Below are positions 1 to 64,000 of a stretch of DNA of 64,000 nt, in pieces. Every line of letters starts with the position of its first letter. Positions within the stretch are counted from its first letter, which is position 1. Position numbers and translations under genes: made by a program. The notes under the pieces are model-generated. The model had not been told where the DNA came from. It saw only the letters and a list, made by a program, of their open reading frames with translations, and searched no databases. The stretch lies in the NCBI GenBank assembly GCA_000010565.1, contig AP009389.1, forward strand, positions 2,852,001 to 2,916,000, read 5' to 3'. The DNA is from Pelotomaculum thermopropionicum SI. Its GTDB lineage: Bacteria; Bacillota; Desulfotomaculia; Desulfotomaculales; Pelotomaculaceae.

Positions 1-449
1 CCTGCCGGAACTCTGACAGCTCCTGGCGCATGGTTGCCTGCTCCTGCCGGAACTCTGACAGCTCCTGGCGCATGGTTACCTGCTCCTGCCGGAACTCTGA
101 CAGCTCCTGGCGCATGGTTGCCTGCTCCTGCCGGAACTCTGACAGCTCCTGGCGCATGGTCGCCTGCTCCTGCCGGAATTCTGACAGCTCCTGGCGCATG
201 GTCGCCTGCTCCTGCCGGAACTCTGACAGCTCCTGGCGCATGGTCGCCTGCTCCTGCCGGAACTCTGACAGCTCCTGGCGCATGGTTGCCTGCTCCTGCC
301 GGAACTCTGACAGCTCCTGGCGCATGGTTACCTGCTCCTGCCGGAACTCTGACAGCTCCTGGCGCATGGTTGCCTGCTCCTGCCGGAACTCTGACAGCTC
401 CTGGCGCATGGTCGCCTGCTCCTGCCGGAATTCTGACAACTCCTCCGCC
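1..449. repeat. 42-bp tandem repeat, ten full units plus a partial
   Basis: Units begin at 1, 43, 85, 127, 169, 211, 253, 295, 337 and 379, with a partial copy from 421. They differ only at a few bases: GGTTGC, GGTTAC or GGTCGC at one codon, and AACTC versus AATTC at another. The period is a multiple of three and lies inside the minus-strand coiled-coil gene, so copy-number change keeps the frame. Such near-identity is expected of recent slippage or unequal crossing-over. Confidence 0.95.
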
Positions 450-493
450 AGCCCGTCGATTTTTTTAAGGATGAGATCCAGCTTATCAGTCAT
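1..493 (-). CDS. Coiled-coil repeat protein (3' end outside window)
   Basis: The frame is open from an ATG at 493 to the left edge, so the C-terminus is missing. The N-terminus (MTDKLDLILKKIDGLAEEL) is followed by at least ten near-identical 14-residue units of the form (A/V)TMRQELSEFRQEQ. Fourteen residues is exactly two heptads, and hydrophobic M, L and F recur at spacing suited to a long alpha-helical coiled coil. There are no cysteines, signal peptide or membrane segment in the visible part. It starts 54 bp downstream of the transketolase C subunit on the same strand and may be co-transcribed. Function is not recognisable; a structural or tethering role is only an inference. Confidence 0.7.
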   Translation of the reverse strand, partial: MTDKLDLILKKIDGLAEELSEFRQEQATMRQELSEFRQEQATMRQELSEFRQEQVTMRQELSEFRQEQATMRQELSEFRQEQATMRQELSEFRQEQATMRQELSEFRQEQATMRQELSEFRQEQATMRQELSEFRQEQVTMRQELSEFRQEQATMRQELSEFRQ

Positions 494-547
494 GCCCGGC
501 TGCCCCCCTTTGGATAATTATACCACACCATCGCGGCGGCGCATATA

Positions 548-1492
548 CTACCCGTCCTTTCTGGCAACGACCTCCTTCACCGCCATGGCCAGGGCCTCCG
601 GTGTAAGTCCGAACTTTTCGAGAAGCTCAGAAGGAGTGCCGGATTCGCCGAACCTGTCCGGTATGCCCACCCGCTTCACCGGAACAGGGCAGTTTTCCAT
701 AACCGCCTCGGCCACGGCGCTTCCAAGGCCGCCGATGATGCTGTGCTCCTCGGCGGTTACCAGGGCGCCTGTACTTCTGGCGGCCCTGACAACAGCATCG
801 ATGTCCAGGGGTTTGATGGTATGAATATCCAGTACACCGGCCTCAATTCCTTCCCCGGCCAGCAGGTTCGCCGCCTCCAGGGCGGCCGAAACCATAATGC
901 CCGTGGCAATAATGGTGGCGTCCCTTCCCTCCTTCATCGTTACCGCCCTGCCGGGCACAAACCGGAAGCCGGGCCCGTGCAGCACCGGCACGCCGGAGCG
1001 GCCCAGGCGGATGTAAACGGGTCCTTTTATGTCAGCCGCCGCCCTGACTGCAGCAGCCGTCTCAACGGCATCGGCCGGTACAAACACGGTCATATTGGGC
1101 AGCACCCGCATGAGGGCTATGTCCTCCACCGACTGGTGGGAGCCCCCGTCCTCCCCTACGGTGATTCCGGCATGACTGGCCCCTATTTTAACGTTGAGCG
1201 CCGAATAGGCCACGCTGTTGCGAACCTGCTCGAAGGCCCGGCCGGTGGCAAAAATGGCAAACGAGCTGCAGAAGGGAATCTTGCCGGCCGCGGCCAGCCC
1301 GGCCGCCGTCGCGATCATGTTCTGCTCGGCCACTCCCATGTCAAAAAACCGCTCGGGAAAATGCTTTCCAAAGTCTATAGTCTTGGTGGACTTGGCCAGG
1401 TCGGCGTCCAGGACCACCACACCGGGGTTTTCCTGGCCCAGTTGCAAAAGCGCCTCGCCGTAAGCCTCTCTGGTTGCTATCTTTTTGCTCAT
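548..1492 (-). CDS. Transketolase, C-terminal subunit
   Basis: This 314-residue protein carries the pyrimidine-binding and C-terminal domains of transketolase, which moves two-carbon ketol units between sugar phosphates in the non-oxidative pentose phosphate pathway. The FDMGVAEQNM segment (around residue 50) contains the glutamate that activates the thiamine cofactor; GEDGGSHQ and the C-terminal HSIIGGLG region are also typical. The enzyme is split, with the thiamine-pyrophosphate half encoded immediately upstream (33 bp gap). The start is supported by a GGGGGAG Shine-Dalgarno. Split transketolases are common in this branch of Firmicutes and archaea. Confidence 0.95.
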   Translation of the reverse strand: MSKKIATREAYGEALLQLGQENPGVVVLDADLAKSTKTIDFGKHFPERFFDMGVAEQNMIATAAGLAAAGKIPFCSSFAIFATGRAFEQVRNSVAYSALNVKIGASHAGITVGEDGGSHQSVEDIALMRVLPNMTVFVPADAVETAAAVRAAADIKGPVYIRLGRSGVPVLHGPGFRFVPGRAVTMKEGRDATIIATGIMVSAALEAANLLAGEGIEAGVLDIHTIKPLDIDAVVRAARSTGALVTAEEHSIIGGLGSAVAEAVMENCPVPVKRVGIPDRFGESGTPSELLEKFGLTPEALAMAVKEVVARKDG

Positions 1493-1525
1493 GAGAACTG
1501 CTCCCCCTCCCCGCGTTTTTAGGGC

Positions 1526-2347
1526 CTATACCCCCCGCTCAAGCTCCGCCAGCGCCCTTTCCGCCTCTCCCGGCTTCGGCGCGACGCCGTGCCAGCCCAC
1601 CTGGTGCTCCATAAAGGAGACGCCCTTTCCCTTAACCGTTTCGGCCACAATCATGACCGGCTTCCCTTTAACCGCCCTGGCCTCGTCCAGGGCGGCCAGA
1701 ATCTGCTTAAAATCATGCCCGTCAATAGAAATTACATGCCAGCCAAAAGCGCGCCATTTCTCGGCCAGCGGTTCGGGTGACATTACCTCCCGCACCGGCC
1801 CGTCAATCTGGAAGCCGTTGTGGTCCAGAAAGGCTGTTACGTTGTCCAGCTTATAGTGGGCGGCGGACATGGCGGCCTCCCAGACCTGGCCTTCCTGAAC
1901 CTCCCCGTCCCCTAGCAGGACATAAACGCGGTAATCTTTTTTGTCAATTTTTGCGGCCAGGGCCATGCCGTTGGCGGCGGAAAGCCCCTGGCCCAGAGAA
2001 CCCGTCGACATTTCAACCCCCGGCAGCTTGCGCATGTCCGGATGCCCCTGCAGCCTGCTGCCGAACCTGCGCAGGGTCATCAACTCCTGCACCGGAAAAA
2101 AGCCCCGCTCGGCCAGGGCAGCGTAAAGAACCGGGGCGGCATGCCCCTTGGACAGCACAAAGCGGTCCCGGTCCGGCCAGTCCGGGCGGGAAGGGTCAAG
2201 GCGCAGTTCATGAAAGTAAAGGGCGGTAACGATGTCGGCCGCCGACAGGGAGCCGCCCGGGTGCCCCGACCCGGCCTCGCACAGCATTTTTATAATATGT
2301 ATCCTTATTTCCTTCGCCTTTTTCTTAAGCTCTTCAATCTTATCCAT
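1526..2347 (-). CDS. Transketolase, N-terminal subunit
   Basis: A 273-residue thiamine-pyrophosphate-binding half of transketolase. It has SKGHAAP near residue 65 and GDGEVQEGQVWE near residue 145, the conserved substrate and TPP/Mg motifs. The frame extends 19 codons further upstream, but the ATG at 2347 is preferred because GGGGTGA sits 5 bases ahead of it and the protein then begins MDKIEELKKKAKEIR, as homologues do. This start overlaps the yitT stop codon by 8 bp, suggesting translational coupling. It pairs with the downstream C subunit to form one active enzyme. Confidence 0.93.
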   Translation of the reverse strand: MDKIEELKKKAKEIRIHIIKMLCEAGSGHPGGSLSAADIVTALYFHELRLDPSRPDWPDRDRFVLSKGHAAPVLYAALAERGFFPVQELMTLRRFGSRLQGHPDMRKLPGVEMSTGSLGQGLSAANGMALAAKIDKKDYRVYVLLGDGEVQEGQVWEAAMSAAHYKLDNVTAFLDHNGFQIDGPVREVMSPEPLAEKWRAFGWHVISIDGHDFKQILAALDEARAVKGKPVMIVAETVKGKGVSFMEHQVGWHGVAPKPGEAERALAELERGV

Positions 2348-3200
2348 TCCCGTCACCCCGTTGTTTATATTCTTTAAAGCCCTCCCCCAGTACCTCGTGC
2401 ACATCCGCCAGGATCACAAAGGCCCGCGGGTCGACTCCGTAAATTATATCCTTCAGGCGGGTTATTTCCGACCTGTTTACCACCGAAAGAAGAACTTCCC
2501 TCTCAGCCCCCGTGTACACGCCGCGGGCCGGCCAGACGGTAGCCCCCCGGTTCAACCCTTTCACTATGGCTGCGGCTATTTCCGCCGGCCGGTCCGATAT
2601 GATGAAAAAAGCTTTGGCGTAGCTGAACCCCTCCTGAACCATGTCAATCAGCCAGGCCGTGACAAATATTGTAATCAGGGCGTACATGGCCAGTTCGGCC
2701 GAACTAAAGGTCATCCCGGCGGCTAATACCACCGCGCCGTCCACCAGAAAGAGCAGTTGCCCGATGTTTACTCCCGTGTAGGTCCTTAATATGGCGGCAG
2801 CGAGGTCCGTGCCGCCGGTGGTGCCCCTGTACTTAAAAACCAGCCCCAGGCCCAACCCCACCATCACGCCGCCAAAAAGGCTGGCCAGGAGGAGATCGCG
2901 GGTGGGCACGGGCAAAAAGGGGGCCATCAGGTCAACGGCCAGGGAAAGGGCAACGGTGCCGTAAAGGGAACGAAAGCCAAAGCGCAGCCCCAGGCGGTAA
3001 ATGCCCATGATAAAAAGAGGAACGTTCAAGGCAAGCATGGCCGCCCCTACCGGCACGTTTAACAGGTAATGGAGTATGGTGGCAATGCCGCTGACACCGC
3101 CGGCGGCAATTTTGTTGGGAATCAGAAAGAGATCCAGCCCGAGGGCGGTTAACAGCACACCGGCGCTGACACCGGCAATCTCCCAGATCAGCTTGACCAT
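2340..3200 (-). CDS. YitT-family membrane protein (DUF161 + DUF2179)
   Basis: About 286 residues. The first two thirds hold roughly five to six hydrophobic segments, including GGVSGIATIL and the conserved YRGTTGGTDL. The C-terminal soluble domain (VVNRSEITRLKDII) is DUF2179, which has a ferredoxin-like fold. The family is widespread in Firmicutes, and its transport or regulatory role is unsettled. A GTG at 3212 is in frame, but GGAG overlaps it, whereas the ATG at 3200 has GGAG 11 bases upstream, so I use that. It overlaps the transketolase N subunit. Confidence 0.88.
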   Translation of the reverse strand: MVKLIWEIAGVSAGVLLTALGLDLFLIPNKIAAGGVSGIATILHYLLNVPVGAAMLALNVPLFIMGIYRLGLRFGFRSLYGTVALSLAVDLMAPFLPVPTRDLLLASLFGGVMVGLGLGLVFKYRGTTGGTDLAAAILRTYTGVNIGQLLFLVDGAVVLAAGMTFSSAELAMYALITIFVTAWLIDMVQEGFSYAKAFFIISDRPAEIAAAIVKGLNRGATVWPARGVYTGAEREVLLSVVNRSEITRLKDIIYGVDPRAFVILADVHEVLGEGFKEYKQRGDGNG

Positions 3201-3390
3201 AACTGCGGACACTCCAGAAAGTATAAGGTGCCTGCCATTTCTAGGATATCCAGAACCCGCCGGAGCTATTAAACGGCATACCTGTAATTATTCTTTCCGG
3301 GCCAGGAAATTCCTCCCCGCCCTTAAAGAACAAAATCGCCCTTCGATTATCCGCAGGCGGTCATTCGCGGCGCATTAAGGGCGGTGCAAA

Positions 3391-3601
3391 GGCGGTGCTT
3401 TGTCACCGCTCACTCCGGTGCTCCGCGCCGACAGCACTTGCTGCTTGCTTCGGGCGAAATTGGGCCGCCCTCAACTCACCGTCCTGGTTCGGTTCGGGCT
3501 GGTGCGGACATCCCTGTCCGCACCCCCAATTTCGCAACCTCGCCGCGCAGAGTGCTGTTACCGGCGCTACGCAAGTCGTTCGCTTTTGACAAAGCACCGC
3601 C
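3391..3601. repeat. Imperfect palindromic element, about 210 bp
   Basis: The ends are a perfect 14-bp inverted repeat, GGCGGTGCTTTGTC at 3391-3404 and its complement at 3588-3601. Inner arms also pair: GCGAAATTGGG against CCCAATTTCGC, and GCGCCGACAGCACT against AGTGCTGTTACCGGCGC. The apex contains the small hairpin GTGCGGACA..TGTCCGCAC. Frames through it are open by composition only and match nothing I know. It occupies most of the 505-bp gap between yitT and prfB. It looks like a non-autonomous (MITE-like or REP-like) element. Confidence 0.65.
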
Positions 3602-3663
3602 CTATAGAAAAGTTTTCGCAAGCCCACAGGTCAATTATTAACATTTCTTTAAAACATACTTAC

Positions 3664-3695
3664 TAATAATAAAACCGCTGCATGGTACAGCGGTT
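3664..3695 (-). terminator. Rho-independent terminator of prfB
   Basis: Read on the minus strand, AACCGCTG pairs with CAGCGGTT around a 7-base loop and is followed by TTATTATTA. It lies 11 bases past the prfB stop codon. Confidence 0.6.
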
Positions 3696-3705
3696 CCCGC
3701 AACGC

Positions 3706-4816
3706 TTACCTGTTTTGAGCCCTGGCGTTTTCCCTCAGGTAAGCGGCAATAAAGGAGTCGATCTCCCCGTCCATAACCGCCCCGACGTTTCCGGTTTCGT
3801 GGCCGGTGCGGTGATCCTTGACCAGGCTGTACGGATGGAAGACGTAAGAGCGGATCTGGCTTCCCCAGGCTATCTCCTGCTGCTCGCCGCGCAGGGCTGC
3901 CAGTTCGGCCTCCTTTTTGCGCAACTCCAGGTCGATCAGCCTGGCTTTAAGCATCTTCATTGCTGCCAGGCGGTTGGCCAGTTGGGAGCGCTCGTTCTGG
4001 CAGGTTACCACAATACCGGTGGGAAGGTGGGTAATCCGCACCGCCGAATCAGTCTTGTTCACATGCTGGCCCCCGGCCCCGCCGGAGCGGAAGGTGTCTA
4101 TTTTTAAATCATCGGGGTTAATTTTTACGTCCACCTCATCGTCCACCTCCGGCAGCACATCCACCGAGGCAAACGAGGTGTGGCGCCGTCCCGCCGCGTC
4201 AAAGGGCGAAATGCGCACCAACCGGTGCACCCCTTTTTCCGAGCGCAGGTAGCCGTAGGCATTCGGGCCGATCACCTCGATGGTAGCGCTTTTGGTGCCC
4301 GCCTCGTCACCCGGCAGCAGGTCCAGAACCTCCACCTTAAAGCCGCGCCGCTCCGCCCAGCGGGTATACATGCGGAGGAGCATTTCCACCCAGTCCTGCG
4401 CTTCGGTGCCCCCGGCCCCGGCGTGAAGGGCCACAATAGCGTTGCCCCGGTCGTACGGCCCGCTTAAAAGCACGGTCAGCTCCATTTCGGCCACTTTTTG
4501 CGCCACTACGGCCAGACCTTGCTTCACTTCCGCCGCGGCCGCCTCGTCTTCCTCCTCTTCTCCCAGTTCGGCCAGCACTTCCAGATCCTCCAGGTCCTTA
4601 TCCAGCCTCTGAAAAACCGCCACCCTGTCCCGCAGGCTTGACAGGCGCTGGACGGCTTTCTGGGCCTTTTCCTGCCCGTCCCAGAAGCCCGGTTCGAGCA
4701 TTTGCCTTTCCAGCAAGGCAATTTCAGCTTCTTTTTTTTCTATGTCAAAGAGAAACCCTCAAATCTTCCACCCGGTTGCGGAGAGACCCCAGCTCCCGCT
4801 TCAATTCCGCAAACAT
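3706..4816 (-). CDS. prfB: Peptide chain release factor 2 (programmed +1 frameshift)
   Basis: RF2 recognises UGA and UAA and releases the nascent chain on the ribosome. The zero frame starts at ATG 4816 (a second ATG lies at 4819), runs 23 codons to CTT and meets an in-frame TGA at 4745-4747. A +1 slip gives CTT-GAC and continues for 346 residues, about 369 in total. The specificity tripeptide SPF ([10 protein letters not shown]) and the catalytic GGQ ([11 protein letters not shown]) are both present. The slippage site has the canonical AGGG stimulator. The gene sits 65 bp downstream of secA, a conserved order in Firmicutes. Confidence 0.97.
4744..4759 (-). promoter_or_regulatory. prfB programmed frameshift signal
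   Basis: On the mRNA sense the site reads AGGGTTTCTCTTTGAC: a Shine-Dalgarno-like AGGG, then the CTT TGA C slippery stop. This is the classic autoregulatory site at which low RF2 lets the ribosome slip past its own UGA. Confidence 0.95.
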
Positions 4817-4880
4817 CATCTCACCATACCTTTCAGGAATGCAATCTGAAACTGCTGAATTCCGGCCGCCTGCTGCGTTT

Positions 4881-7541
4881 TTACACCGCCTCGGCCCGGC
4901 CGCAGCACTTTTTATACTTCCTGCCGCTGCCGCACGGGCAGGGGTCGTTGCGCCCCACCTTGTTTTCCCGGCGGGCCGGCTGCTTCGGCCCTTCTTCAGC
5001 GTAGCGGTTTTCAACCACCCGGCGGCTTTGCCGCTGCTGCTGGGGCTGGACCACGTTCACCCGGAAGATGTAGCGCACCACATCGTCCTGGATGGAGGCA
5101 ATCATGTTCTGGAACATCTCGTACCCCTCGAATTTATACTCAACCAGGGGATCCTTCTGCCCGTAAGCGCGCAGGCCGATGCCCTCCCTGAGCTGGTCCA
5201 TGGCGTCCAGGTGGTCCATCCATTTCTCATCCACAATGCGGAGCATGATCACCCGCTCGATTTCCCGCATGGTGTCCGCGCCCAGTTCCTGCTCCCTGGC
5301 GTCGTACGCCGCCCGGGAGCGCTCGGTTAAAAATTCCTGCAGCTCCCTGCGGCTCATGCCGGCCAGGTCTCCGGCAGTAAGCCCGTGGCCGGGCAGAAAA
5401 AGATGCTCGGCATGTTCCAGCAGCCCCTTCAAGTCCCACTCTTCGGGGTGAACTCCTTCCGGCGCGTAAGTATTTACGGCGCGCTCCACGCAGGTGCCGA
5501 TCATTTCCAGGACGTTTTCCTTCAGGTTTTCCCCGGTCAGAACCTGGCGCCTCTGCCTGTAGATCAGCTCCCGCTGCTGGTTCATCACGTCGTCGTACTG
5601 CAGAACGTGCTTGCGGATGTCGAAGTTGCGGTTTTCCACCCGCTTCTGGGCCGCCTCGATGGACTTCGTGATCATCGCGTGCTCGATTGGCATATCCTCA
5701 TCAATGCCCAGGCGGTCCATAATACCCGCAATGTTTTCAGACCCGAAAAGGCGCATCAGGTCGTCTTCCAGGGAGCTGAAAAACTGGCTGGAGCCGGGGT
5801 CGCCCTGGCGGCCGCAGCGGCCGCGCAGCTGGTTGTCGATGCGGCGGCTCTCGTGCCGCTCCGTGCCGATGATGTGAAGCCCTCCCAGCTCAACCACCCG
5901 GCGGCGCTCCTCCTCGGTCTGCCGCCGGAACTTCTCCAGCAGGGCTTTGTAGGCGCCGTCCTGTTCCGCCGGCGCGCCGGCAATTTCTGCAGCCGCCTCG
6001 CACTCATGGCCCATCCGGCGCAGCTCGTTGCGGGCAAGAAATTCCGGGTTGCCCCCCAGCAGTATGTCGGTGCCCCGCCCGGCCATGTTGGTGGCAATGG
6101 TCACCGCCCCCAGGCGCCCGGCCTGGGCGACAATCTCCGCCTCTTTGTCGTGGTACTTGGCGTTCAAGACCTGGTGCGGGATGCCCCTCTTCTTCAGCAT
6201 GCCGCTTAACATCTCCGACTTTTCAATGGAGATGGTGCCTACCAGCACCGGCTGCCCCCTGGCGTGGCGGGCGGCAATCTCTTCCACCACCGCCCGGAAC
6301 TTGGCCTGTTCGGTCTTGTATATGACATCCGGCAGGTCCTTGCGGATCATCGGCTTATTGGTGGGAATGACCACTACATCCAGGCCGTATATCTTTTTAA
6401 ACTCCTGCTCCTCGGTGGCCGCCGTGCCGGTCATGCCGGCCAGCTTGCGGTACATCCTGAAGTAGTTCTGAAAGGTAATGGTGGCCAGGGTCTGAGACTC
6501 CCGCTCGATCTTGACCCCTTCCTTGGCCTCAATGGCCTGATGCAGCCCGTCGCTGTAACGCCTGCCGAACATCAGCCGGCCGGTGAACTCGTCGACGATA
6601 ATGACCTGGCCGTCCTTCACAACGTAGTCCCGGTCCCTCTTCATCAGGGCATGGGCCTTCAAAGCCTGGTTCAGGTGGTGGGTAAGCTCGATGTTCCTGT
6701 CGTCGTACAGGTTTTCAACGCCGAGCATCTTCTCCACCTTGGCCACGCCGGTCTCGGTAATGACCACGGTGTGGGCCTTTTCGTCCACGTTATAGTCTAC
6801 CTCCGGCACCAGCCGGGGCACAATCCTGGCAAAGGTATAGTACAGGTCGGTGGACTTTTCCGCCTGGCCCGATATGATCAGCGGCGTCCTGGCCTCGTCA
6901 ATCAGGATGCTGTCCACCTCGTCCACGATGGCGTAGTTGAGCTCCCGCTGGACGAGCTGGTCCGGATGAAGGGCCATGTTGTCCCGCAGGTAGTCAAAAC
7001 CGAACTCGTTGTTGGTGCCGTAGGTAACATCCGCCCGGTAGGAGCGCTTGCGCTCCTCCCAGTCCAGGCCGTGGACGATCAAACCCACGCTTAAACCCAG
7101 ATACTTGTATACCTGGCCCATCCACTCGCTGTCCCGGCGGGCCAGGTAGTCGTTGACCGTAACCACGTGCACGCCCTTGCCGGTCAAGGCGTTCAGGTAA
7201 ACTGGCAGGGTAGCCACCAGGGTTTTGCCCTCGCCGGTCTTCATTTCCGCAATGCGGCCCTGGTGCAGCACGATTCCGCCCATGAGCTGGACGTCGAAGT
7301 GCCTCATTCCCAGCACCCGCCGGGATGCCTCCCGGACTACGGCAAATGCCTCCGGGAGAATGCCGTCCAGGGACTCCCCCCGGTCCAGGCGATCCCGGAA
7401 AACCGCCGTCATGCCCTGCAGGTCGCCATCAGACTTGGCGGCTATTTCCGGCTCCAGCTTATTAATTTCATCGACAACCCGCTGCAGCTTTTTTATCTCG
7501 CGGGCGTTATCGTCAAGCCAGTCTTTTATAAATCCCAGCAT
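4881..7541 (-). CDS. secA: Preprotein translocase ATPase SecA
   Basis: An 886-residue motor that pushes secretory proteins through SecYEG. Visible features are Walker A ([11 protein letters not shown], about residue 100), Walker B ([12 protein letters not shown], about 210), the helicase-like second motor half ([17 protein letters not shown]), and a C-terminal zinc motif, [13 protein letters not shown]. The frame reaches a GTG at 7550, but that codon overlaps the AGGAG; the ATG at 7541 has AGGAG eight bases upstream and is chosen. It is separated from hpf by a terminator. Confidence 0.98.
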
Positions 7542-7562
7542 TTTTACCACTCCTAAATCTTA

Positions 7563-7605
7563 AATAAAAAGGATGGGCACAAAACAGCAGTTGTTGCACC
7601 ATCCT
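7563..7605 (-). terminator. Rho-independent terminator of hpf
   Basis: On the minus strand AGGATGG..CCATCCT forms a stem extended by GCACAA/TTGT pairs and is followed by TTTTTATTT. It separates hpf from secA. Confidence 0.75.
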
Positions 7606-7672
7606 ATTATTATACTTCACTTATATTGAAAACGTCAATTATGGCACTTTCTGGCAAACAGGCATTTATACT

Positions 7673-8200
7673 TTAAAACTCCGGCTCTATCAGCCCGTAG
7701 TTGCCGTCCTTGCGCCTGTAGACCACGTTTACCTGCTCGGTCTCGGCGTTTGAAAAAACAAAGAAACTGTGGCCCAGCAGGTTCATCTGAAGGATGGCCT
7801 CCTCCACCGGCATGGGCTTGATGGCAAAGCGCTTGGTCCTGACCAGGCGCGGGCCGTCCTCCTCTTCCGGCACGGCCGGTGCGGCAGTTTTATGGTCGTT
7901 GGTAAACCGGGCCCCCCGCTTTAGCAGCTTGCCCTTGTATTTCTCGATCTGCTTTTCCAGCTTATCCACCACCAGGTCGATGGAGGTGTACATATCGCCG
8001 GTGCTTTCCTCGCCCCTCAAAATCATCCCGTTAACCGGTATGGTTACCTCCACCCGGTGGGATTCCTTCTCCACGGCCAGCGTAACCTGGGCGTCCCCGA
8101 AATTGTCGATGTATTTATCCAGCTTTCCAACGCGCTTGACTACGTAGTCCTTTAAAGCATCGGTTACATCGATGTTCCTGCCGCGCACCTGTACTTTCAT
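7673..8200 (-). CDS. hpf: Ribosome hibernation promoting factor, long form
   Basis: A 175-residue long HPF. The N-terminal domain (VRGRNIDVTDALKDYV onward) has the ribosome-binding S30AE fold, and the C-terminal dimerisation domain (KRFAIKPMPVEEAILQM..LGHSFFVF) drives 100S ribosome dimers in stationary phase. A TTG at 8203 precedes the ATG at 8200; AAGGGGG nine bases ahead favours the ATG. It is followed by a terminator and then secA, as in many Firmicutes. Confidence 0.95.
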   Translation of the reverse strand: MKVQVRGRNIDVTDALKDYVVKRVGKLDKYIDNFGDAQVTLAVEKESHRVEVTIPVNGMILRGEESTGDMYTSIDLVVDKLEKQIEKYKGKLLKRGARFTNDHKTAAPAVPEEEDGPRLVRTKRFAIKPMPVEEAILQMNLLGHSFFVFSNAETEQVNVVYRRKDGNYGLIEPEF

Positions 8201-8283
8201 CAAAAGCCGCCCCCTTCAAGCGATATTGGTATTCCTATTATTCCCCAAATTAGCAAAAAACCCTTCTGAATCCTGCCGGCAAG

Positions 8284-8308
8284 TAAAAACCCCAGGCTAG
8301 CTGGGGTT
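8284..8308 (-). terminator. Terminator of the cold-shock gene
   Basis: On the minus strand AACCCCAG pairs with CCTGGGGTT around a CTAG loop and is followed by TTTTA. It is 11 bases past the stop codon. Confidence 0.8.
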
Positions 8309-8318
8309 TACCAGACAT

Positions 8319-8516
8319 TTATAATTTGATAACGTTGGCCGCTTGCGGCCCCCGAGCGCCTTCGACGATATCGAATTCAACTTTTTGCCCCTCTGCCAGG
8401 GTTTTAAAGCCTTCTTCCTGAATCGCCGAGAAGTGGACAAATACGTCCCCGCCATCCTCCCTCTCGATAAAACCGTACCCTTTTTCCTGGTTGAACCACT
8501 TAACCTTTCCTAACAA
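8319..8516 (-). CDS. Cold-shock domain protein (CspA family), TTG start
   Basis: A 65-residue single-domain nucleic-acid chaperone with RNP1 (KGYGFIE) and RNP2 (VFVHFSAI). The start is TTG at 8516, eight bases after AGGAGG. An ATG lies one base after that AGGAGG but is in another frame and closes after seven codons, so it is too close to be used and the TTG is the only start giving the conserved LGKVKWFN N-terminus. A sigma-A promoter and a terminator make it a one-gene unit. Confidence 0.95.
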
Positions 8517-8565
8517 AAAACATACCTCCTAAAAATTGATCCGCAGCCTTCGCCTGCGTAATGCC

Positions 8566-8594
8566 ATGTTAACACAGGGGAATACGGTTGTCAA
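8566..8594 (-). promoter_or_regulatory. Sigma-A promoter of the cold-shock gene
   Basis: On the minus strand TTGACA, a 17-base spacer and TAACAT. The expected transcription start gives a leader of about 43 nt before the TTG codon. Confidence 0.8.
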
Positions 8595-8806
8595 GCGATG
8601 GCCTCACTAAATTGCCGCCGGTATTTCAGGCCCGGCCGTGTCGAAAAATTTTTGGTAAAAATGCTGTTTGTGAAAAAAAACTTGTGGATAATGTGAATAA
8701 GGTTGTTAATAACTTAAAAATCAAACGTCTTATGTGTGAGTAAATCATTCAACCGGAGAAAATTATGTCAAATAATGTAAATGCCTGGCACGATTTTTGT
8801 AGAAAC
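8595..8806. other. Non-coding gap between cspA-like gene and comFC
   Basis: AT-rich sequence with no frame of interest. It contains one perfect DnaA box (TTATCCACAA on the minus strand, 8682-8691), but no cluster of boxes and no AT-rich unwinding array, so it is not an origin. Confidence 0.5.
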
Positions 8807-9547
8807 TTAAAAAAAACGGGCGGCGGCAACCGTCAGGCCGCTTACCCGGGCCGCCCCGGCGGCGGTTAATGCGGCGGCAGCAGCCGACATGGTGCTCCCC
8901 GTGGTAAAAACATCATCAACAACCAGCACCTTCCTGCCGCAAACCTTTCCGGCATTTATCACTTTAAAGGCGCCTTCCAGGTTGGTCTGCCGGGCCGGCC
9001 GGGTCAGCCCGGCCTGGGAGGGCGTTTCAACAATTTTGACCAGGACACGCCGGTCAACCGGCACCCGCAGCAGGGCCCCCACCTCCCCGGCAAGCAGGGC
9101 AGCCTGGTTGAACCCCCGGTGCCGCAGCTTCTCCCCGGCCAACGGCACGGGTAAAATCAAATCGGCGGCCAGCAGAGGCTCCGCCCGGGCCGCCTCGGCC
9201 ATCAGCGCGGCCAGCGGCGCGGCCAGGCCCCGCCGCCCTGCGTACTTGAAACGGTGAATTGCCTCCTTAATAATGCCCTCGTATGGGCCGGCCGCCCGGA
9301 CCAGGGCAAAAGGCCACTCTCTTGCGCGGCACTCGCCGCACAAGCGAGTACCGCCGCGTCCAAAAAGAGCGGCCCCCTTCCCCGGCAGGCGGCCGCACCG
9401 GCTGCAGTGCGCCTCCCGGCGGAAGCCCTCAAGGTAAGCCAGGCAGTTGCCGCAGGCCTTCCCGGGGGGGCCGGGCCGGCCGCAAAAGGGACACTCCGGC
9501 GCTGGGGGAAAGATTAAATTAAGAAGGTCATTCCATAAAGCAAACAC
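8807..9547 (-). CDS. comFC: ComF-family amidophosphoribosyltransferase-like protein
   Basis: 246 residues. The N-terminal third holds paired cysteine motifs (CPFCGRPG..CGNC, CSRCGR, CGECRA) that should bind zinc. The C-terminal part is a phosphoribosyltransferase domain with the PRPP loop VLVVDDVFTTGST. In naturally competent Firmicutes ComFC assists DNA uptake; elsewhere the family is kept without proven competence. The start is GTG at 9547, eight bases after GGGAGG. It follows the diguanylate cyclase on the same strand. Confidence 0.9.
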   Translation of the reverse strand: MFALWNDLLNLIFPPAPECPFCGRPGPPGKACGNCLAYLEGFRREAHCSRCGRLPGKGAALFGRGGTRLCGECRAREWPFALVRAAGPYEGIIKEAIHRFKYAGRRGLAAPLAALMAEAARAEPLLAADLILPVPLAGEKLRHRGFNQAALLAGEVGALLRVPVDRRVLVKIVETPSQAGLTRPARQTNLEGAFKVINAGKVCGRKVLVVDDVFTTGSTMSAAAAALTAAGAARVSGLTVAAARFF

Positions 9548-9561
9548 TTGTCAGGCCTCCC

Positions 9562-9581
9562 AAAAAGGGGGCTTCCCCTTT
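9562..9581 (-). terminator. Weak hairpin with T-run between GGDEF gene and comFC
   Basis: On the minus strand AAAGGGG-AAG-CCCCCTTTTT. It is short and lies just ahead of the comFC Shine-Dalgarno, but it lies upstream of the GGDEF gene's own direction only if that gene is read first (minus strand 3' to 5'), so it could act as an attenuator rather than a full terminator. Confidence 0.3.
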
Positions 9582-9613
9582 AACAGCATTGCCCCTGTGA
9601 GGCTGCCCGCTTT

Positions 9614-11314
9614 TTAATCGGCAATGGCCACGGCGGCGGTCTCGACCCGGTCGCCGCCCTTTTCCTTTGCCTTTTTAAGGGCCCGCTCGGCCGCCTTGAA
9701 CAGGCCCGCTGCATCGCCGGCATCGCGAGGAAATTCGGCCACCCCGATGCTGGCAGTCAGCCGGGCGGCCCGCCCTTCCTTCTTCAAAAAAACATTCCGG
9801 CGGATCCGTGTCCATATGATTTCGGCCTTTTCCACCAGGCGCCGGCCGTTTACACCGGGCAGCAGCAGGGCAAACTCGTCCCCTCCGTAGCGGGCGGCAA
9901 GATCCCCTTTGCGGGTGTTACCGTCGATCAGGGCGGCCAGTTCGGCCAGCACCCGCTCCCCCGCCTCGCGCCCGTAGCGCTGGTTAAATATTCTAAAGTG
10001 ATCCAGATTTATTAAAATCAGACCGGCACCAGCGCCGTCCGGTCCGGCGTTGGCGCAAAACTCCCTGACCATTTTGGAAAACGGCCCGAAGCTCAAGAGC
10101 CCGGTTGCCGGATCCTGGCAAAGCGCCTGCTCCAGGCGGGCGCCAAGCACCGCGTTCTCAACCGCCACGGCCGCCTGACCGGCCAGGACGGCCATAATGT
10201 GCAAGTGCTTTTCCTCAAAGGCCGCGGGACGCTTGTCCCCCAGCACAATCACGCCCAGCGCCTCCCTGCCGGAAAGCAGCGGGACGACGAGCAGCGAGCG
10301 CAGCACCTTGACCAGGCCCGTTTCACCGGCGGTGCGGGGGTCGCTCCGGGAATCGTAAATAATTTCCGGCTCCCTGCCGCTCAGGACCCACCCGATCAGG
10401 CCCTCATCCGGGTATACCGCCGTCGACCAGAGCTGCTTAGAATACGGCCCGGTAACCGCCGCGGGCAGGAAAATGTCCTTCTCCTCCGACCGGAGGTAGG
10501 CCACTCCGGTATGAAAGGGGAAAGCCTTGCCGGCGCTCTTCAGAATCTGCTCCAGCACCTCCGCCGGGCCGGGGCCTCCTTCCAAAAACCTCGCCACCTC
10601 GTAAAAGGCCGTCAGCTCCCTGTTGGCCACCTGGAGCCGGACGTGGTAGCGCAAAATAAACTGGAGCGCCAGCACGGAAAAAAACAGGGGCAATACGCCC
10701 GCCGGCCCGGTGTGCCTGTAAACCACGACCATGAAGAGGCCCAGCGGCACAGTAAAAAGGTAGGTCAGCCCGTCCCACTTAACCGCATCGGTCCAGGCCA
10801 AGCCCGGCAGAATGTGCCTTTTGGGCAGCAGGTAGAGGTAGACCAGCACGTGGTTGACCGTTATGTAAGAGGCAATAAAGGCGGCCAGGGGCAGGGCATT
10901 GGCAAAGCCGGCCAGGCCGGGTACGCCGCCGCACCGCTCAAACGCCTTCCCCGCCGCCACCGCCGCCAGCACATATTGCCCGGCGTTAAAAAGGGTTGTG
11001 CGCATGGGGTTGCCCCGGTTGGCAATGCCCTGACCGAGCAAGGTGGCCAGCCCGCCGGTCCAGGCGGCGGCAGCCGGCCCGTAAAGCAAAAAGGACGTCA
11101 GGATCAGGGCAAAGCCGCCCGAGAGCTGGCCGTGGGGGAACGACACGGCCAGCCATTCGGCCATGGCACCGAGGAAAATTACGGCCAGCAACTCCTCTCC
11201 CCTGTCCACATCGAGGGCGGGAAAGAGCAGGTAAAGCTGCCAGACCGCCGCTCCCACCACCAGCCAGTTATACAAAACGTGTACAATTCCCTCTTTTGCG
11301 CGCAAATCCTCCAC
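9614..11314 (-). CDS. Membrane GAF-GGDEF diguanylate cyclase
   Basis: 566 residues. The N-terminal ~220 residues contain about seven hydrophobic segments, residues ~230-390 form a GAF-like sensor domain, and the C-terminus is a GGDEF domain. The active site RYGGDEFALLLPG is intact, and RKGD five residues ahead fits the allosteric product-inhibition I-site. It should make cyclic di-GMP at the membrane. The start is given as GTG 11314, with only a weak Shine-Dalgarno; a TTG 13 codons downstream is possible. The 141-residue GT2-like gene lies 30 bp upstream. Confidence 0.92.
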   Translation of the reverse strand: MEDLRAKEGIVHVLYNWLVVGAAVWQLYLLFPALDVDRGEELLAVIFLGAMAEWLAVSFPHGQLSGGFALILTSFLLYGPAAAAWTGGLATLLGQGIANRGNPMRTTLFNAGQYVLAAVAAGKAFERCGGVPGLAGFANALPLAAFIASYITVNHVLVYLYLLPKRHILPGLAWTDAVKWDGLTYLFTVPLGLFMVVVYRHTGPAGVLPLFFSVLALQFILRYHVRLQVANRELTAFYEVARFLEGGPGPAEVLEQILKSAGKAFPFHTGVAYLRSEEKDIFLPAAVTGPYSKQLWSTAVYPDEGLIGWVLSGREPEIIYDSRSDPRTAGETGLVKVLRSLLVVPLLSGREALGVIVLGDKRPAAFEEKHLHIMAVLAGQAAVAVENAVLGARLEQALCQDPATGLLSFGPFSKMVREFCANAGPDGAGAGLILINLDHFRIFNQRYGREAGERVLAELAALIDGNTRKGDLAARYGGDEFALLLPGVNGRRLVEKAEIIWTRIRRNVFLKKEGRAARLTASIGVAEFPRDAGDAAGLFKAAERALKKAKEKGGDRVETAAVAIAD

Positions 11315-11344
11315 CCCAACAACTATTTCGACAAAACGGAGGAT

Positions 11345-11770
11345 TTACCTGCGTGATACTCTGGACAAGCGGCAAAACAAAGGGGCGTTAAGCAGTTCCT
11401 CCCCTCTTAAGCCCCTGACGTCAAAGCACAGCTCTCCCGCCTCCGCCGCGCCTTCAACCGTCCGGCCGGCACACCTTCCGCCGGCCAAAATTTCAAAAGG
11501 ATAATACCTCTGCAGGCGCTTCAGCACCTCCAGGGTGCCGTCCCGGGAAAAGTCGTCCACCAGCAGCACTTCCTGACGCGGCACGCCTCCAGTAATGCGG
11601 AACAATTTGCGGACAAAACCCTCTATCCAGGGTTCCTGGTTTCCGATAATAATTACCACCCTGGAACCACCCGGACCAGAAAGGCCCTGTCCGGCAGCGG
11701 CAGTCAACCCCCGGTACAGGCAAAGGCCCGCAACAACCAACAGCGCCAGGGCAATCAGAAAAATTATCAT
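11345..11770 (-). CDS. Membrane-anchored protein resembling the first half of a GT2 glycosyltransferase
   Basis: 141 residues. Residues 1-22 form one membrane segment. VVIIIGNQEPWIEGFVRKLF followed by EVLLVDDFSRDGT matches the start of a GT-A (family 2) fold, where the first DD binds nucleotide sugar. The acceptor-binding second half is absent, so it is unlikely to be an active transferase as it stands. No frameshift continuation is seen downstream: the GGDEF gene begins 30 bp later. It may be a nucleotide-binding accessory protein or a degraded enzyme. Confidence in the coding call is good; function is unknown. Confidence 0.7.
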   Translation of the reverse strand: MIIFLIALALLVVAGLCLYRGLTAAAGQGLSGPGGSRVVIIIGNQEPWIEGFVRKLFRITGGVPRQEVLLVDDFSRDGTLEVLKRLQRYYPFEILAGGRCAGRTVEGAAEAGELCFDVRGLRGEELLNAPLFCRLSRVSRR

Positions 11771-11833
11771 GCTTTCACCTCCGGCTTCTTACTGCACCTT
11801 ATGCAGGGCGCCGCCCGGGGGTGAATTGCCAAA

Positions 11834-11856
11834 GAAAAAAGCCGGGAATTCCCGGC
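11834..11856 (-). terminator. Rho-independent terminator of metK
   Basis: On the minus strand the perfect stem GCCGGGAA/TTCCCGGC is followed by TTTTTTC, 22 bases past the metK stop. Confidence 0.9.
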
Positions 11857-11878
11857 ATGTTATTTTGCCTAATAATTT

Positions 11879-13069
11879 TTAAAGGCCCGCCCCCCGCCTG
11901 AGCGCCTCTGCCTTGTCGGTGCGCTCCCAGGGCAGATCCAGGTCGTTTCTGCCGAAGTGGCCGTACACCGATACCTGCCTGTAAATGGGCCGCCGCAGGT
12001 CCAGTTCCTTGATGATGGCGGCCGGGCGCAGGTCGAAATGCTCTTTCACCAGCTTAACCAGGGTTTGCTCGTCGACCCGGCCTGTGCCGAAGGTGTCCAC
12101 CATCATTGAAACCGGGTGGGCCACTCCAATGGCGTAGGCCACCTGGAACTCGCATTTTTCGGCCAGCCCGGCGGCCACAATGTTTTTGGCCACGTAGCGG
12201 GCGGCGTAGCTGGCGGAGCGGTCGACCTTGGTGGGGTCCTTCCCGGAGAAGGAACCGCCGCCGTGGCGGGCCATGCCGCCGTATGTATCAACGATGATCT
12301 TCCGCCCGGTCAGGCCGGTGTCCCCCTGCGGCCCGCCGATCACAAACCGGCCGGTGGGGTTGACAAAAAAACGGGTGGAGCCGTCCAGGAATTCCGGCGG
12401 AACAACCGGTTTGACCACATGCTCAAGCACGCCGCTGCGTATCTCATCCAGGGTTACCCGGGGATGGTGCTGGGTCGAAATGACTATCGTGTCCACCCGC
12501 ACCGGGCGGCCGTTTTCGTATTCAACGGTGACCTGGGTTTTCCCGTCCGGACGCAGGTATGGCAGCAGCCTGCTCTTCCTGACCTCGGCCAGCCGCCTGG
12601 CCAGGCGGTGGGCCAGGGAAATGGGCAGGGGCATCAGCTCCGGGGTTTCAGTGGTAGCATAGCCGAACATCATCCCCTGGTCGCCCGCGCCGGTCGCTTC
12701 CAATTCATCCTCGTTGCCGTACCGCTCCCGCACCTCCAGGGCCCGGTCAACCCCCTGGGCAATATCGCTGGACTGCTCGTCAATGGAGGTGATCACCGCG
12801 CAGGTATCGCAGTCAAACCCGTATTTCGCCCTGGTGTAACCTATCTCCCGGATGGTTTCCCGGGCCACCCTGGGTATATCGACATAGCAGTCGGTCGTAA
12901 TCTCTCCAGCCACCAGAACCAGGCCGGTGGTAACCAGGGTTTCGCAGGCCACGCGGGCCAGCGGGTCCTTCTCAAATATTGCGTCCAGCACTGCGTCGGA
13001 AATCTGGTCGGCAATTTTATCGGGGTGCCCCTCGGTTACCGACTCCGAAGTAAATAACCGCCTGGCCAT
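11879..13069 (-). CDS. metK: S-adenosylmethionine synthetase
   Basis: A 396-residue cytosolic enzyme making S-adenosylmethionine from methionine and ATP. Motifs visible are [13 protein letters not shown] (residues 12-24), [13 protein letters not shown] (about 120) and [16 protein letters not shown] (about 260, phosphate loop). Length is standard. The ATG has AGGAGG nine bases upstream. It has its own promoter, a leader hairpin and a terminator. No S-box (SAM-I) riboswitch consensus is present in the ~130-nt leader. Confidence 0.98.
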
Positions 13070-13113
13070 AAAAACATTCCTCCTTGCCTTTGTCCAAGCT
13101 CAAACAGTAAAAT

Positions 13114-13134
13114 AAACCTCCGGAACAGAGGTTT
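13114..13134 (-). promoter_or_regulatory. Leader hairpin upstream of metK
   Basis: On the minus strand AAACCTC pairs with GAGGTTT around TGTTCCG and is followed by ATTTTA. It lies about 45 bases before the start codon and may be an attenuator; the T-run is short. Confidence 0.4.
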
Positions 13135-13204
13135 TGAATGGAATTTTAAGGGCCTCTTTCCTCTTCGCGTGTAAAAATTAAGTTAAGAAAATAAATCAAA
13201 GTAT

Positions 13205-13233
13205 ATTCTACAAAAACGGTCAATGATTGTCAA
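13205..13233 (-). promoter_or_regulatory. Sigma-A promoter of metK
   Basis: On the minus strand TTGACA, 17 bases, TAGAAT. It lies 136-164 bases ahead of the metK start. Confidence 0.8.
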
Positions 13234-13270
13234 CAACGCCGGATGAAATATAAAAATATGCCCCGGTTTT

Positions 13271-13525
13271 TTAAAGGGCCCTTGCCGCGTTTTCCATTTC
13301 CACCAGCACGGTGTCCACCCCAATTTTTTTAATCTTCTCCCAGGGCACCACCACATCCTTGCCGGCTCTTAAAAGCCCGAAATACTTTCTGCCGCCTGAA
13401 AGCACCAGCGAAAGCACCCTGCCGGTTTCCAGGTCGATATGGACATCTTTAACCGGGCCCAGCCTGGCGCCGTCAACCAGGTTGACGATATCTTTCAAAC
13501 CAAAGTCAGAAACTTTAAACAGCAT
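13271..13525 (-). CDS. YlmC/YmxH-family PRC-barrel sporulation protein
   Basis: 84 residues forming one PRC-barrel-like beta domain (KVSDFGLKDIVNLVDGARLG ... VVPWEKIKKIGVDTVLV). The YlmC/YmxH family occurs only in endospore formers and is expressed during sporulation; its biochemical role is not defined. The ATG has GGGGGGTG seven bases upstream. It precedes metK but is separated by metK's own promoter. Confidence 0.9.
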   Translation of the reverse strand: MLFKVSDFGLKDIVNLVDGARLGPVKDVHIDLETGRVLSLVLSGGRKYFGLLRAGKDVVVPWEKIKKIGVDTVLVEMENAARAL

Positions 13526-13590
13526 TCAAACACCCCCCACAGCAGCCTATGTGGAGGAATGCAAAAAGGTTACCGGCCTAATTTTAACAA

Positions 13591-15147
13591 TTATTCCTTC
13601 CTGCCGGTCAGCACCTCCCTGGCCGAACGCCAGAAAAAGCTGGCCTCCTTCCCTCCCAGAACGGCAATTGACGCCGCGTATACCACCACCCCCGCCGCAA
13701 TGGCCAGGCTAACCTGCACGGCCAGGCCGGCAAGACCCCCGGCCAGGTGGGCCAGGGCCCTGCTCACCGCACAGCTTGCCGCAGCCATCAAACCGGAAGC
13801 CGCCAGAACGGCCAGGGTAAATTTTAACAGGCCGCCCCGGCGCAGGCCGGGCACCCTCTGCCCCAGGCAGCGCATCAGCAAAGCCATGTAAAACAGGTTT
13901 GCCAGGGAACTGGCCAGGGCCAGGCCGCCGTGGCGGAGATAGCCGATTAAAGCCAGGCTCAAAGCCAGGTTGACCAGGACGGTAGCGGCGCCGATCTTCA
14001 GCGGCGTGGCGGTGTCCTGCAGGGAGTAGAACCCCCTGGTTAAAAGAATGCCGGCCGCCTGCCCGACAAGGCCAACGGAATAAAATAAAAGGGCCGCCGC
14101 GGTCATTTCCACGGCCCTCTGGTCGAAGGCGCCCCCCTTGTAAATCAGCTTCACAATGGGGTGGCTCAATGACATCAGGCCGACGCTGGCAGGCACCATG
14201 GTAATTATTACCGCCTTAAGCGATTTCAGCAGGGCGCCGGTCAGCGCCTCCCTGTCGCCTTCCGCCGCCCGCATCGACAGGGTGGGGAAAACCGCCGTGC
14301 CCAGGGCCAGGACAAACAGGCTGACCGGAAACTGAATCAGCTTGTCGGCGTAGCCCAGCGCCGAGATGCTGCCCACCGGCAGCCAGGAGGCCAGCACGCC
14401 GACAACGTACAGGTTGGCCTGGTTGACCGAAAGGCTTAACAGCGAGGGCAGGGCCAGGCTGCAGACCTTTTTCACGCCGGGATGGCCCGGCTCAAGCGGC
14501 CATCTCAGGCCAAAGCCTTTTTTACAAAGAGCGGGCAACTGCACCAGGGCCATGGCCGCCATAGCCGCCACCGTCCCCAGGGCCAGCCCGTGGATGCCGT
14601 AAATTTTGCCGAGGGTAAAGGCGGAGGCTATGATAAAAATGTTGTTCACCGAATTGCTGAAGGCGGGCAGGCCGAAAATGTTGCTGGCATTCAAAAGGTT
14701 TGAAAACAAAGAGGCCAGGCCCGCAAAAATCATCAGCGGGAGCAAAATCCTGGCAAGCTCCACCGTCAGCAGTTCCCTTGTTCCTTCAAAGCCGGGCGCC
14801 ACCAGCTTGACCAGAAGCGGCGCCGCTGCCATGCCGGTAACGGCGGCGGCAAAATAAAACAAAACCACCGCCACCGTTACCGTGCTGAATATTTTCCAGG
14901 CCTCGCCCTTTTCACCCCGGGCGGCGTGCTCGGTAAAAACCGGCACCACCACCGTTGCCAGGGCGCCGCTGACAATGAAGAAAAGCATGTTGGGCATTTT
15001 CAGGGCGGTCTGGTAGGCGTCGGTATAAACCGAGGCACCGAACAGCCGGGCTATGACGGACTCCCGGGCCAGCCCGAGCACTTTTGACATCAGGTTAAAA
15101 AAGGCGATTAACAGCGTGGCTTTAAAAATAAACTTCCCGGTTGACAT
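13591..15147 (-). CDS. murJ: Lipid II flippase MurJ / MviN family
   Basis: 518 residues with about 14 hydrophobic segments in the MOP-exporter fold. It contains the early conserved FNLMSKVLGLARESVIARLFG and RGFYSLQDTATP near residue 370. MurJ flips the lipid-linked peptidoglycan precursor to the outer face of the membrane. It starts with ATG at 15147. Given the neighbouring polysaccharide genes, export of another lipid-linked oligosaccharide cannot be excluded. Confidence 0.93.
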   Translation of the reverse strand: MSTGKFIFKATLLIAFFNLMSKVLGLARESVIARLFGASVYTDAYQTALKMPNMLFFIVSGALATVVVPVFTEHAARGEKGEAWKIFSTVTVAVVLFYFAAAVTGMAAAPLLVKLVAPGFEGTRELLTVELARILLPLMIFAGLASLFSNLLNASNIFGLPAFSNSVNNIFIIASAFTLGKIYGIHGLALGTVAAMAAMALVQLPALCKKGFGLRWPLEPGHPGVKKVCSLALPSLLSLSVNQANLYVVGVLASWLPVGSISALGYADKLIQFPVSLFVLALGTAVFPTLSMRAAEGDREALTGALLKSLKAVIITMVPASVGLMSLSHPIVKLIYKGGAFDQRAVEMTAAALLFYSVGLVGQAAGILLTRGFYSLQDTATPLKIGAATVLVNLALSLALIGYLRHGGLALASSLANLFYMALLMRCLGQRVPGLRRGGLLKFTLAVLAASGLMAAASCAVSRALAHLAGGLAGLAVQVSLAIAAGVVVYAASIAVLGGKEASFFWRSAREVLTGRKE

Positions 15148-15374
15148 AAGGCACGCTCTTTTCTGTGCAGCCGTACAGGCCTTTTACTGGCCGGGGTATC
15201 GCACATTAAAAGAGCCGTTATCATTAAATAACGACTCGCATTGTTTTCTAAACTTCGACGTGCCCTGCCGATCTCCTGCCTCCCTTATAGATGTTTCCGG
15301 GGCCTGCCGGCAGGCAATTGAAAGAAGGCCTTTAACTTTCCCGCCGGGAAGTCCCCCGCCTTCCGCCTTCCTTA

Positions 15375-15460
15375 CCAGCGATGCGAGCGGGGATGAAAGC
15401 AGGCTGCTGATGAAGCAGGAAGCCCGCGCCTTTCGCAAGGCGAAGGGAGGGGTGGTTCAC
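15375..15460 (+). mobile_element. Relic of an IS200/IS605-type right end (tnpB 3' tip and guide-RNA-like scaffold)
   Basis: On the plus strand ASGDESRLLMKQEARAF can be read (about 15,380-15,430), which resembles the C-terminal tails of TnpB proteins. It is followed by GAAGCCCGCGCCTTTCGC and GGGTGGTTCAC, the type of sequence found at the right end of IS605 elements, where the omega/reRNA scaffold lies. No tnpA or upstream tnpB is left. The right end overlaps the stop codon of the phosphohexomutase gene. The rest of the 309-bp gap (15,148-15,374) shows no gene I can support. Confidence 0.5.
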
Positions 15461-16869
15461 AGTCCGGTCTGCCTTAAAACATCCGCCTGGACGGCCTTCA
15501 CTTCCCCGGCAGAACCTGCCTCGGCGTAAATCCTGAACAGGGGCTCGGTACCGGAGGGGCGGATCAGCACCCAGGCGTCCCCTTCCAGCAAAAGCTTGAC
15601 TCCGTCCTTGGTAACCCGGCCGGTCACCTTGCGCCCGGCCAGCGCCTCCGGTTCAAATCCCTTTAACACCTCAAGCACCCGCTCTTTTTCCGCCGGCGAG
15701 GTGTGCACGTCCAGGCGCTCGCTGTAAAGCCGGCCGTACTCGCGGTAAACCTGCTCCAGCAGCTCCTTCAGGCTCTTGCCGTGCACCGCTGCCATTTCGG
15801 CCGCCAGGAGCCCGGCCAGAATGCCGTCTTTTTCCGGCACGTGGCCCTTTACGGAAAGCCCGCCGCTCTCCTCCCCGCCCAGCACGGCGCCTTCCTCCGC
15901 CAGGCACTGCCCGACGTATTTAAAGCCTACCGGCGTTTCGACCAGCCGCAGCCCGTGCCGTTCGGCCATCCGGTCGAGCAGGTGGGTGGTGGCTACCGTC
16001 CGCGCCACCGGGCCGCGCAGCCCTTTTACCGTGATCAGGTGATAGAGCAAAACCGGCAGGAACTGGTTGGGGGTGACGAAGTCGCCGCCGGAATCCACCA
16101 GGCCGAAGCGGTCGGCGTCCCCGTCCAGGGCAAGGCCTAGCTGCGCCGGCCCCTTTGCAACCGCCTCCCGCAGCCCGCCAAGGGATTTCGCCGTGGGTTC
16201 GGGCAGGGTGCCGCCGAACAGGGGGTCGCGGTGGTTGTGAAGAACCTCAACGGATGCCCCGGCCTGTTTCAGCAGTTCCTCCAGGTAGCCCGTCCCGGCC
16301 CCGTACATCGGGTCAACCGCCACCTTCAGCCCGGCCCTGCCGATAGCCCCCATGTCCACCAGGGTAGCCAGATGGCAGGCGTAGGCATCATACGGGTCTA
16401 TGGTGGTTACGGGCGCCTTTTCCCCTCCCGGCGGGGCAATTTCTGCCCCGGCCTCCTGCAGCTTCCTTATGTTTGCCTCTATTTCTCCGGTTATGTGAGG
16501 CAGGGCCGGGCCGGCGTACTCGGGAATAAATTTAAACCCGTTGTACTCCGGCGGGTTGTGGCTGGCCGTGAGCATAACCGCGCCGCCGGCCCTGTAAAGC
16601 TTCACCGCAAAGGCCACCACCGGCGTGGGCGTAGCCCGCCCGGTAAGGAAGACGGAGATGCCCCGGCCGGCCAAAACCTCCGCCACGGCGGCGGCAAAGC
16701 GCTCCGAAAGAAAGCGGGTGTCGTAGCCCACTACCACTCCCCTTTCCGCCAGGCCGCGGGCGGCCAGGTACTGGGCCACCGCCGCAGCCACCAGCCTTAC
16801 GTTGTCAAAGGTAAAGTCTTCGGCCAGGATGCCCCGCCAGCCGTCGGTACCAAACGAAATTTTCCTCAT
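15457..16869 (-). CDS. Phosphoglucomutase / phosphomannomutase family
   Basis: 470 residues of the alpha-D-phosphohexomutase superfamily. The phosphoserine loop is TASHNPPEYNG (about 100), the metal-binding loop DGDADRFG (about 245), the sugar-binding loop GGEESGG (about 325) and the phosphate-binding RPSGTEPLFRIYAE (about 435). It interconverts hexose 1- and 6-phosphates and would supply glucose-1-P to the galU product nearby. The ATG at 16869 has GGGAGG nine bases upstream. Its last codons touch an IS605-like right end. Confidence 0.93.
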   Translation of the reverse strand: MRKISFGTDGWRGILAEDFTFDNVRLVAAAVAQYLAARGLAERGVVVGYDTRFLSERFAAAVAEVLAGRGISVFLTGRATPTPVVAFAVKLYRAGGAVMLTASHNPPEYNGFKFIPEYAGPALPHITGEIEANIRKLQEAGAEIAPPGGEKAPVTTIDPYDAYACHLATLVDMGAIGRAGLKVAVDPMYGAGTGYLEELLKQAGASVEVLHNHRDPLFGGTLPEPTAKSLGGLREAVAKGPAQLGLALDGDADRFGLVDSGGDFVTPNQFLPVLLYHLITVKGLRGPVARTVATTHLLDRMAERHGLRLVETPVGFKYVGQCLAEEGAVLGGEESGGLSVKGHVPEKDGILAGLLAAEMAAVHGKSLKELLEQVYREYGRLYSERLDVHTSPAEKERVLEVLKGFEPEALAGRKVTGRVTKDGVKLLLEGDAWVLIRPSGTEPLFRIYAEAGSAGEVKAVQADVLRQTGL

Positions 16870-16961
16870 CAGGATAAACCTCCCGGTAGCTCAAGTCTGG
16901 TTTATCTTTCCACAAAGCTTCCCCAACTTCCTTTTGCCGCTCCGGTATTTTGCGGCCGTTT

Positions 16962-17699
16962 TCACTGCGGCATTTTGCCGGGCAGCTTGTCGGTAATGTC
17001 CTGGACGTAATCAAGGTCGTCCCTTTTTTTGTCCACGTACAGGTTGCCGTCGGAATCCAGGCTGGCGTAAAAAACTTCGCTCAGCGACTGAATGCCCTGC
17101 TTCTGCAACTCGCCCAGCAGCCACTGCTCGTCCAGGTTGTTTTGCTTGAGGTTTTGCCGGATAATCACCCCGTCCACCACCAGTTCGGAGGGAATGCCCT
17201 TGTATTTGGTGGGGACGTTGAGGTCCTGCGGCGTCACGGGTGCGGCCTGGGATTTCAGCAGCACGCTCAGCTTGCCGTTCGGCTCGGCTACGGCAAATTC
17301 CACGTCGCTGATGTTAAAGGCCCCCTCCTGGCGCAGCTGGGAGGTCAGGTCGTCCACCGTATAGCGCATCTTGCGCATGTTCCCCTCCAGTATCTTGCCG
17401 TTGTGCACCACCACCGTGGGCTCGTCGGTCAACATTTTATGAACCGGGCGGTATTTCATTCCGGCCCACTGGGATACAATGGTAAGCACCATGAACAGCA
17501 GAAGGCCAAAGGCGTAATACCCGGCCGGCTCATCCAGTTGAGTAACCATGTTTGCCGCAATGGAGCCTATTACTATGCCGTTGACCCAGTCGGCTATGGT
17601 CAGCCCGCCCACCTGGGACTTGCCGATCATCCTGGTGATAAAAACCACCGCGACAAAGGCGCCAACTGCCCTGAGAAAAATTTCCAGGTACGGACTCAT
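16962..17699 (-). CDS. DUF421 / YetF-like membrane protein
   Basis: 245 residues: three transmembrane helices, then a cytosolic DUF421 domain (TIADWVNGIVIGSIAANM, MLTDEPTVVVHNGKILEGNM, RQEGAFNISDVEFAVAEPNG). An in-frame ATG lies at 17720, but GGGAGGG sits inside it; the ATG at 17699 has that Shine-Dalgarno 11 bases ahead and gives MSPYLEIFLRA. Family members such as YetF and YdfS in Bacillus are sporulation- or envelope-associated with unknown activity. Confidence 0.88.
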   Translation of the reverse strand: MSPYLEIFLRAVGAFVAVVFITRMIGKSQVGGLTIADWVNGIVIGSIAANMVTQLDEPAGYYAFGLLLFMVLTIVSQWAGMKYRPVHKMLTDEPTVVVHNGKILEGNMRKMRYTVDDLTSQLRQEGAFNISDVEFAVAEPNGKLSVLLKSQAAPVTPQDLNVPTKYKGIPSELVVDGVIIRQNLKQNNLDEQWLLGELQKQGIQSLSEVFYASLDSDGNLYVDKKRDDLDYVQDITDKLPGKMPQ

Positions 17700-17822
17700 A
17701 AACAGCAATCCCTCCCGCATTGTTTGTTACAGGCCTTAGTTTGCCAGCAAACGCAGCAGTTAATGCACGTGCCGTTTGTTTCTATCAAAAACTGGCAATA
17801 ATGTTTTCCGGGAGGGATTTGT

Positions 17823-17939
17823 TTGGCAAAAACTGTAATTATAGAGAAGCTGGAAAAAAGAAGAAAGATGTTTGAGGATTACCTGCGCCAGGTAAAGGCC
17901 GCCGTAAAAAAGCAGGCACCAAAAAACGGCGCTAAATAA
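17823..17939 (+). CDS. Small basic helical protein, 38 residues
   Basis: A short frame on the plus strand, starting at TTG 17823 six bases after GGGAGGG. The product begins MAKTVIIEKLEKRRKMFEDY and is rich in K, R and E, predicted to be one amphipathic helix. It is divergent from the DUF421 gene and is followed by a plus-strand terminator at 18,015. The good ribosome site, the terminator and strand context argue that it is real. Function is unknown. Confidence 0.55.
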   Translation: MAKTVIIEKLEKRRKMFEDYLRQVKAAVKKQAPKNGAK

Positions 17940-18014
17940 CAACTCCACGGGATTTGCAACAGAGTAGCGTCTTCAGCCACCGGCGGCTTTAATGGTAGTT
18001 TGTCTTCAGTCTGA

Positions 18015-18046
18015 CCCCGCGGGTTTTAACCGTGGGGCTTTTCTTC
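18015..18046 (+). terminator. Terminator for the 38-residue gene, overlapping the galE end
   Basis: CCCCGCGGGTT pairs with AACCGTGGGG and is followed by CTTTTCTTC on the plus strand. The stem includes the galE-like gene's stop codon on the other strand, so the two convergent genes share it. Confidence 0.6.
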
Positions 18047-18970
18047 TGGCCAGCCCGGTACTTTCCGGTAATGCCCGACCGTTTCCCGCAGCCCGTCTTC
18101 CAGGCTGCACGACGGGTTCCAGCCCAGCACCCGGCGGATCCTCCCGTTTGCCAGGTAGCTGTGGGTTATGTCCCCCGGCCTGGGCGGGCAGTACAGGGCC
18201 TCCAGCGGGCTGCCGGTAATCTTTTTTATCTCGCGGAACAAATCGTTTACCGAGGTGGCCCTTCCGGTGCCGACGTTCAGGACCATCCCGTCGCCCCCGT
18301 GCAGGGCGGCCACGTTGGCCAGGGCCACGTCCCTTACAAAAACGAAGTCCCTGGTTTGCTCGCCGTCCCCAAAGATACTGGGAGGCTCCCCCTTCAAAAG
18401 CCTGTCAATAAAGATGGCCACCACCCCGCCTTCCCCGGCGGCGTCCTGGCGCGGCCCGTAAACGTTGGCGTAGCGCAGGACGGTGTACCTGACCCCGTAA
18501 ACCTCGCTGTAGACCCTGAAATAATGCTCCGCCGCAAGCTTCGACGCGCCGTAAGGAGAGCGGGGGACAAGCGGGTGCTCCTCGTCCACCGGCAGGCTGA
18601 GCGGGTTGCCGTACACCGCCGCCGAGGAGGCGTAAACCACCTTGCCGACCCCGAAACGGCGGCAGGCCTCCAGCAGGTTGATGCTGCCCTGGATGTTGGT
18701 TTCTGCGTCGGCCAGCGGGTCCCTCAGAGAATGCTGCACATCGACCTGGGCGGCCTGGTGCACCACCGCGTCCGGCCTCTCCCGGGCGACCACCTCGCCG
18801 AATTCCTCGCTCGCCACACTCACCCGGTAAAAGTTCACCGCCGGGTTGATGTTCTCAAACCGGCCGGTAGAAAGGTCATCCGCAACGGAAACCACATGGC
18901 CCGATCCCGCCAGCAAATCAACAATATGGGAGCCGATAAAACCGGCTCCCCCGGTTACCAGGATTTTCAA
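18026..18970 (-). CDS. UDP-glucose 4-epimerase-like SDR enzyme
   Basis: 314 residues of the extended short-chain dehydrogenase family. The NAD site is TGGAGFIGSH (residues 6-15), the catalytic residues are the S of YASSAAVYG and the YxxxK of SPYGASK (about 145), and GDGEQTRDFVFVRDVA is typical of nucleotide-sugar epimerases. UDP-glucose/UDP-galactose is the likely substrate, though UDP-GlcNAc or a dehydratase role is possible. It starts with TTG after GGGGGAGG. It lies 12 bp after galU in the same direction, giving a UDP-sugar operon. Confidence 0.88.
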   Translation of the reverse strand: MKILVTGGAGFIGSHIVDLLAGSGHVVSVADDLSTGRFENINPAVNFYRVSVASEEFGEVVARERPDAVVHQAAQVDVQHSLRDPLADAETNIQGSINLLEACRRFGVGKVVYASSAAVYGNPLSLPVDEEHPLVPRSPYGASKLAAEHYFRVYSEVYGVRYTVLRYANVYGPRQDAAGEGGVVAIFIDRLLKGEPPSIFGDGEQTRDFVFVRDVALANVAALHGGDGMVLNVGTGRATSVNDLFREIKKITGSPLEALYCPPRPGDITHSYLANGRIRRVLGWNPSCSLEDGLRETVGHYRKVPGWPEEKPHG

Positions 18971-18982
18971 CCGGCCTCCCCC

Positions 18983-19861
18983 TTACTGGTTGAGCTTCCT
19001 GCAGATGGACTGCAGGTATTTCCGGAAGCCGCCGGCCAGGTCCGGCCTTTCCAGGGCAAATTCGACCATGGCCTGCAGGTAGCCGAGCTTGTCGCCCACG
19101 TCGTAACGCTTCCCCTCGAAGGCCAGGCCGTACATGGGCTGCTCCCGGCACAGCACCTTCAGGGCGTCGGTAAGCTGGATCTCCCCTCCCGCCCCGGGCC
19201 TGGTCTCGGCAAGAATGGAGCAAATGCCCGGCTGAATGATGTAACGCCCCATTACCGCCAGGCGGGACGGGGCTTTCTCGCGCGCAGGCTTTTCCACCAG
19301 GTCGTTGATGCGGTACACGCCGGGACGCTCCTCGACTGCGTCCAGAACCCCGTATTTGCTTACATCCTCTTCGGGCACTTCCATTACGGCAATAACGGAG
19401 GACTGAACCTCCTCGTACAGGTTCATCAACTGCTTCAGGCAGGGCTCTTCGCTGCGCACGATGTCATCGCCCAGAAGTACGGCAAAAGGCTCGTTCCCGA
19501 TGAACTGCCTGGCGCAGTAAATGGCGTGGCCCAGGCCCAGCGGTTCCTTCTGCCGCACAAAATAAATGTCGGCAAGCTGGCTGATATCCTGGATCAGCTC
19601 GAGTTCCGCGGCCTTGCCGGCTTTCTTGAGTTGCACCTCCAGTTCCACGGACCGGTCGAAGTGGTCTTCAATGGCCCGTTTGTTCCGGCCGGTTATAATC
19701 AGGATGTCGCTTATGCCCGAGGCAATGGCTTCCTCCACTATGTACTGGATTGTGGGCTTATCCACGATTGGCAGCATTTCCTTGGGCTGTGCCTTGGTGG
19801 CGGGCAAAAACCGCACCCCCAGGCCGGCCGCCGGTATAACAGCTTTCCTGACCCTTTTCAA
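18983..19861 (-). CDS. galU: UTP-glucose-1-phosphate uridylyltransferase
   Basis: A 292-residue cytosolic enzyme forming UDP-glucose. The nucleotide-binding N-terminus is PAAGLGVRFLPATKAQPKEMLP, and the KPTIQYIVEEA and LGDDIV motifs are in place. The usual T of GLGTRFLP is V here. The start is TTG at 19861, preceded by a G-rich stretch. It is transcribed with the epimerase gene, feeding the polysaccharide genes that follow. Confidence 0.95.
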   Translation of the reverse strand: MKRVRKAVIPAAGLGVRFLPATKAQPKEMLPIVDKPTIQYIVEEAIASGISDILIITGRNKRAIEDHFDRSVELEVQLKKAGKAAELELIQDISQLADIYFVRQKEPLGLGHAIYCARQFIGNEPFAVLLGDDIVRSEEPCLKQLMNLYEEVQSSVIAVMEVPEEDVSKYGVLDAVEERPGVYRINDLVEKPAREKAPSRLAVMGRYIIQPGICSILAETRPGAGGEIQLTDALKVLCREQPMYGLAFEGKRYDVGDKLGYLQAMVEFALERPDLAGGFRKYLQSICRKLNQ

Positions 19862-19924
19862 TAGAACCCCCCCCTTTTTTTTAGCTGATTGGAGAGAAAA
19901 AATGCAGATAATTCAACAGCGGCC

Positions 19925-21022
19925 CTACATACGCGAGGACCGCTGCTGGTTGCTGGCTTGGGTTGAATGCGTGGCCCGGCTTCCCGCCCCTGTTGCCCCT
20001 ATTTTGTTTGCCACCGTCAAAACCGCAGTCGATAAAATAACCAGTAGGAATATGGCCTGCTTGGGCGAAACCAGGGTCATGGCAATGGCGCTCAAGCCCA
20101 GGATCACATTCACCCCGTACAGGCACAAAACGGCCTGCGGGTGGCTCAGACCCATTTCGATCAGCCGGTGGTGCAGGTGCTCCTTGTCCGGCTGGAAAAT
20201 GGGTTTGTTCCCGCAGTAGCGCCTTACTATGGCAAAGGCGGTATCGAGAATGGGAATCCCCAGAATTACCACCGGGATGATTACCGAAATAAAGGTGGCG
20301 CTTTTAGCCAGCCCCATCACCGCCAGGACGGCCACGCTGAAACCAAGGTACATCGACCCGGAATCTCCCAGAAAAATCCTGGCCGGATAAAAGTTATAGC
20401 GCAAAAAGCCAAGCACCGCAGCAGCCAGAATTATTGCCAGGGCAACGGAATCCCACTGTCCCTGGGAACCTCCCGTGGCCGCAGCCTCGATCCAGACCAC
20501 AGCCGCCAGGGTCAGGGCGGCAATGCAGGTGGTGCCTCCGGCAAGCCCGTCCAACCCGTCAACAAGGTTTACCGCATTGGTAACCGAAACGATCCACATT
20601 ACGGTTACCGGCACGCTCAGCAGCCCCAGGGCAATCAGCTCTTCCGAAAAAGGGTTGGTTAAAAACTCAACCCTCAGGCCAAAGGGAACAACGGCACAGG
20701 CGGCCGCAATCTGTCCGGCAAGCTTTAACCTGGGGGAGACCCCCCTGATGTCGTCAATTACGCCCAGCAGAAGGATCAAGGAGCCTCCGGCCAGAAGGCC
20801 CAGCACCTGTAAAGTGATTTCCCTGGTTAAAAGCACTGCGGCAACAAAGCTGATATAAACGGCCAGGCCGCCAAGCCTGGGCATAACTCGATCATGCATC
20901 TTCCTCTGGTCGGGACGGTCCAGGGCTCCACACCTGAAGGCCCATTTCCTGACCAGCGGGGTAACCAGCAGCGCCGACCCGAAGGCCAGCAACATGGCCG
21001 TTACCGGTATCTGCACGCTCAT
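19925..21022 (-). CDS. Undecaprenyl-phosphate GlcNAc-1-phosphate transferase (TagO/WecA family)
   Basis: 365 residues with about 10-11 membrane helices. Active-site loops are LLGVIDDIRG (about 85), NAVNLVDGLDGLAGG (about 155), FLGDSGSMYLG (about 215) and PDKEHLHHRL (about 290). It starts lipid-linked polysaccharide synthesis by loading a HexNAc-phosphate on undecaprenyl phosphate, here probably for a secondary wall polymer. The ATG at 21022 is only one base from GGAGG; a GTG at 21016 is better spaced and may be the true start. Confidence 0.93.
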   Translation of the reverse strand: MSVQIPVTAMLLAFGSALLVTPLVRKWAFRCGALDRPDQRKMHDRVMPRLGGLAVYISFVAAVLLTREITLQVLGLLAGGSLILLLGVIDDIRGVSPRLKLAGQIAAACAVVPFGLRVEFLTNPFSEELIALGLLSVPVTVMWIVSVTNAVNLVDGLDGLAGGTTCIAALTLAAVVWIEAAATGGSQGQWDSVALAIILAAAVLGFLRYNFYPARIFLGDSGSMYLGFSVAVLAVMGLAKSATFISVIIPVVILGIPILDTAFAIVRRYCGNKPIFQPDKEHLHHRLIEMGLSHPQAVLCLYGVNVILGLSAIAMTLVSPKQAIFLLVILSTAVLTVANKIGATGAGSRATHSTQASNQQRSSRM

Positions 21023-21256
21023 CCCTCCAGAAGGGCCGGTTCGGGCACAATATTAAGGACATTTTATCTCACCATAAGCTGACGTGACAATTATGAAAAA
21101 GAATACCATCCAGCTAAATAACCGATTATGATTAAATTTGCTCTAAAATACTCCATTTTACAACCAATTTCACCGGGGACAGCCCCTATTTGACAATATC
21201 TGGCATCGCCGGTCCGGCAGCAAAAGTACCGGCCGGGAAGCCGCGCCCCGTTTGTA

Positions 21257-21343
21257 GCGCCTTATGGGCGGCCCCGGATAGCCTCCTTGAATCGGTATAT
21301 GGCGCTACAGTCGCTGCTTGTTGCGCCTTATGGGCGGCCCCGG
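21257..21343. repeat. Two direct copies of a 21-bp sequence, 66 bp apart
   Basis: The 21-bp sequence starting GCGCCTTATGGGCGG occurs at 21257-21277 and 21323-21343. Between them GTAGCGCC pairs with GGCGCTAC (21,254 and 21,301). The second copy ends seven bases before the fabZ stop. The remainder of the 327-bp gap back to the tagO-like gene shows nothing else I can support. Probably a small repeat-element remnant. Confidence 0.6.
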
Positions 21344-21349
21344 GGCAAA

Positions 21350-21772
21350 CTACCTAACCGCAAACATGAGTTCTGCCTCGGCAGCCAGTTCCTGGCCCAC
21401 ATAGGCCGCACCGCGCGCTTTGCCAACGGTTCCGCGCAGCTTTTGAAGCTCGACCTCGATCCGGAGCTGGTCACCCGGCACCACCTGGCGCCGGAAGCGG
21501 GCCCTGTCGATGCCGGCAAAAAAGGCCATCTTACCCGCAAATTCGGGCAGTCTCAAAACGGCTACAGCCCCCACCTGGGCCATAGCCTCGATGATCAGCA
21601 CCCCCGGCATTACCGGGTAGCCGGGAAAGTGGCCCTGAAAGTAAGGCTCGTTGGCGCTGACGTTTTTAAGCCCCACGGCCTTGCGGCCGTCCTCCACGGA
21701 CAGAATCCGGTCCACCAGCAAAAAAGGGTAGCGGTGGGGAATTATTTCCTTAATTTGATTAATATCCAGCAA
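21350..21772 (-). CDS. fabZ: 3-hydroxyacyl-ACP dehydratase
   Basis: 140 residues with the hot-dog fold. The catalytic histidine is in [16 protein letters not shown] (about 49) and the glutamate in [10 protein letters not shown] (about 63). It removes water from 3-hydroxyacyl-ACP in fatty-acid elongation. The start is TTG at 21772, eight bases after AAAGGAGG. It is apparently alone, between the repeat pair and the divergent DUF4330 gene. Confidence 0.95.
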
Positions 21773-21903
21773 CCAGATTTCCTCCTTTGCAAAAAGTCCA
21801 TCGTTATAAAAAAATCGTTAAAAAATTAATTTTTAACTTTATTATAGCCTTAAAGAAAACTGACAAAAACTTTTGGCTCCGGGCGGCTCCGGCAATATTC
21901 AAG

Positions 21904-21932
21904 TTGATCTGCAAAAAAAATTGATTTATATT
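21904..21932 (+). promoter_or_regulatory. Sigma-A promoter of the DUF4330 gene
   Basis: TTGATC, 17 bases, TATATT on the plus strand, about 29 bases ahead of the ATG, with GGAGGAG in the leader. Confidence 0.65.
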
Positions 21933-21960
21933 GTATTAAGGACAAACGGAGGAGACGGTC

Positions 21961-22446
21961 ATGAAGCTGATTGACGATAAAGGCAAACTTTTCGGCCTGG
22001 TAAACATAGTCGACCTGCTGGTTATTCTGGCCGTGCTGCTGGTGCTGGGAGGCGCGGCCTACAAGTTCACGGGCCGCGGCGCCGGCGACGGCAGCGCCGT
22101 CAGAACGGTCAGGGCTACGGTCATTGCCCCTGCAATACGCCCCGAAATGCTGACCGGGGTTAAGGTGGGAGACAGGATGGTATCGGGTTCCAGCTTCACC
22201 AACGTGGTCGTAAAAGACATAAAAATACAGCCGGCCCTCATGATCACCACCGACAGCGCCGGCAGGCGGGTGGAGGCCACCGACCCTTACCTGAAGGACC
22301 TGATCGTGACGGTGGAAGGGAAAACCGTAATTTCCGGGGGCACCATCAATCTCGGCGGGCAGGAAATACGGCGGGGCAAAGATTACTTTGTCAAGTCCCT
22401 CGACTACGAATTCAAGGGCACGATTCTGGACGTTGTAATTGAATAG
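21961..22446 (+). CDS. DUF4330 membrane-anchored protein
   Basis: 161 residues. MKLIDDKGKLFGLVNIVDLL leads into one transmembrane helix (about residues 14-36), then an extracytoplasmic beta-rich domain of about 120 residues. This matches the DUF4330 family, which occurs in Firmicutes and cyanobacteria and has no assigned function. Its place at the edge of the polysaccharide genes fits an envelope role, but that is inference. It is the lone plus-strand gene in this stretch, with its own promoter. Confidence 0.8.
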   Translation: MKLIDDKGKLFGLVNIVDLLVILAVLLVLGGAAYKFTGRGAGDGSAVRTVRATVIAPAIRPEMLTGVKVGDRMVSGSSFTNVVVKDIKIQPALMITTDSAGRRVEATDPYLKDLIVTVEGKTVISGGTINLGGQEIRRGKDYFVKSLDYEFKGTILDVVIE

Positions 22447-22483
22447 GCGGTACTATGGCTCACTTCGGGGTCCGCGGCAGGCT

Positions 22484-23653
22484 TCAAGCCTGCCTTTTTG
22501 CCGCCCTCCTGTACCGCTCTATGACCTCTTCAGCAGCCGCCGCCCTGGCCTCCCATGAATTCTGCGCCGCCAACCGCAGCCTGGCGGCAACTTTTTCAGG
22601 CGTATTACCGGCCAGCTCCGCCTCTATCTTCTTCACAAACTCGTGCGGATCGCGGGCTACGGCCACCACCTCCGCAAAAGGCAGTACCTCGGGCAGGGCG
22701 GAGGAAACCACGGGCCTGCCGGCGGCAAGGTATTCGTACAGCTTGACCGGGTTGACCCCCCTGGTCAACTCGTTTATTTTAAACGGTATTACCGCAACGT
22801 CAAAGCCCTTCAAGTAGGCCGGCAGCAGGCCGTAGCCACGGTGGCCCAGCAGGTGGACGTTGGGCAGCGCCGCCAGGGAGGAAACGTCCGCATCCACGGG
22901 ACCGATTAACGCTATGGACCACTCCGGATGGGTGCAGGCGGCAGCCGCCATCATTTCCAGGTCCAGCCAGGCACTCACCGCGCCGATGTAGCCCACCACC
23001 GGGCGGGGCAGGGAGGCCACGTCCTCCGGAACCGCCAGTTCCGGCTTCAGCGCGCCGTTGAAGTGCGGCACGTCGGCCCCGTTGGGCACCAGTGCCAGGC
23101 CGGGCGCAAACTCCTTTTTACGCCTGTACAGTTCGCCGGCGCTGGCCAGGGAAACGCCGGCCCGGGCAAACAGCTCCCTTTCCATCCCGGCTACGGTTTC
23201 CTTTTTAATCAGGCCGGGGAAGGCAGTATGCTCGTCGGCACAGTCGTAAACCAGCGTCACTCCTTCCGGCAGGGGCATGTCCACGGTGTTGGGCAGGTAT
23301 GTCCAGCAGATGGTTGGCTCCAAGCCCAGTTCACGGCACAGTATTTTCAGGCTGCCGTGCAGCACCTTCTGGTTTACGCGGTTGACCGGCCTGAAGATGT
23401 TGCCGAAGGGCAAAATAACCGGCGGCGTGTAGACGTAGATGTTTTCCCCTTCCCTGCGGCAGCAGCCGCCGGCCTGCCCCCGCAGGGAAGGGTCTTTCAG
23501 GGGGGAAAGGTAGGTAATGGGCGGGTTTACGTATATCACCCGGTTGCCCCGCCGGGCAAAAATGGACATGAGCTGCTGGGCGCGCGCCCACATGCCCTCC
23601 CACCGCGCGGCGGCCAGGCATAAGATGGTTTCTCCTCTCAGCAATGCTTCCAC
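22484..23653 (-). CDS. Glycosyltransferase, GT4-like (TuaH type)
   Basis: 389 residues of the GT-B fold. The C-terminal nucleotide-sugar half shows PVVGYIGAVSAWLDLEMM, DVAVIPFKINELTRGVNP and KLYEYLAAGRPVVSSALPE, where the E binds the donor. The N-terminal half (VIYVNPPITYL) resembles TuaH-type enzymes of wall polysaccharide synthesis. It overlaps the upstream glycosyltransferase by 16 bp, so the pair is co-translated. The start is taken as GTG 23653; ribosome-site evidence is poor. Confidence 0.85.
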   Translation of the reverse strand: MEALLRGETILCLAAARWEGMWARAQQLMSIFARRGNRVIYVNPPITYLSPLKDPSLRGQAGGCCRREGENIYVYTPPVILPFGNIFRPVNRVNQKVLHGSLKILCRELGLEPTICWTYLPNTVDMPLPEGVTLVYDCADEHTAFPGLIKKETVAGMERELFARAGVSLASAGELYRRKKEFAPGLALVPNGADVPHFNGALKPELAVPEDVASLPRPVVGYIGAVSAWLDLEMMAAAACTHPEWSIALIGPVDADVSSLAALPNVHLLGHRGYGLLPAYLKGFDVAVIPFKINELTRGVNPVKLYEYLAAGRPVVSSALPEVLPFAEVVAVARDPHEFVKKIEAELAGNTPEKVAARLRLAAQNSWEARAAAAEEVIERYRRAAKRQA

Positions 23654-24765
23654 CCCGCCAGCCGGCGGTAAAGCTCCTCGGTGCGGCGGGCCATGGCGGC
23701 CGCAGTAAACTTTTCCCGCACGACCTTCCCCCCTTTTTCGGCCATTTCGCGCGCCTGCCCGGGGTGATCCAGCATCCAGGCAATGCTTCCGGCCAGTGCA
23801 CCTGCATCGGCGGGAGGCACCAGCAGGCCCGTTTCGCCGTGCCGCACCACTTCCGGCAGGCCGCCCACCTCCGTGGCCACCACCGGTACGCCCAGGGCCA
23901 TGGCCTCAACAGCAGTAAGCCCGAACCCCTCCCAAAGGGAGGATACCACCAGCAGGTCCAGAGAAGCCATATACAGGCGCACGTCTTCCACAAACCCGGT
24001 AAAGGTAACCCGCCCGGCTATATCCAGCTTTGCGGCCAGCTCTTCCAGGCCCCGCCGCAAAGGGCCGTCTCCCACCACCAGGAAGCGGGCCGGCCGGCTT
24101 AAAAGAACCTGCCGGGCCGCCTCCAGAAAATAGCGGTGCCCTTTTACCGCGTGAAGCCGGGCAACTATCCCCACCAGCGGGGTACCGGCAGCAAGCCCCA
24201 GCCTTTCCCGCACGGCCTCCGCATTTGCCGGACGGATGAATTCCTGCGGGACAATCCCGTTGTAAATTACCGTTATCTTGTTTTCGGGCACTCCGCCGGA
24301 AACCAGCCTGGCCTTCAGCGCCGCGGAAACCGTGATGAAATGATCGGTTAAGCCGCGCGTTGCCTTTTCCGCCAGGCTGTTGGCAAGGCAGCTCAGCAGG
24401 CCGGGGTAGTCCTTTTCCAGCAAACTGTGCACCGTCGTGACCACCTTCCGGCCGGCTTTTCGCGCTGCCAGCCGGCCCAGGAGGTTGGCCCTGACGCCGT
24501 GGGTGTGAACCAGGTCGTAGCCGCCCTCCTGAACCAGCGCGGCCAGCTTTCCGGCCGCGCCCAGGTCGGCCTTGTAGCGCATGGGAACGGCCAGGGCTCT
24601 TATTCCCGCCTCTGAAGCAATTTTCACAAAGGGAGCGCTGAAAAGGCATAAAACCGCAATCTCCGCCGCCTGCGGATCAATTGCTCCGGCAAGGTTTAAG
24701 ATATGCCTCTCGGCACCTCCGAATTCCCCGCCCCCAATAACATGCAACACTTTTACAGGCGCCAC
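23638..24765 (-). CDS. Glycosyltransferase family 4
   Basis: 375 residues. The N-terminal Rossmann half begins KVLHVIGGGEFGGAERHI; the C-terminal half contains GIVARLHAVKGHRYFLEA, VVGDGPLRRGLEELA and SSLWEGFGLTAVEAMALGVP, whose EGFG..E is the donor-phosphate-binding signature. Cytosolic or membrane-associated, it should add a sugar to a lipid-linked glycan. The GTG start has GGGGGAGG eight bases upstream. It is divergent from the ligase gene and overlaps the next glycosyltransferase. Confidence 0.92.
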   Translation of the reverse strand: MAPVKVLHVIGGGEFGGAERHILNLAGAIDPQAAEIAVLCLFSAPFVKIASEAGIRALAVPMRYKADLGAAGKLAALVQEGGYDLVHTHGVRANLLGRLAARKAGRKVVTTVHSLLEKDYPGLLSCLANSLAEKATRGLTDHFITVSAALKARLVSGGVPENKITVIYNGIVPQEFIRPANAEAVRERLGLAAGTPLVGIVARLHAVKGHRYFLEAARQVLLSRPARFLVVGDGPLRRGLEELAAKLDIAGRVTFTGFVEDVRLYMASLDLLVVSSLWEGFGLTAVEAMALGVPVVATEVGGLPEVVRHGETGLLVPPADAGALAGSIAWMLDHPGQAREMAEKGGKVVREKFTAAAMARRTEELYRRLAGWKHC

Positions 24766-24922
24766 AAAAAAAGCCTCCCCCGGCTTTGCTTTACTAATTT
24801 TATCAATTTTAAGGGTATTTCACAAGAACCGCCGCACGGTTAAAACTGTAACGTAGATTTCCGGGCAGTTTTGGCTTATAATTGAAAATGTCATACGATT
24901 AGCGGGTGAAGGAGGGTCTTTA

Positions 24923-26446
24923 ATGCTATCCCAGGCATGGCAGGAAAGCATGACCGGCCGTTTTGCCGCGGCGCTTGCCCGGTCCGGCCGCCACAGCGCC
25001 TTCTTGCGCTGGGTCGCAGGGACTGCCCGGTACAGCCGGCAGGATGCGGTTAGAAACTCGCTGACGGCAAAGTTGCTGGCAATCATAGCCGGTTTTCTGG
25101 CGCTCCCGCTGCAGCGGGCTGGAGAGGCAATCAGGCGCGGCCTGCCCGGCAGCTTTCTGTCAAACATAAAAATCCACCCCGCCCTGGGCGGCAGCATTGT
25201 CTGGCGAAACCTGGCCGGGATACGGGCGGAATCCCTCCTGTGGCCGGCCTTTTCCTACATTATTGTGGATTACGTCCTGCGCCGCTCGCCTGCTACAGCC
25301 TTCTGGGCAGGCAACTGGGACGAACTCCTGCTGGTTTTAACCTTCCTGGCCTGGCCGGTCCAGATGGCCCTGCGGGGTAAGCTTACCTATCGCCTGACCC
25401 CGCTGGACCTCCCCATCTTGCTTTACATTGCGGTGGCGCTGTTCCTCTTTCTGGTCCGCTCCCCCCAGCCCGACATAGCCGTCGAGGGGTTGCGGGTCTA
25501 TATCGAGTACATCTTCTGGTATTTCGCAGCAAGCAACCTGCTGCTGCACAAGAGGCAGGTCCGGGCGCTGGTGAACTGGCTGGTGATCCTGGGCGCGCTG
25601 GTGGGCCTGCACGGGGTATACCAGTACATCATCGGCGTGCAGATACCTTCCACCTGGCTGGACGCCACGGAAAGCGGCGTCAGAACGAGGGTGTTCTCCA
25701 TTGTGGGCAGCCCCAACGTCCTTGGCAGCTTCCTGGTGCTGGTCATACCCGTAACCGTCAGCCAGTTTCTAACCGCCCGGGGCAAGCTGCAGAAATACCT
25801 CTACCTCCTGTGCCTGGCACCGATGGCCATGAGCCTAATTTTCACCTACTCCCGCGGGGCCTGGCTGGCCCTGGCCTGCGCTTTTGTGGTGTACGGGCTG
25901 ATCTTTAACTGGCGCATCCTTTTGGCCTTAGCCGCCGCCGCCTATGCTGCGCCCAAGCTGCTGCCGGGCATATCCTCCCGCATCGGCTACATGCTGTCGC
26001 CGGCCTACCTTTTGAGCAGCGCCCGGGCCGGACGGCTGGCCCGCTGGAACATGGCGATGAACAAAATAATGAACTACCCGCTTACAGGCGAAGGCTTCGG
26101 CCGTTTTGGCGGAGCGGTGGCCGCCCGGCACATACCAGGCAGCGTTTATGTGGACAACTTTTATTTGAAGACGGCCGCGGAGTCCGGCCTGATCGGCCTG
26201 GCCGCGCTGGTCCTGCTTTTTCTGGGCGGCCTGCGCTGCGCCCTGAACTCTTACCGGAGGCTTACCGATCCCTACTTAAAAGGGCTGGCCGGGGGGCTGA
26301 TTGCCGGGCTGCTGGGCGTGCTTTTGCACAATGTGGTGGAGAATATTTTTGAGGTTCCCATGATGTCAACCTACTTCTGGCTCCTGCTGGGCATGGCTGC
26401 CGTCCTGCCCTGCCTGGAGGGGCAGGAAAGCCCGCCGCTCGACTAA
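24923..26446 (+). CDS. O-antigen ligase / Wzy-like membrane protein
   Basis: 507 residues with about 11-12 hydrophobic segments. The long extracytoplasmic loop (about residues 340-420) contains NYPLTGEGFGRFG and the region around YVDNFYLKTAAESGLIGL, typical of the Wzy_C ligase family. These enzymes transfer or polymerise undecaprenyl-linked glycans outside the membrane. The N-terminal ~100 residues are an extra hydrophilic extension. GAAGGAGGG precedes the ATG and a strong terminator follows. Confidence 0.85.
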   Translation: MLSQAWQESMTGRFAAALARSGRHSAFLRWVAGTARYSRQDAVRNSLTAKLLAIIAGFLALPLQRAGEAIRRGLPGSFLSNIKIHPALGGSIVWRNLAGIRAESLLWPAFSYIIVDYVLRRSPATAFWAGNWDELLLVLTFLAWPVQMALRGKLTYRLTPLDLPILLYIAVALFLFLVRSPQPDIAVEGLRVYIEYIFWYFAASNLLLHKRQVRALVNWLVILGALVGLHGVYQYIIGVQIPSTWLDATESGVRTRVFSIVGSPNVLGSFLVLVIPVTVSQFLTARGKLQKYLYLLCLAPMAMSLIFTYSRGAWLALACAFVVYGLIFNWRILLALAAAAYAAPKLLPGISSRIGYMLSPAYLLSSARAGRLARWNMAMNKIMNYPLTGEGFGRFGGAVAARHIPGSVYVDNFYLKTAAESGLIGLAALVLLFLGGLRCALNSYRRLTDPYLKGLAGGLIAGLLGVLLHNVVENIFEVPMMSTYFWLLLGMAAVLPCLEGQESPPLD

Positions 26447-26464
26447 ATCCGGATTAAAACGCAA

Positions 26465-26497
26465 GGCCACAGGGCAAAACCTGTGGCCGGTTTTTTT
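26465..26497 (+). terminator. Terminator of the O-antigen-ligase-like gene
   Basis: GGCCACAGG pairs perfectly with CCTGTGGCC and is followed by seven T on the plus strand. It just reaches the stop codon of the convergent LCP gene. Confidence 0.93.
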
Positions 26498-27857
26498 ATG
26501 AAGCTGTTTTTATCGTCCTCGTCCCCGGTATGCTGGGATTAAACCCTCCGGAATCCGGAGCGCTGCCTGCAGGCGGACCGCTTCTGTCCGGCCGGTCCGT
26601 CCCCGTGCCGGTCTGCTCCCCGCCCGGCAGTTTGCCCGGTGCGGCTCCAGTGCCCGTACCGCTGCTCGAACTGCCGTCCAGGGGAGTTATAACCACCGTC
26701 CCGCCGGTTCCCCCCGAACCGGAGCCGCTCTGCGTTCCTTGCCCAGGCCCGGCCGGCGTTCCGCTCCCGCCGGAGCCCTGCCGGGCAGGCTGTCTGGTGC
26801 CGCCCTGACCCTGCTGGGTCTGGCTGCCGGCAGTCTGCCGGGCGCCGTCAGGCCGTTCCTCCCCGGTTTCCTGCCGGGCATGACTTGATTCTCCTTCACC
26901 CAGATACTGGCTGCTCAGCGGAGTAGTCAGCACCACGTTGGTTACGGTCTCGCCGTTAAAGAGCTTTGCCACCATCTGCCTGGCCTCGGCCGGCTCCACT
27001 CCCCAGTAGCTGATTCCGCCGATTTCCACCGGCCGCCCCGGCAAAGTCTGGGTAAGAATATTGCCGTTTTCCAGGTTTTTGGCGGCCGCCGCCAGCTTAT
27101 ACATTTCGCTTACGCTCAGGTTGGTCTTGACGTACCGGCTGATTTCCGGAATCAGCTTTGGCAGTTTGGGGATGGTGGACGGCTGGAGCACCTCTTTCGC
27201 CAGCGCCACCAGGAACTTCTGCTGGGCCCTGGTGCGGTCGATATCTCCCATCGGGTATTCCCGGTAGCGCACGTACTGGAGGGCCTTATCCCCGTCAAGG
27301 CGCTGGACGCCCTTCTTCAAATTGATCCCATAAGCCCCGCCGTACTCCTCGTCCCCCTCGTGGTACATGTTCTGCTCCACTTCAAGGGTAACGCCGCCCA
27401 GGGCGTCCACTATATCCTTAAAGCCGCTGAAATTGGTCAGTACATAATACCTCACCGGTATCCCCAGCAGGTTAGAGACAACCTTCATGGAAAGCTCCGG
27501 CCCGCCGTAAACGGCGGCGCTGTTGATCTTATCCCAGCCGTGGCCGGGAATTTCCACCCCGGTGTCGCGGGGAATAGAAAGCAAAATCATTTGCTTGCTT
27601 TTCGTGTCGACGCTGGCCAGGATCATCGTGTCCGTGCGGGCCATGGTTTCCCCCTGCCGGGCGTCTATGCCCAGCAGCAGCACGTTCAGCCTTTGATCCT
27701 TCAGGCTGACTTTCTCGCCAGGCTCTCCGGTAACTGAATTCGCGGGAAAGAATATGTTTTTCGCCAGCAAACAGCCGCTTGCCAGCAGCGTCAGGAGGAT
27801 CAGGCAAAATACCGTAAAAGCTGCCTTATTCTTTAACTTCCGCCTTTTCGTCCTCAA
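26496..27857 (-). CDS. LytR-CpsA-Psr (LCP) family transferase
   Basis: 453 residues: a short basic N-terminus, one transmembrane helix (about 12-34), and an extracellular LCP domain (about 58-300) with RLNVLLLGIDARQGETMARTDT, SIPRDTGVEIPGHG and YRYREYPMGDIDRTRAQQ-type motifs (here QYVRYREYPMGDIDR). LCP enzymes attach lipid-linked wall polymers to peptidoglycan. The last ~130 residues are a low-complexity Gly/Ser/Thr/Pro/Gln tail, possibly wall-spanning. The TTG start has GGAGGGG nine bases ahead. Confidence 0.93.
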   Translation of the reverse strand: MRTKRRKLKNKAAFTVFCLILLTLLASGCLLAKNIFFPANSVTGEPGEKVSLKDQRLNVLLLGIDARQGETMARTDTMILASVDTKSKQMILLSIPRDTGVEIPGHGWDKINSAAVYGGPELSMKVVSNLLGIPVRYYVLTNFSGFKDIVDALGGVTLEVEQNMYHEGDEEYGGAYGINLKKGVQRLDGDKALQYVRYREYPMGDIDRTRAQQKFLVALAKEVLQPSTIPKLPKLIPEISRYVKTNLSVSEMYKLAAAAKNLENGNILTQTLPGRPVEIGGISYWGVEPAEARQMVAKLFNGETVTNVVLTTPLSSQYLGEGESSHARQETGEERPDGARQTAGSQTQQGQGGTRQPARQGSGGSGTPAGPGQGTQSGSGSGGTGGTVVITPLDGSSSSGTGTGAAPGKLPGGEQTGTGTDRPDRSGPPAGSAPDSGGFNPSIPGTRTIKTAS

Positions 27858-27897
27858 TCTCCCTCACCCCTCCTCAGCCGCATTTTCCCCGGTGTTT

Positions 27898-28308
27898 TTA
27901 CCGGATGGTCGCCTCCCCGCGGTACATTACCACAACCGGAGACAACGCCTTTACTCCCCGCCCGTCTTCCCGGGGAACAAGCAGCAGGTGGTTTACGGGC
28001 ACGGTGCTGCCGCCATAAATATCGGCCCCCGCAGTGAGATCGGGAATGCCGTTGCCGGTGCTGTCAACAACCGCGGCCTGGCCCCGCCTGACTATAATCT
28101 CGGTCCCCGCCCCGCCTTTCAAAACCTGGCCGGATTTCAGCTCGGCAACCCGCCACTGGACGTACTGGTCGACATAGCTCTGGGTGACCAGCGGGTCACC
28201 GCTTCCGCCCGGTTCTCCGTCGCCGGCAAAGGCCGCGTAACCCAGCAGGGAAAGGACCGCGCCGGCAATTAGCAGCATAATCGCCGTTTTAGCTTTATTT
28301 AAACGCAT
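27898..28308 (-). CDS. Exported hypothetical protein, 136 residues
   Basis: MRLNKAKTAIMLL opens a signal peptide or anchor (to about residue 30, ending ..LLGYAAFAG). The mature part (VTQSYVDQYVQWRVAELKSGQVLKGGAGTEIIVRRG) ends in a small beta-rich domain. A longer frame begins at 28338, but AGGAGG lies six bases before the ATG at 28308. I recall similar proteins beside csaB and LCP genes in related anaerobes, but cannot assign a function. Confidence 0.75.
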   Translation of the reverse strand: MRLNKAKTAIMLLIAGAVLSLLGYAAFAGDGEPGGSGDPLVTQSYVDQYVQWRVAELKSGQVLKGGAGTEIIVRRGQAAVVDSTGNGIPDLTAGADIYGGSTVPVNHLLLVPREDGRGVKALSPVVVMYRGEATIR

Positions 28309-28468
28309 GTTGTACCTCCTATCTGATCGATTAAACATCTAATCAGTTCGACACGTTCCGCCCGATTCCTGCCCAGCCTGAGCCGGAAGGCACCCCCAGG
28401 CGCTGTGGTCAGGCATTGCCACCTAAAAAAAGAAAGCCGGACATTTTCCCTATTTCTTAGACGTTTAA

Positions 28469-29553
28469 TCAGGCAAAAAAGTTCGCCACCAGGGAAGCGT
28501 TCCGCAGCGCCTCCCGGCGCAAACAGGCCACCCGCTCTTTCAGGCGGGAGCTGATGCTTTCCTTCTCCTCCAGAACCTGCTTCACCTTTAAAAGCAGTTC
28601 CCCGTACCTCAGGTTTTCCACGCTTAAGCCCGGCGGCAGGCCGACCGACTGCAAAAAGCGGTTCACCTTGGGGTCATAAGGTATGCCTATTACCGGAACG
28701 CCGGAGATGGCGCTGAAAATTAGGAAGTGCAGCCTCATTCCGATAGCCAGGTCCAGGTTGGCGGTCACGGCCAGCAAGTCCCTGTAGCCGGCCCTGTCCA
28801 AAACAACCGCGCCGGTGCGCATCCGGGCGGCAACCTCCCGGCAGGTAACGGCGTCCGCCGGGTACTGCATGGGGACCAGCAGCACCTGCCAGCCTTCCGC
28901 CGCCAGGTCGTCGGCCACCCTGGCAACCGCTTCCTTGTAACCGTCCGGCCCCTTCCATGGCCTTACGGAAATCCCGGCCACCGGCCCGCGGCGCACTCCC
29001 AGGGAGAAAAGGATCTGCCGGCCCCTTTCCCGGTCGATCGACGACGGGTCCAGGCCGAGCACCGGGTCGGCGGTCACGCAGACCGGCGGGCGCGTGACTC
29101 CCAGGGCCGCCAGTTCCTCCATGGAGTCCTGATCCCTTACCGTTATGGCGTTAACGCGGTTTGCCACCAGCCGCACCAGCGCCCTGCCGGCGGCGGTATT
29201 GACGGGCCCGATGCCCTGGGCGTAAAAAAACACCGGCCGGCCCAGCAGCCTGGCTGCGGCAACAATGCCCAGGTAATAGATAATGCTTTTAGGGCCGGTA
29301 ACATCCTGCAAAAGCCCGCCGCCCCCGCTGATCAGCAGGTCGGCCGAGCGGAGGGCCTTTAGCACCTGCAAGGGGTTATCCCGGGGAACGGAACGAACAC
29401 CGAATTCCTGGCCGTATAATCCGGATTTTTTGAAAGCACGGTGACCTCCAGGCCGGGAACGGCGTCCCTGAGCGCCAGAAGCATGGCGTGCAGCATCGCC
29501 TCGTCTCCGCTGTTGTGAAAACCGTAATACCCCGAAATAACCACTTTAGGCAT
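28469..29553 (-). pseudogene. csaB: Polysaccharide pyruvyl transferase CsaB, interrupted by a frameshift
   Basis: CsaB adds pyruvate ketals to the secondary wall polymer so that SLH proteins can bind. The N-terminal part (29359-29553, from MPKVVISGYYGFHNSGDEAM) and the C-terminal part (28469-29371, with ADLLISGGGGLLQDVTG and the conserved GMRLHFLIF) lie in different frames. Adding one G in GCCAGGAATTCG (near 29407) restores a continuous ~361-residue reading, with ..TAREFGVRSVPRDNPLQVLKAL at the join, as in homologues. It is either a true lesion or a sequencing error; all other motifs look intact. Confidence 0.85.
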
Positions 29554-29643
29554 AAAAAAATCTCCCGTTTAAAAGCAAATGAGCCGCGGCATGCAAACAT
29601 GCCCCCGGAATTTATTATGCTTTCCGGCCGGCAAAAACTTTCT

Positions 29644-30363
29644 TCAGCCCGTATTCTTTAACAACCGTCCACGCAAAGAGCGGCAGGCCACCTGGCGCCG
29701 CCAGCGGGAAGGCTCGCTTAAAAGGCGGTAAAGCCATTCCAGGTGCAGGCGCCTCATCCATGCAGGGGCGCGCTTAACCCTGCCGGCAATAACATCAAAG
29801 CTGCCTCCTACCCCTACGGCGGCGGCAGCGCCAGTTTCTTCCAGGTACCTGTCCATCCAGATTTCCTGTTTAGGCGCCCCCAGGGCTACAAAAAGCAAAT
29901 CGGCACGGGCCTTCCGCACCAGGCCGGCCACCGCCGCTTCCTCATCCTCCCTGAAGTAACCGTGGTGGACGCCCGCCACCGTCAGCCCCGGGTAATGCAG
30001 GATCAGCCTTTTCGCCGCTTCCTCAGCCACGCCGGGCGCCGCGCCGAGCAGGTAGACGCGCCACCCTTCGGCTGCCGCCCTTTCGACCAGGCTGAGCATC
30101 AGGTCGATTCCCGTCACCCGCTCCGGCACCGGCCGCCCGGCCATCCTGCAGGCCCAAACGATCCCCACCCCGTCCGCCGTCACCAAATCGGCACGCCTTA
30201 CCAGCGCCAGCAGCCTGCCGTCGAACCGCGCCCGGTATAAAAATTCAGGATTAAGGGTGATGACGCGGTGCGGCCCGCCGCTTTTGACAAAGCCCGCCAC
30301 CCGCTCCACCGCTTCCGCCATGGTAAGCGCATCTATACCCACCCCAAGAACACTAACCCGCAT
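29644..30363 (-). CDS. tagA: WecG/TagA/CpsF-family glycosyltransferase
   Basis: 239 residues of GT26. Visible motifs are ITLNPEFLYRA (about 37), DLVTADGVGIVWACR (about 60) and FVALGAPKQEIWMDRYL (about 155), followed by GVGGSFDVIAGRVKRAP. TagA-type enzymes add ManNAc to undecaprenyl-PP-GlcNAc, which suits the tagO-like gene upstream and suggests a GlcNAc-ManNAc linkage unit in the wall polymer. The start is ATG at 30363. It follows a small palindromic repeat that borders emrB. Confidence 0.93.
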   Translation of the reverse strand: MRVSVLGVGIDALTMAEAVERVAGFVKSGGPHRVITLNPEFLYRARFDGRLLALVRRADLVTADGVGIVWACRMAGRPVPERVTGIDLMLSLVERAAAEGWRVYLLGAAPGVAEEAAKRLILHYPGLTVAGVHHGYFREDEEAAVAGLVRKARADLLFVALGAPKQEIWMDRYLEETGAAAAVGVGGSFDVIAGRVKRAPAWMRRLHLEWLYRLLSEPSRWRRQVACRSLRGRLLKNTG

Positions 30364-30380
30364 ACCCTCCCCCCTCTTAG

Positions 30381-30450
30381 GGGGTCAGGCTTAACGATTA
30401 TTAAAATTCTCATATTTAGAATAATTTTAAGAATCATTAAGCCTGACCCG
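30381..30450. repeat. 70-bp palindromic (REP-like) element
   Basis: GGGTCAGGCTTAA at 30382 is mirrored by TTAAGCCTGACCC ending at 30449. The arms stay complementary (GATT, TTAAAATT) down to a short AT-rich loop near 30411-30417. The right arm provides the last codons and stop of emrB. It resembles the ends of elements mobilised by REP-associated transposases. Confidence 0.6.
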
Positions 30451-32031
30451 GTGATCTTTGAGCAGGAAGATGAAGGGGAAGGCGAAGAGCACTATGGCCG
30501 TGCTGACGATGTAGGCGTCGGCCATGCCGGCAATAACGGCCTCCCGCTGCACCAGGGCGTACAGCACACCGGCCGCCCCGGAAGAGCCTGCCCCTCCCTG
30601 CGCCAAAAGGCCTTGCAGTTGCTGGAAAGCCCCAACCGCCACGGGAGAACTGTAATTCAACGAGTCGGCAAGCCAGGCGGTATGCTGTTCCTGCCGGTTC
30701 ATCATCACATAAGTAATAAAGGCAATGCCGAACGAAGCAGAAATCTGCCTGACCAGGTTGTTGAGAGCAGAAGCCCTCCCTATCAAAAAGCGCGGCACGG
30801 TATTCATTCCGGCCGTGGCCATAGGCATCATGCACAGCCCCAGGCCGAGAGACCTCTCCACCAGAAGCCACTGCAGTTCCCTGTAACTCGTATCGTAGGT
30901 GATAGTGTGCAGTTGATAGGTGGTGACAACCGTCACCGACAGCCCCACCAGGCACAGGGGCAGGGCGCCGATCTTGTCAAACAGCCTGCCGCTGATAGGC
31001 ATCATTATACCCGAGGCGAGGGCCGCAGGCATCATTAAAAGCCCCGTCTGCATGGGGGTAAGCCCCTGGACGTTCTGAACGAAAAGCGGCACCAGAAAAA
31101 TTGCGGAAAACAAGCCAATGGTGGTGATGGACACACAAACCAGGCTGGCCGTGAAAACCTTGTTCTTTAACAGGCGGATGTCCAGCATGGGCTGGTCCGC
31201 CGTCAGCTCCCAGATGACGAACAGGGCCAGGGAAAAACCGGAAAATATTAAAAGGTTGACTATATACAGGGAAGTCCAGCCTTTATCCTGCCCTTCGCTT
31301 AAAGCCAGAAGCAGGGCAAAGCAGCCGGCGCTGCTCAGGAGAATGCCGGGAATATCGACTTTCAGCCCGGCTTTTTTGGGCGTTTCTTCCAGAATCATGG
31401 CGGCCAGGAAAACGGCCACCGCGCCAATGGGAATATTAATCGTAAAAATCCAGTGCCAGCTAAAGTTATCGACCAGGTAACCGCCGAGGGTGGGCCCGAC
31501 GGTGGGGGCTGCCATGGCGGAGATGCCCCATATGCCCAGGGCCGTCCCGATTTTATCCCTGGGCACTATGTGGTAAATCATGGTCATGGTTACCGGCATC
31601 ATCATCCCGCCGCCTATTGCCTGAACCACCCTGAAGGCAACCAGCGAGTGGTTGCTCCAGGCCAGGCTGCAAAGGGCGGAACCGGCCGTAAAGGCGCCCA
31701 GGGAAACAATATACAGCCTTTTGGCCCCGAACCGGTCGCTTAAGTAGCCGGTAACCGGCACCACCACGCCCGAAGCAAGCAGGTAGGCGGTAATCACCCA
31801 CTGGATCTGGTCCGGGGTGGAGTTGAATATCGACATCATCCTGGGCAACGCCACGTTAACAATGCTGCCGTCCAGTATGGCCATAAACGCCCCGATAATC
31901 AGGGTCATCAGAGCCGCCAGGGGAATTCTGCCGGTGGGATGATCCTCCATCCCGCCCGGTCCCCCTCCCGGACCGCCCGGCCCGGCGGGAAGGCCCCCCT
32001 GCGGTTTTTTTCCGCCGTCTCTGTTGGTCAT
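30427..32031 (-). CDS. emrB: DHA2-family multidrug MFS transporter (EmrB type)
   Basis: About 534 residues with 14 predicted membrane helices. Motif A is VTGYLSDRFGAKRLY (about 95) and LDGSIVNVALP (helix 1) marks the DHA2 family. It should export hydrophobic drugs using the proton gradient, together with the EmrA adaptor. The N-terminal 30 residues are Gly/Pro-rich. Two in-frame TTG codons precede the ATG at 32031, for which GGGAG lies ten bases upstream. The C-terminal RVRLNDS is encoded by a palindromic repeat. It is separated from emrA by toxin-antitoxin genes. Confidence 0.93.
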   Translation of the reverse strand: MTNRDGGKKPQGGLPAGPGGPGGGPGGMEDHPTGRIPLAALMTLIIGAFMAILDGSIVNVALPRMMSIFNSTPDQIQWVITAYLLASGVVVPVTGYLSDRFGAKRLYIVSLGAFTAGSALCSLAWSNHSLVAFRVVQAIGGGMMMPVTMTMIYHIVPRDKIGTALGIWGISAMAAPTVGPTLGGYLVDNFSWHWIFTINIPIGAVAVFLAAMILEETPKKAGLKVDIPGILLSSAGCFALLLALSEGQDKGWTSLYIVNLLIFSGFSLALFVIWELTADQPMLDIRLLKNKVFTASLVCVSITTIGLFSAIFLVPLFVQNVQGLTPMQTGLLMMPAALASGIMMPISGRLFDKIGALPLCLVGLSVTVVTTYQLHTITYDTSYRELQWLLVERSLGLGLCMMPMATAGMNTVPRFLIGRASALNNLVRQISASFGIAFITYVMMNRQEQHTAWLADSLNYSSPVAVGAFQQLQGLLAQGGAGSSGAAGVLYALVQREAVIAGMADAYIVSTAIVLFAFPFIFLLKDHRVRLNDS

Positions 32032-32074
32032 CAACAAAACGCTCCCTGTCTTGACAAGTAAAAGAAATTCTTAA

Positions 32075-32103
32075 TTGACGCCTGCCACTATATATGGTAC
32101 TAT
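32075..32103 (+). promoter_or_regulatory. Sigma-A promoter of the hicAB module
   Basis: TTGACG, 17 bases, TACTAT on the plus strand. The predicted start near 32110 is only a few bases ahead of the ATG at 32117, so the message would have almost no leader. Confidence 0.65.
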
Positions 32104-32116
32104 AGCGCTGGATGTG

Positions 32117-32315
32117 ATGGGTACGGTTTGAGGAACTGGATAAAATTTTAATAAGGGCCGGGTTTACAAAAAGACAGCCCCGGAAAGGATCAAGCCACTA
32201 TACTTACACCAAAGGTTCTGCGCGGATTACGGTGCCGTTTAACCAACCGCATATCGACTCAGCCTATGTTAAATTAGCAATAAAAGTCCTGGAAGGAGAG
32301 ATAAAAGATGAATAA
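32117..32315 (+). pseudogene. HicA-type toxin, out of frame at its start
   Basis: From GTA 32121 to TAA 32315 the frame encodes VRFEELDKILIRAGFTKRQ then PRKGSSHYTYTKGSARITVP, clearly the HicA mRNA-interferase fold with the catalytic His in GSSH. There is no start codon in this frame: a TGA lies at 32115. The only ATG (32117, preceded by GTG) is one base out because of GGG where GG would join ATG to GTA CGG. The stop overlaps hicB by 8 bp, the normal arrangement. It reads as a disabled toxin with an intact antitoxin. Confidence 0.65.
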
Positions 32316-32676
32316 AGACCTGCAGTATTATTTAAAACTCCCCTACCGGGTGGTTGTCCACCCCTCTGAAGAGGGAGGCTATGCCGTTGAGATACCTGAT
32401 CTTCCTGGTTGCATAAGTCAGGGTCAAACAATTGAAGAAGCCCTTAAAATGATTGAAGACGCAAAAATCTGCTGGCTGGAAACCGCCCTTGAAGACGGCA
32501 TAGAAATTCCTGAACCGGCCGGGGAACTAGACGACTATTCCGGCAAACTGAACATCCGCATACCCAAATCCCTTCACCGCATCCTGGCCGAAAAAGCCAA
32601 AGAGGAAAAAGTCAGCCTGAACCAGTATATCAACTACCAACTTGCCCGGGGAGTGGGTTACAGAACATTAAAATGA
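32308..32676 (+). CDS. hicB: HicB-family antitoxin
   Basis: 122 residues. Residues 10-60 form the HicB partial RNase-H-like fold (YAVEIPDLPGCISQGQTIEEAL) that binds HicA. The C-terminus (LNIRIPKSLHRILAEKAKEE) is a ribbon-helix-helix DNA-binding domain for autorepression. The Shine-Dalgarno GGAAGGAGAG precedes ATG 32308. It overlaps the end of the hicA remnant and is convergent with the VapC gene. Confidence 0.9.
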   Translation: MNKDLQYYLKLPYRVVVHPSEEGGYAVEIPDLPGCISQGQTIEEALKMIEDAKICWLETALEDGIEIPEPAGELDDYSGKLNIRIPKSLHRILAEKAKEEKVSLNQYINYQLARGVGYRTLK

Positions 32677-32684
32677 ACGGGGAA

Positions 32685-33110
32685 TTATGACAAACTGCCC
32701 CTTATCTGGCGAAAACCAAATTTCTCAAAAGTGAAATGGCTGTCAAAAGCCAGCGCTTCTTCTATCCCCATAGTTTCCATAATGGCGAAACTGGTGCAGT
32801 CAGTGTATGAAAACAACTGGTCGCTGAAAGCAGTAAATATCTCCAGAGCGCGGGTATGGTGCCGGAAAGAAACAAAGATCATCTTGGCCGCTTTTTCCGC
32901 GAAGAGCTCCCGCGCCAGGTCAGAGGCCACCCGGTGGTTTTTCAACCGGTACCGCACAAGGGTTATTGCTTCATCCGCCACATAATCGGAAGTAAAACAC
33001 AACACTTGCCCCTGCATACCGGTAAAGAAATCTATTGCCTCCTGATGGTGGGGATCCCTGGAATCTTTCAAAGCGTACCAGGCTCCGGTATCCACAAACA
33101 CTTTTCTCAT
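32685..33110 (-). CDS. PIN-domain ribonuclease toxin (VapC-like)
   Basis: 141 residues. The acidic site residues are D7 (VFVDTGAWYAL), E47 (VADEAITLVRYRL), D104 (YTDCTSFAIMETMG) and D120 (AFDSHF). It is probably a tRNA- or RNA-cleaving toxin. It overlaps the antitoxin gene by 4 bp (ATGA), so translation is coupled. Together with hicAB it lies between emrA and emrB. Confidence 0.9.
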   Translation of the reverse strand: MRKVFVDTGAWYALKDSRDPHHQEAIDFFTGMQGQVLCFTSDYVADEAITLVRYRLKNHRVASDLARELFAEKAAKMIFVSFRHHTRALEIFTAFSDQLFSYTDCTSFAIMETMGIEEALAFDSHFTFEKFGFRQIRGSLS

Positions 33111-33331
33111 TTGTAAAGGACCTCATCATGATGAAAGCCGTTGCCGGGACCGGGAACCGCTCCCTTGCTCATTTCCAGCGCTCCGGCAGCCTGTTCCATA
33201 GATATTCTCCTCTGTTTTTCCTCGATTAGTTGCCGGACTACCTCTGACAAGCTGATTCCTTTCAGTCTGGCTTCTTCGGCTAAAAAACGATGCTGGCTTT
33301 CTTCCAGCATAATTTGTGTTCTCACGAGCAT
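33107..33331 (-). CDS. Ribbon-helix-helix antitoxin (VapB-like)
   Basis: 74 residues. VRTQIMLEESQHRFLAEEA and GISLSEVVRQLIEE form a ribbon-helix-helix DNA-binding unit; the C-terminal tail should wrap the PIN toxin. It starts with ATG at 33331. A 22-bp perfect palindrome just upstream is a likely binding site. Confidence 0.82.
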   Translation of the reverse strand: MLVRTQIMLEESQHRFLAEEARLKGISLSEVVRQLIEEKQRRISMEQAAGALEMSKGAVPGPGNGFHHDEVLYK

Positions 33332-33348
33332 AATACCACCCTCAAAAT

Positions 33349-33370
33349 TTATAATGTAATTACATTATAA
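33349..33370. promoter_or_regulatory. 22-bp perfect palindrome, probable VapB operator and promoter
   Basis: TTATAATGTAA and its exact reverse complement meet at 33359/33360. Each arm contains TATAAT, so the site overlaps a -10 element on the minus strand. It is 18 bases upstream of the antitoxin start. Confidence 0.65.
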
Positions 33371-33403
33371 CACAAAGGGCCGCCTATCATGCGGGTGTTT
33401 TCC

Positions 33404-34075
33404 CTACTTTACGTAAATCCGCACGACGGCGTTCATGCCCGGCAGCAGGCGCCGGCCCTGGTAGCTCTTGATGCCGATTTTAACGGGAATGCGCTGCACC
33501 ACCTTGGTGAAATTGCCGCTGGTATTCTGGGCCGGCAGCAGGGAAAAGGTGGAAGTCGTAGCCTCGCCGATGGAAACAACCTTTCCTTCAAACTTCACGC
33601 CGGGTACGCTGTCGATAGTAAAGTCCACCTTCTGGCCCACTTTGACCTTATACAGGTCCGTCTCTTCAATGTTAGCCGTTATGTAAAGGCTGTTTAAGTC
33701 GGCCACCATCACAATGGGCTGGCCTGGCACGCCCACCTCTCCGACGTTGCCGATCTTCTTGATGACCGTCCCGCTGATAGGCGACCTGACGACAAACAGC
33801 TCGGGGTTGGCCCCGGCGTTAACGCTCGGGGTCGAGGTGAAATCGACCTGCCGGGCGATGATCTGCCCTTCCTTAACCGCATCCCCCTCGGCAACGCTCA
33901 TTTCCGAAATCCTGCCCGAAACCTGAGGGCTTACCTTCACTATCGTGCCGTCCACCCGGGCGTCCTCCGTTTTGACGTAGTGCACGCTCTGATACCAGTA
34001 GTAAAAGGTTACCCCGGCCAGGGTCAGAACCATGAGGGCCAGCACTGTATAGATTAGAGCCTTGTTTTTCATCAT
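33404..34075 (-). CDS. emrA: EmrA/HlyD-type membrane adaptor
   Basis: About 223 residues: one N-terminal membrane anchor (about 8-28), then biotinyl-lipoyl-like halves (EDARVDGTIVKVSPQVSGRI and VRSPISGTVIKKIGNVGEVG) and a beta-barrel domain. It lacks the long coiled-coil hairpin of E. coli EmrA (390 residues), so it could not span a periplasm. It should partner with the EmrB-like transporter downstream. Tandem ATGs at 34075 and 34072 are both possible starts after GGGAGAGG. Confidence 0.88.
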   Translation of the reverse strand: MMKNKALIYTVLALMVLTLAGVTFYYWYQSVHYVKTEDARVDGTIVKVSPQVSGRISEMSVAEGDAVKEGQIIARQVDFTSTPSVNAGANPELFVVRSPISGTVIKKIGNVGEVGVPGQPIVMVADLNSLYITANIEETDLYKVKVGQKVDFTIDSVPGVKFEGKVVSIGEATTSTFSLLPAQNTSGNFTKVVQRIPVKIGIKSYQGRRLLPGMNAVVRIYVK

Positions 34076-34172
34076 CAACCTCTCCCGTCATTACCCGCCA
34101 TGCCTTTATCTGTTTGAACTCCCCGCCACTGCACCGGAAAGCATTCTTAGCCGTGCCGGGTTATTCACGGGC

Positions 34173-35381
34173 TTATTCAATCAAATTGTGGACGACCACC
34201 TTGGTCCCGTCCTCCAGGTCGTCAATGCCCGTTACGGCCACTTCCTCCCCTTCGGCCAGGCCGGAACTAATGATCACATTCCTGCCGTCCGACTGGCCCA
34301 CCGCTACCTCGCGCCTCATTACCCGGCCGTCGCCGATCACCCAGACAAAATTCTTATCCTCCGCCTTAAAAACGGCCTCCCTGGGCACAATTATTCCTTC
34401 CTCTTCCTTCGTGTTCAAAAAAACCTCCGCAAACATGCCTGGCTTTAAAACATGCTCCGGGTTTGAAATCTGGATTTTCACAGGATAAGCTTTGGTGGAA
34501 GGGTTGGCTGCCAGGGAGATGTTGGTAACGATCCCGGTAAAGGGCTCGTCCCGGACGGAGCTCACCCTTACCTTCAGCTCCTGGCCTACCTTAATATAAT
34601 TGATCTGGTCCTCCGTAACGTCGGCCTGAACCACCAGCGGATCCAGGGCAACAATTGTAACCACAGGCTGGCCGGGGCTGGCCATCTCGCCGGGGTTGAC
34701 GTTCCTGGCGGTGACAACGCCGCCGACGGGGGCCCTGATGATGCTGTTGGCATAGTCGGCCTGCGCTTTTCTCAACTGGGCCTCAAACTGCCTGATTGTT
34801 TGCGGAATGGTGGCGTTCACCAGAATATCAAGGCTCTCCTGGGCCGCCTTAAAGGCAGCTTCGGCCTGAGTGTACATCTTTTCGGCCTGCTCGAACTGCT
34901 GCTGGGAAATAACGCCGGCCTCCCGCAACTGCTTGCTCCTCTCGTAATCCGCTCTGGCCGTCTTATAGGCGGCCTCTGCATTTGCCAGGGCCAGTTCCGC
35001 CTGGGTTTTCTGGGCAGGCAGATCAGAGTTCCTGGCCTTGTCCAACTGGGCCGCGTAAAGGTCCACCAAAGCCGCCAGTTCTGCGGCATCCAGGCTCACC
35101 AGCAGGTCGCCCTCGGCCACCTGCGAGCCCACCTCCACCGTTATGGAGGCCACCTTTCCGGCCATTTTGGGCACAACATTGGCGGAATGCAGCGCCTCCA
35201 GCTTGCCGGTGACCACGGTACCGCCGGTCAGCTTGCCGTGGCGGGCCATAGCCTTATCCACCGCAACGGCATCCTGCTCTTCATTTTTCAGGCGGGCAGT
35301 CTTAAAAATGCTGCACCCCGCCATTAACGCAATGGAAAGGACCAGCAAGCCGGCTACCGAAATTCTCAGCCACTTTCCCAA
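34173..35381 (-). CDS. Lipoprotein efflux adaptor (AcrA/MacA-like, RND-type MFP)
   Basis: 402 residues. The lipobox LMAGCS (cysteine about 23) indicates lipid anchoring outside the membrane. Order: lipoyl half (VVPKMAGKVASITVEVGSQV), a coiled-coil hairpin (~residues 100-200, rich in A, Q, E, K), lipoyl half (IIRAPVGGVVTARNVNPGEM), beta-barrel and membrane-proximal domains. The start is TTG at 35381, eight bases after GGGGAG. It sits between marR and emrA in one operon, so the set has two different adaptors. Confidence 0.9.
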   Translation of the reverse strand: MGKWLRISVAGLLVLSIALMAGCSIFKTARLKNEEQDAVAVDKAMARHGKLTGGTVVTGKLEALHSANVVPKMAGKVASITVEVGSQVAEGDLLVSLDAAELAALVDLYAAQLDKARNSDLPAQKTQAELALANAEAAYKTARADYERSKQLREAGVISQQQFEQAEKMYTQAEAAFKAAQESLDILVNATIPQTIRQFEAQLRKAQADYANSIIRAPVGGVVTARNVNPGEMASPGQPVVTIVALDPLVVQADVTEDQINYIKVGQELKVRVSSVRDEPFTGIVTNISLAANPSTKAYPVKIQISNPEHVLKPGMFAEVFLNTKEEEGIIVPREAVFKAEDKNFVWVIGDGRVMRREVAVGQSDGRNVIISSGLAEGEEVAVTGIDDLEDGTKVVVHNLIE

Positions 35382-35447
35382 AGCAACTACTCCCCTTTTA
35401 GCCCCGTTTGTTCCAGTTAATTAATATATTAATGATTGCAAAGGCTG

Positions 35448-35906
35448 CTATCTGCCTTTTTCTTCCTCTCGCATTACATCCAGTATTTTTTCATATATTT
35501 CAATTAACTTTTTAATATCGCTTTCCGGAATGCGGCCGAAATACTTCGCCGCCACTTTCCTCCTGCCCTCAACGCACTTCTCCAGGATATCCCTCCCTTT
35601 ATCGGTTGCCTCCAGCCACACCAGGCGCCGGTCCTGCTCATCGCGGCTCCTGACGACGAACCCGGACTTCACCAGGCGGTCTACCAGCGAGGTTATGGCG
35701 CTCAAAGAGACTCCCAGCTCGTCCGCCACCGCGGAAACAGTCATCCGGCCCTTGCTGTTAATCTTCTTTAAAACGAAAAACTGACTGCCGGTTATACCCG
35801 AAACCATCTGGCAGGCCAGTTCCCCGTGCAGCCGGCGGACCATACCCATAAAAACTTCTTCCAGCCGGGATAAGTATTTTTCTATGCTTGAACCTGACTG
35901 TTCCAT
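35448..35906 (-). CDS. MarR-family transcriptional regulator
   Basis: 152 residues with a winged helix (VSAVADELGVSLSAITSLVDRLVKSGFV and RSRDEQDRRLVWLEATDKG). MarR proteins typically repress adjacent efflux genes until a phenolic or other ligand binds. It is first in the adaptor-EmrA operon. The promoter TTGACA-17-TATACT lies 54-82 bp upstream, and CTTAA..TTAAG repeats within that leader could be its operator. Confidence 0.92.
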   Translation of the reverse strand: MEQSGSSIEKYLSRLEEVFMGMVRRLHGELACQMVSGITGSQFFVLKKINSKGRMTVSAVADELGVSLSAITSLVDRLVKSGFVVRSRDEQDRRLVWLEATDKGRDILEKCVEGRRKVAAKYFGRIPESDIKKLIEIYEKILDVMREEEKGR

Positions 35907-35959
35907 TTCGGAAGCTTTCCTCCAGATATCGTTAATGCCTTAAATGTTTCACTGGATTA

Positions 35960-35988
35960 AGTATATTTTGACAGCTCAGGGTTGTCAA
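35960..35988 (-). promoter_or_regulatory. Sigma-A promoter of the marR efflux operon
   Basis: On the minus strand TTGACA, 17 bases, TATACT. It has consensus strength, in keeping with repressor control. Confidence 0.8.
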
Positions 35989-36140
35989 GGATTGTTAAGC
36001 AGATCCTCACCTCTCTAAAAAAAGGTACCCCCAAAAATATTTTTACCTTATAATAAAAGTAAAGAAAGGAGGGGGAGGAGAGAATTCAACCGGCTTTTTA
36101 CTCATGTATAGTAAATTTTCCGCAAAGGGGTATTAAATTT

Positions 36141-37514
36141 ATGAAAAAGAAAGCATTCCTATCAGTTTTATTTATACTCATCAGTACGCTGCTTATTTGC
36201 AACCTCAGTTATGCCAATTACAAATGGGAAAAGTTGAGCTTTAACGCAGACACTTCGCTCTACATTTCGCCCAATTACGAGCAGGACGGCAGCATTTACG
36301 CCCTCTCCAACCGGGAACTTTTCAAAAGCACGGATGAAGGTAATACATGGAAAACCATTAACGAGTTGCCGGTTTGGCAGGTAAAGGTAACCGGCAATAA
36401 AACGCTCTATGCCTTGCAAGGAACTTCTGAAAGGGAGCTGGCGCTTTACAGCCTTCAGCCATCCCAGGAAAAGATGCAGAAAGTATGCGATATGCCGCCC
36501 GGCACAAAGAATTTCGCAGTGCTTAACAACGGTGTAACCATTGCCGCAAGACCCAGTGAAAGCCGCAGCATCTGGCACTTGCTGCGCAGCGAAAGCCCCG
36601 GCATATGGCAGGATACCGGTTTTACCCGCGCCGGCGAGCTTTTGGAAAGCATGCCCGACGGAACAGTTTTTACGCGGGAAAACAGCACCAATGTTGTTTC
36701 AAGAAGCATCAACAGCGGCTTAACCTGGAAAGACGTCAGTTCTTCATACGAGATTAACAAACTTTTCGCTTCGCCTCTTTATCCGGAAAAAAACGAAATA
36801 TTCGCCATTATTAACAACACCGCCGTATACATCTCTTATGATACCGGCCTGAACTGGCAGTTGCGCATGACCGGTATGGAAGAAAGCGGTTACCTGGCCG
36901 GACTGGCTTTCTCCCCCCGTTATAGACTCGACCAGACCATTTACGCCGCCGATACGGAAGGCAGAGTTTTTGTTTCCAAAGACGATGCATTTAACTGGAA
37001 AACCCTCGGCGTTTCATTTGAAGATGATAACAAGCTAAACAGCCTGATTGTTTTGCCCAACGGGAAAATACTTGCCGGCACCAGTAAAGGTGTTTACCAG
37101 TTGGCCAGCTACATTCCTGTAACACAATTGGCCAGGGCCGAGTTTGTTATCGGAAAGACTACCTATACAATAGGGCAAAACGACTGGTACATGGACACCG
37201 CTCCCTATATTGACGGCGGCAGGACTTTCGTCCCTGTCCGTTACCTGGCTTACGCCCTGGGTGTTAGCGATTCAGACATTTTGTGGGATGAAACCAAAAA
37301 AGAGGTTACCCTTACAAAAGGCAAAACCACAGTAAAAATGATCGTGGGCAGCAGCCTGCTCTTTGTCAACAACCAGCCCGTTACAATGGACGTGCTGCCG
37401 CAAATGCGCGTTGGCCGCGTGTTTCTGCCGGCCCGCTGGGTAGCGGAAGCCTTCGGGGCCACTGTAACTTGGGATGGACAAAAGAATTCAGTTGTTATAG
37501 AGTACCAGAAATAA
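36141..37514 (+). CDS. Secreted beta-propeller-like protein with C-terminal stalk domain
   Basis: 457 residues. A signal peptide (MKKKAFLSVLFILIST.., cleavage near SYA-N) is followed by five or so repeats with the BNR/sortilin-like pattern (STDEGNTWKTI, SINSGLTWKDV, SYDTGLNWQLR, SKDDAFNWKTL), suggesting a beta-propeller. Residues ~345-455 form a copper-amine-oxidase N-terminal-like domain (YIDGGRTFVPVRYLAYALG and RVGRVFLPARWVAEAFG). Codon use is more AT-rich than its neighbours, hinting at transfer. It has AAAGGGG ahead of ATG and a terminator after. Confidence 0.8.
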   Translation: MKKKAFLSVLFILISTLLICNLSYANYKWEKLSFNADTSLYISPNYEQDGSIYALSNRELFKSTDEGNTWKTINELPVWQVKVTGNKTLYALQGTSERELALYSLQPSQEKMQKVCDMPPGTKNFAVLNNGVTIAARPSESRSIWHLLRSESPGIWQDTGFTRAGELLESMPDGTVFTRENSTNVVSRSINSGLTWKDVSSSYEINKLFASPLYPEKNEIFAIINNTAVYISYDTGLNWQLRMTGMEESGYLAGLAFSPRYRLDQTIYAADTEGRVFVSKDDAFNWKTLGVSFEDDNKLNSLIVLPNGKILAGTSKGVYQLASYIPVTQLARAEFVIGKTTYTIGQNDWYMDTAPYIDGGRTFVPVRYLAYALGVSDSDILWDETKKEVTLTKGKTTVKMIVGSSLLFVNNQPVTMDVLPQMRVGRVFLPARWVAEAFGATVTWDGQKNSVVIEYQK

Positions 37515-37550
37515 TTCGGCACCGCTGCCTTCTTTAAATAAAACAAAACA

Positions 37551-37591
37551 GGGACTGCCCCAAAAACATTCTCCAGGGTCAGTCCCTTTTT
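37551..37591 (+). terminator. Terminator of the propeller/stalk gene
   Basis: GGGACTG pairs with CAGTCCC across a 22-base loop, followed by five T. Confidence 0.65.
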
Positions 37592-37615
37592 CATTTCCTT
37601 TTATCAAGAAAATCC

Positions 37616-38128
37616 TCAAATTTTCAAGTGCTTTTTTAATTTGCCGATTTCATCACTGACAACTTTGTTCGTGTAGCTATAGGAAGTTTTGATCTGCTGA
37701 TCTTCCAGCGTCGGCAAAATACGTAAAAAATCATTCATTTGACCCAATGCTTTATCATATGAACTGTTAATCAAATCGTAATTTATTTGTTTTTTATCAG
37801 TTTCACTCAAATTAAAAACAGTGTTGTAACTGCATTCTGTTTTTAATCTCTTGGTTTCTTTATATAAATCCCTTGTTCTGCTTGTAAGCTCATCTTTGTT
37901 GATCTTACCCGACACCCAGTCATTGTAAACCTGATCCGTTCTCTCAGCAACGCCTGACAGCCGGTTCACCCATCCTTTGAAGATATTTTGAAATTCGTTT
38001 GTGTCCGTAATTACTTTTTTAGAAGCAGGGTCTTCTGAAATCGTATTTACCGTCCCCCGCCCACCGCAGCCTGCCAACAAAATAAAAGGCACAAGAAAAA
38101 TAAGGAAAATAATAAATTTTCTTTTCAT
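37616..38128 (-). CDS. Lipoprotein of unknown function
   Basis: 170 residues. The signal peptide ends in the lipobox LLAGCG (cysteine about 21). The mature part is mostly helical, rich in K, D, N and Y, with no family I recognise. It is 28 bp downstream of the TolC-like gene on the same strand and is likely co-transcribed. Base composition is AT-rich compared with the surrounding genes. Confidence 0.75.
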   Translation of the reverse strand: MKRKFIIFLIFLVPFILLAGCGGRGTVNTISEDPASKKVITDTNEFQNIFKGWVNRLSGVAERTDQVYNDWVSGKINKDELTSRTRDLYKETKRLKTECSYNTVFNLSETDKKQINYDLINSSYDKALGQMNDFLRILPTLEDQQIKTSYSYTNKVVSDEIGKLKKHLKI

Positions 38129-38155
38129 GCCTTAACCCTCAATGCTCTATATCCT

Positions 38156-39232
38156 TTACATAGCCCACGGTTTTTCAAGAGCCAGCTTGTAATAGGCATG
38201 GCTCTTCTTAAGCTCCAGCAGGCTCTGCCTGGCCTGGGCCAGGGCCGTTTCCAAGGCAGCCAGTTCTGCTTTTGTTAGCATTCCTACCTGATATTTAATC
38301 TGGCCCACACGCAGGTTTTCCTCCGCCACCTTTACCGCCTGTTCCGCGGCAGGATAATTCTCCTCCAGAGTGCGCACCGAGTAGAAAAGGTTCCGCACCA
38401 AAACTTCAGTAGCCTCCCTGGCGCTTACCGCATCCAGTTTGGCCTGGTCCAGCTCAATTTCCCTAGCTTCGTAAGGCTGGTAACTGCCGGTATAATATGC
38501 CAACTCTTTCAGAATTTTCTGCAGGTTCACCTTTTCATTAGCAAGCCATACCGAAGGGCTTTCGGCCAGCACCTTCGCCACCAGGTACTCAACATTGTTA
38601 TCGCCTATTGGAATAAACTTCAGTTCATCGGTCAGCACCGGCCTGTCTTCCGGCCACAGGCCCACCATTTGGTTAAAGGCCGTATAGGCTGCATCCAGGT
38701 CGTTTCTGGCTTTTTCCAGGGCAGATTTTGCTCCCGCCCATTTCGACTCGGCGGCCAGCAAGGCATCCTGGGAAATAAGGCCAACCCTGTGCGAAACTCT
38801 GGCCTTGGCCAGATCAAGCTCGGCCTGCTTCAGGGATTGTTCTGCAACCTTCAGCGCACCCATAGCCAGTTGCACGCCCCAGTACTTGTTGCACGTATCC
38901 AGGGCCACAGAGTCCTGCTCAACCGTCAGGCTCTTTTCTGACATCTGCCAGGTTAGGTTTGCCGAAAAAAGACTGGCATATGCCGCCTCTTCCTGGTTGC
39001 CCGTCGGCCCGGTCGGGATGTACCCGAGGCTGTCCTGCTTTTCATCCCGCAGAGCTTTGGTGCGCTTAACTTCCTTATCCGCCTTCTTGACCGTCTCGCT
39101 GTTCTTAAGGGCCAGCGCAACCGCGTCGTTCAGAGTCAGCTCCGGCGTTGCCGGCTCCTTTGCCCAGGCCGGCAAAGCCGCCAAAGGTACCATAATAACT
39201 ATTGCCATTAATAATAATGTAAATTTTTTCAT
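38156..39232 (-). CDS. TolC-like (outer membrane efflux protein family) protein
   Basis: 358 residues with a signal peptide ending PAWA-K. Two repeats follow, each opening with a short helix (LTLNDAVALALKNSETV; YLVAKVLAESPSVWLANEKV) and ending in long amphipathic helices (EQSLKQAELDLAKARVSHRVGL; EENLRVGQIKYQVGML), which is the TolC/OEP pattern. The parts where E. coli TolC has membrane beta-strands are short here, especially in repeat 2 (YYTGSYQPYEAR). A barrel-less, alpha-helical tube or a secreted coiled-coil protein is possible. It lies in a region with two efflux adaptor systems. Confidence 0.75.
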   Translation of the reverse strand: MKKFTLLLMAIVIMVPLAALPAWAKEPATPELTLNDAVALALKNSETVKKADKEVKRTKALRDEKQDSLGYIPTGPTGNQEEAAYASLFSANLTWQMSEKSLTVEQDSVALDTCNKYWGVQLAMGALKVAEQSLKQAELDLAKARVSHRVGLISQDALLAAESKWAGAKSALEKARNDLDAAYTAFNQMVGLWPEDRPVLTDELKFIPIGDNNVEYLVAKVLAESPSVWLANEKVNLQKILKELAYYTGSYQPYEAREIELDQAKLDAVSAREATEVLVRNLFYSVRTLEENYPAAEQAVKVAEENLRVGQIKYQVGMLTKAELAALETALAQARQSLLELKKSHAYYKLALEKPWAM

Positions 39233-39375
39233 CCCAGCCCTTCCCCGCCTTTGTTGATATTTGTTAAGTCAGTTAATTATCCATTAACAAAAGTATAATT
39301 TCCAGCAGCAGGCCCGTCAAGACCAAAAACCTCCAAGATAGACAGGCCGGAAAGCCGTTTAATAATTTCTGCCAT

Positions 39376-39404
39376 AAAAAGACCGGGTTCCCTTGGGAAC
39401 CCGG
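39376..39404 (-). terminator. Terminator of the surface-layer-like gene
   Basis: On the minus strand a perfect 10-bp stem, CCGGGTTCCC/GGGAACCCGG with a two-base loop, is followed by TCTTTTT. Confidence 0.92.
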
Positions 39405-39430
39405 CTTTTACTTGTCACTTACTTAACCGC

Positions 39431-41671
39431 TTATTGAGTCACCGTTACGGACTGGGTGGCCTCGTCCCAATCTACCGTGCAGCCGAGGGCCTGGGCAACC
39501 CAGCGGATCGGCAGCATGGTGCGGCCGGGATCGACAAGCTCAGGGGCAACGTCCATCGTGAAGGCAACGCCGTTGATGTACATAGTGTTGCTGCCAATAG
39601 CCAGCTTAACCACGCGGTCGCCCTTGATCAGGATCACGCTCTGCTCGGTATCGTTCCAGATAATGTTGGCGTCAGCCACACCGGCTGCGTTGGCCACAAA
39701 GCGAACCGGCAGGTAGGTGCGGCCGTTCTTGATGTACGGGGCCACGTCCATGGTCTTCGCCACTCCGTTCAGGGTGTACGAGGTTTCGCCGATCTTGAAC
39801 ACGGAGGTGCCGGTGGTCTCGCCGGGCGCCGGGGTGACAATGTTGGCCACTTTAACTTTCACCGCGGTACCGGTGTCAAATTCGCCCTCGTCAACATCAC
39901 TAGTGCTGCCGCTAGTAAGAGCTGCACCATTCAGCCATCCTTTGTTAGCTTTCTGGTTCTCGATGATGGCGCCGCCGCCGACTTTGACCATCAGGTCGCC
40001 TGTCGGCGCAGTACGGTCAACAGTAAGCTTGATGCCGCTGACCTTGATGGTGGAAGGCTTGGTGCTGCTCCCTTTGATGGGGATGTTCAGCACGCCGTCG
40101 GCGGTCCCACCGGAAGTTGTTCCTAAGGTAATATTATCCTCATCGATGTCGAGGTTGCCTTCGGCCACTTCCACCTTGGGCTTGCTGGTGAACCAGACGC
40201 CTTCAGGCAGGGTGAGCGTTACGTTATGGTTGATTGTGCCGTTAGGAGTATCCGAAATTGCTTCCTTCACCAGCTCGGTGATGGTAATGTCACCGATTTC
40301 CTGACCCTGCACGCCGATCTTGACGTCTTTGACAGCGCTTGCAGAAGCGGTGACCAGCGATACAGCCTTACCTACCACCAGCTTGGTCCCTGCCGGGATG
40401 CCGGCCTTGCTGCCGTCTATCTCCATCTCGATGTCGCCGGACTTGTTGCCTTCCACCGAGATTTCAAGGTCGACTTTGATCTTGCCGGTGCTGCCGGAGC
40501 TTGCTGTGTTAATGGTAATATCAAGCTCGTTGCTCTCCCCGTCAACCGTGCCAACCGATGCCCCTAAACCGCCGCCGCTCACACTAATACCGGCATCGGT
40601 AATCTTGACCCAGCTCGGGAACACCAGGGTGATGTCGCGACCTGCAACCAGGGTGCCGGGCACGTTCTCTTCGATGGTGATGGTGTCGAGTTCCTCGCCG
40701 AACTTGCCGGCCTTGATTTCCTTAACCTCGTCAACCGAGACTTCCACGCCGAAGTCGGCGTACTTGGCTACCACCACGTCGGCGTCGTCAGCCACGTCGC
40801 CGCTGATGCTCACTTCGACTTCACCGTAGTTGGCGTCCTTGTCGGGGTTGATCGGAGTTCTGACGGTGATGATGCCCCTCTGGGTTCTGCTGGCGTTAGC
40901 CGGGTTAAACCAGATTTTCAACGTTTGATCGTCTACTATTTCAACGTCGTATTCGCCGTTGGCTACAGCGTTTTTAGCACCGTCGTTCAGGCTCAGGCCG
41001 CTGAACCCGCTTGAGAAAGTGACTATGCTATCAGGATCGTAAGTTCCACCTTCCGAAACATTCCACGCAAAGTGGGTGGGCAGCTTGAGCTTGATGTACT
41101 GACGATCATTACCAAGTGAGTTAAGGGCTGTTTCCTCGATCCGGATATCGCCGCCAACACCGGGATCGCCGATGGTCTCGACGGACAGGGCTTTGGCGGT
41201 GGTCTTATCGCCGGACACGCGGGCAAACACGTACTTGCCGCCGGTCACTCCGGAATCCAGCGGGTCCACTTCAACCGCGATGTCGCCGGTAGCGCCGTCA
41301 ATTTCCACGTCCATTGTTACAATGATAGTATCTTGGCCAGTTGTTGCTCCCGAAATAGTTACTTCCAAAATTTGGTCGCTGATAATACTGCCATAAGCCT
41401 TGCCACTTACAGTCGGCGCATTCCAGTTCACGCCCTCCGGCAGAATTAGCTGGAAAATGTCGCCGTCAACAAAATCATCAGTAAAATCGCTGTCTTCCTT
41501 GATGGTCAGGGTTACACCCGTATCGCCAGCAAACTCATCAGACAGAGATGCTATCTTGCTGACGCGGTTGGTGCTGATCGCGCCCGCCGGCCCGACCATC
41601 GGCACCAGCAAGGTCAGCAGGAAAGAGAGTGTAACTAAAATGTGAATAATTTTCCTTCTGGTTTTCACCAA
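39431..41671 (-). CDS. Putative surface-layer protein with C-terminal copper-amine-oxidase-like domain
   Basis: 746 residues. The signal peptide ends near GPAGA-I. Five or more repeats of about 100 residues with beta-rich, Asp/Gly/Thr-rich sequence follow (e.g. TITEENVPGTLVAGRDITL-like segments). Residues ~640-746 form a stalk domain (TMDVAPYIKNGRTYLPVRFV and GRTMLPIRWVAQALGCTVDW). It has no SLH domain and no cysteine-rich parts. It is acidic with few Lys, as S-layer proteins often are. It starts with GTG after AAGGAGGG inside the end of the 86-residue gene. A strong terminator and an ECF-type promoter suggest high regulated expression. Confidence 0.75.
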   Translation of the reverse strand: MVKTRRKIIHILVTLSFLLTLLVPMVGPAGAISTNRVSKIASLSDEFAGDTGVTLTIKEDSDFTDDFVDGDIFQLILPEGVNWNAPTVSGKAYGSIISDQILEVTISGATTGQDTIIVTMDVEIDGATGDIAVEVDPLDSGVTGGKYVFARVSGDKTTAKALSVETIGDPGVGGDIRIEETALNSLGNDRQYIKLKLPTHFAWNVSEGGTYDPDSIVTFSSGFSGLSLNDGAKNAVANGEYDVEIVDDQTLKIWFNPANASRTQRGIITVRTPINPDKDANYGEVEVSISGDVADDADVVVAKYADFGVEVSVDEVKEIKAGKFGEELDTITIEENVPGTLVAGRDITLVFPSWVKITDAGISVSGGGLGASVGTVDGESNELDITINTASSGSTGKIKVDLEISVEGNKSGDIEMEIDGSKAGIPAGTKLVVGKAVSLVTASASAVKDVKIGVQGQEIGDITITELVKEAISDTPNGTINHNVTLTLPEGVWFTSKPKVEVAEGNLDIDEDNITLGTTSGGTADGVLNIPIKGSSTKPSTIKVSGIKLTVDRTAPTGDLMVKVGGGAIIENQKANKGWLNGAALTSGSTSDVDEGEFDTGTAVKVKVANIVTPAPGETTGTSVFKIGETSYTLNGVAKTMDVAPYIKNGRTYLPVRFVANAAGVADANIIWNDTEQSVILIKGDRVVKLAIGSNTMYINGVAFTMDVAPELVDPGRTMLPIRWVAQALGCTVDWDEATQSVTVTQ

Positions 41672-41925
41672 TTTCCCTCCTTAAAATATTCTTCCGGGCC
41701 TTTGTCGCCACCTCCCGGCAGAGGCCCGCATGCCGCCGGGATGAACGGTTTTCCCGCATCCCCCCTTTGTGAAATGTTCAACTGAGAGGTCTTGCTGCAA
41801 ATGTAACGCGTCCCCTGCTGCATTTTACGGTAATTACCCTCATGAACCGGCAGGTCAATGGGGCAAGAGACATATTCTACACGGACAGGCAATTTCCTGC
41901 CCTTAAAGCCTCCCTTTTCCTCCAT
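41665..41925 (-). CDS. Small protein translated ahead of the surface-layer-like gene
   Basis: 86 residues from ATG 41925 (MEEKGGFKGRKLPVRVEY...). It contains three spaced cysteines (YVSCPIDLP, RYICSKTS, AACGPLPGG). Its TGA overlaps the GTG of the surface-layer-like gene, so the two are translationally coupled. The start lies about 15 bases after the -10 of an ECF-type promoter. An upstream in-frame ATG at 41961 lies inside that promoter and is not used if the promoter is right. Not recognised; a regulator or accessory of the surface protein is only a guess. Confidence 0.6.
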   Translation of the reverse strand: MEEKGGFKGRKLPVRVEYVSCPIDLPVHEGNYRKMQQGTRYICSKTSQLNISQRGDAGKPFIPAACGPLPGGGDKGPEEYFKEGNW

Positions 41926-41939
41926 TGCTACCTGACTAG

Positions 41940-41968
41940 TTAGACAGCCAGCCAGCTCCAAAAGTTCC
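41940..41968 (-). promoter_or_regulatory. ECF-sigma-type promoter of the surface-layer operon
   Basis: On the minus strand GGAACTT, 16 bases, GTCTAA. This is the same pair of elements with identical spacing as in front of the ECF sigma gene at 42,898. It fits the -35/-10 of RpoE-like sigma factors. Confidence 0.75.
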
Positions 41969-42007
41969 GCCGCCTGAAAAAAATTTTTAATAAAGGCAAA
42001 CTCTATA

Positions 42008-42036
42008 TTGACTATCTATAGTGACCGGACTATGAT
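42008..42036 (+). promoter_or_regulatory. Promoter and operator of the VapBC pair at 42 kb
   Basis: TTGACT, 17 bases, TATGAT. Within it ATAGT (42018) and ACTAT (42029-42033) form an inverted repeat overlapping the -10, a likely site for VapB autorepression. Confidence 0.65.
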
Positions 42037-42055
42037 GAACTAGGGGTGATTCATT

Positions 42056-42271
42056 ATGCAGCTCAACATATACGTGCCCAAGGAAAAGCGTCGTCTTATA
42101 GCTTCCCTGGAGGAAGCTGCAAAGGCAACCGGGCGCCCTAAGAACGAGCTTGTTTTGGAAGCTCTCGAACATTATTTGCCGGAAATGCAGGTTGCCCTGG
42201 GAAAATTCAGCCTGGGGCAAATAAAGGGAACCCGGCGGGCGGAAATTTACGAAAGAGGGTTAAAATATTGA
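42056..42271 (+). CDS. Ribbon-helix-helix antitoxin (VapB-like)
   Basis: 71 residues. QLNIYVPKEKRRLIASLEEAA and ATGRPKNELVLEALEHYL form the ribbon-helix-helix; the tail should bind the PIN toxin. AGGGGTGA lies ahead of ATG. It overlaps the toxin gene by 4 bp. Confidence 0.85.
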   Translation: MQLNIYVPKEKRRLIASLEEAAKATGRPKNELVLEALEHYLPEMQVALGKFSLGQIKGTRRAEIYERGLKY

Positions 42272-42705
42272 TCCTGACGGATACAAATGTCCTGGTTTAC
42301 GCCATCAATACAGACGCTCCACAGCATACAGCCAGCCGGAAATTCGTTGAAGCCGTTCAACAAAAAAACATTGACAGCGTGCTGCCGGTACAAGTATTGC
42401 TTGAGTTTTATGCTATAGTAACGGACCACCGGCGGGTTACCAGACCACTGGAGCCGGAAACAGCATGGAAACAGGTTAATGCCTTAAGGGCAATTTTTCC
42501 GGTAATTGACGGCGGCCTTAAGTCGTTTGATCTTTTGAAGGAAATCAGTCTAAAAACTAAGGGTGCCGATATTTTTGACGCATATCTGGTAGCCCAAATG
42601 AAGGCGTGTGGCGTTTCTCTCCTCTGCACCTATAATATAAAAGATTTTTCCAGGTTTGAAGGTATTCTGGCCCAAACACCGGAAGAGATTTTAGCCCGTT
42701 CATGA
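42268..42705 (+). CDS. PIN-domain toxin (VapC-like), TTG start
   Basis: 145 residues. Acidic residues are D4/D6 (ILTDTNVLVYAI), E46 (LLEFYAIV), D101/D104 (GADIFDAYLVAQM) and D121-type (NIKDFSRFEGI). The start is TTG at 42268, overlapping the antitoxin stop. It lies between the surface-layer operon (divergent) and the sigma operon. Confidence 0.88.
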   Translation: MILTDTNVLVYAINTDAPQHTASRKFVEAVQQKNIDSVLPVQVLLEFYAIVTDHRRVTRPLEPETAWKQVNALRAIFPVIDGGLKSFDLLKEISLKTKGADIFDAYLVAQMKACGVSLLCTYNIKDFSRFEGILAQTPEEILARS

Positions 42706-42796
42706 GAGGGGGCCGCGACATAAAATTTTCCACCAATTACAAGATCTTTTAAGTAAAAATATACCTGATTGCTCCAGGAGAGCGGCCTGTGATACT

Positions 42797-42834
42797 ATAG
42801 AGGGGGCGCAATAAGACTGTTGTGCCCCCTCTAT
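42797..42834. repeat. 14-bp-stem inverted repeat upstream of the sigma operon
   Basis: ATAGAGGGGGCGCA pairs with TGTGCCCCCTCTAT with a single G-T mismatch and a ten-base loop. There is no T-run, so it is not a typical terminator. It could be an RNA hairpin ending the vapBC message or a binding palindrome. Confidence 0.6.
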
Positions 42835-42897
42835 GCCGTCTCCGGCGCAAATTATTTATAAATATTGAAAAATGTTGTGCGGGAACTCCCCCGGGCC

Positions 42898-42926
42898 GGA
42901 ACTTTTGCCGGCCTGCCTGTGTCTAA
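42898..42926 (+). promoter_or_regulatory. ECF-sigma-type promoter of the sigma/anti-sigma operon
   Basis: GGAACTT, 16 bases, GTCTAA, ending 45 bases before the GTG start. It matches the RpoE-like ECF consensus and implies positive autoregulation. Confidence 0.75.
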
Positions 42927-42971
42927 CAGGTAAAGCGGGAGGTTTTCCGCACCGTCAGGAGTGTGCTTCCC

Positions 42972-43583
42972 GTGGAATTTACCAGGCTGCTGGTAAAAAA
43001 GGCGCAAAACAACGACCTTTCCGCCTTCGAGGAACTGGTACGCCTGTATCAAAATAAGGTCTACTCCCTTTGCAACCACCTTGCGGGCAATCACGCCGAC
43101 GCCCAGGACCTGGCCCAGGAGGCTTTCATCAGGGCCTACAGGGCCATAGGCAGTTTCCGGAACGAGGCCGACTTCGGCACCTGGCTGCACCGCATCACCG
43201 TCAACGTGTGGCTTAACTTGAAGCGCAAAAAGAACGGGCAGCAGCCGCTTTCCCTGGATGAGCCGCACCGCGGCAGCGACGGCGGGGAAATCGGGCGCGA
43301 GGTGGCGTCAGAAGACGGCGACCCGCTCCGGGCGCTGGAGGAAAAGGAACTGCGCGGCCTGGTTCGGGTTGCCCTGGACAGCCTGTCGGAGGAACACAGG
43401 ACGGTGCTTGTGCTAAGGGAAATAGAAGGATACAGCTACGAAGAAGTGTCGCGCATGCTCGGCTGCTCGCTGGGCACGGTGAAATCCCGGCTCAGCCGGG
43501 CGCGCGAGGCTATGAAACGAAAGGTAACTGAGCTGGCGCGGGAGAACGGGGAGCACCTGCCCGCGGGTAAGGAGAGAAGGTGA
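42972..43583 (+). CDS. ECF RNA polymerase sigma factor (RpoE/SigW type)
   Basis: 203 residues. Sigma region 2 is seen in LVRLYQNKVYSLCNHLAGNHADAQDLAQEAFIRAYR (about 25-60, quoted only in part by homologues as DAxDLxQE) and region 4 in SLSEEHRTVLVLREIEGYSYEE and LGTVKSRLSRAREAM. It directs RNA polymerase to envelope- or stress-type promoters. A GTG at 42963 is in frame, but CAGGAG overlaps it; the GTG at 42972 is ten bases after AGGAG. The anti-sigma gene starts six bases after the stop. Confidence 0.93.
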   Translation: MEFTRLLVKKAQNNDLSAFEELVRLYQNKVYSLCNHLAGNHADAQDLAQEAFIRAYRAIGSFRNEADFGTWLHRITVNVWLNLKRKKNGQQPLSLDEPHRGSDGGEIGREVASEDGDPLRALEEKELRGLVRVALDSLSEEHRTVLVLREIEGYSYEEVSRMLGCSLGTVKSRLSRAREAMKRKVTELARENGEHLPAGKERR

Positions 43584-43589
43584 CGGCAA

Positions 43590-44666
43590 GTGGATTGCCG
43601 CGAAATGCAGCTTTTAATATCGCTCCGCCTGGACGGGGAGCTTTCAAAAGATGAGCAGGCCGCCCTGGCCGGCCACCTGGCAGGCTGCGAGGCGTGCTGC
43701 CGGGAGGCGGCGCTGCAGGAGAGGCTGTCTGCGGCGCTGCGGGAGCTTGGCCGGGAGGAAGCGCAGGCCCCGCCGGAGCTGTGCGGCCTGGTAATGAGCA
43801 GGCTTGCGGCCGGTCGCAGGCCCGTCTTTGCCTGGCTTCCGGCAGCCTGGCGCAAGGCCGTGGCTTCTGCCGCAGCCGTGCTGATTCTCGCCGGAGGGGC
43901 GGCCGGGGTCACCGCCGGGCTGAAAATGGCCGGCGGGGGGAAAATGATCGTTTTTGAAACCCCGGCGAAAACCGATGCGGGTGGCGGAGGCAGCGCCGCC
44001 CAGTTAAATGAGGCGGCATCAGGCGCCGGAAATCCTGTTGGGCCGCCCGGCCAGGAAAGCGCGCCGGACAGCGGCCAAAAAGTTCTTGCGCCCGCCGACG
44101 GTAAAGGCAGCGGCGCCGGCAGCCCAGGCTTAACCGGCAAAGAGGCGAACAGCGTTGCGCCGGGCGGCTCCGGCGGCAGCACGTCCGCACCGGTTGAAAC
44201 ACCGCTTCCCGCCGGCGAACCGCGGGCCCTGCTGAACAGCAGCATGAAGATAACCAGCACCGTCTTGAAGGTAGCCGTAGGCGACCTGACCGAGGCCAGG
44301 GCTAAAGCGGTGGCCCTGGCGGCCGGCGCCGGCGCGGCAACGCAGGTGTTCCCCGAGCAGGGCGGCGGCAAGAAAATAGTGGTCATCCGGATAGCCGCGG
44401 AAACCGGCCGGGCAAAAGCCATGATTGCCGAACTGGCCCAACTGGGAACGGTAACCGACAGGCAGGATGAAAGCCGCGACGTCACCGCCCTTTACAATGA
44501 GGCGATGGTCCAGTACAGCGACCTGCAGGCCAGGCTGAACGCCTCTTCAGACCCTGCCGGGCGGCAGCAGCTGGAGGCCCAGGCGGCATCTTACAAGCGG
44601 CAGCTTGAGGCCTGGGAGGCAGAGGCCGGCAAGCACATCATCATGCTGTGGCTGGAGGGCAGTTGA
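43590..44666 (+). CDS. Membrane anti-sigma factor with zinc-finger and DUF4349-like domain
   Basis: 358 residues. The N-terminal anti-sigma zinc domain has HLAGCEACC (H-x3-C-x2-C). A single membrane helix lies at about residues 88-110, followed by a Gly/Ser/Pro-rich linker (~120-205) and an extracytoplasmic domain (SSMKITSTVLKVAVGDLTEA .. with a coiled-coil hairpin) resembling DUF4349. It should hold the sigma factor at the membrane until an envelope signal. The start is GTG 43590. A strong terminator follows. Confidence 0.85.
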   Translation: MDCREMQLLISLRLDGELSKDEQAALAGHLAGCEACCREAALQERLSAALRELGREEAQAPPELCGLVMSRLAAGRRPVFAWLPAAWRKAVASAAAVLILAGGAAGVTAGLKMAGGGKMIVFETPAKTDAGGGGSAAQLNEAASGAGNPVGPPGQESAPDSGQKVLAPADGKGSGAGSPGLTGKEANSVAPGGSGGSTSAPVETPLPAGEPRALLNSSMKITSTVLKVAVGDLTEARAKAVALAAGAGAATQVFPEQGGGKKIVVIRIAAETGRAKAMIAELAQLGTVTDRQDESRDVTALYNEAMVQYSDLQARLNASSDPAGRQQLEAQAASYKRQLEAWEAEAGKHIIMLWLEGS

Positions 44667-44696
44667 TTTAAAAAAACATTGTTTTGAACGTACTGA

Positions 44697-44728
44697 GGAC
44701 CGGGCAGCATCACCCGGTCCTTGTTTTT
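44697..44728 (+). terminator. Terminator of the sigma operon
   Basis: GGACCGGG pairs with CCCGGTCC and is followed by TTGTTTTT. Confidence 0.9.
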
Positions 44729-44735
44729 AAAGGAG

Positions 44736-44765
44736 TTGTCAATATCTATAAAAATAAGGTATTAT
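44736..44765 (+). promoter_or_regulatory. Promoter of the AbrB-type VapBC pair
   Basis: TTGTCA, 18 bases, TATTAT; the start codon follows 38 bases later after GGGGGA. Confidence 0.5.
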
Positions 44766-44803
44766 TATTTTAGTAATACATCACAAGTAAGGGGGATTTA
44801 AAA

Positions 44804-45061
44804 ATGCCTGCGCGCGCACAGGGAGTTACCAGGCTTACAAGAAAATTTCAAACCTCGATTCCCAAAAAAATATGCCAGCTAAAAGGATTTGAGCCGGGCG
44901 ACCGGATTGCCTGGATATTGAATAGCGACGGGACCTTGACACTGCAAAAAATCGTAGACGACAAGGCGCTGGACGAGTACGTCGGGATAATTAAAACTAC
45001 AAAGTCCACAGCAGATATAATAGAGGAATTGCGGGGGCCGCGACATGAAAACGGCCGTTGA
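44804..45061 (+). CDS. AbrB/MazE-type antitoxin
   Basis: 85 residues. The swapped-hairpin DNA-binding fold is seen in VTRLTRKFQTSIPKKICQL and GFEPGDRIAWILNSDGTLTL. The C-terminal helix should cap the PIN toxin. It overlaps the toxin gene by 17 bp. Confidence 0.88.
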   Translation: MPARAQGVTRLTRKFQTSIPKKICQLKGFEPGDRIAWILNSDGTLTLQKIVDDKALDEYVGIIKTTKSTADIIEELRGPRHENGR

Positions 45062-45521
45062 CACTAATATCTTTGTGGATATCTTAATCGGCAGCCCACG
45101 GGCCGAGCGGAGCAGGGAATTGCTGCGCCTGGCCCGTACCGGTGGTCCTGTGGTCATTTGCCCCCTGGTATATGCGGAACTGGCGGCGTTGCTGGCAGAT
45201 ATCCAGAAACTCGATGCCTTCCTTAAAGCAGCAAACGTAAAAATAGAAGGGTTTTCTGTGCAGGCACTGGCACGAGCCGGGGAGGCCTGGCGCACTTATA
45301 CCGGACGCCGGCCTGGGAAGTTGATATGCCCATCATGCGGCGGGCAGACGGAAGCAACCTGTCACAATTGCGGACGCGTAATCGCGACGCGGCAGCATAT
45401 TTTGACCGATTTCTTGATCGGAGCCCACGCCGAAATTCAGGCAGGCCGGCTGCTTTCTCATGACCGGGATTTTATCCGCAGGTATTTCCCTTCGCTGGAC
45501 TGCCTGCCGCCGGAGATATGA
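45045..45521 (+). CDS. PIN-domain toxin with an inserted zinc ribbon
   Basis: 158 residues. PIN acidic residues are D6 (AVDTNIFVDIL), E44 (YAELAALL), D121 (HILTDFLIGAHAEIQ) and D140 (LLSHDRDFIRRYF). Between the second and third sits CPSCGGQTEATCHNCG (about residues 95-110), two CxxC knuckles that could bind zinc or iron. I recall PIN proteins with this insertion, but they are a minority. It is coupled to the AbrB-type antitoxin. Confidence 0.88.
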   Translation: MKTAVDTNIFVDILIGSPRAERSRELLRLARTGGPVVICPLVYAELAALLADIQKLDAFLKAANVKIEGFSVQALARAGEAWRTYTGRRPGKLICPSCGGQTEATCHNCGRVIATRQHILTDFLIGAHAEIQAGRLLSHDRDFIRRYFPSLDCLPPEI

Positions 45522-45589
45522 ACCAGGATGGCTTGTAAGTTTTGCCAGCCGGGTTTTCATTGTGCTATAATGCTCAATAAAATTAAAGT

Positions 45590-48500
45590 TCATTTTTCCC
45601 AGGCGTCCTTGCAAACGGCCAGGAGGCGCTCCAGGAGAACCGCCATTTCATTTGCCGTTACCGGGTCATCAGGCGCAAAGCTGCCGTCGGGCCGGCCGCG
45701 GAAAAGCCCCGCCGCGGTGGTTTCGGCAACTGCCCCGGCCGCCCAGGACGGTATGCTGGCTATATCCGAATAGGGCAGGGCCGGGCCCGCTTCAACCGCT
45801 ATTCCCAGATCGTTCAGCACGGCGGCAAAGATGACGGCGGCCTCGGCGCGGCTGATTGCAGCCGCCGGCCGGAAGCTGCCGTCGGGATAGCCTTTGACAA
45901 TTCCCCGCGCCCGCGCCTCAGCTACGGCCGGGCGGAAGGCCGCGGAATGTCCTCCGCATCCTTGAACGCCAGGGGCCACCCGCTGGTTTCCGGCCAGTTA
46001 AAAAGCCCCGCCAGGGCCTCCACGGCTGAAGCCCGCGCCAGCGGCGCTTCGGGCAAATAGCCTGCCCCGGCCCTGTCCGGCAAAACATCTTCGCTTATCC
46101 GCCTTACAGCCTTAGAAACAGCATCTAAAACGGCGACACTGCGCCCGCCCCGCACCCCGGCGGCAACCCGGGTGACTTCCCTTCCCGCCACGCCGCCGGT
46201 GCGCCGGTCCACCGCCACCAGGGTGAAACCGTATTCTTTTCCTTCATCGTCAGGCCGGAAGGTAAAGTTAAACTTGCCGGCTTCATCTACGGCCGCCTTC
46301 TGCCTGATCTCCCCTCTTGCCCATACCAGAATGTCCGCGTTGGTGCCGGTCCTGCCGGTTACCACCATTTCTCCGGGCAGGGGCACTGCAGAAAACAAAA
46401 GCTGGGGCGCCCCGGCGGCAGTGGTGCTGCTCAGCGAGACCAGCACGCTGCCGGCAGGCGGCGGGGCCGCGGCATATTCAATTTCCACCTGCTCGCCCGG
46501 CCGCAGGTGCTCCGGCAGCACCGGACAGCCGTTTTTGTAAAAACGCGACAGATTCGACAGGCGGTACTGCCTGCCTTCCCCGGTGGTAACCGTGCCGGCG
46601 GCCGCGTCGTATGCCGCCAATACGCCTTTATCAACCAGCGTGTCGGCTACGTCGAGCCGCCACACTTCTTTTGCCGCCGGGTCGGTGGTAACCCTGACCA
46701 GGCTGCCGGCGGCCAGGGCCTCGGCTGTGGTCTTCACGCCCCAGCGGTAGATCACGGCATCCGGCGGCAGGTAAAGGGAGCGGTAAAGGCCGGTGTTGTC
46801 GAGCAGGTAAAGGGTCATGCCTTTTTTGCTGAATTCAATGGCCTTCCCGCAAAAAACCCTGCTGTAGGCCACCAGACCGATGGCCTCGCCGGTATCCGGG
46901 AGAAGCACGGCGGCCACCTGGTCGCCCGGCTTTACGGCATCCAGGGCGGCGGCCTTCCTGTCCTTTTTAACCGGGGCCCCAGGAAAGATCCGGTAGGCCG
47001 CGCCGCCCTCCATTTTGATCGCGCCGCCGGAGGCGTCGATCTCCTTTACGGTGCCGAGCGCCACCAGGCGCTTCACGGCCAGGTACTGCACCTCACCGGT
47101 GGATGGGGCCAGGCGCAGGAGCACCGGCATGCCGGGCAGGACTTCCTCCAGCTCTTCCAGGGCGCCGGTGCCGAAGGGCATGTCCTCGGCGTCAACGCTG
47201 GCGTAGCTGTCCTCATAAGAGTAAACCGCCCCGGGCGAAACCCGGTAAACCCCGCCGCCGGCCAGGTAAAGCTTCTTCTCCCCTTTTTCATAGCCGGTTG
47301 CCAGAACAACCCCCTCCCGCTCGATGCAGCCGGCCTGCACCCGCCGGATCTTCTGGTCGAGCGGATTTACCACCGCGCTCACTTCAAAGCCGGGCGGCAG
47401 GCCGGCGGGCGGCACGGGGGATTTATTCAGCAAAATCTCCCCGGCGTCCGCCGCCAGGGCATACCCCCCCAGCCTTGCGGCCGGGTTGATTTCCATAAAA
47501 ACGGTTTCCCCATCCATTTCCAGCGCCTTTACGCCGGCGGCGCGCCACAGGCGGGCGGCCAGGTAGGCCCGCTGCCTGCCCGCAGCGGCAGGAGGAAGCC
47601 GCTCCTTGCTGTCACCATCACCTTGAGCCGGTTCTTTTTCCTGCGGCAGTTCATGGCCGCCATTGCCGGCCGGCAGCGTCAGGTAAACAGCCGCGCCGGG
47701 GAAAATGCGGCCGGCATCAGCGGGGACGACGGCGCCGTTGACCAGGTTTGTCACCGGCACTTCGGCCGGGTTTACCGTCCCTCCCCCGGCCAGTTCAACC
47801 GTCTGCCCGTTGCTGCTTTCCACCATGTCTACGGCCGGGGCCTGGCCCCACACCAGGGCGTAATCCTGCACCGGAACCGGGCTGCCGCCCAACACGTTCC
47901 GGCGCACGGCGGCGCCCGCCACCCGCACGGTATACTTGCCCGGCACCGGGGCGGGCAGGTATACCTGTTCCACGTTATTTATCCTGTCCGGGGCATTCTT
48001 GCCTAGAAAGTGGTTACCGTAATACGTCCTGCCGTCGGGCGTCTGCACGATCAGGTCCAGGTCGTTCACCAGCGTCTGGGCACCGCCCGGAGCGGCTGCC
48101 GGGTCGGTCCAGGCCAGGGTGGCCTTAAAAGGGGCCGACGGGTCTTCAATGTAAAAAGTATAGTATATCTCGCCCCCCTGGGGTACTCCGGCCCACTCGT
48201 CGGCCGTTTTAAACGTACCGTCTTTTAAGGCAATCACCGTCCCGGCCAGATCGATGATGCCGAAGCCGTCTTTTGAAGGGCCGCCATTTAATGGACGCGC
48301 GCCGTTAATTAAAGCGGCCTTGACCAGGGCGGCGGACGGAGTGGGGAGCTCCATGTATTTTTTAAAATACTCCCGCAGAAGCGCCGCCGTTCCGCCGGCA
48401 ACGGCGGCGGCCATGCTCGTCCCCTGCAGGCGCGTGTATTCAGGGTAACCGGGCAGGTTGCCTTCTACCAGGCGCGAGCGGGCGGAAATTACGGCCGAGG

Positions 48501-49476
48501 CAGGGGCAAAGAGCTCGGGCTTGATTCGCCCGTCCCCGGCCGGGCCGCGGGAGGAAAACTCCGCAACGGCGCCAGCGTCCACCCCCCCGGGCGCGAAGGC
48601 CGGCCTGGGCAACACCGAAGCACCCACGGTCAGGACGTTCTTACTGTTGGCCTCGGCGGTAATGGAACGCGGTGACGGCCCGCCGTTGCCCGCACCGAAG
48701 ACCACCAGAAAATCAGGATAGCTGCGGACAAAGTCATCCACCTGGGCGGCCGGCTCCAGGTAGGCGTCCGGCCCGCCGCCCCAGCCGTCCACATGAACCC
48801 GCGCCCCGGCCGAGTAGGCCGGCCAGAACAGGTCCTTAAGGTTCTCCGGTGGTTCCGGCTCGCCATCTTTGTTCAGGATGGCCTGAAAATAAATGCTGGC
48901 ACCCGGTGCCATGCCGCGGAACTTCCCGCCGGAGGCGGCACCTGTGCCCGCTATGGTGGCCGCCATGTGGGTGCCGTGCCCGTCCGGGTCGTCCGGCACG
49001 TCCCGCCCGGCCCAGGACTTCAACAGCACCACCTTCGGCATCTTGCCCGGTTCGTTCTGAAGATCGGGGTGGATATCGTCCAGCCTGCCGGCGTCCAGGC
49101 CGCTGTCGGCCACGGCCACGATCTGGCCTTCCCCGGTAAGGCCGCCGGGCACAACAAACCCCGGCGCGTTGACCGCCGCTGCACCGGTTATGTCTGCCGC
49201 CCGGTCGTTTAAGAAAGATACCGGCCGGCTTCCGGCCATATCTGCTGCAGCAGCCGCAGGCTTAAGAATTCCTATGCTTATGTACCGTTTGAAGGAAGGC
49301 CGGCCCTCGCCTGCAAAAGGCAGCATTCCCAGGAAATGTATACTAAAAAGAAACAACACTAAAAGACTCAGGGAGGCAGAAATGAGCAAAACAGGCTTCC
49401 TCTTCCAGGCCAACCTCAGCATTTGAAATTTCCATAATTTTCTAAAAGGGGACTGTCCCCTGGAAAACAAGCGCAT
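45590..49476 (-). pseudogene. SLH-anchored subtilisin-like protease (S8), frameshifted in the SLH region
   Basis: The main frame (45922-49476) has a signal/anchor helix (about residues 30-50) and an S8 domain with D (VAVADSGLDA), H (DGHGTHMA) and S (GTSMAAAVAGG). A jelly-roll pre-dockerin-like domain and several beta domains of about 100 residues follow. It ends early at AFKDAEDIP-RPSARP. A second frame (45590-45979) continues with AAFRPAVAEARARGIVKGYP and a further SLH module. One extra G near 45942 would join them into about 1,300 residues. The start at ATG 49476 follows GGAGG. Confidence 0.82.
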
Positions 49477-49521
49477 ACATACCTCCAGAAAACCTCGGTC
49501 GTAAAAAAACGTTATTATAAA

Positions 49522-49541
49522 GATAATTAAAGACAATTATC
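49522..49541. promoter_or_regulatory. Inverted repeat in the promoter region of the SLH protease
   Basis: GATAATT and AATTATC, six bases apart, lie next to TATAAT on the minus strand. It is a possible operator; spacing does not match the Fur box. Confidence 0.35.
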
Positions 49542-49661
49542 ATTAATACCTTCGACAACTTCTGGGATTTTCCTTTTAAAATGGAAAAAATAATTTATTA
49601 AGTTAATTAACCATGCTCGCGGGCCCCTCCATGAATCATTTTATATTGCCGTTGGTTCTAT

Positions 49662-49687
49662 AAGAAAGACCGGCAGCAACCCGGTCT
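49662..49687 (-). terminator. Terminator of mbl
   Basis: On the minus strand AGACCGG pairs with CCGGTCT around a seven-base loop and is followed by TTCTTA. Confidence 0.6.
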
Positions 49688-49698
49688 CAAAACTTAAA

Positions 49699-50730
49699 CT
49701 ATACTATTTTTTTGATCCCTTTCTTCCTGCTGATTGAGCTGAGCACTTCAATGTTATTCAGGGCGCGGCCGGTGCCCTTGGCAACGCAGGACAAAGGGTC
49801 TTCCGCCACATAGACGGGCAAGCCGGTTTCCTTGCTTAAGAGCCTGTCTATACCGTCCAGCAGGGCCCCGCCGCCGGTCATGACGATGCCCTTGTTGATT
49901 ATGTCGGCCGACAACTCGGGGGAGGTGCGCTCCAGCACTTCTTTTACGCCGCCCACAATAAGGTCAAGCGTTTCCTTGATGGCCTCGTGCACGTGCCGGC
50001 GGGAGACCGTTACCGCCCTCGGCAGCCCGGAAAGCAGGTCGCGGCCTTTTACCTCCATGGCCTTTTCCTCAGCGCCGGGGAGGTAGGCGGTGCCGATTTC
50101 CATCTTCAGCTCCTCGGCGGTGCGCTCGCCGATGGCAAGGCTGTACTCCCTGCGGATGTATTTCACGATGGCCTCGTCGAACTTATCCCCGCCGATGCGC
50201 AGCGACTTGCTGTTCACAATGCCCCCCAGGGAGAGGACGGCAATGTCGGTGGTGCCGCCTCCGACGTCCACCACCATCGACCCGCTCGGCTGGGAAATAT
50301 CCAGGCCCGCTCCCAGGGCGGCAGCAAGGGGTTCCTCGATCAGGTGGGCCTCCCTGGCCCCGGCCTGGACCGCCGCCTGCCGCACGGCCCGCTCCTCTAC
50401 CCCGGTAATGCCTGACGGGATGCAGACCATAAGGCGGGGCTTGAAAAAGAACTTCCGGCCGCCGTCCGCCTTGCCTATGAAATAGCGAAGCATCTTTTCG
50501 GTTACCTCGTAGTCGGCTATAACCCCGTCGCGCAGGGGCCGGATGGCGGTGATGTTGCCGGGGGTGCGCCCCAGCATCCTGCGGGCTTCGGAGCCCACTG
50601 CGATGATCCGCCCGCTCTCCCTGTCGATGGCTACAACAGAGGGCTCCTGCAAAACTATTCCCTTCCCCTTTACGTAAACCAGCACGTTGGCCGTACCCAG
50701 GTCAACCCCGATGTCGCTCCCGCCAAACAT
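49699..50730 (-). CDS. mbl: MreB-like actin homologue Mbl
   Basis: 343 residues with the actin ATP-binding motifs: IGVDLGTANVLVYV (phosphate 1), VDVGGGTTDIAVLSLGG (phosphate 2) and IVMTGGGALLDGID (adenosine). It forms filaments that guide side-wall synthesis. An in-frame ATG lies at 50754, but AAGGAGG nine bases ahead of ATG 50730 decides the start. Directly downstream of spoIIID, the pairing identifies it as mbl rather than mreB. Confidence 0.95.
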   Translation of the reverse strand: MFGGSDIGVDLGTANVLVYVKGKGIVLQEPSVVAIDRESGRIIAVGSEARRMLGRTPGNITAIRPLRDGVIADYEVTEKMLRYFIGKADGGRKFFFKPRLMVCIPSGITGVEERAVRQAAVQAGAREAHLIEEPLAAALGAGLDISQPSGSMVVDVGGGTTDIAVLSLGGIVNSKSLRIGGDKFDEAIVKYIRREYSLAIGERTAEELKMEIGTAYLPGAEEKAMEVKGRDLLSGLPRAVTVSRRHVHEAIKETLDLIVGGVKEVLERTSPELSADIINKGIVMTGGGALLDGIDRLLSKETGLPVYVAEDPLSCVAKGTGRALNNIEVLSSISRKKGIKKIV

Positions 50731-50884
50731 AAGCCTGTCCTCCTTAATAAACATAAAAAATACCGGCCTGTCCTTTTTTCATGCAAAAAAAACCATAACC
50801 ACGCTATCTGCCGGTAGCGGTTGTCCGGTTGAACAAGGGTAATATTCTACCCTTTTCGTCAAACTCCTGTATTAAATTATGAAG

Positions 50885-51136
50885 TCAGGCCAAATCTTTA
50901 TATTTTCTCCGGGTGGCTTCACCACCCCGCAGGTGGCGTTCGGCCTTGTTGTGTTCGAGAATGGCCTTGACCTGCTGGGCCAGTTGCTTGTTAAGAGAGG
51001 GCAGACGCTCGGTCATGTCCTTGTGAACGGTGCTTTTGCTCACCTGGAAAACCTGGGCGGCCTGCCTGACCGTAGCCTGGGTTTCCAGGATGTAGGCACA
51101 GATATCCAGTACCCGTTTTTGAATGTACTCCTGCAT
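50885..51136 (-). CDS. spoIIID: Stage III sporulation transcriptional regulator SpoIIID
   Basis: 83 residues with a helix-turn-helix (TVRQAAQVFQVSKSTVHKDM) and a basic C-terminal helix. It acts in the mother cell with sigma-E to switch gene expression during sporulation. The frame extends to 51208, but GGGAGG six to nine bases before ATG 51136 gives the conserved MQEYIQKRVLDI N-terminus. mbl follows 154 bp later. Confidence 0.95.
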   Translation of the reverse strand: MQEYIQKRVLDICAYILETQATVRQAAQVFQVSKSTVHKDMTERLPSLNKQLAQQVKAILEHNKAERHLRGGEATRRKYKDLA

Positions 51137-51430
51137 TACCCGACCTCCCATTTTGGTCGTCAGACGCCGGACGTCAGACGTCAGAAAAAGGAGCAAATTA
51201 CGAGTCATGGGGGAAAGCTGGCCGGTCGTTGGGGGAGAATGCTTAATTTGAGCAGCGCGCTTTCTTTAAAATAAATATATGCGCAGGCAGGGGAGAAATT
51301 CGTTAGCCGAAAAAATAAACGCCCTGGAAGGTATTGCCTTTACGCCCCTAAATCATCCAGCCGGAACAGCCTGAAACGGACAGGCCGGGCAAAACCGGCT
51401 CTAACCGGGGTTTACGGCTATTTTTGGAAC
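51137..51430. other. Gap between spoIIID and tetR
   Basis: No gene seen. CGTCAGACG occurs at 51158 and 51172, with a third partial copy at 51179, in the spoIIID leader. TAATTTGAGCAG at 51244-51255 recurs at 56258 on the far side of the efflux operon. Confidence 0.5.
51244..51255 (+). repeat. 12-bp direct repeat, left copy
   Basis: TAATTTGAGCAG, identical to 56258-56269. The two copies bracket the tetR-hlyD-ABC operon. Confidence 0.45.
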
Positions 51431-51476
51431 TTGACCGGATAAACGGGCAAAATTAAATTTTAACTGACCGGTCAGT
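51431..51476 (+). promoter_or_regulatory. Promoter and TetR operator of the efflux operon
   Basis: TTGACC, 17 bases, TAAATT (51454-51459) is followed at once by the perfect 14-bp palindrome ACTGACCGGTCAGT (51463-51476), a typical TetR-family operator overlapping the transcription start. Confidence 0.75.
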
Positions 51477-51498
51477 ATAAAAACGGGAGGGGGTAAAA

Positions 51499-52125
51499 GT
51501 GGCCGTTTTGCCGTTTACCGGAGCCTTTAAAGGGGGAGAAAAGGACAGGCGGCGCATCTTTCGTACCGCCGCCGGCGTGTTTGCCAGAAAGGGCTACCAT
51601 GAAACCACGGTAGATGAAATTGCCCGGGCCATCGGCGTAGCCAAGGGCACAATTTACTATCACTTCAAAAATAAGGAGGAGCTGTACCTGGCCCTGATCC
51701 AGGAAGGCATAAACCTCCTTAAAGACCGTCTTTGCGCCGCGCTGGCCGGAGCCGCGGGCCCGGACGAAAAAGTGAAGGGGATAATTACCAGCCTGCTTTG
51801 TTTTTGCGAAAAAGAAAAAGACCTGGTCTTTCTTTTCCTTAAAGAGCTGAGCGGCAGCTACCAGCACCGGGAGCTGCTGGCCGGAATGCTTTCAGAGTGC
51901 CTTGGCACCATCCGCAGCGTCATCGAGGAGGGCATGGCGGGCGGCACCTTCCGGCAGGCCGACCCGGAGATAACCACCACTTCGCTTTTCGGCATGGTTA
52001 CCATTTCGGCCCTCCATTACACCGCCTACTCCCGGAAGATACCCCTGGACTCCGCAAGCACGGCCATAAAAGAAATCTTTTTAAAAGGAATGGCATACTC
52101 CAGCACCGAAGGAGGGCATTGTTAA
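51499..52125 (+). CDS. TetR/AcrR-family repressor
   Basis: 208 residues. The N-terminal helix-turn-helix (RRIFRTAAGVFARKGYHETT, AIGVAKGTIYYHFKNKEELY) is classical; the C-terminal domain should bind an export substrate. The start is GTG at 51499 after GGGAGGGGG. Its stop is adjacent to the adaptor's ATG, so the operon is self-repressed through the palindrome upstream. Confidence 0.94.
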   Translation: MAVLPFTGAFKGGEKDRRRIFRTAAGVFARKGYHETTVDEIARAIGVAKGTIYYHFKNKEELYLALIQEGINLLKDRLCAALAGAAGPDEKVKGIITSLLCFCEKEKDLVFLFLKELSGSYQHRELLAGMLSECLGTIRSVIEEGMAGGTFRQADPEITTTSLFGMVTISALHYTAYSRKIPLDSASTAIKEIFLKGMAYSSTEGGHC

Positions 52126-53199
52126 ATGTCAGAAGATCTCCTGGCCGCAACCGGAGCGAAGAAAAACAAACTGATCGTTGCCTTTCTTTTCCTGGCAATT
52201 ATCGCCCTTTCGGCCTTGATAATATTCTCCCTGCACCGCCGCCAGGCCTCCCTGTCCGAAGAGCGGGACAGCCTGACCGCCACGGGCACGGTTGAAGCGA
52301 AAAACGTCACGGCTTCCTTCAAGGTGGCGGGAAAGATTGAGGCCATTTTCGCCGCAGAGGGAAGCAGGGTGGAAGAAGGCCAGGAACTGGCCGTCCTGGA
52401 GGCCAAAGAAATAACCGCCAAACTGAATCAGGCCCTGGGCGCCCATGAAGCGGCCCTGGCCCAGGCGCGCCAGGCCGGCGAGTCCGTTCCCCTGACCAGC
52501 CAGCAGGTGGAAACCGCCATTGACCAGGCGCGGGCAAAAGTGGCCCAGGCCGAGGTGGGCTTAAACGACGCCAGGCTGCTTTACGAGCGCACCGCAAAGC
52601 TGTGGGAAAACGGCGCCGTCGCCCAAAAAAGCTACGACGATGCCAAAAACAACTACGAACTGGCCCAAAACAGGCTGAAGGAAGCGCAGGCCGCCCTCGA
52701 CCAGGCGCTTTCGGCCAGGCTGAAGGTGCAGGTAGCCCAGGCCCAGCACGAGGCGGCCCTGGCCCAGAGCAGGCAGGCCGCCGGGGCGGTGCAGGAGGCG
52801 CAGGTCTACCTGGAAAACACCCGCTTAAAAGCGCCCATATCCGGCTACATCACCCAGAAGTTTGTCGAACAGGGCGAGATGGTCAACGCCGGCACGCCGG
52901 TCTTTGAAATAACCGACCTTGAGCACACCTACGTGAAGGTCTTCATTAGCGAGAAAAAAATCGGCCGCGTCCGCCTTGGCCAGGATGCCGAGGTAACGGT
53001 GGATTCCTTCCCCGGCAGAGTCTTTCCGGGTAAAGTCGTCTGGATTAACGACGCCGGTGAGTTTGCCGTGCGCAAGGCGGTAAACGAGCAGTACGAGCAC
53101 GACATTCGCAGCTTTGAGGTAAAAATAGACGTGCCCAACCCTGATCTGGCCCTGAAAACGGGCATGACCGCACACGTCAGGATACTGGAGGGCCGGTAG
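52126..53199 (+). CDS. HlyD-family efflux adaptor
   Basis: 357 residues: one membrane anchor (about 16-37), a lipoyl half (ASFKVAGKIEAIFAAEGSRV), a long coiled-coil hairpin (~95-215, many A, Q, E, K), a second lipoyl half (KAPISGYITQKFVEQGEMV) and a beta-barrel domain. It resembles YbhG/YhiI adaptors of ABC exporters. It is directly coupled to tetR and is followed one base later by the ABC ATPase. Confidence 0.92.
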   Translation: MSEDLLAATGAKKNKLIVAFLFLAIIALSALIIFSLHRRQASLSEERDSLTATGTVEAKNVTASFKVAGKIEAIFAAEGSRVEEGQELAVLEAKEITAKLNQALGAHEAALAQARQAGESVPLTSQQVETAIDQARAKVAQAEVGLNDARLLYERTAKLWENGAVAQKSYDDAKNNYELAQNRLKEAQAALDQALSARLKVQVAQAQHEAALAQSRQAAGAVQEAQVYLENTRLKAPISGYITQKFVEQGEMVNAGTPVFEITDLEHTYVKVFISEKKIGRVRLGQDAEVTVDSFPGRVFPGKVVWINDAGEFAVRKAVNEQYEHDIRSFEVKIDVPNPDLALKTGMTAHVRILEGR

Positions 53200-53200
53200 C

Positions 53201-53908
53201 ATGCGGCCGGTAGTGAAAGTTAAAGACCTGGTCCAGAAAGCCGGCCGTAAGACCTTGCTGAACGGCCTGTCTTTTGAAGTTTACGAAGGGGAGTGCTTCG
53301 GCCTGTTCGGCGCCGGTGGCGCCGGCAAAACCGCCCTGCTGCACATCCTGGCCGGGGTAGACCGGTTCAGGTCGGGCAGCGTGGAGGTTCTCGGCCTGGA
53401 TATTAGAAAAGGCGATGCCTTTAAAAGGCACCTGGGGCTGGTAACCCAGGCGCGCAGCCTCTTCCAGGACCTGAAGGCCGGTGAAAACCTCGAATTTATA
53501 GCCGCCCTGAAAAGCGCGGCCAGGGAGAACATCCCCCCGCTTGTGGAGCGCCTGGGGCTGAAAGACTGCCTGAACGAGCCGGCCGCCGCGCTGGACGAAG
53601 GGACCTACCGGCGGTTGTCCCTGGCCTGCGCCCTGCTCAACTCGCCAAAGCTGCTAATTGCCGACGAGCCGGTCAAGGACGTGGACCCGCTTTCGCGCCG
53701 CATCATCCTGAGAGAGCTGGAGAGCTTTTCGGCCGGGGGCGGCACCTGCATCTGGAGCTTCAGCAGCATGGAGCTGTGCGGGCGGATGAGCAGGGTGGGC
53801 TGGCTGGAAAACGGGCAGATCACCCTGTACCGGCCGGCGGAGGCCAAAGCGCTGTGGGCGGACCGGGTTAAAGCTCTAGACGGGCAGGATGGTGAAAACA
53901 ATGATTAG
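53201..53908 (+). CDS. ABC transporter ATPase with degenerate signature and H-loop
   Basis: 235 residues. Walker A is GAGGAGKT (about 38-45) and Walker B LLIADEP (about 155), so nucleotide binding is plausible. The signature LSGGQ is replaced by LDEGTYRRLS, and the switch histidine is replaced by serine (TCIWSFSSMEL). Such changes usually make one site non-hydrolytic, and the operon encodes only this one ATPase for two permeases. It overlaps the first permease by 20 bp. Confidence 0.9.
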   Translation: MRPVVKVKDLVQKAGRKTLLNGLSFEVYEGECFGLFGAGGAGKTALLHILAGVDRFRSGSVEVLGLDIRKGDAFKRHLGLVTQARSLFQDLKAGENLEFIAALKSAARENIPPLVERLGLKDCLNEPAAALDEGTYRRLSLACALLNSPKLLIADEPVKDVDPLSRRIILRELESFSAGGGTCIWSFSSMELCGRMSRVGWLENGQITLYRPAEAKALWADRVKALDGQDGENND

Positions 53909-55040
53909 GCAGGGCCTGGCCGTCATGCGGCGCGAGCTGACCCGCCTGTGGCGCGACAGGGGGCTGCGGGGCATTTTGTTCCTTGGCCCGCTGCTCGGGC
54001 TTGTGCTGTTTTACGCCACCTACAGCTTGCAGGTGCTGAAAGGCATTCCCGCCGCCGTCGCGGACCTGGACCGGTCCGGCACCAGCCGGGAGCTGGTGGA
54101 GCAGATCACAAACGCCGAAAATTTAAAAGTGGTGGCTTACCCCGGCAGCTTTGCCGAAGTAGAGGAGCTGATCCGGCGGGGTAAAATTGTGGCCGGCGTT
54201 GTTATTCCGGAGGACTTCGGCCGGAAGGTGGCTTTGGGCCGCCAGGCCCGGGTGGAGATGGTGGTGGACGGCAGCAATATGATTTACGCAACCAACGCCA
54301 CCAGCGCCATGCTGAGCGTAACCCGCACCGCCGCCGCCCAGGCCGGTATAAGGGCCCTGGTGGCCCGCGGCCTGCACCCGGACCAGGCCGGGGAAATTTA
54401 CCAGTCCGTCGTTTTCCGCGAGGAAGCCTGGTTCAACCCGGCGCTCAACTACGCCTTTTTCGTGGTGCTGGCGCTGGCTTTAAACGTCTGGCAGCAGTGC
54501 TGCATGCTGGCCGCCTGCACAATCGTCATAGGCGAATCCGGCGCGAAAAGCTGGTGCCAGTTGAGGGCCGCCGGCGTCTCCCGGCTCTGGCTCTTTTCAT
54601 GCAAGTCGGCGGTCCACCTGGCCGTCTTCATGCTGGCCGTCATGCCTCTTTACGCCCTGGCTTTTCTGGCCTTCAAGCTTCCTTTGAACTGCAGCTTCCC
54701 CGTTTTGCTCCTGTTCACCCTGGCCTTTGCCGCCGCCCTGCACGGCGTCGGCACGCTGGCCTCCAGCTTCGCCCGCAGCGCCGTGGACGCCACCAGGTTC
54801 GGGATGATTATCGCCCTGCCCTCCTTTATCCTTTCCGGCTACACCTGGCCGCTGGAGGCAATGCCGCCCGTGCTGCAGCAACTGGTTAAGGTCCTGCCGC
54901 AAACCTGGTTCTTTCAGGGCTTAAGCTACCTGACCTGGAAAAACCCGGACTGGAGCTTCATCCAGCCTTACTTCCTGGCGCTGCTGATCATAGCCGCAGT
55001 CTGCTACGGGGCGGCAGCCGTCATTGTCTGCCGCAAATAA
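53889..55040 (+). CDS. ABC-2 type permease (first of pair)
   Basis: 383 residues: one N-terminal helix (about 27-45), a large extracytoplasmic domain (~45-190; VAVGVVIPEDFGRKV-like GVVIPEDFGR), then five helices near the C-terminus. This is the YhhJ/YbhR-type architecture. The start at 53889 overlaps the ATPase gene; ATG 53901 is an alternative. With the next gene it forms the membrane channel. Confidence 0.9.
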   Translation: MVKTMIRQGLAVMRRELTRLWRDRGLRGILFLGPLLGLVLFYATYSLQVLKGIPAAVADLDRSGTSRELVEQITNAENLKVVAYPGSFAEVEELIRRGKIVAGVVIPEDFGRKVALGRQARVEMVVDGSNMIYATNATSAMLSVTRTAAAQAGIRALVARGLHPDQAGEIYQSVVFREEAWFNPALNYAFFVVLALALNVWQQCCMLAACTIVIGESGAKSWCQLRAAGVSRLWLFSCKSAVHLAVFMLAVMPLYALAFLAFKLPLNCSFPVLLLFTLAFAAALHGVGTLASSFARSAVDATRFGMIIALPSFILSGYTWPLEAMPPVLQQLVKVLPQTWFFQGLSYLTWKNPDWSFIQPYFLALLIIAAVCYGAAAVIVCRK

Positions 55041-55049
55041 AGAAAGAAG

Positions 55050-56219
55050 GTGAGCCGGTTGAGGCAGGTGCTGAGCATTGCCTGTTACGAAACCATGTGC
55101 ATACTTAAAGATAAAATCCTTTTGCTGATGGTATTTGCCGTCCCCCTGATTTACGCCGTGCTTTTCGGCCTGGTTTACGTCCAGGGAATCCTGACCGGCA
55201 TCCCCATGGGAATTGTGGACATGGATAATTCCAGCCTGAGCCGGGAAGTGGTGCAAGCCTTTGAGAACTCCCCCCGCTTTAAGATAGTGAGGGAAATAGA
55301 CACCTACCCGCGCCTGGAAGAAGGCATGAAGAACGGCGCCGTCCGGGCCGGCCTGGTGATCCCGGAGGATTTCGAAAAACGGATTTCCCAGCACCGCAGC
55401 GTCGAGGTATTAACCGTTTACGACGGTTCAAACCTGATCTGGGGCTACAACATCAGGAAATACGCCCTTGAAGTTATCAACAAATTCAGCGCCGACCACG
55501 CCGCGGCCCGCCTGGCGGGAATGGGCATGTCCGGGCGCGAAGTTGCCGGCATCCTGGATGCCGTTTCCTGCAACATCGAGGTCTGGTACAACCCCACTTT
55601 CAGCTATGCCACTTTTTTGCTCGGGGGGCTTATGATGATGATTATACACCAGATCTGCCTGCTGAGCGTGAGCCTTTCCGTAACCAGGGAAAAGGAGCGG
55701 AACAGCTGGCTCATGTACCTTAGCTCGCCGGTTCCGGGCTGGAAAATTTTCCTGGGCAAGTGCCTGCCCTATTTTGCTGCAAACTTCCTGAACTACCTCC
55801 TGCTGATCTGGCTTGGGGCCGCCGTTTTTCACGTAAAAACCGGAGGTTCCCTGCTCCTTATAATCCTGCTGGGCCTCCTGTACGACATCATCATCACATC
55901 GGCGGGGTTCTGCGTTTCGGCGCTGGCCCCGGACTCCCTGCAGGCCACCAGGTACCTGATGCTGCTCTCCGTCCCTCTCTTTATCATATCGGGCTATACC
56001 TGGCCGCCCACCCACATTCCGCCGCTCATCAACGGCCTGGCCCGCCTGCTGCCCTACACCTGGATGGCGGAAGGCTTCAGGCTGGTAACCGTAAAGGAAC
56101 TCGGCTTTGCCTACCTGGCTCCCGCCGTTCTGGCCCTGTTCAGCATGGCCATGGCGGCGGTCCTCTTTGCCGCAATCGTCGCTAAAAGAAGAAGGGCACC
56201 GGTGATAAGGGCCGAATAG
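55050..56219 (+). CDS. ABC-2 type permease (second of pair)
   Basis: 389 residues with the same layout as its neighbour (GLVIPEDFEKRI, then VTREKERNSWLMYLSSPVPGWKIF and SGYTWPPTHIPPLINGLARLLPYTW). Sequence similarity between the two points to an old duplication. The GTG at 55050 overlaps AAGGTGAG; a TTG at 55059 is possible. It ends the operon; no terminator is evident. Confidence 0.9.
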   Translation: MSRLRQVLSIACYETMCILKDKILLLMVFAVPLIYAVLFGLVYVQGILTGIPMGIVDMDNSSLSREVVQAFENSPRFKIVREIDTYPRLEEGMKNGAVRAGLVIPEDFEKRISQHRSVEVLTVYDGSNLIWGYNIRKYALEVINKFSADHAAARLAGMGMSGREVAGILDAVSCNIEVWYNPTFSYATFLLGGLMMMIIHQICLLSVSLSVTREKERNSWLMYLSSPVPGWKIFLGKCLPYFAANFLNYLLLIWLGAAVFHVKTGGSLLLIILLGLLYDIIITSAGFCVSALAPDSLQATRYLMLLSVPLFIISGYTWPPTHIPPLINGLARLLPYTWMAEGFRLVTVKELGFAYLAPAVLALFSMAMAAVLFAAIVAKRRRAPVIRAE

Positions 56220-56257
56220 CATTTGGAATATGCCGGCAGGCGCTTCGGCTTAAAGCG

Positions 56258-56269
56258 TAATTTGAGCAG
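56258..56269 (+). repeat. 12-bp direct repeat, right copy
   Basis: TAATTTGAGCAG, identical to 51244-51255, 39 bp after the last permease gene. Confidence 0.45.
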
Positions 56270-56295
56270 GAATTCACATTAACATTTGGCATATA

Positions 56296-56325
56296 TTGAC
56301 ACAAAATATAAAAACCGAATATAAT
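56296..56325 (+). promoter_or_regulatory. Sigma-A promoter of the SLH-LRR gene
   Basis: TTGACA, 18 bases, TATAAT. The predicted start near 56332 gives a leader of about 310 nt. Confidence 0.75.
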
Positions 56326-56382
56326 TAACGTAAAATATAAAATATTAAAATAAAAGCATTAAATAAATCTGATTTTAGAGAT

Positions 56383-56476
56383 AGTGTGAAGCAGTGATCT
56401 TGCAGCTAATATGGTCACTTTTTACGGCTGCAAGTGAGCTAATAGTGAAACCGGCACACTGATGCCCGGTTTTTTT
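56383..56476 (+). promoter_or_regulatory. Candidate RNA switch with terminator in the SLH-LRR leader
   Basis: Elements in order: AGTGTG (56383), AGTGA (56393), CTTGCAGC (56399), TCACT (56415), GCTGCAAG (56427), AGTGA (56433), AGTGA (56444), ACCGG (56450), CACACT (56455), CCGGT (56466) and seven T. CTTGCAGC/GCTGCAAG is a perfect 8-bp stem. AGTGTG/CACACT would close the domain, while ACCGG/CCGGT plus the T-run makes a terminator. The CACACT lies inside the terminator loop. TCACT can pair with any of three AGTGA copies, and with the first it forms a pseudoknot. I recognise no known riboswitch class. Confidence 0.55.
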
Positions 56477-56645
56477 GTTTATTAATAATGGCAGATGATG
56501 GTTAGGCAGTTATTAAATTCTAAGGGGGGTGAAAATATTTATAGATAACAAACTGTACCGCATTACAGCACTGCCATGACCGGATGCCTTGCCGAAAAGA
56601 CTGTCTTGCGGCAAAAAAATGCTTGAGCAAAAGGCGGTGGTATTT

Positions 56646-59600
56646 ATGTCCATTTATAACCGAAAGAAAAGTCTTAAGGCCTTATTCAGAATAAGTTTAC
56701 TTGCTGTTTTACTGTTGTGCCTCATTCCGTTACACAAAGCGTCAGCCGCTTCCGGCGAAGCAGCCGTTCAAGCGGGCAAGCCGTCTTTCACCGACCTGGC
56801 ATCGGACAGCCCGCTGTACCCTTACGTTCGCTACCTGACTGACAAAGGTATCATCAATGGTTTCCCCGACGGGACCTTCCGCCCCGCCGAAAGTGTTACC
56901 CGCGCCCAGGCGGCCAAAATTGCAGTCCTGGCCAAAGGGCTGCACCCGGTCAAGGATGTCTCGCCGACATACAGCGACGTGCCTGCCGGCTACTGGGCCT
57001 TCGGAGAAATCGAGGCCGCTACCAAAGAAGGACTCCTAAGGGGTTACCCTGACGGGACGTTTAACCCTGACGGCACCATTACCAGAGCGGAGGCAATCAC
57101 CCTTTTGCTCAGGCTCTCAGGGGGAGAGCTTTCCGGCAATGATATCGTCATCGGAGATATTGGCCGCGACCACTGGGCCTACCGGGCGGTAATTACCGCA
57201 GTTGAAGCGGGCCTGGTAGAACTGCCGGCCGATAAGCTTTTCAAGCCGGACCTTGCCTTTCGCCGGGGCGACCTGGCCCGCGGCTTGAGCGCCCTGTTCA
57301 CCCTGGGGCCGTCCCTGCGCCAAACCGAACTGACCGGTAAACTGGCAGTCAAAAAGGGAGAAGTTACTCTAACTGCCGAAAACGGTGCTTCCCGCGAGGT
57401 AGCCGGTGAGACACGGGTTGGCGCCGGGACAAAGATCATCACCCGTCACAACAGTCAGGCTGAAATTGCTTTTGATGACGGAAGCGGCATCCTCATTGAT
57501 GCCAATACTGAGATTTCAATAGTGAAAGCAACAGGTTTTGCTTACATGCGCAGCGACGGTTCGCCCGGCACAGCGGTGGACAGGCTGGAGATCGAATTAA
57601 AGAAGGGTAAAATTTTCGGCGCTCTGGCCAGCCGCTATGAAAAGGCAGAGACATCCGGTGAAAATAAAACATCCTTTACGGGCGGGGGAAAAGAAAAATA
57701 TATAACTCTTGCCTCCACCAACTTTTCACCGGGCTTTGCCGGAATCCTGCTGGCGGAGAATGAAACCCCTGGCACCGAAAGCCAGGAGACAGCCTGGTGG
57801 CAGGAACCTTATTCCGAACGCGAGCGTGTGGTAGTGGACATGCCGTGGGGCGTTTGCGGCATCCGGGGCACCTTCTGGATGAACCAGGTCAGCTCCACGG
57901 GGCAGAGCACCGCTCTCATCACCGGTAAAGCCGTGGTCACCGCCGGGGGCAAGTCCGTGACACTCACTGGCGGCCAATCCACCACAATCACGTCATCGGG
58001 TGCCTATCCCACGCCACCTGCTGCTCTGACCCAGGCCGATAAGCAGTCCTGGGCCGCAGTGAAGGGATGGGTCGAAGAACGTGCCCGGGAGATCCAGAAC
58101 AACCTGCCGGTGCCGCCGGCTCCCGCAGTCCTGCCGCCTGAAGTGCCGGTGGAGCAGCCAACTGCGCCGGTTGAGCAGCAGCAACAGGAAACGGCCGGTT
58201 TAGCCGGCAAAATAATTGAGACGTTTGAACAGGATACAACCGGTACGGCCACTACTACAGGCAGTTCGGGCAACGGCGGAAGCAGCGGCGGTAATTCAAA
58301 TACTCAAATAGTAACGGCAATAAATATTTTAAACAATGTAATCACGTTAACATTTAATAAAGCGGTGTCGGAAGCGCATATAGACGATACCGGCGCCTGG
58401 TTCCCGGTGGTAACTCTAGCCGATGGAATTAAATATAAGATCTGGATCGTCGATAGCAGCAATGATTATTCCATGTGCCTGCACAGCGTCAGTTATACGC
58501 CCGGGAAGAACACCGTAGATATAATTACTTTTGGAGCAATGCCGGGAAAAGAGTACAAATTGACGGTATACAAGGGAGAACAATTTGAAGAAACGGTAAT
58601 GAACAGCAGTTTTACCTTCCCGGAAGACAACACTGCCCCCACATTTGCAGCAGGCTACCCCAGGACCGAAAATCTCACGGAAAACTCGGTGGATTTACTG
58701 GTGCTGACAAATGAACTGGGCACCGCCTACTATGTGGTGCTTAGGGCGCAAGATGCCAACGACTGGGCGCCGTCAAGCGCCGCCGGCGTGAAACAGTGGG
58801 CGCTCAATCCTGAAGATGACGCCTACTCGAATGTGACGTCGTGGAGCGGGGATTTTTTCCTGAGTGATATTGAAAGCAGGGCGACCGTCAATTACTTAAT
58901 AGGAGGCACGGAATATATAGTATACGTGGTGGCGGAAGACGAATCGGAAAACATAACCGGGATTGAGACAATCAGCTTTGCAACACCGCAAGATAATACG
59001 GCGCCTGAATTTGCAACAGGTTACCCGGAGGTAACAAACATCACGGCGGGCTCGGTGGACCTGTCCTTAAAGATAAATGAATTTGGTACCGCCTATTATG
59101 TAGCGCTCTCCGTAAATGATGCCGTTTACGCTCCGTCTACTGCGGGAGAAGTGAAACAATGGGCGCTTAACCCGCAAAATTCCCCTCCAAATATAACATC
59201 CTGGAGCGGGTCTTATGACTGGATGGAGCCTGATGAAGAAGAAATTGTAACTATTTATGGTCTTGAAGCCGGCGCAGCATATAATATATACATGGCAATC
59301 GAAGATATGTCAGGGAATTTAAATGAGACATTCGCAACCATTCAGGTGATGACTGCCGGGGGGACTGTGGTTCATTTCAATGACGCCAACCTTGAGGCTG
59401 CCGTAAGAGATGCTTTAGGTAAACTCGATGGGGACATAACCAGTGCGGACATGGCGGGGCTGACATATTTATCTGCCGCCGACAGAGGCATTGCCGACCT
59501 GACAGGCCTCGAATATGCGGTTAACCTGCAGGAACTCGATATCTGGTCCAACCAGATTACCGGTATTTCACCTTTGGCCGGCCTGACTACCTTACAGAAG

Positions 59601-59972
59601 CTTGAACTTTCTGGTAACCAGATCAGCGACATATCACCCTTATCAAATCTGTCAAACCTGCTGTTTCTTAACCTCGGGAGCAACCAGATCAGCGCCATTT
59701 CTGCACTGGCCGGCCTGACCGGCTTACAGGATCTTCGCCTCAATGAAAACCAAATCAGCAACATTGCAGCCCTGGCTGATTTGAAAAACTTGCAATATCT
59801 TGATCTGCAAAAGAACCAAGTAAGCGACCTGGCGCCGCTGGTCGCCAACAGCGGCCTGGGCGAGGGCGACATTGTAGACTTAACCGGCAACCCGCTGGAT
59901 ACAACCCCCGGCTCCCAGAACATGCTCGATATCCAGGCCTTGCAGGCCAGAGGAGTAAATGTGGCCTATTAA
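56646..59972 (+). CDS. SLH-FecR-LRR cell-surface protein
   Basis: 1,108 residues. A signal peptide (to about SASA) is followed by three SLH modules (~20-200; GIINGFPDGTFRPAESVTRA, GLLRGYPDGTFNPDGTITRA), a FecR-like domain (~215-440; VGAGTKIITRHNSQAEIAFD, WGVCGIRGTFWM), a Pro/Gln/Gly linker, an Ig-like segment, two FN3-like repeats each opening DNTAP, and five or so internalin-type 22-residue leucine-rich repeats (LQKLELSGNQISDISPLSNL). The frame reaches TTG 56589, but ATG 56646 opens the signal peptide. It anchors to the wall polymer and probably binds a partner. Confidence 0.9.
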   Translation: MSIYNRKKSLKALFRISLLAVLLLCLIPLHKASAASGEAAVQAGKPSFTDLASDSPLYPYVRYLTDKGIINGFPDGTFRPAESVTRAQAAKIAVLAKGLHPVKDVSPTYSDVPAGYWAFGEIEAATKEGLLRGYPDGTFNPDGTITRAEAITLLLRLSGGELSGNDIVIGDIGRDHWAYRAVITAVEAGLVELPADKLFKPDLAFRRGDLARGLSALFTLGPSLRQTELTGKLAVKKGEVTLTAENGASREVAGETRVGAGTKIITRHNSQAEIAFDDGSGILIDANTEISIVKATGFAYMRSDGSPGTAVDRLEIELKKGKIFGALASRYEKAETSGENKTSFTGGGKEKYITLASTNFSPGFAGILLAENETPGTESQETAWWQEPYSERERVVVDMPWGVCGIRGTFWMNQVSSTGQSTALITGKAVVTAGGKSVTLTGGQSTTITSSGAYPTPPAALTQADKQSWAAVKGWVEERAREIQNNLPVPPAPAVLPPEVPVEQPTAPVEQQQQETAGLAGKIIETFEQDTTGTATTTGSSGNGGSSGGNSNTQIVTAINILNNVITLTFNKAVSEAHIDDTGAWFPVVTLADGIKYKIWIVDSSNDYSMCLHSVSYTPGKNTVDIITFGAMPGKEYKLTVYKGEQFEETVMNSSFTFPEDNTAPTFAAGYPRTENLTENSVDLLVLTNELGTAYYVVLRAQDANDWAPSSAAGVKQWALNPEDDAYSNVTSWSGDFFLSDIESRATVNYLIGGTEYIVYVVAEDESENITGIETISFATPQDNTAPEFATGYPEVTNITAGSVDLSLKINEFGTAYYVALSVNDAVYAPSTAGEVKQWALNPQNSPPNITSWSGSYDWMEPDEEEIVTIYGLEAGAAYNIYMAIEDMSGNLNETFATIQVMTAGGTVVHFNDANLEAAVRDALGKLDGDITSADMAGLTYLSAADRGIADLTGLEYAVNLQELDIWSNQITGISPLAGLTTLQKLELSGNQISDISPLSNLSNLLFLNLGSNQISAISALAGLTGLQDLRLNENQISNIAALADLKNLQYLDLQKNQVSDLAPLVANSGLGEGDIVDLTGNPLDTTPGSQNMLDIQALQARGVNVAY

Positions 59973-60028
59973 GCCCAGCACGGGGGATTGTGGGTAAATG
60001 GCTTTGCCGGTCTGTGTTAAAGATGCCA

Positions 60029-60060
60029 ATGGCAGTGGTGTGTTCACCACTGCCATTTCT
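60029..60060 (+). terminator. Terminator of the SLH-LRR gene
   Basis: ATGGCAGTGGTG pairs perfectly with CACCACTGCCAT and is followed by TTCTTTT. Confidence 0.88.
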
Positions 60061-60105
60061 TTTACCAAGCCCAATGATAAACCATTCCTCGAGGCAGCGC
60101 TTTAT

Positions 60106-60190
60106 TTAGAAAAAGTGCGCGACAGCTCCCAGCACGATCAAATGCCAGCACTGGTCCGAAATGATATTTAACCATTCGGCACCGCGGGAC
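60106..60190 (-). pseudogene. Possible C-terminal relic of a hemolysin III-like protein
   Basis: On the minus strand the frame ending at TAA 60106 reads GAEWLNIISDQCWHLIVLG then AVAHFF, reminiscent of the last helix of hemolysin III/YqfA proteins (FHxxWHLFVLxGAxxHF). No upstream part is found. The rest of the 59,973-60,379 gap holds the SLH terminator and the ribosome site of the next gene. Confidence 0.25.
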
Positions 60191-60379
60191 TGGTTAATGT
60201 TTTTGAATACCTATCCCGACTCGTAACGGCTGCTGCCCTTTTTCCAACCACTTGTTGTTGAGCTTATCCACCTTAAGTTGACTTGAGGTAAAATTTGGTA
60301 TTTTTAGAAATGAGGCAGGATAACTGGTGCTTTTAGTTGAAATTTTATTAAGATTTAAAAAAATCGGGGTGTTTTTCTT

Positions 60380-62815
60380 TTGCAAGAAATAATTTCTCTG
60401 ATGCAAACTCTTAAACTCTTTCGCAATCTGTCATACACCGACCTTGAAGAGATTGCTTCGCACTGCAAAGTAAGTATTTTTGAGACCGGTCAGATGATCC
60501 TCGCCCAGGGTGTCCCCCCGGGAGATTTTTATATTATCTGTGAGGGCAGCGCCGAGGTCGTACTCGATAACAAGAATAGAGAGAATATTCCCATCGCCCT
60601 TCTCGGGCCGGGAGAATATTTCGGTGAAATGTCGCTCTTGACAGGTGAACTTACTTCTGCCGCCATTATTGCGGTTGAACGGTGCAGGATCCTGGCGGTG
60701 TCCAAAACGGGTTTTGACCGGATGCTGGATTTGCTCCCCGAACTCAGCCACAATCTGCTCCAGACCCTGTCCTTGCGCCTGAAGAAGGTCAATCTCGGGG
60801 TTTGGGAAGCCCGCAATAAGGAATTGGCCCTTATAATGTTAATCCAGGACGAGAAAAAGAGCAGGTACGGTGAGATCGTAGGGAAGAGCAAGGAAGTAAA
60901 AAAAATCAAAGAAGACCTGAAAAGATGGTCGTCAACCGACGAGCTGCTGCATCTGATTGGAGAAAAAGGAACGGGCAAGGAATTGACCGCCCGCGCCGTT
61001 CACAACTTCAGCAGGCGAAGGGAAAAGCCGTTTTTTTCGGTTGAGTGCGGGAATATGAACGCAGAAGAACTTGAAGAAAAACTTTTCGGTCAGTTTGGCT
61101 ACCTGGAACTGGCCAAAGGCGGAACGCTGCTGCTTAAAGAAATAGAACTGCTGAATCCAGCCACGCTGAAGCGCCTGATTGATTATGTGGGGCATCCCCT
61201 GGCCGATATCCGCTTAATAACCACTTCCAGAGAGGACATCTGCCGGAAAGCTGCAGGGGAAGAACTGGAAAAACTCTTTGCCGTTACCGTCAAATTTACT
61301 CCGTTAAGGCAGAGGAAGCGGGATATACCGGAGTTAATACAGTATTTTACCGGCAGGTTTGCTAAAAAGTATAATAAACAGGTTCCTTCAATCAGCAAGG
61401 ACGCGATAGAAAAGCTGATTTCCTACGATTACTACCAGGGCAACGTGGCAGAACTGGAGGATGCGCTGGAGAGGGCATTTTTACTGGCGGAAGAAGGCGT
61501 AATATCCTCCGAGCATATTTTTTTGGGCGCCGTCGCGGGAAAGACAGGGCCGGCAGTAAACCTGCTGCGCTTTAAGCCCTTGATGGACGCAATCCAAAAA
61601 AAGAACTACCCGGCCTATTTTCAGGCCGCAGTTACGGTTATATTCTTATCCTTGATTGCAATCTGCCTTTTCGGCCCGGAAGACCATAAACAAAACCCGG
61701 GAACCCTCCTGGCGTGGTCGCTGGGATGGCCGTCTTTTGTTTTTTCAACCGCAATTTTCGGCCGGATTGCCTGTTCCGTTTGTCCCATGTCAAACATTGC
61801 CATGATCTTTCAAAAGTATTTCAGTTTTTCCAGACCCATACCCTTATTTATTAAAAAGTACGATTACCTGATAATTACTTTTCTTTTTGTATTAATATTT
61901 TGGATTGAGGAAATTACCGACATGCGCCGCTCCCCCTTTGCGACAGGGGTATTGTTCCTGTCAATCTTATCCGGGGCCGTGGCAGCCGCTGTTTTCTTCC
62001 CGCGCCAGACCTGGTGCCGCCACCTCTGCCCGCTGGGCGGCATGTTCGGGGTTTGCTCCATGGCTTCCCCTGTGGAGTTGAGGTCCAACACTGAGCTGTG
62101 TTTAAGCAAGTGTACTACCCATAACTGCTACAAGGGTTCTGAGCGCGATAGCGGGTGCCCGCTGTTTCAGCACGCCCCCTTTATAGACAATAACCAGGAC
62201 TGCAAGCTGTGCCTGAAATGCGTCCGCAACTGCCCCAACGGCTCGATCCAGTTGAACCTGCGCCCGCCGGCCAGGGAAATCTGGGAGGTCAGCAGGGTCA
62301 GGCGAAGTATGGTTGTTTTTGTGGCTGTACTGCTGGCCATTCTTTTCCCGCTTTCCGTTTTTGACAGGCTTCGGGAATCAATGGCCCACTTGCAGTGGCT
62401 GGGGCAGTTTACCTTTTTTTACTGGCTCTCGGTTCTGGCAGCAGTGGGCCTGACCTGGCTTTTCGTGGGGACTAAATTTGACGAGGAAAGATTCCTTCCC
62501 AGGATACGGGCTTTTTATTCTTTTGTACCGCTGCTGGCAGGAGCCCACGCTGCTTACCAGGCCAAGTTCCTGCCAATTGTGCCGGAATTGTCATTTAAGA
62601 TCATTTCCGGTACTCAAAGTGCCGAACTGATGGAAGTTTCAGTTTTAAATTTACTGGTACTGGCGTTTCTTTCAACCGGCCTGGCAATCTCCCTCTTTTG
62701 TGCCTGGAGAATAACCAAAACCAGTATCACATCAAAGTTCTTTTTAATGAAACAAACGGCAGCCCTGCTAACCGGTTTTTCTCTGATCGTCTACATTTAT
62801 CTCCGGAAAGGATGA
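60380..62815 (+). CDS. Fusion of cNMP-binding domain, degenerate AAA+ and membrane 4Fe-4S (NapH-like) domains
   Basis: 811 residues. Residues ~10-130 form a CRP/cNMP-binding domain (LLGPGEYFGEMSLLTGELTSA). Residues ~165-395 resemble the sigma-54 activator AAA+ domain with Walker A GEKGTGKE, but the GAFTGA loop is missing (KLFGQFGYLELAKGG) and Walker B reads TLLLKEI instead of TLFLDEI. From ~420 there are about seven helices with CSVCPMSN, CRHLCPLGG, and a ferredoxin motif CKLCLKCVRNCPNGS, as in NapH/CcoG polyferredoxins. No C-terminal DNA-binding helix. The TTG start is eight bases after GGGGTG. A redox- or ligand-controlled membrane electron carrier is my inference. Confidence 0.85.
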   Translation: MQEIISLMQTLKLFRNLSYTDLEEIASHCKVSIFETGQMILAQGVPPGDFYIICEGSAEVVLDNKNRENIPIALLGPGEYFGEMSLLTGELTSAAIIAVERCRILAVSKTGFDRMLDLLPELSHNLLQTLSLRLKKVNLGVWEARNKELALIMLIQDEKKSRYGEIVGKSKEVKKIKEDLKRWSSTDELLHLIGEKGTGKELTARAVHNFSRRREKPFFSVECGNMNAEELEEKLFGQFGYLELAKGGTLLLKEIELLNPATLKRLIDYVGHPLADIRLITTSREDICRKAAGEELEKLFAVTVKFTPLRQRKRDIPELIQYFTGRFAKKYNKQVPSISKDAIEKLISYDYYQGNVAELEDALERAFLLAEEGVISSEHIFLGAVAGKTGPAVNLLRFKPLMDAIQKKNYPAYFQAAVTVIFLSLIAICLFGPEDHKQNPGTLLAWSLGWPSFVFSTAIFGRIACSVCPMSNIAMIFQKYFSFSRPIPLFIKKYDYLIITFLFVLIFWIEEITDMRRSPFATGVLFLSILSGAVAAAVFFPRQTWCRHLCPLGGMFGVCSMASPVELRSNTELCLSKCTTHNCYKGSERDSGCPLFQHAPFIDNNQDCKLCLKCVRNCPNGSIQLNLRPPAREIWEVSRVRRSMVVFVAVLLAILFPLSVFDRLRESMAHLQWLGQFTFFYWLSVLAAVGLTWLFVGTKFDEERFLPRIRAFYSFVPLLAGAHAAYQAKFLPIVPELSFKIISGTQSAELMEVSVLNLLVLAFLSTGLAISLFCAWRITKTSITSKFFLMKQTAALLTGFSLIVYIYLRKG

Positions 62816-62846
62816 TTATTGGGAATTTTCAGTGTTGACTTGCAAC

Positions 62847-63275
62847 CTAGACAAACGGATTTTGCACTCTAACTCCCTCGTAAAGCTGACCGCTGTTGAG
62901 ATCTTCGGTAAAAAGCACGGAGCAGCCCATTTTTTTGGCGCTGCAGATGATCATGGCGTCCCAGAAGGACAGGCAGTTTCGCCGTTGAATTTCAATTGCT
63001 TCCAGGACATCATCGGCATCCGGAATATGCAGCCTCCATTGCGACAAGTCAGCAATTATCGCGGCGGCCATTTCCGGCTTGATGGGCCTGGGTAATTTTT
63101 GCACCACCGTTACATAAAATTCTTGCAGCACCTGGATACTCAGGCAGCCGCGGCCGGAGTCCCACAATTCACCGACCAGGTTCTTTGCGCGGACGTGTTT
63201 GTCTTCTGCGGAGGTGTCGTGAGCATATATGAGAATATTTGTATCTACAAATTGCCATCCGTTGTTATCGCTCAT
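62847..63275 (-). CDS. PIN-domain toxin (VapC-like)
   Basis: 142 residues. Acidic residues: D11 (FVDTNILIYAHD), E52 (LQEFYVTVV), D105 (SFWDAMIICSA) and D126 (TEDLNSGQ). It overlaps its antitoxin by 11 bp and converges on the CRP-AAA fusion gene. Confidence 0.9.
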   Translation of the reverse strand: MSDNNGWQFVDTNILIYAHDTSAEDKHVRAKNLVGELWDSGRGCLSIQVLQEFYVTVVQKLPRPIKPEMAAAIIADLSQWRLHIPDADDVLEAIEIQRRNCLSFWDAMIICSAKKMGCSVLFTEDLNSGQLYEGVRVQNPFV

Positions 63276-63507
63276 GAATATCTCCTCTGGACCAGCCTAT
63301 TTTGCCGCCCGTTCCCAGGTCGGGTGCATCGTTTAACAGCGCCATGTGGCGTTCACGCGCTTTTCTGTACGAGTCTTCCTTTTTTACTATATCCTCCAGT
63401 GTCCTGGCTAAAAGACCAGAAACCGAAGTCCTCTTTTCTACGGCAATATGCTTCACTTTTAACAGGATGTCCTTGGGCAGGGATACGGTTATGTTTTGGT
63501 ATTCCAT
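63265..63507 (-). CDS. Antitoxin of the VapBC pair (ribbon-helix-helix)
   Basis: 80 residues. NITVSLPKDILLKVKHIAVE and TSVSGLLARTLEDIV form a ribbon-helix-helix. The Shine-Dalgarno GGAGGTGA precedes the ATG. The promoter lies 27-55 bases upstream. Confidence 0.85.
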   Translation of the reverse strand: MEYQNITVSLPKDILLKVKHIAVEKRTSVSGLLARTLEDIVKKEDSYRKARERHMALLNDAPDLGTGGKIGWSRGDIHER

Positions 63508-63533
63508 AAATTAAAATCACCTCCACGTAAATA

Positions 63534-63562
63534 AGTGTAACACATATCTAAGTGAAAAACAA
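63534..63562 (-). promoter_or_regulatory. Promoter of the VapBC pair at 63 kb
   Basis: On the minus strand TTGTTT, 17 bases, TACACT; CACTTA..TAAGTG-type half sites around the -10 may bind the antitoxin. Confidence 0.5.
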
Positions 63563-63591
63563 TAATAGCAGGATTGTCTCTTTATGTTGTT

Positions 63592-64000
63592 TTACATATC
63601 CGTTATTTCTGCCCCGCTGTAATAGTGGCTCAGGATGGTGCGGTAATTGTAGCCGTGCTCGGCCATGCCTTTGGCGCCGTACTGGCACATGCCGACCCCA
63701 TGGCCGTGGCCGGTGGTGGTGAAGGTTACCGAGTCCCCTTCCACCTTCCAGGTGAAGTTTGTTGAGCGCAGGCCGAGCAGGTCCCTCACCGCCACGGCGG
63801 GAAAGCGGCGGCCGCCGATTATAAGGGTTTTCGGCCTGCCGGTGGAGGTCCTCTCCACCACCTTTATATCCCGCGCCTGGTTCCCGCCGCCCGCAGCGGG
63901 TACCGCGGACAGGCTGGTGCCCAGGGCCTGGTCAACCTGCTCAAGGCTGTAAGAAGCGGCCTGGACCGGCTGGGGGTCGGCGTCGTAGGGGCAGGGCACG
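63592..64000 (-). CDS. spoIID: Stage II sporulation protein SpoIID (5' end outside window)
   Basis: The C-terminal 136 or so residues of SpoIID, a lytic transglycosylase that thins peptidoglycan during engulfment. Diagnostic are RFPAVAVRDLLGLRSTNF and GHGHGVGMCQYGAKGMAEHG, then YRTILSHYYSGAEI at the C-terminus. The frame is open to the right edge, so the N-terminus is missing. spoIIID and mbl, normally its close neighbours, lie 12.4 kb away in the same orientation. Confidence 0.93.
   Translation of the reverse strand, partial: VPCPYDADPQPVQAASYSLEQVDQALGTSLSAVPAAGGGNQARDIKVVERTSTGRPKTLIIGGRRFPAVAVRDLLGLRSTNFTWKVEGDSVTFTTTGHGHGVGMCQYGAKGMAEHGYNYRTILSHYYSGAEITDM

Follow-up and report, generated by a model that had tools for sequence, protein, structure and literature searches.

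Class assignment and architecture of the leader RNA

The leader RNA of the SLH-LRR surface protein gene is an ordinary member of the known class II cyclic-di-GMP riboswitch, and it very probably works in the canonical manner of this class, binding c-di-GMP and acting as a transcriptional ON switch. The family membership was computed: a scan with Rfam 15 of the whole window (the 64,000-nucleotide stretch of DNA analysed) gave two matches, one of which is RF01786, the c-di-GMP-II riboswitch aptamer, at the leader. The match scores 62.8 bits, above the gathering cut-off (53.5 bits), and is not truncated, as it runs end to end over model positions 1-84 of 84 (E = 1.2e-11 for 64 kb, two strands and 4227 families). 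The features of the locus are as follows.

56296-56325 (+), sigma-70/A-type promoter TTGACA-18-TATAAT, 12 of 12 consensus matches
56378-56465 (+), c-di-GMP-II riboswitch aptamer (RF01786), full length
56383-56388 (+), P1 5' strand AGUGUG, pairing with 56455-56460 (Rfam structure line and direct reading)
56399-56406 (+), inner hairpin 5' strand CUUGCAGC, pairing with 56427-56434 (86% of cells paired in 41 relatives)
56413-56419 (+), pseudoknot 5' strand GG-UCACU, pairing with AGUGA 56444-56448 and CC 56451-56452
56444-56453 (+), pseudoknot 3' strand AGUGA-AA-CC-G, with predicted contacts A56449, A56450 and G56453 corresponding to A69, A70 and G73 of PDB 3Q3Z
56448-56476 (+), intrinsic terminator AAACCGGCA / UGCCCGGUUU followed by a U-run, hairpin of -9.0 kcal/mol with its 5' arm inside the aptamer
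56646-59972 (+), open reading frame of the exported SLH-LRR surface protein, likely start ATG 56646

All the helices of the family can be read directly from the leader, with six uninterrupted pairs in the closing helix P1 (AGTGTG 56383-56388 with CACACT 56455-56460), three in the short helix P2 (AGC/GCT, in RNA AGC/GCU) and eight in the inner hairpin, where CTTGCAGC (56399-56406) pairs perfectly with GCTGCAAG (56427-56434). The RF01786 pseudoknot was looked for as a loop GGxCAC together with GUGxAACC, and GGUCACU (56413-56419) with AGUGA-AA-CC (56444-56452) has this form. The sequence AGTGA occurs three times, at 56393, 56432 and 56444, and TCACT only once, at 56415-56419. Only the third copy (56444-56448) is the pseudoknot partner of TCACT; the first shares nucleotides with the conserved UGA in the internal loop of the aptamer, the second with the conserved GAG. 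These elements had been described in the earlier note, which named an 8-bp stem, three copies of AGTGA facing a single TCACT, the AGTGTG/CACACT stem and a consensus promoter, all of which are present as described. Its start of the element at 56383 was right to within 5 nucleotides, the conserved aptamer beginning about 5 nucleotides further upstream at 56378.

Thirteen nucleotides contact c-di-GMP in 3Q3Z, namely A13, A14, U37, G39, U60, A61, C68, A69, A70, C71, C72, G73 and A74 (review, PMC7288161). Eleven of the thirteen are identical by position at the leader (all except C68 and A74) when mapped through Rfam numbering, which differs from that of 3Q3Z by one, an offset inferred from letter agreement at conserved positions. 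The position of A74 is a G, the same letter as in the Rfam consensus, and the position of C68 is an A, where a U-A pair replaces G-C so that pairing is kept. The unpaired AA within the pseudoknot 3' strand corresponds to the predicted ligand-contact adenines of the same list (PMC7288161). The predicted ligand of the leader is c-di-GMP.

Compared with the 3Q3Z aptamer of Clostridium acetobutylicum and the RF01786 model, the leader has every helix, the pseudoknot, the conserved motifs and most of the contacts. It differs in the compensated U-A pair, in an imperfect outer part of P1 and in the hairpin loop, where five nucleotides are inserted and one is deleted relative to the model. The c-di-GMP-I (GEMM) riboswitch RF01051 shares the ligand and has a different fold; the leader has no match to it.

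Folding of the leader as a single strand gave an unremarkable thermodynamic stability (z = -1.56), as expected because the folding program cannot represent a pseudoknot. For the full leader the program, which models neither the pseudoknot nor the ligand, prefers non-aptamer folds. Single-strand minimum-energy folding was dropped as evidence since the aptamer is not shown by it, owing to the pseudoknot.

Covariation among relatives

Matches to c-di-GMP-II were found in 31 of the 113 genomes of the order and in none of the 14 control genomes. When 41 of the order's members were aligned, 99% of the pseudoknot cells were paired, and four of its seven pairs showed compensatory changes. The pair 56415-56448, which is U-A at the leader, is G-C in 30 members, A-U in eight and U-A in two, while the three other changing pairs swap between A-U and G-C (20/19) and, in two cases, between C-G and U-A (32/9 and 22/15). 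Pairing across the relatives reaches 72% of cells in P1, 90% in P2 and 86% in the inner hairpin; the last value was obtained after re-registering this hairpin, which MAFFT had left out of register (47% paired), and compares with 54% in shuffles. Scored for covariation as a whole, the structure reaches 0.440, compared with 0.201 when shuffled and at most 0.308 when slid. Covariation is thus present at the leader, as the covariation of the known c-di-GMP-II family.

The earlier note had regarded the leader as unclassified and had excluded c-di-GMP-II by eye. This does not survive the full-length RF01786 match, the conserved contacts and the covarying pseudoknot; a hit to a known Rfam family had been named beforehand as refuting novelty, and the scan returned one at the leader. 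The covariation search in relatives, also proposed there, succeeded within a known family. A new, unclassified riboswitch or a protein-binding leader would accord with pseudoknot letters unlike the consensus letters of c-di-GMP-II (GGUCAC/GUGAAACC here, GGGCAC/GUGCAACC usually), but the change is compensated, the match is full-length and above threshold, the contact nucleotides are conserved and covarying members occur in 31 of the 113 genomes of the order, so that we attach almost no probability to it. The variant strand GGUCAC/GUGAAACC may itself be the source of the by-eye misreading. The leader accordingly drops out as a candidate for a new riboswitch class. It is very unlikely that the A-U or U-A pseudoknot pair at the contact position marks an aptamer subtype, perhaps with shifted affinity or dinucleotide specificity; were it so, an altered aptamer would gate a surface protein for attachment by a syntrophic bacterium.

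One relative carries two c-di-GMP-II matches about 140 nucleotides apart on one strand (L025 and L062, genome G109, contig C85), probably a tandem riboswitch before a single exported-protein gene.

Overlap of the aptamer and the terminator

The terminator at 56448-56476 was missed by a simple terminator scanner and was found by hairpin folding. Its DNA reads AAACCGGCA...TGCCCGGTTT followed by a T-run, with CACACT lying in the loop and the inner stem; the earlier note had placed it in the loop. The 5' arm AAACCGGCA (56448-56456) consists of aptamer nucleotides, to which the pseudoknot strand, the ligand contacts and the beginning of the P1 3' strand all contribute. Since this arm lies within the 3' end of the aptamer, the ligand-stabilised aptamer and the terminator are mutually exclusive, and this exclusion is visible in the sequence. 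The mutually exclusive pairings previously proposed therefore hold, and so, very probably, does the type of device, a pseudoknotted riboswitch that attenuates transcription.

Without c-di-GMP, the nascent RNA would be expected to fold the terminator hairpin and the SLH-LRR gene would not be read. With c-di-GMP bound, P1, the inner hairpin and the pseudoknot would hold the AAACCGGCA segment, and its sequestration in the aptamer would block the terminator and allow transcription to proceed into the surface-protein gene. We infer from this arrangement that the switch at the SLH-LRR gene works in the ON direction. All four class II switches of C. difficile are ON switches (PMC6200980).

A hairpin scan found a terminator overlapping the aptamer in about 33 of 54 relatives; with the downstream sequence shuffled, 3.5 would be expected. 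When downstream sequences were swapped between loci as a control, the overlap was still found in 22 of 54, since the terminator arm is usually the conserved AACCGG(CC) tail itself. The outcome thus speaks more for a common design than for pairing particular to each locus.

That the aptamer is of class II but serves as an OFF switch, or acts through other control such as translation or RNA stability, seems to us most improbable. Some 21 of the 54 relatives are without an aptamer-overlapping terminator in the scan used, which makes alternative platforms in the family probable, and at this locus a hairpin-bearing stretch of 170 nucleotides lies between the terminator and the start of the gene. 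On the other hand, contacts A69, A70 and G73 are among the nucleotides making up the terminator 5' arm, no separate anti-terminator for ligand binding to disrupt was seen at the leader, and the C. difficile switches tested all work in the opposite direction to OFF.

The downstream gene and the intervening stretch

The ON switch proposed here precedes a gene whose product matches the Pfam families SLH (2.1e-39) and LRR_4 (4.4e-24), and it puts this surface protein under probable c-di-GMP control in a clostridial bacterium that appears to be syntrophic. Such control would match the part that class II switches play in activating genes for adhesion; three of the C. difficile switches act on adhesins or type IV pili, known or putative (PMC6200980). 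As in Cdi-2-4 (pilA1) and the other Clostridioides difficile class II switches, the aptamer stands before a surface or adhesion gene and ON control is expected, whereas the host and the target gene differ. A further difference is that the window has no group I ribozyme match.

Genes following c-di-GMP-II in ten relatives include those for Wzz (a polysaccharide chain-length protein), a bacterial sugar transferase, exported PKD, beta-helix and SpaA-like proteins, a GGDEF protein and two-component regulators, and the SLH-LRR gene fits this set. The link of the riboswitch to the SLH-LRR gene in particular is not conserved: no Rfam family was found in the leaders of the three best SLH homologues examined in other genomes of the family, and the leader DNA (56260-56650) had no match in those genomes.

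Between the terminator and the gene lies the 170-nucleotide stretch 56477-56645. It contains a stable hairpin (GCCG...CGGC) at about 56590-56611, not far from the likely ribosome-binding site. Used as a DNA query, 56482-56650 gave no second copy in the genome; as this segment is single-copy and 56260-56650 is unmatched in the family, a second conserved leader element is unsupported.

c-di-GMP signalling in the genome and other features of the window

The genome (one contig, 3,025,375 bases) encodes eight GGDEF domains and carries riboswitches of both classes, one c-di-GMP-II and eight c-di-GMP-I. Given these GGDEF domains and c-di-GMP-I copies, the ligand pathway is probably present. A GGDEF domain (106 bits) at 9650-10117 (-) of the window belongs to a candidate diguanylate cyclase.

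A TwoAYGGAY RNA motif (RF01731; 56.6 bits, gathering cut-off 43) occurs at 3418-3574 (-), just upstream of an open reading frame for an integral membrane protein at 2340-3212 (-) that resembles the YitT family by eye only. An unusual fusion at 60380-62812 (+) combines a cyclic-nucleotide-binding domain, a sigma-54 activator AAA+ domain and a C-terminal membrane/ferredoxin-like region.
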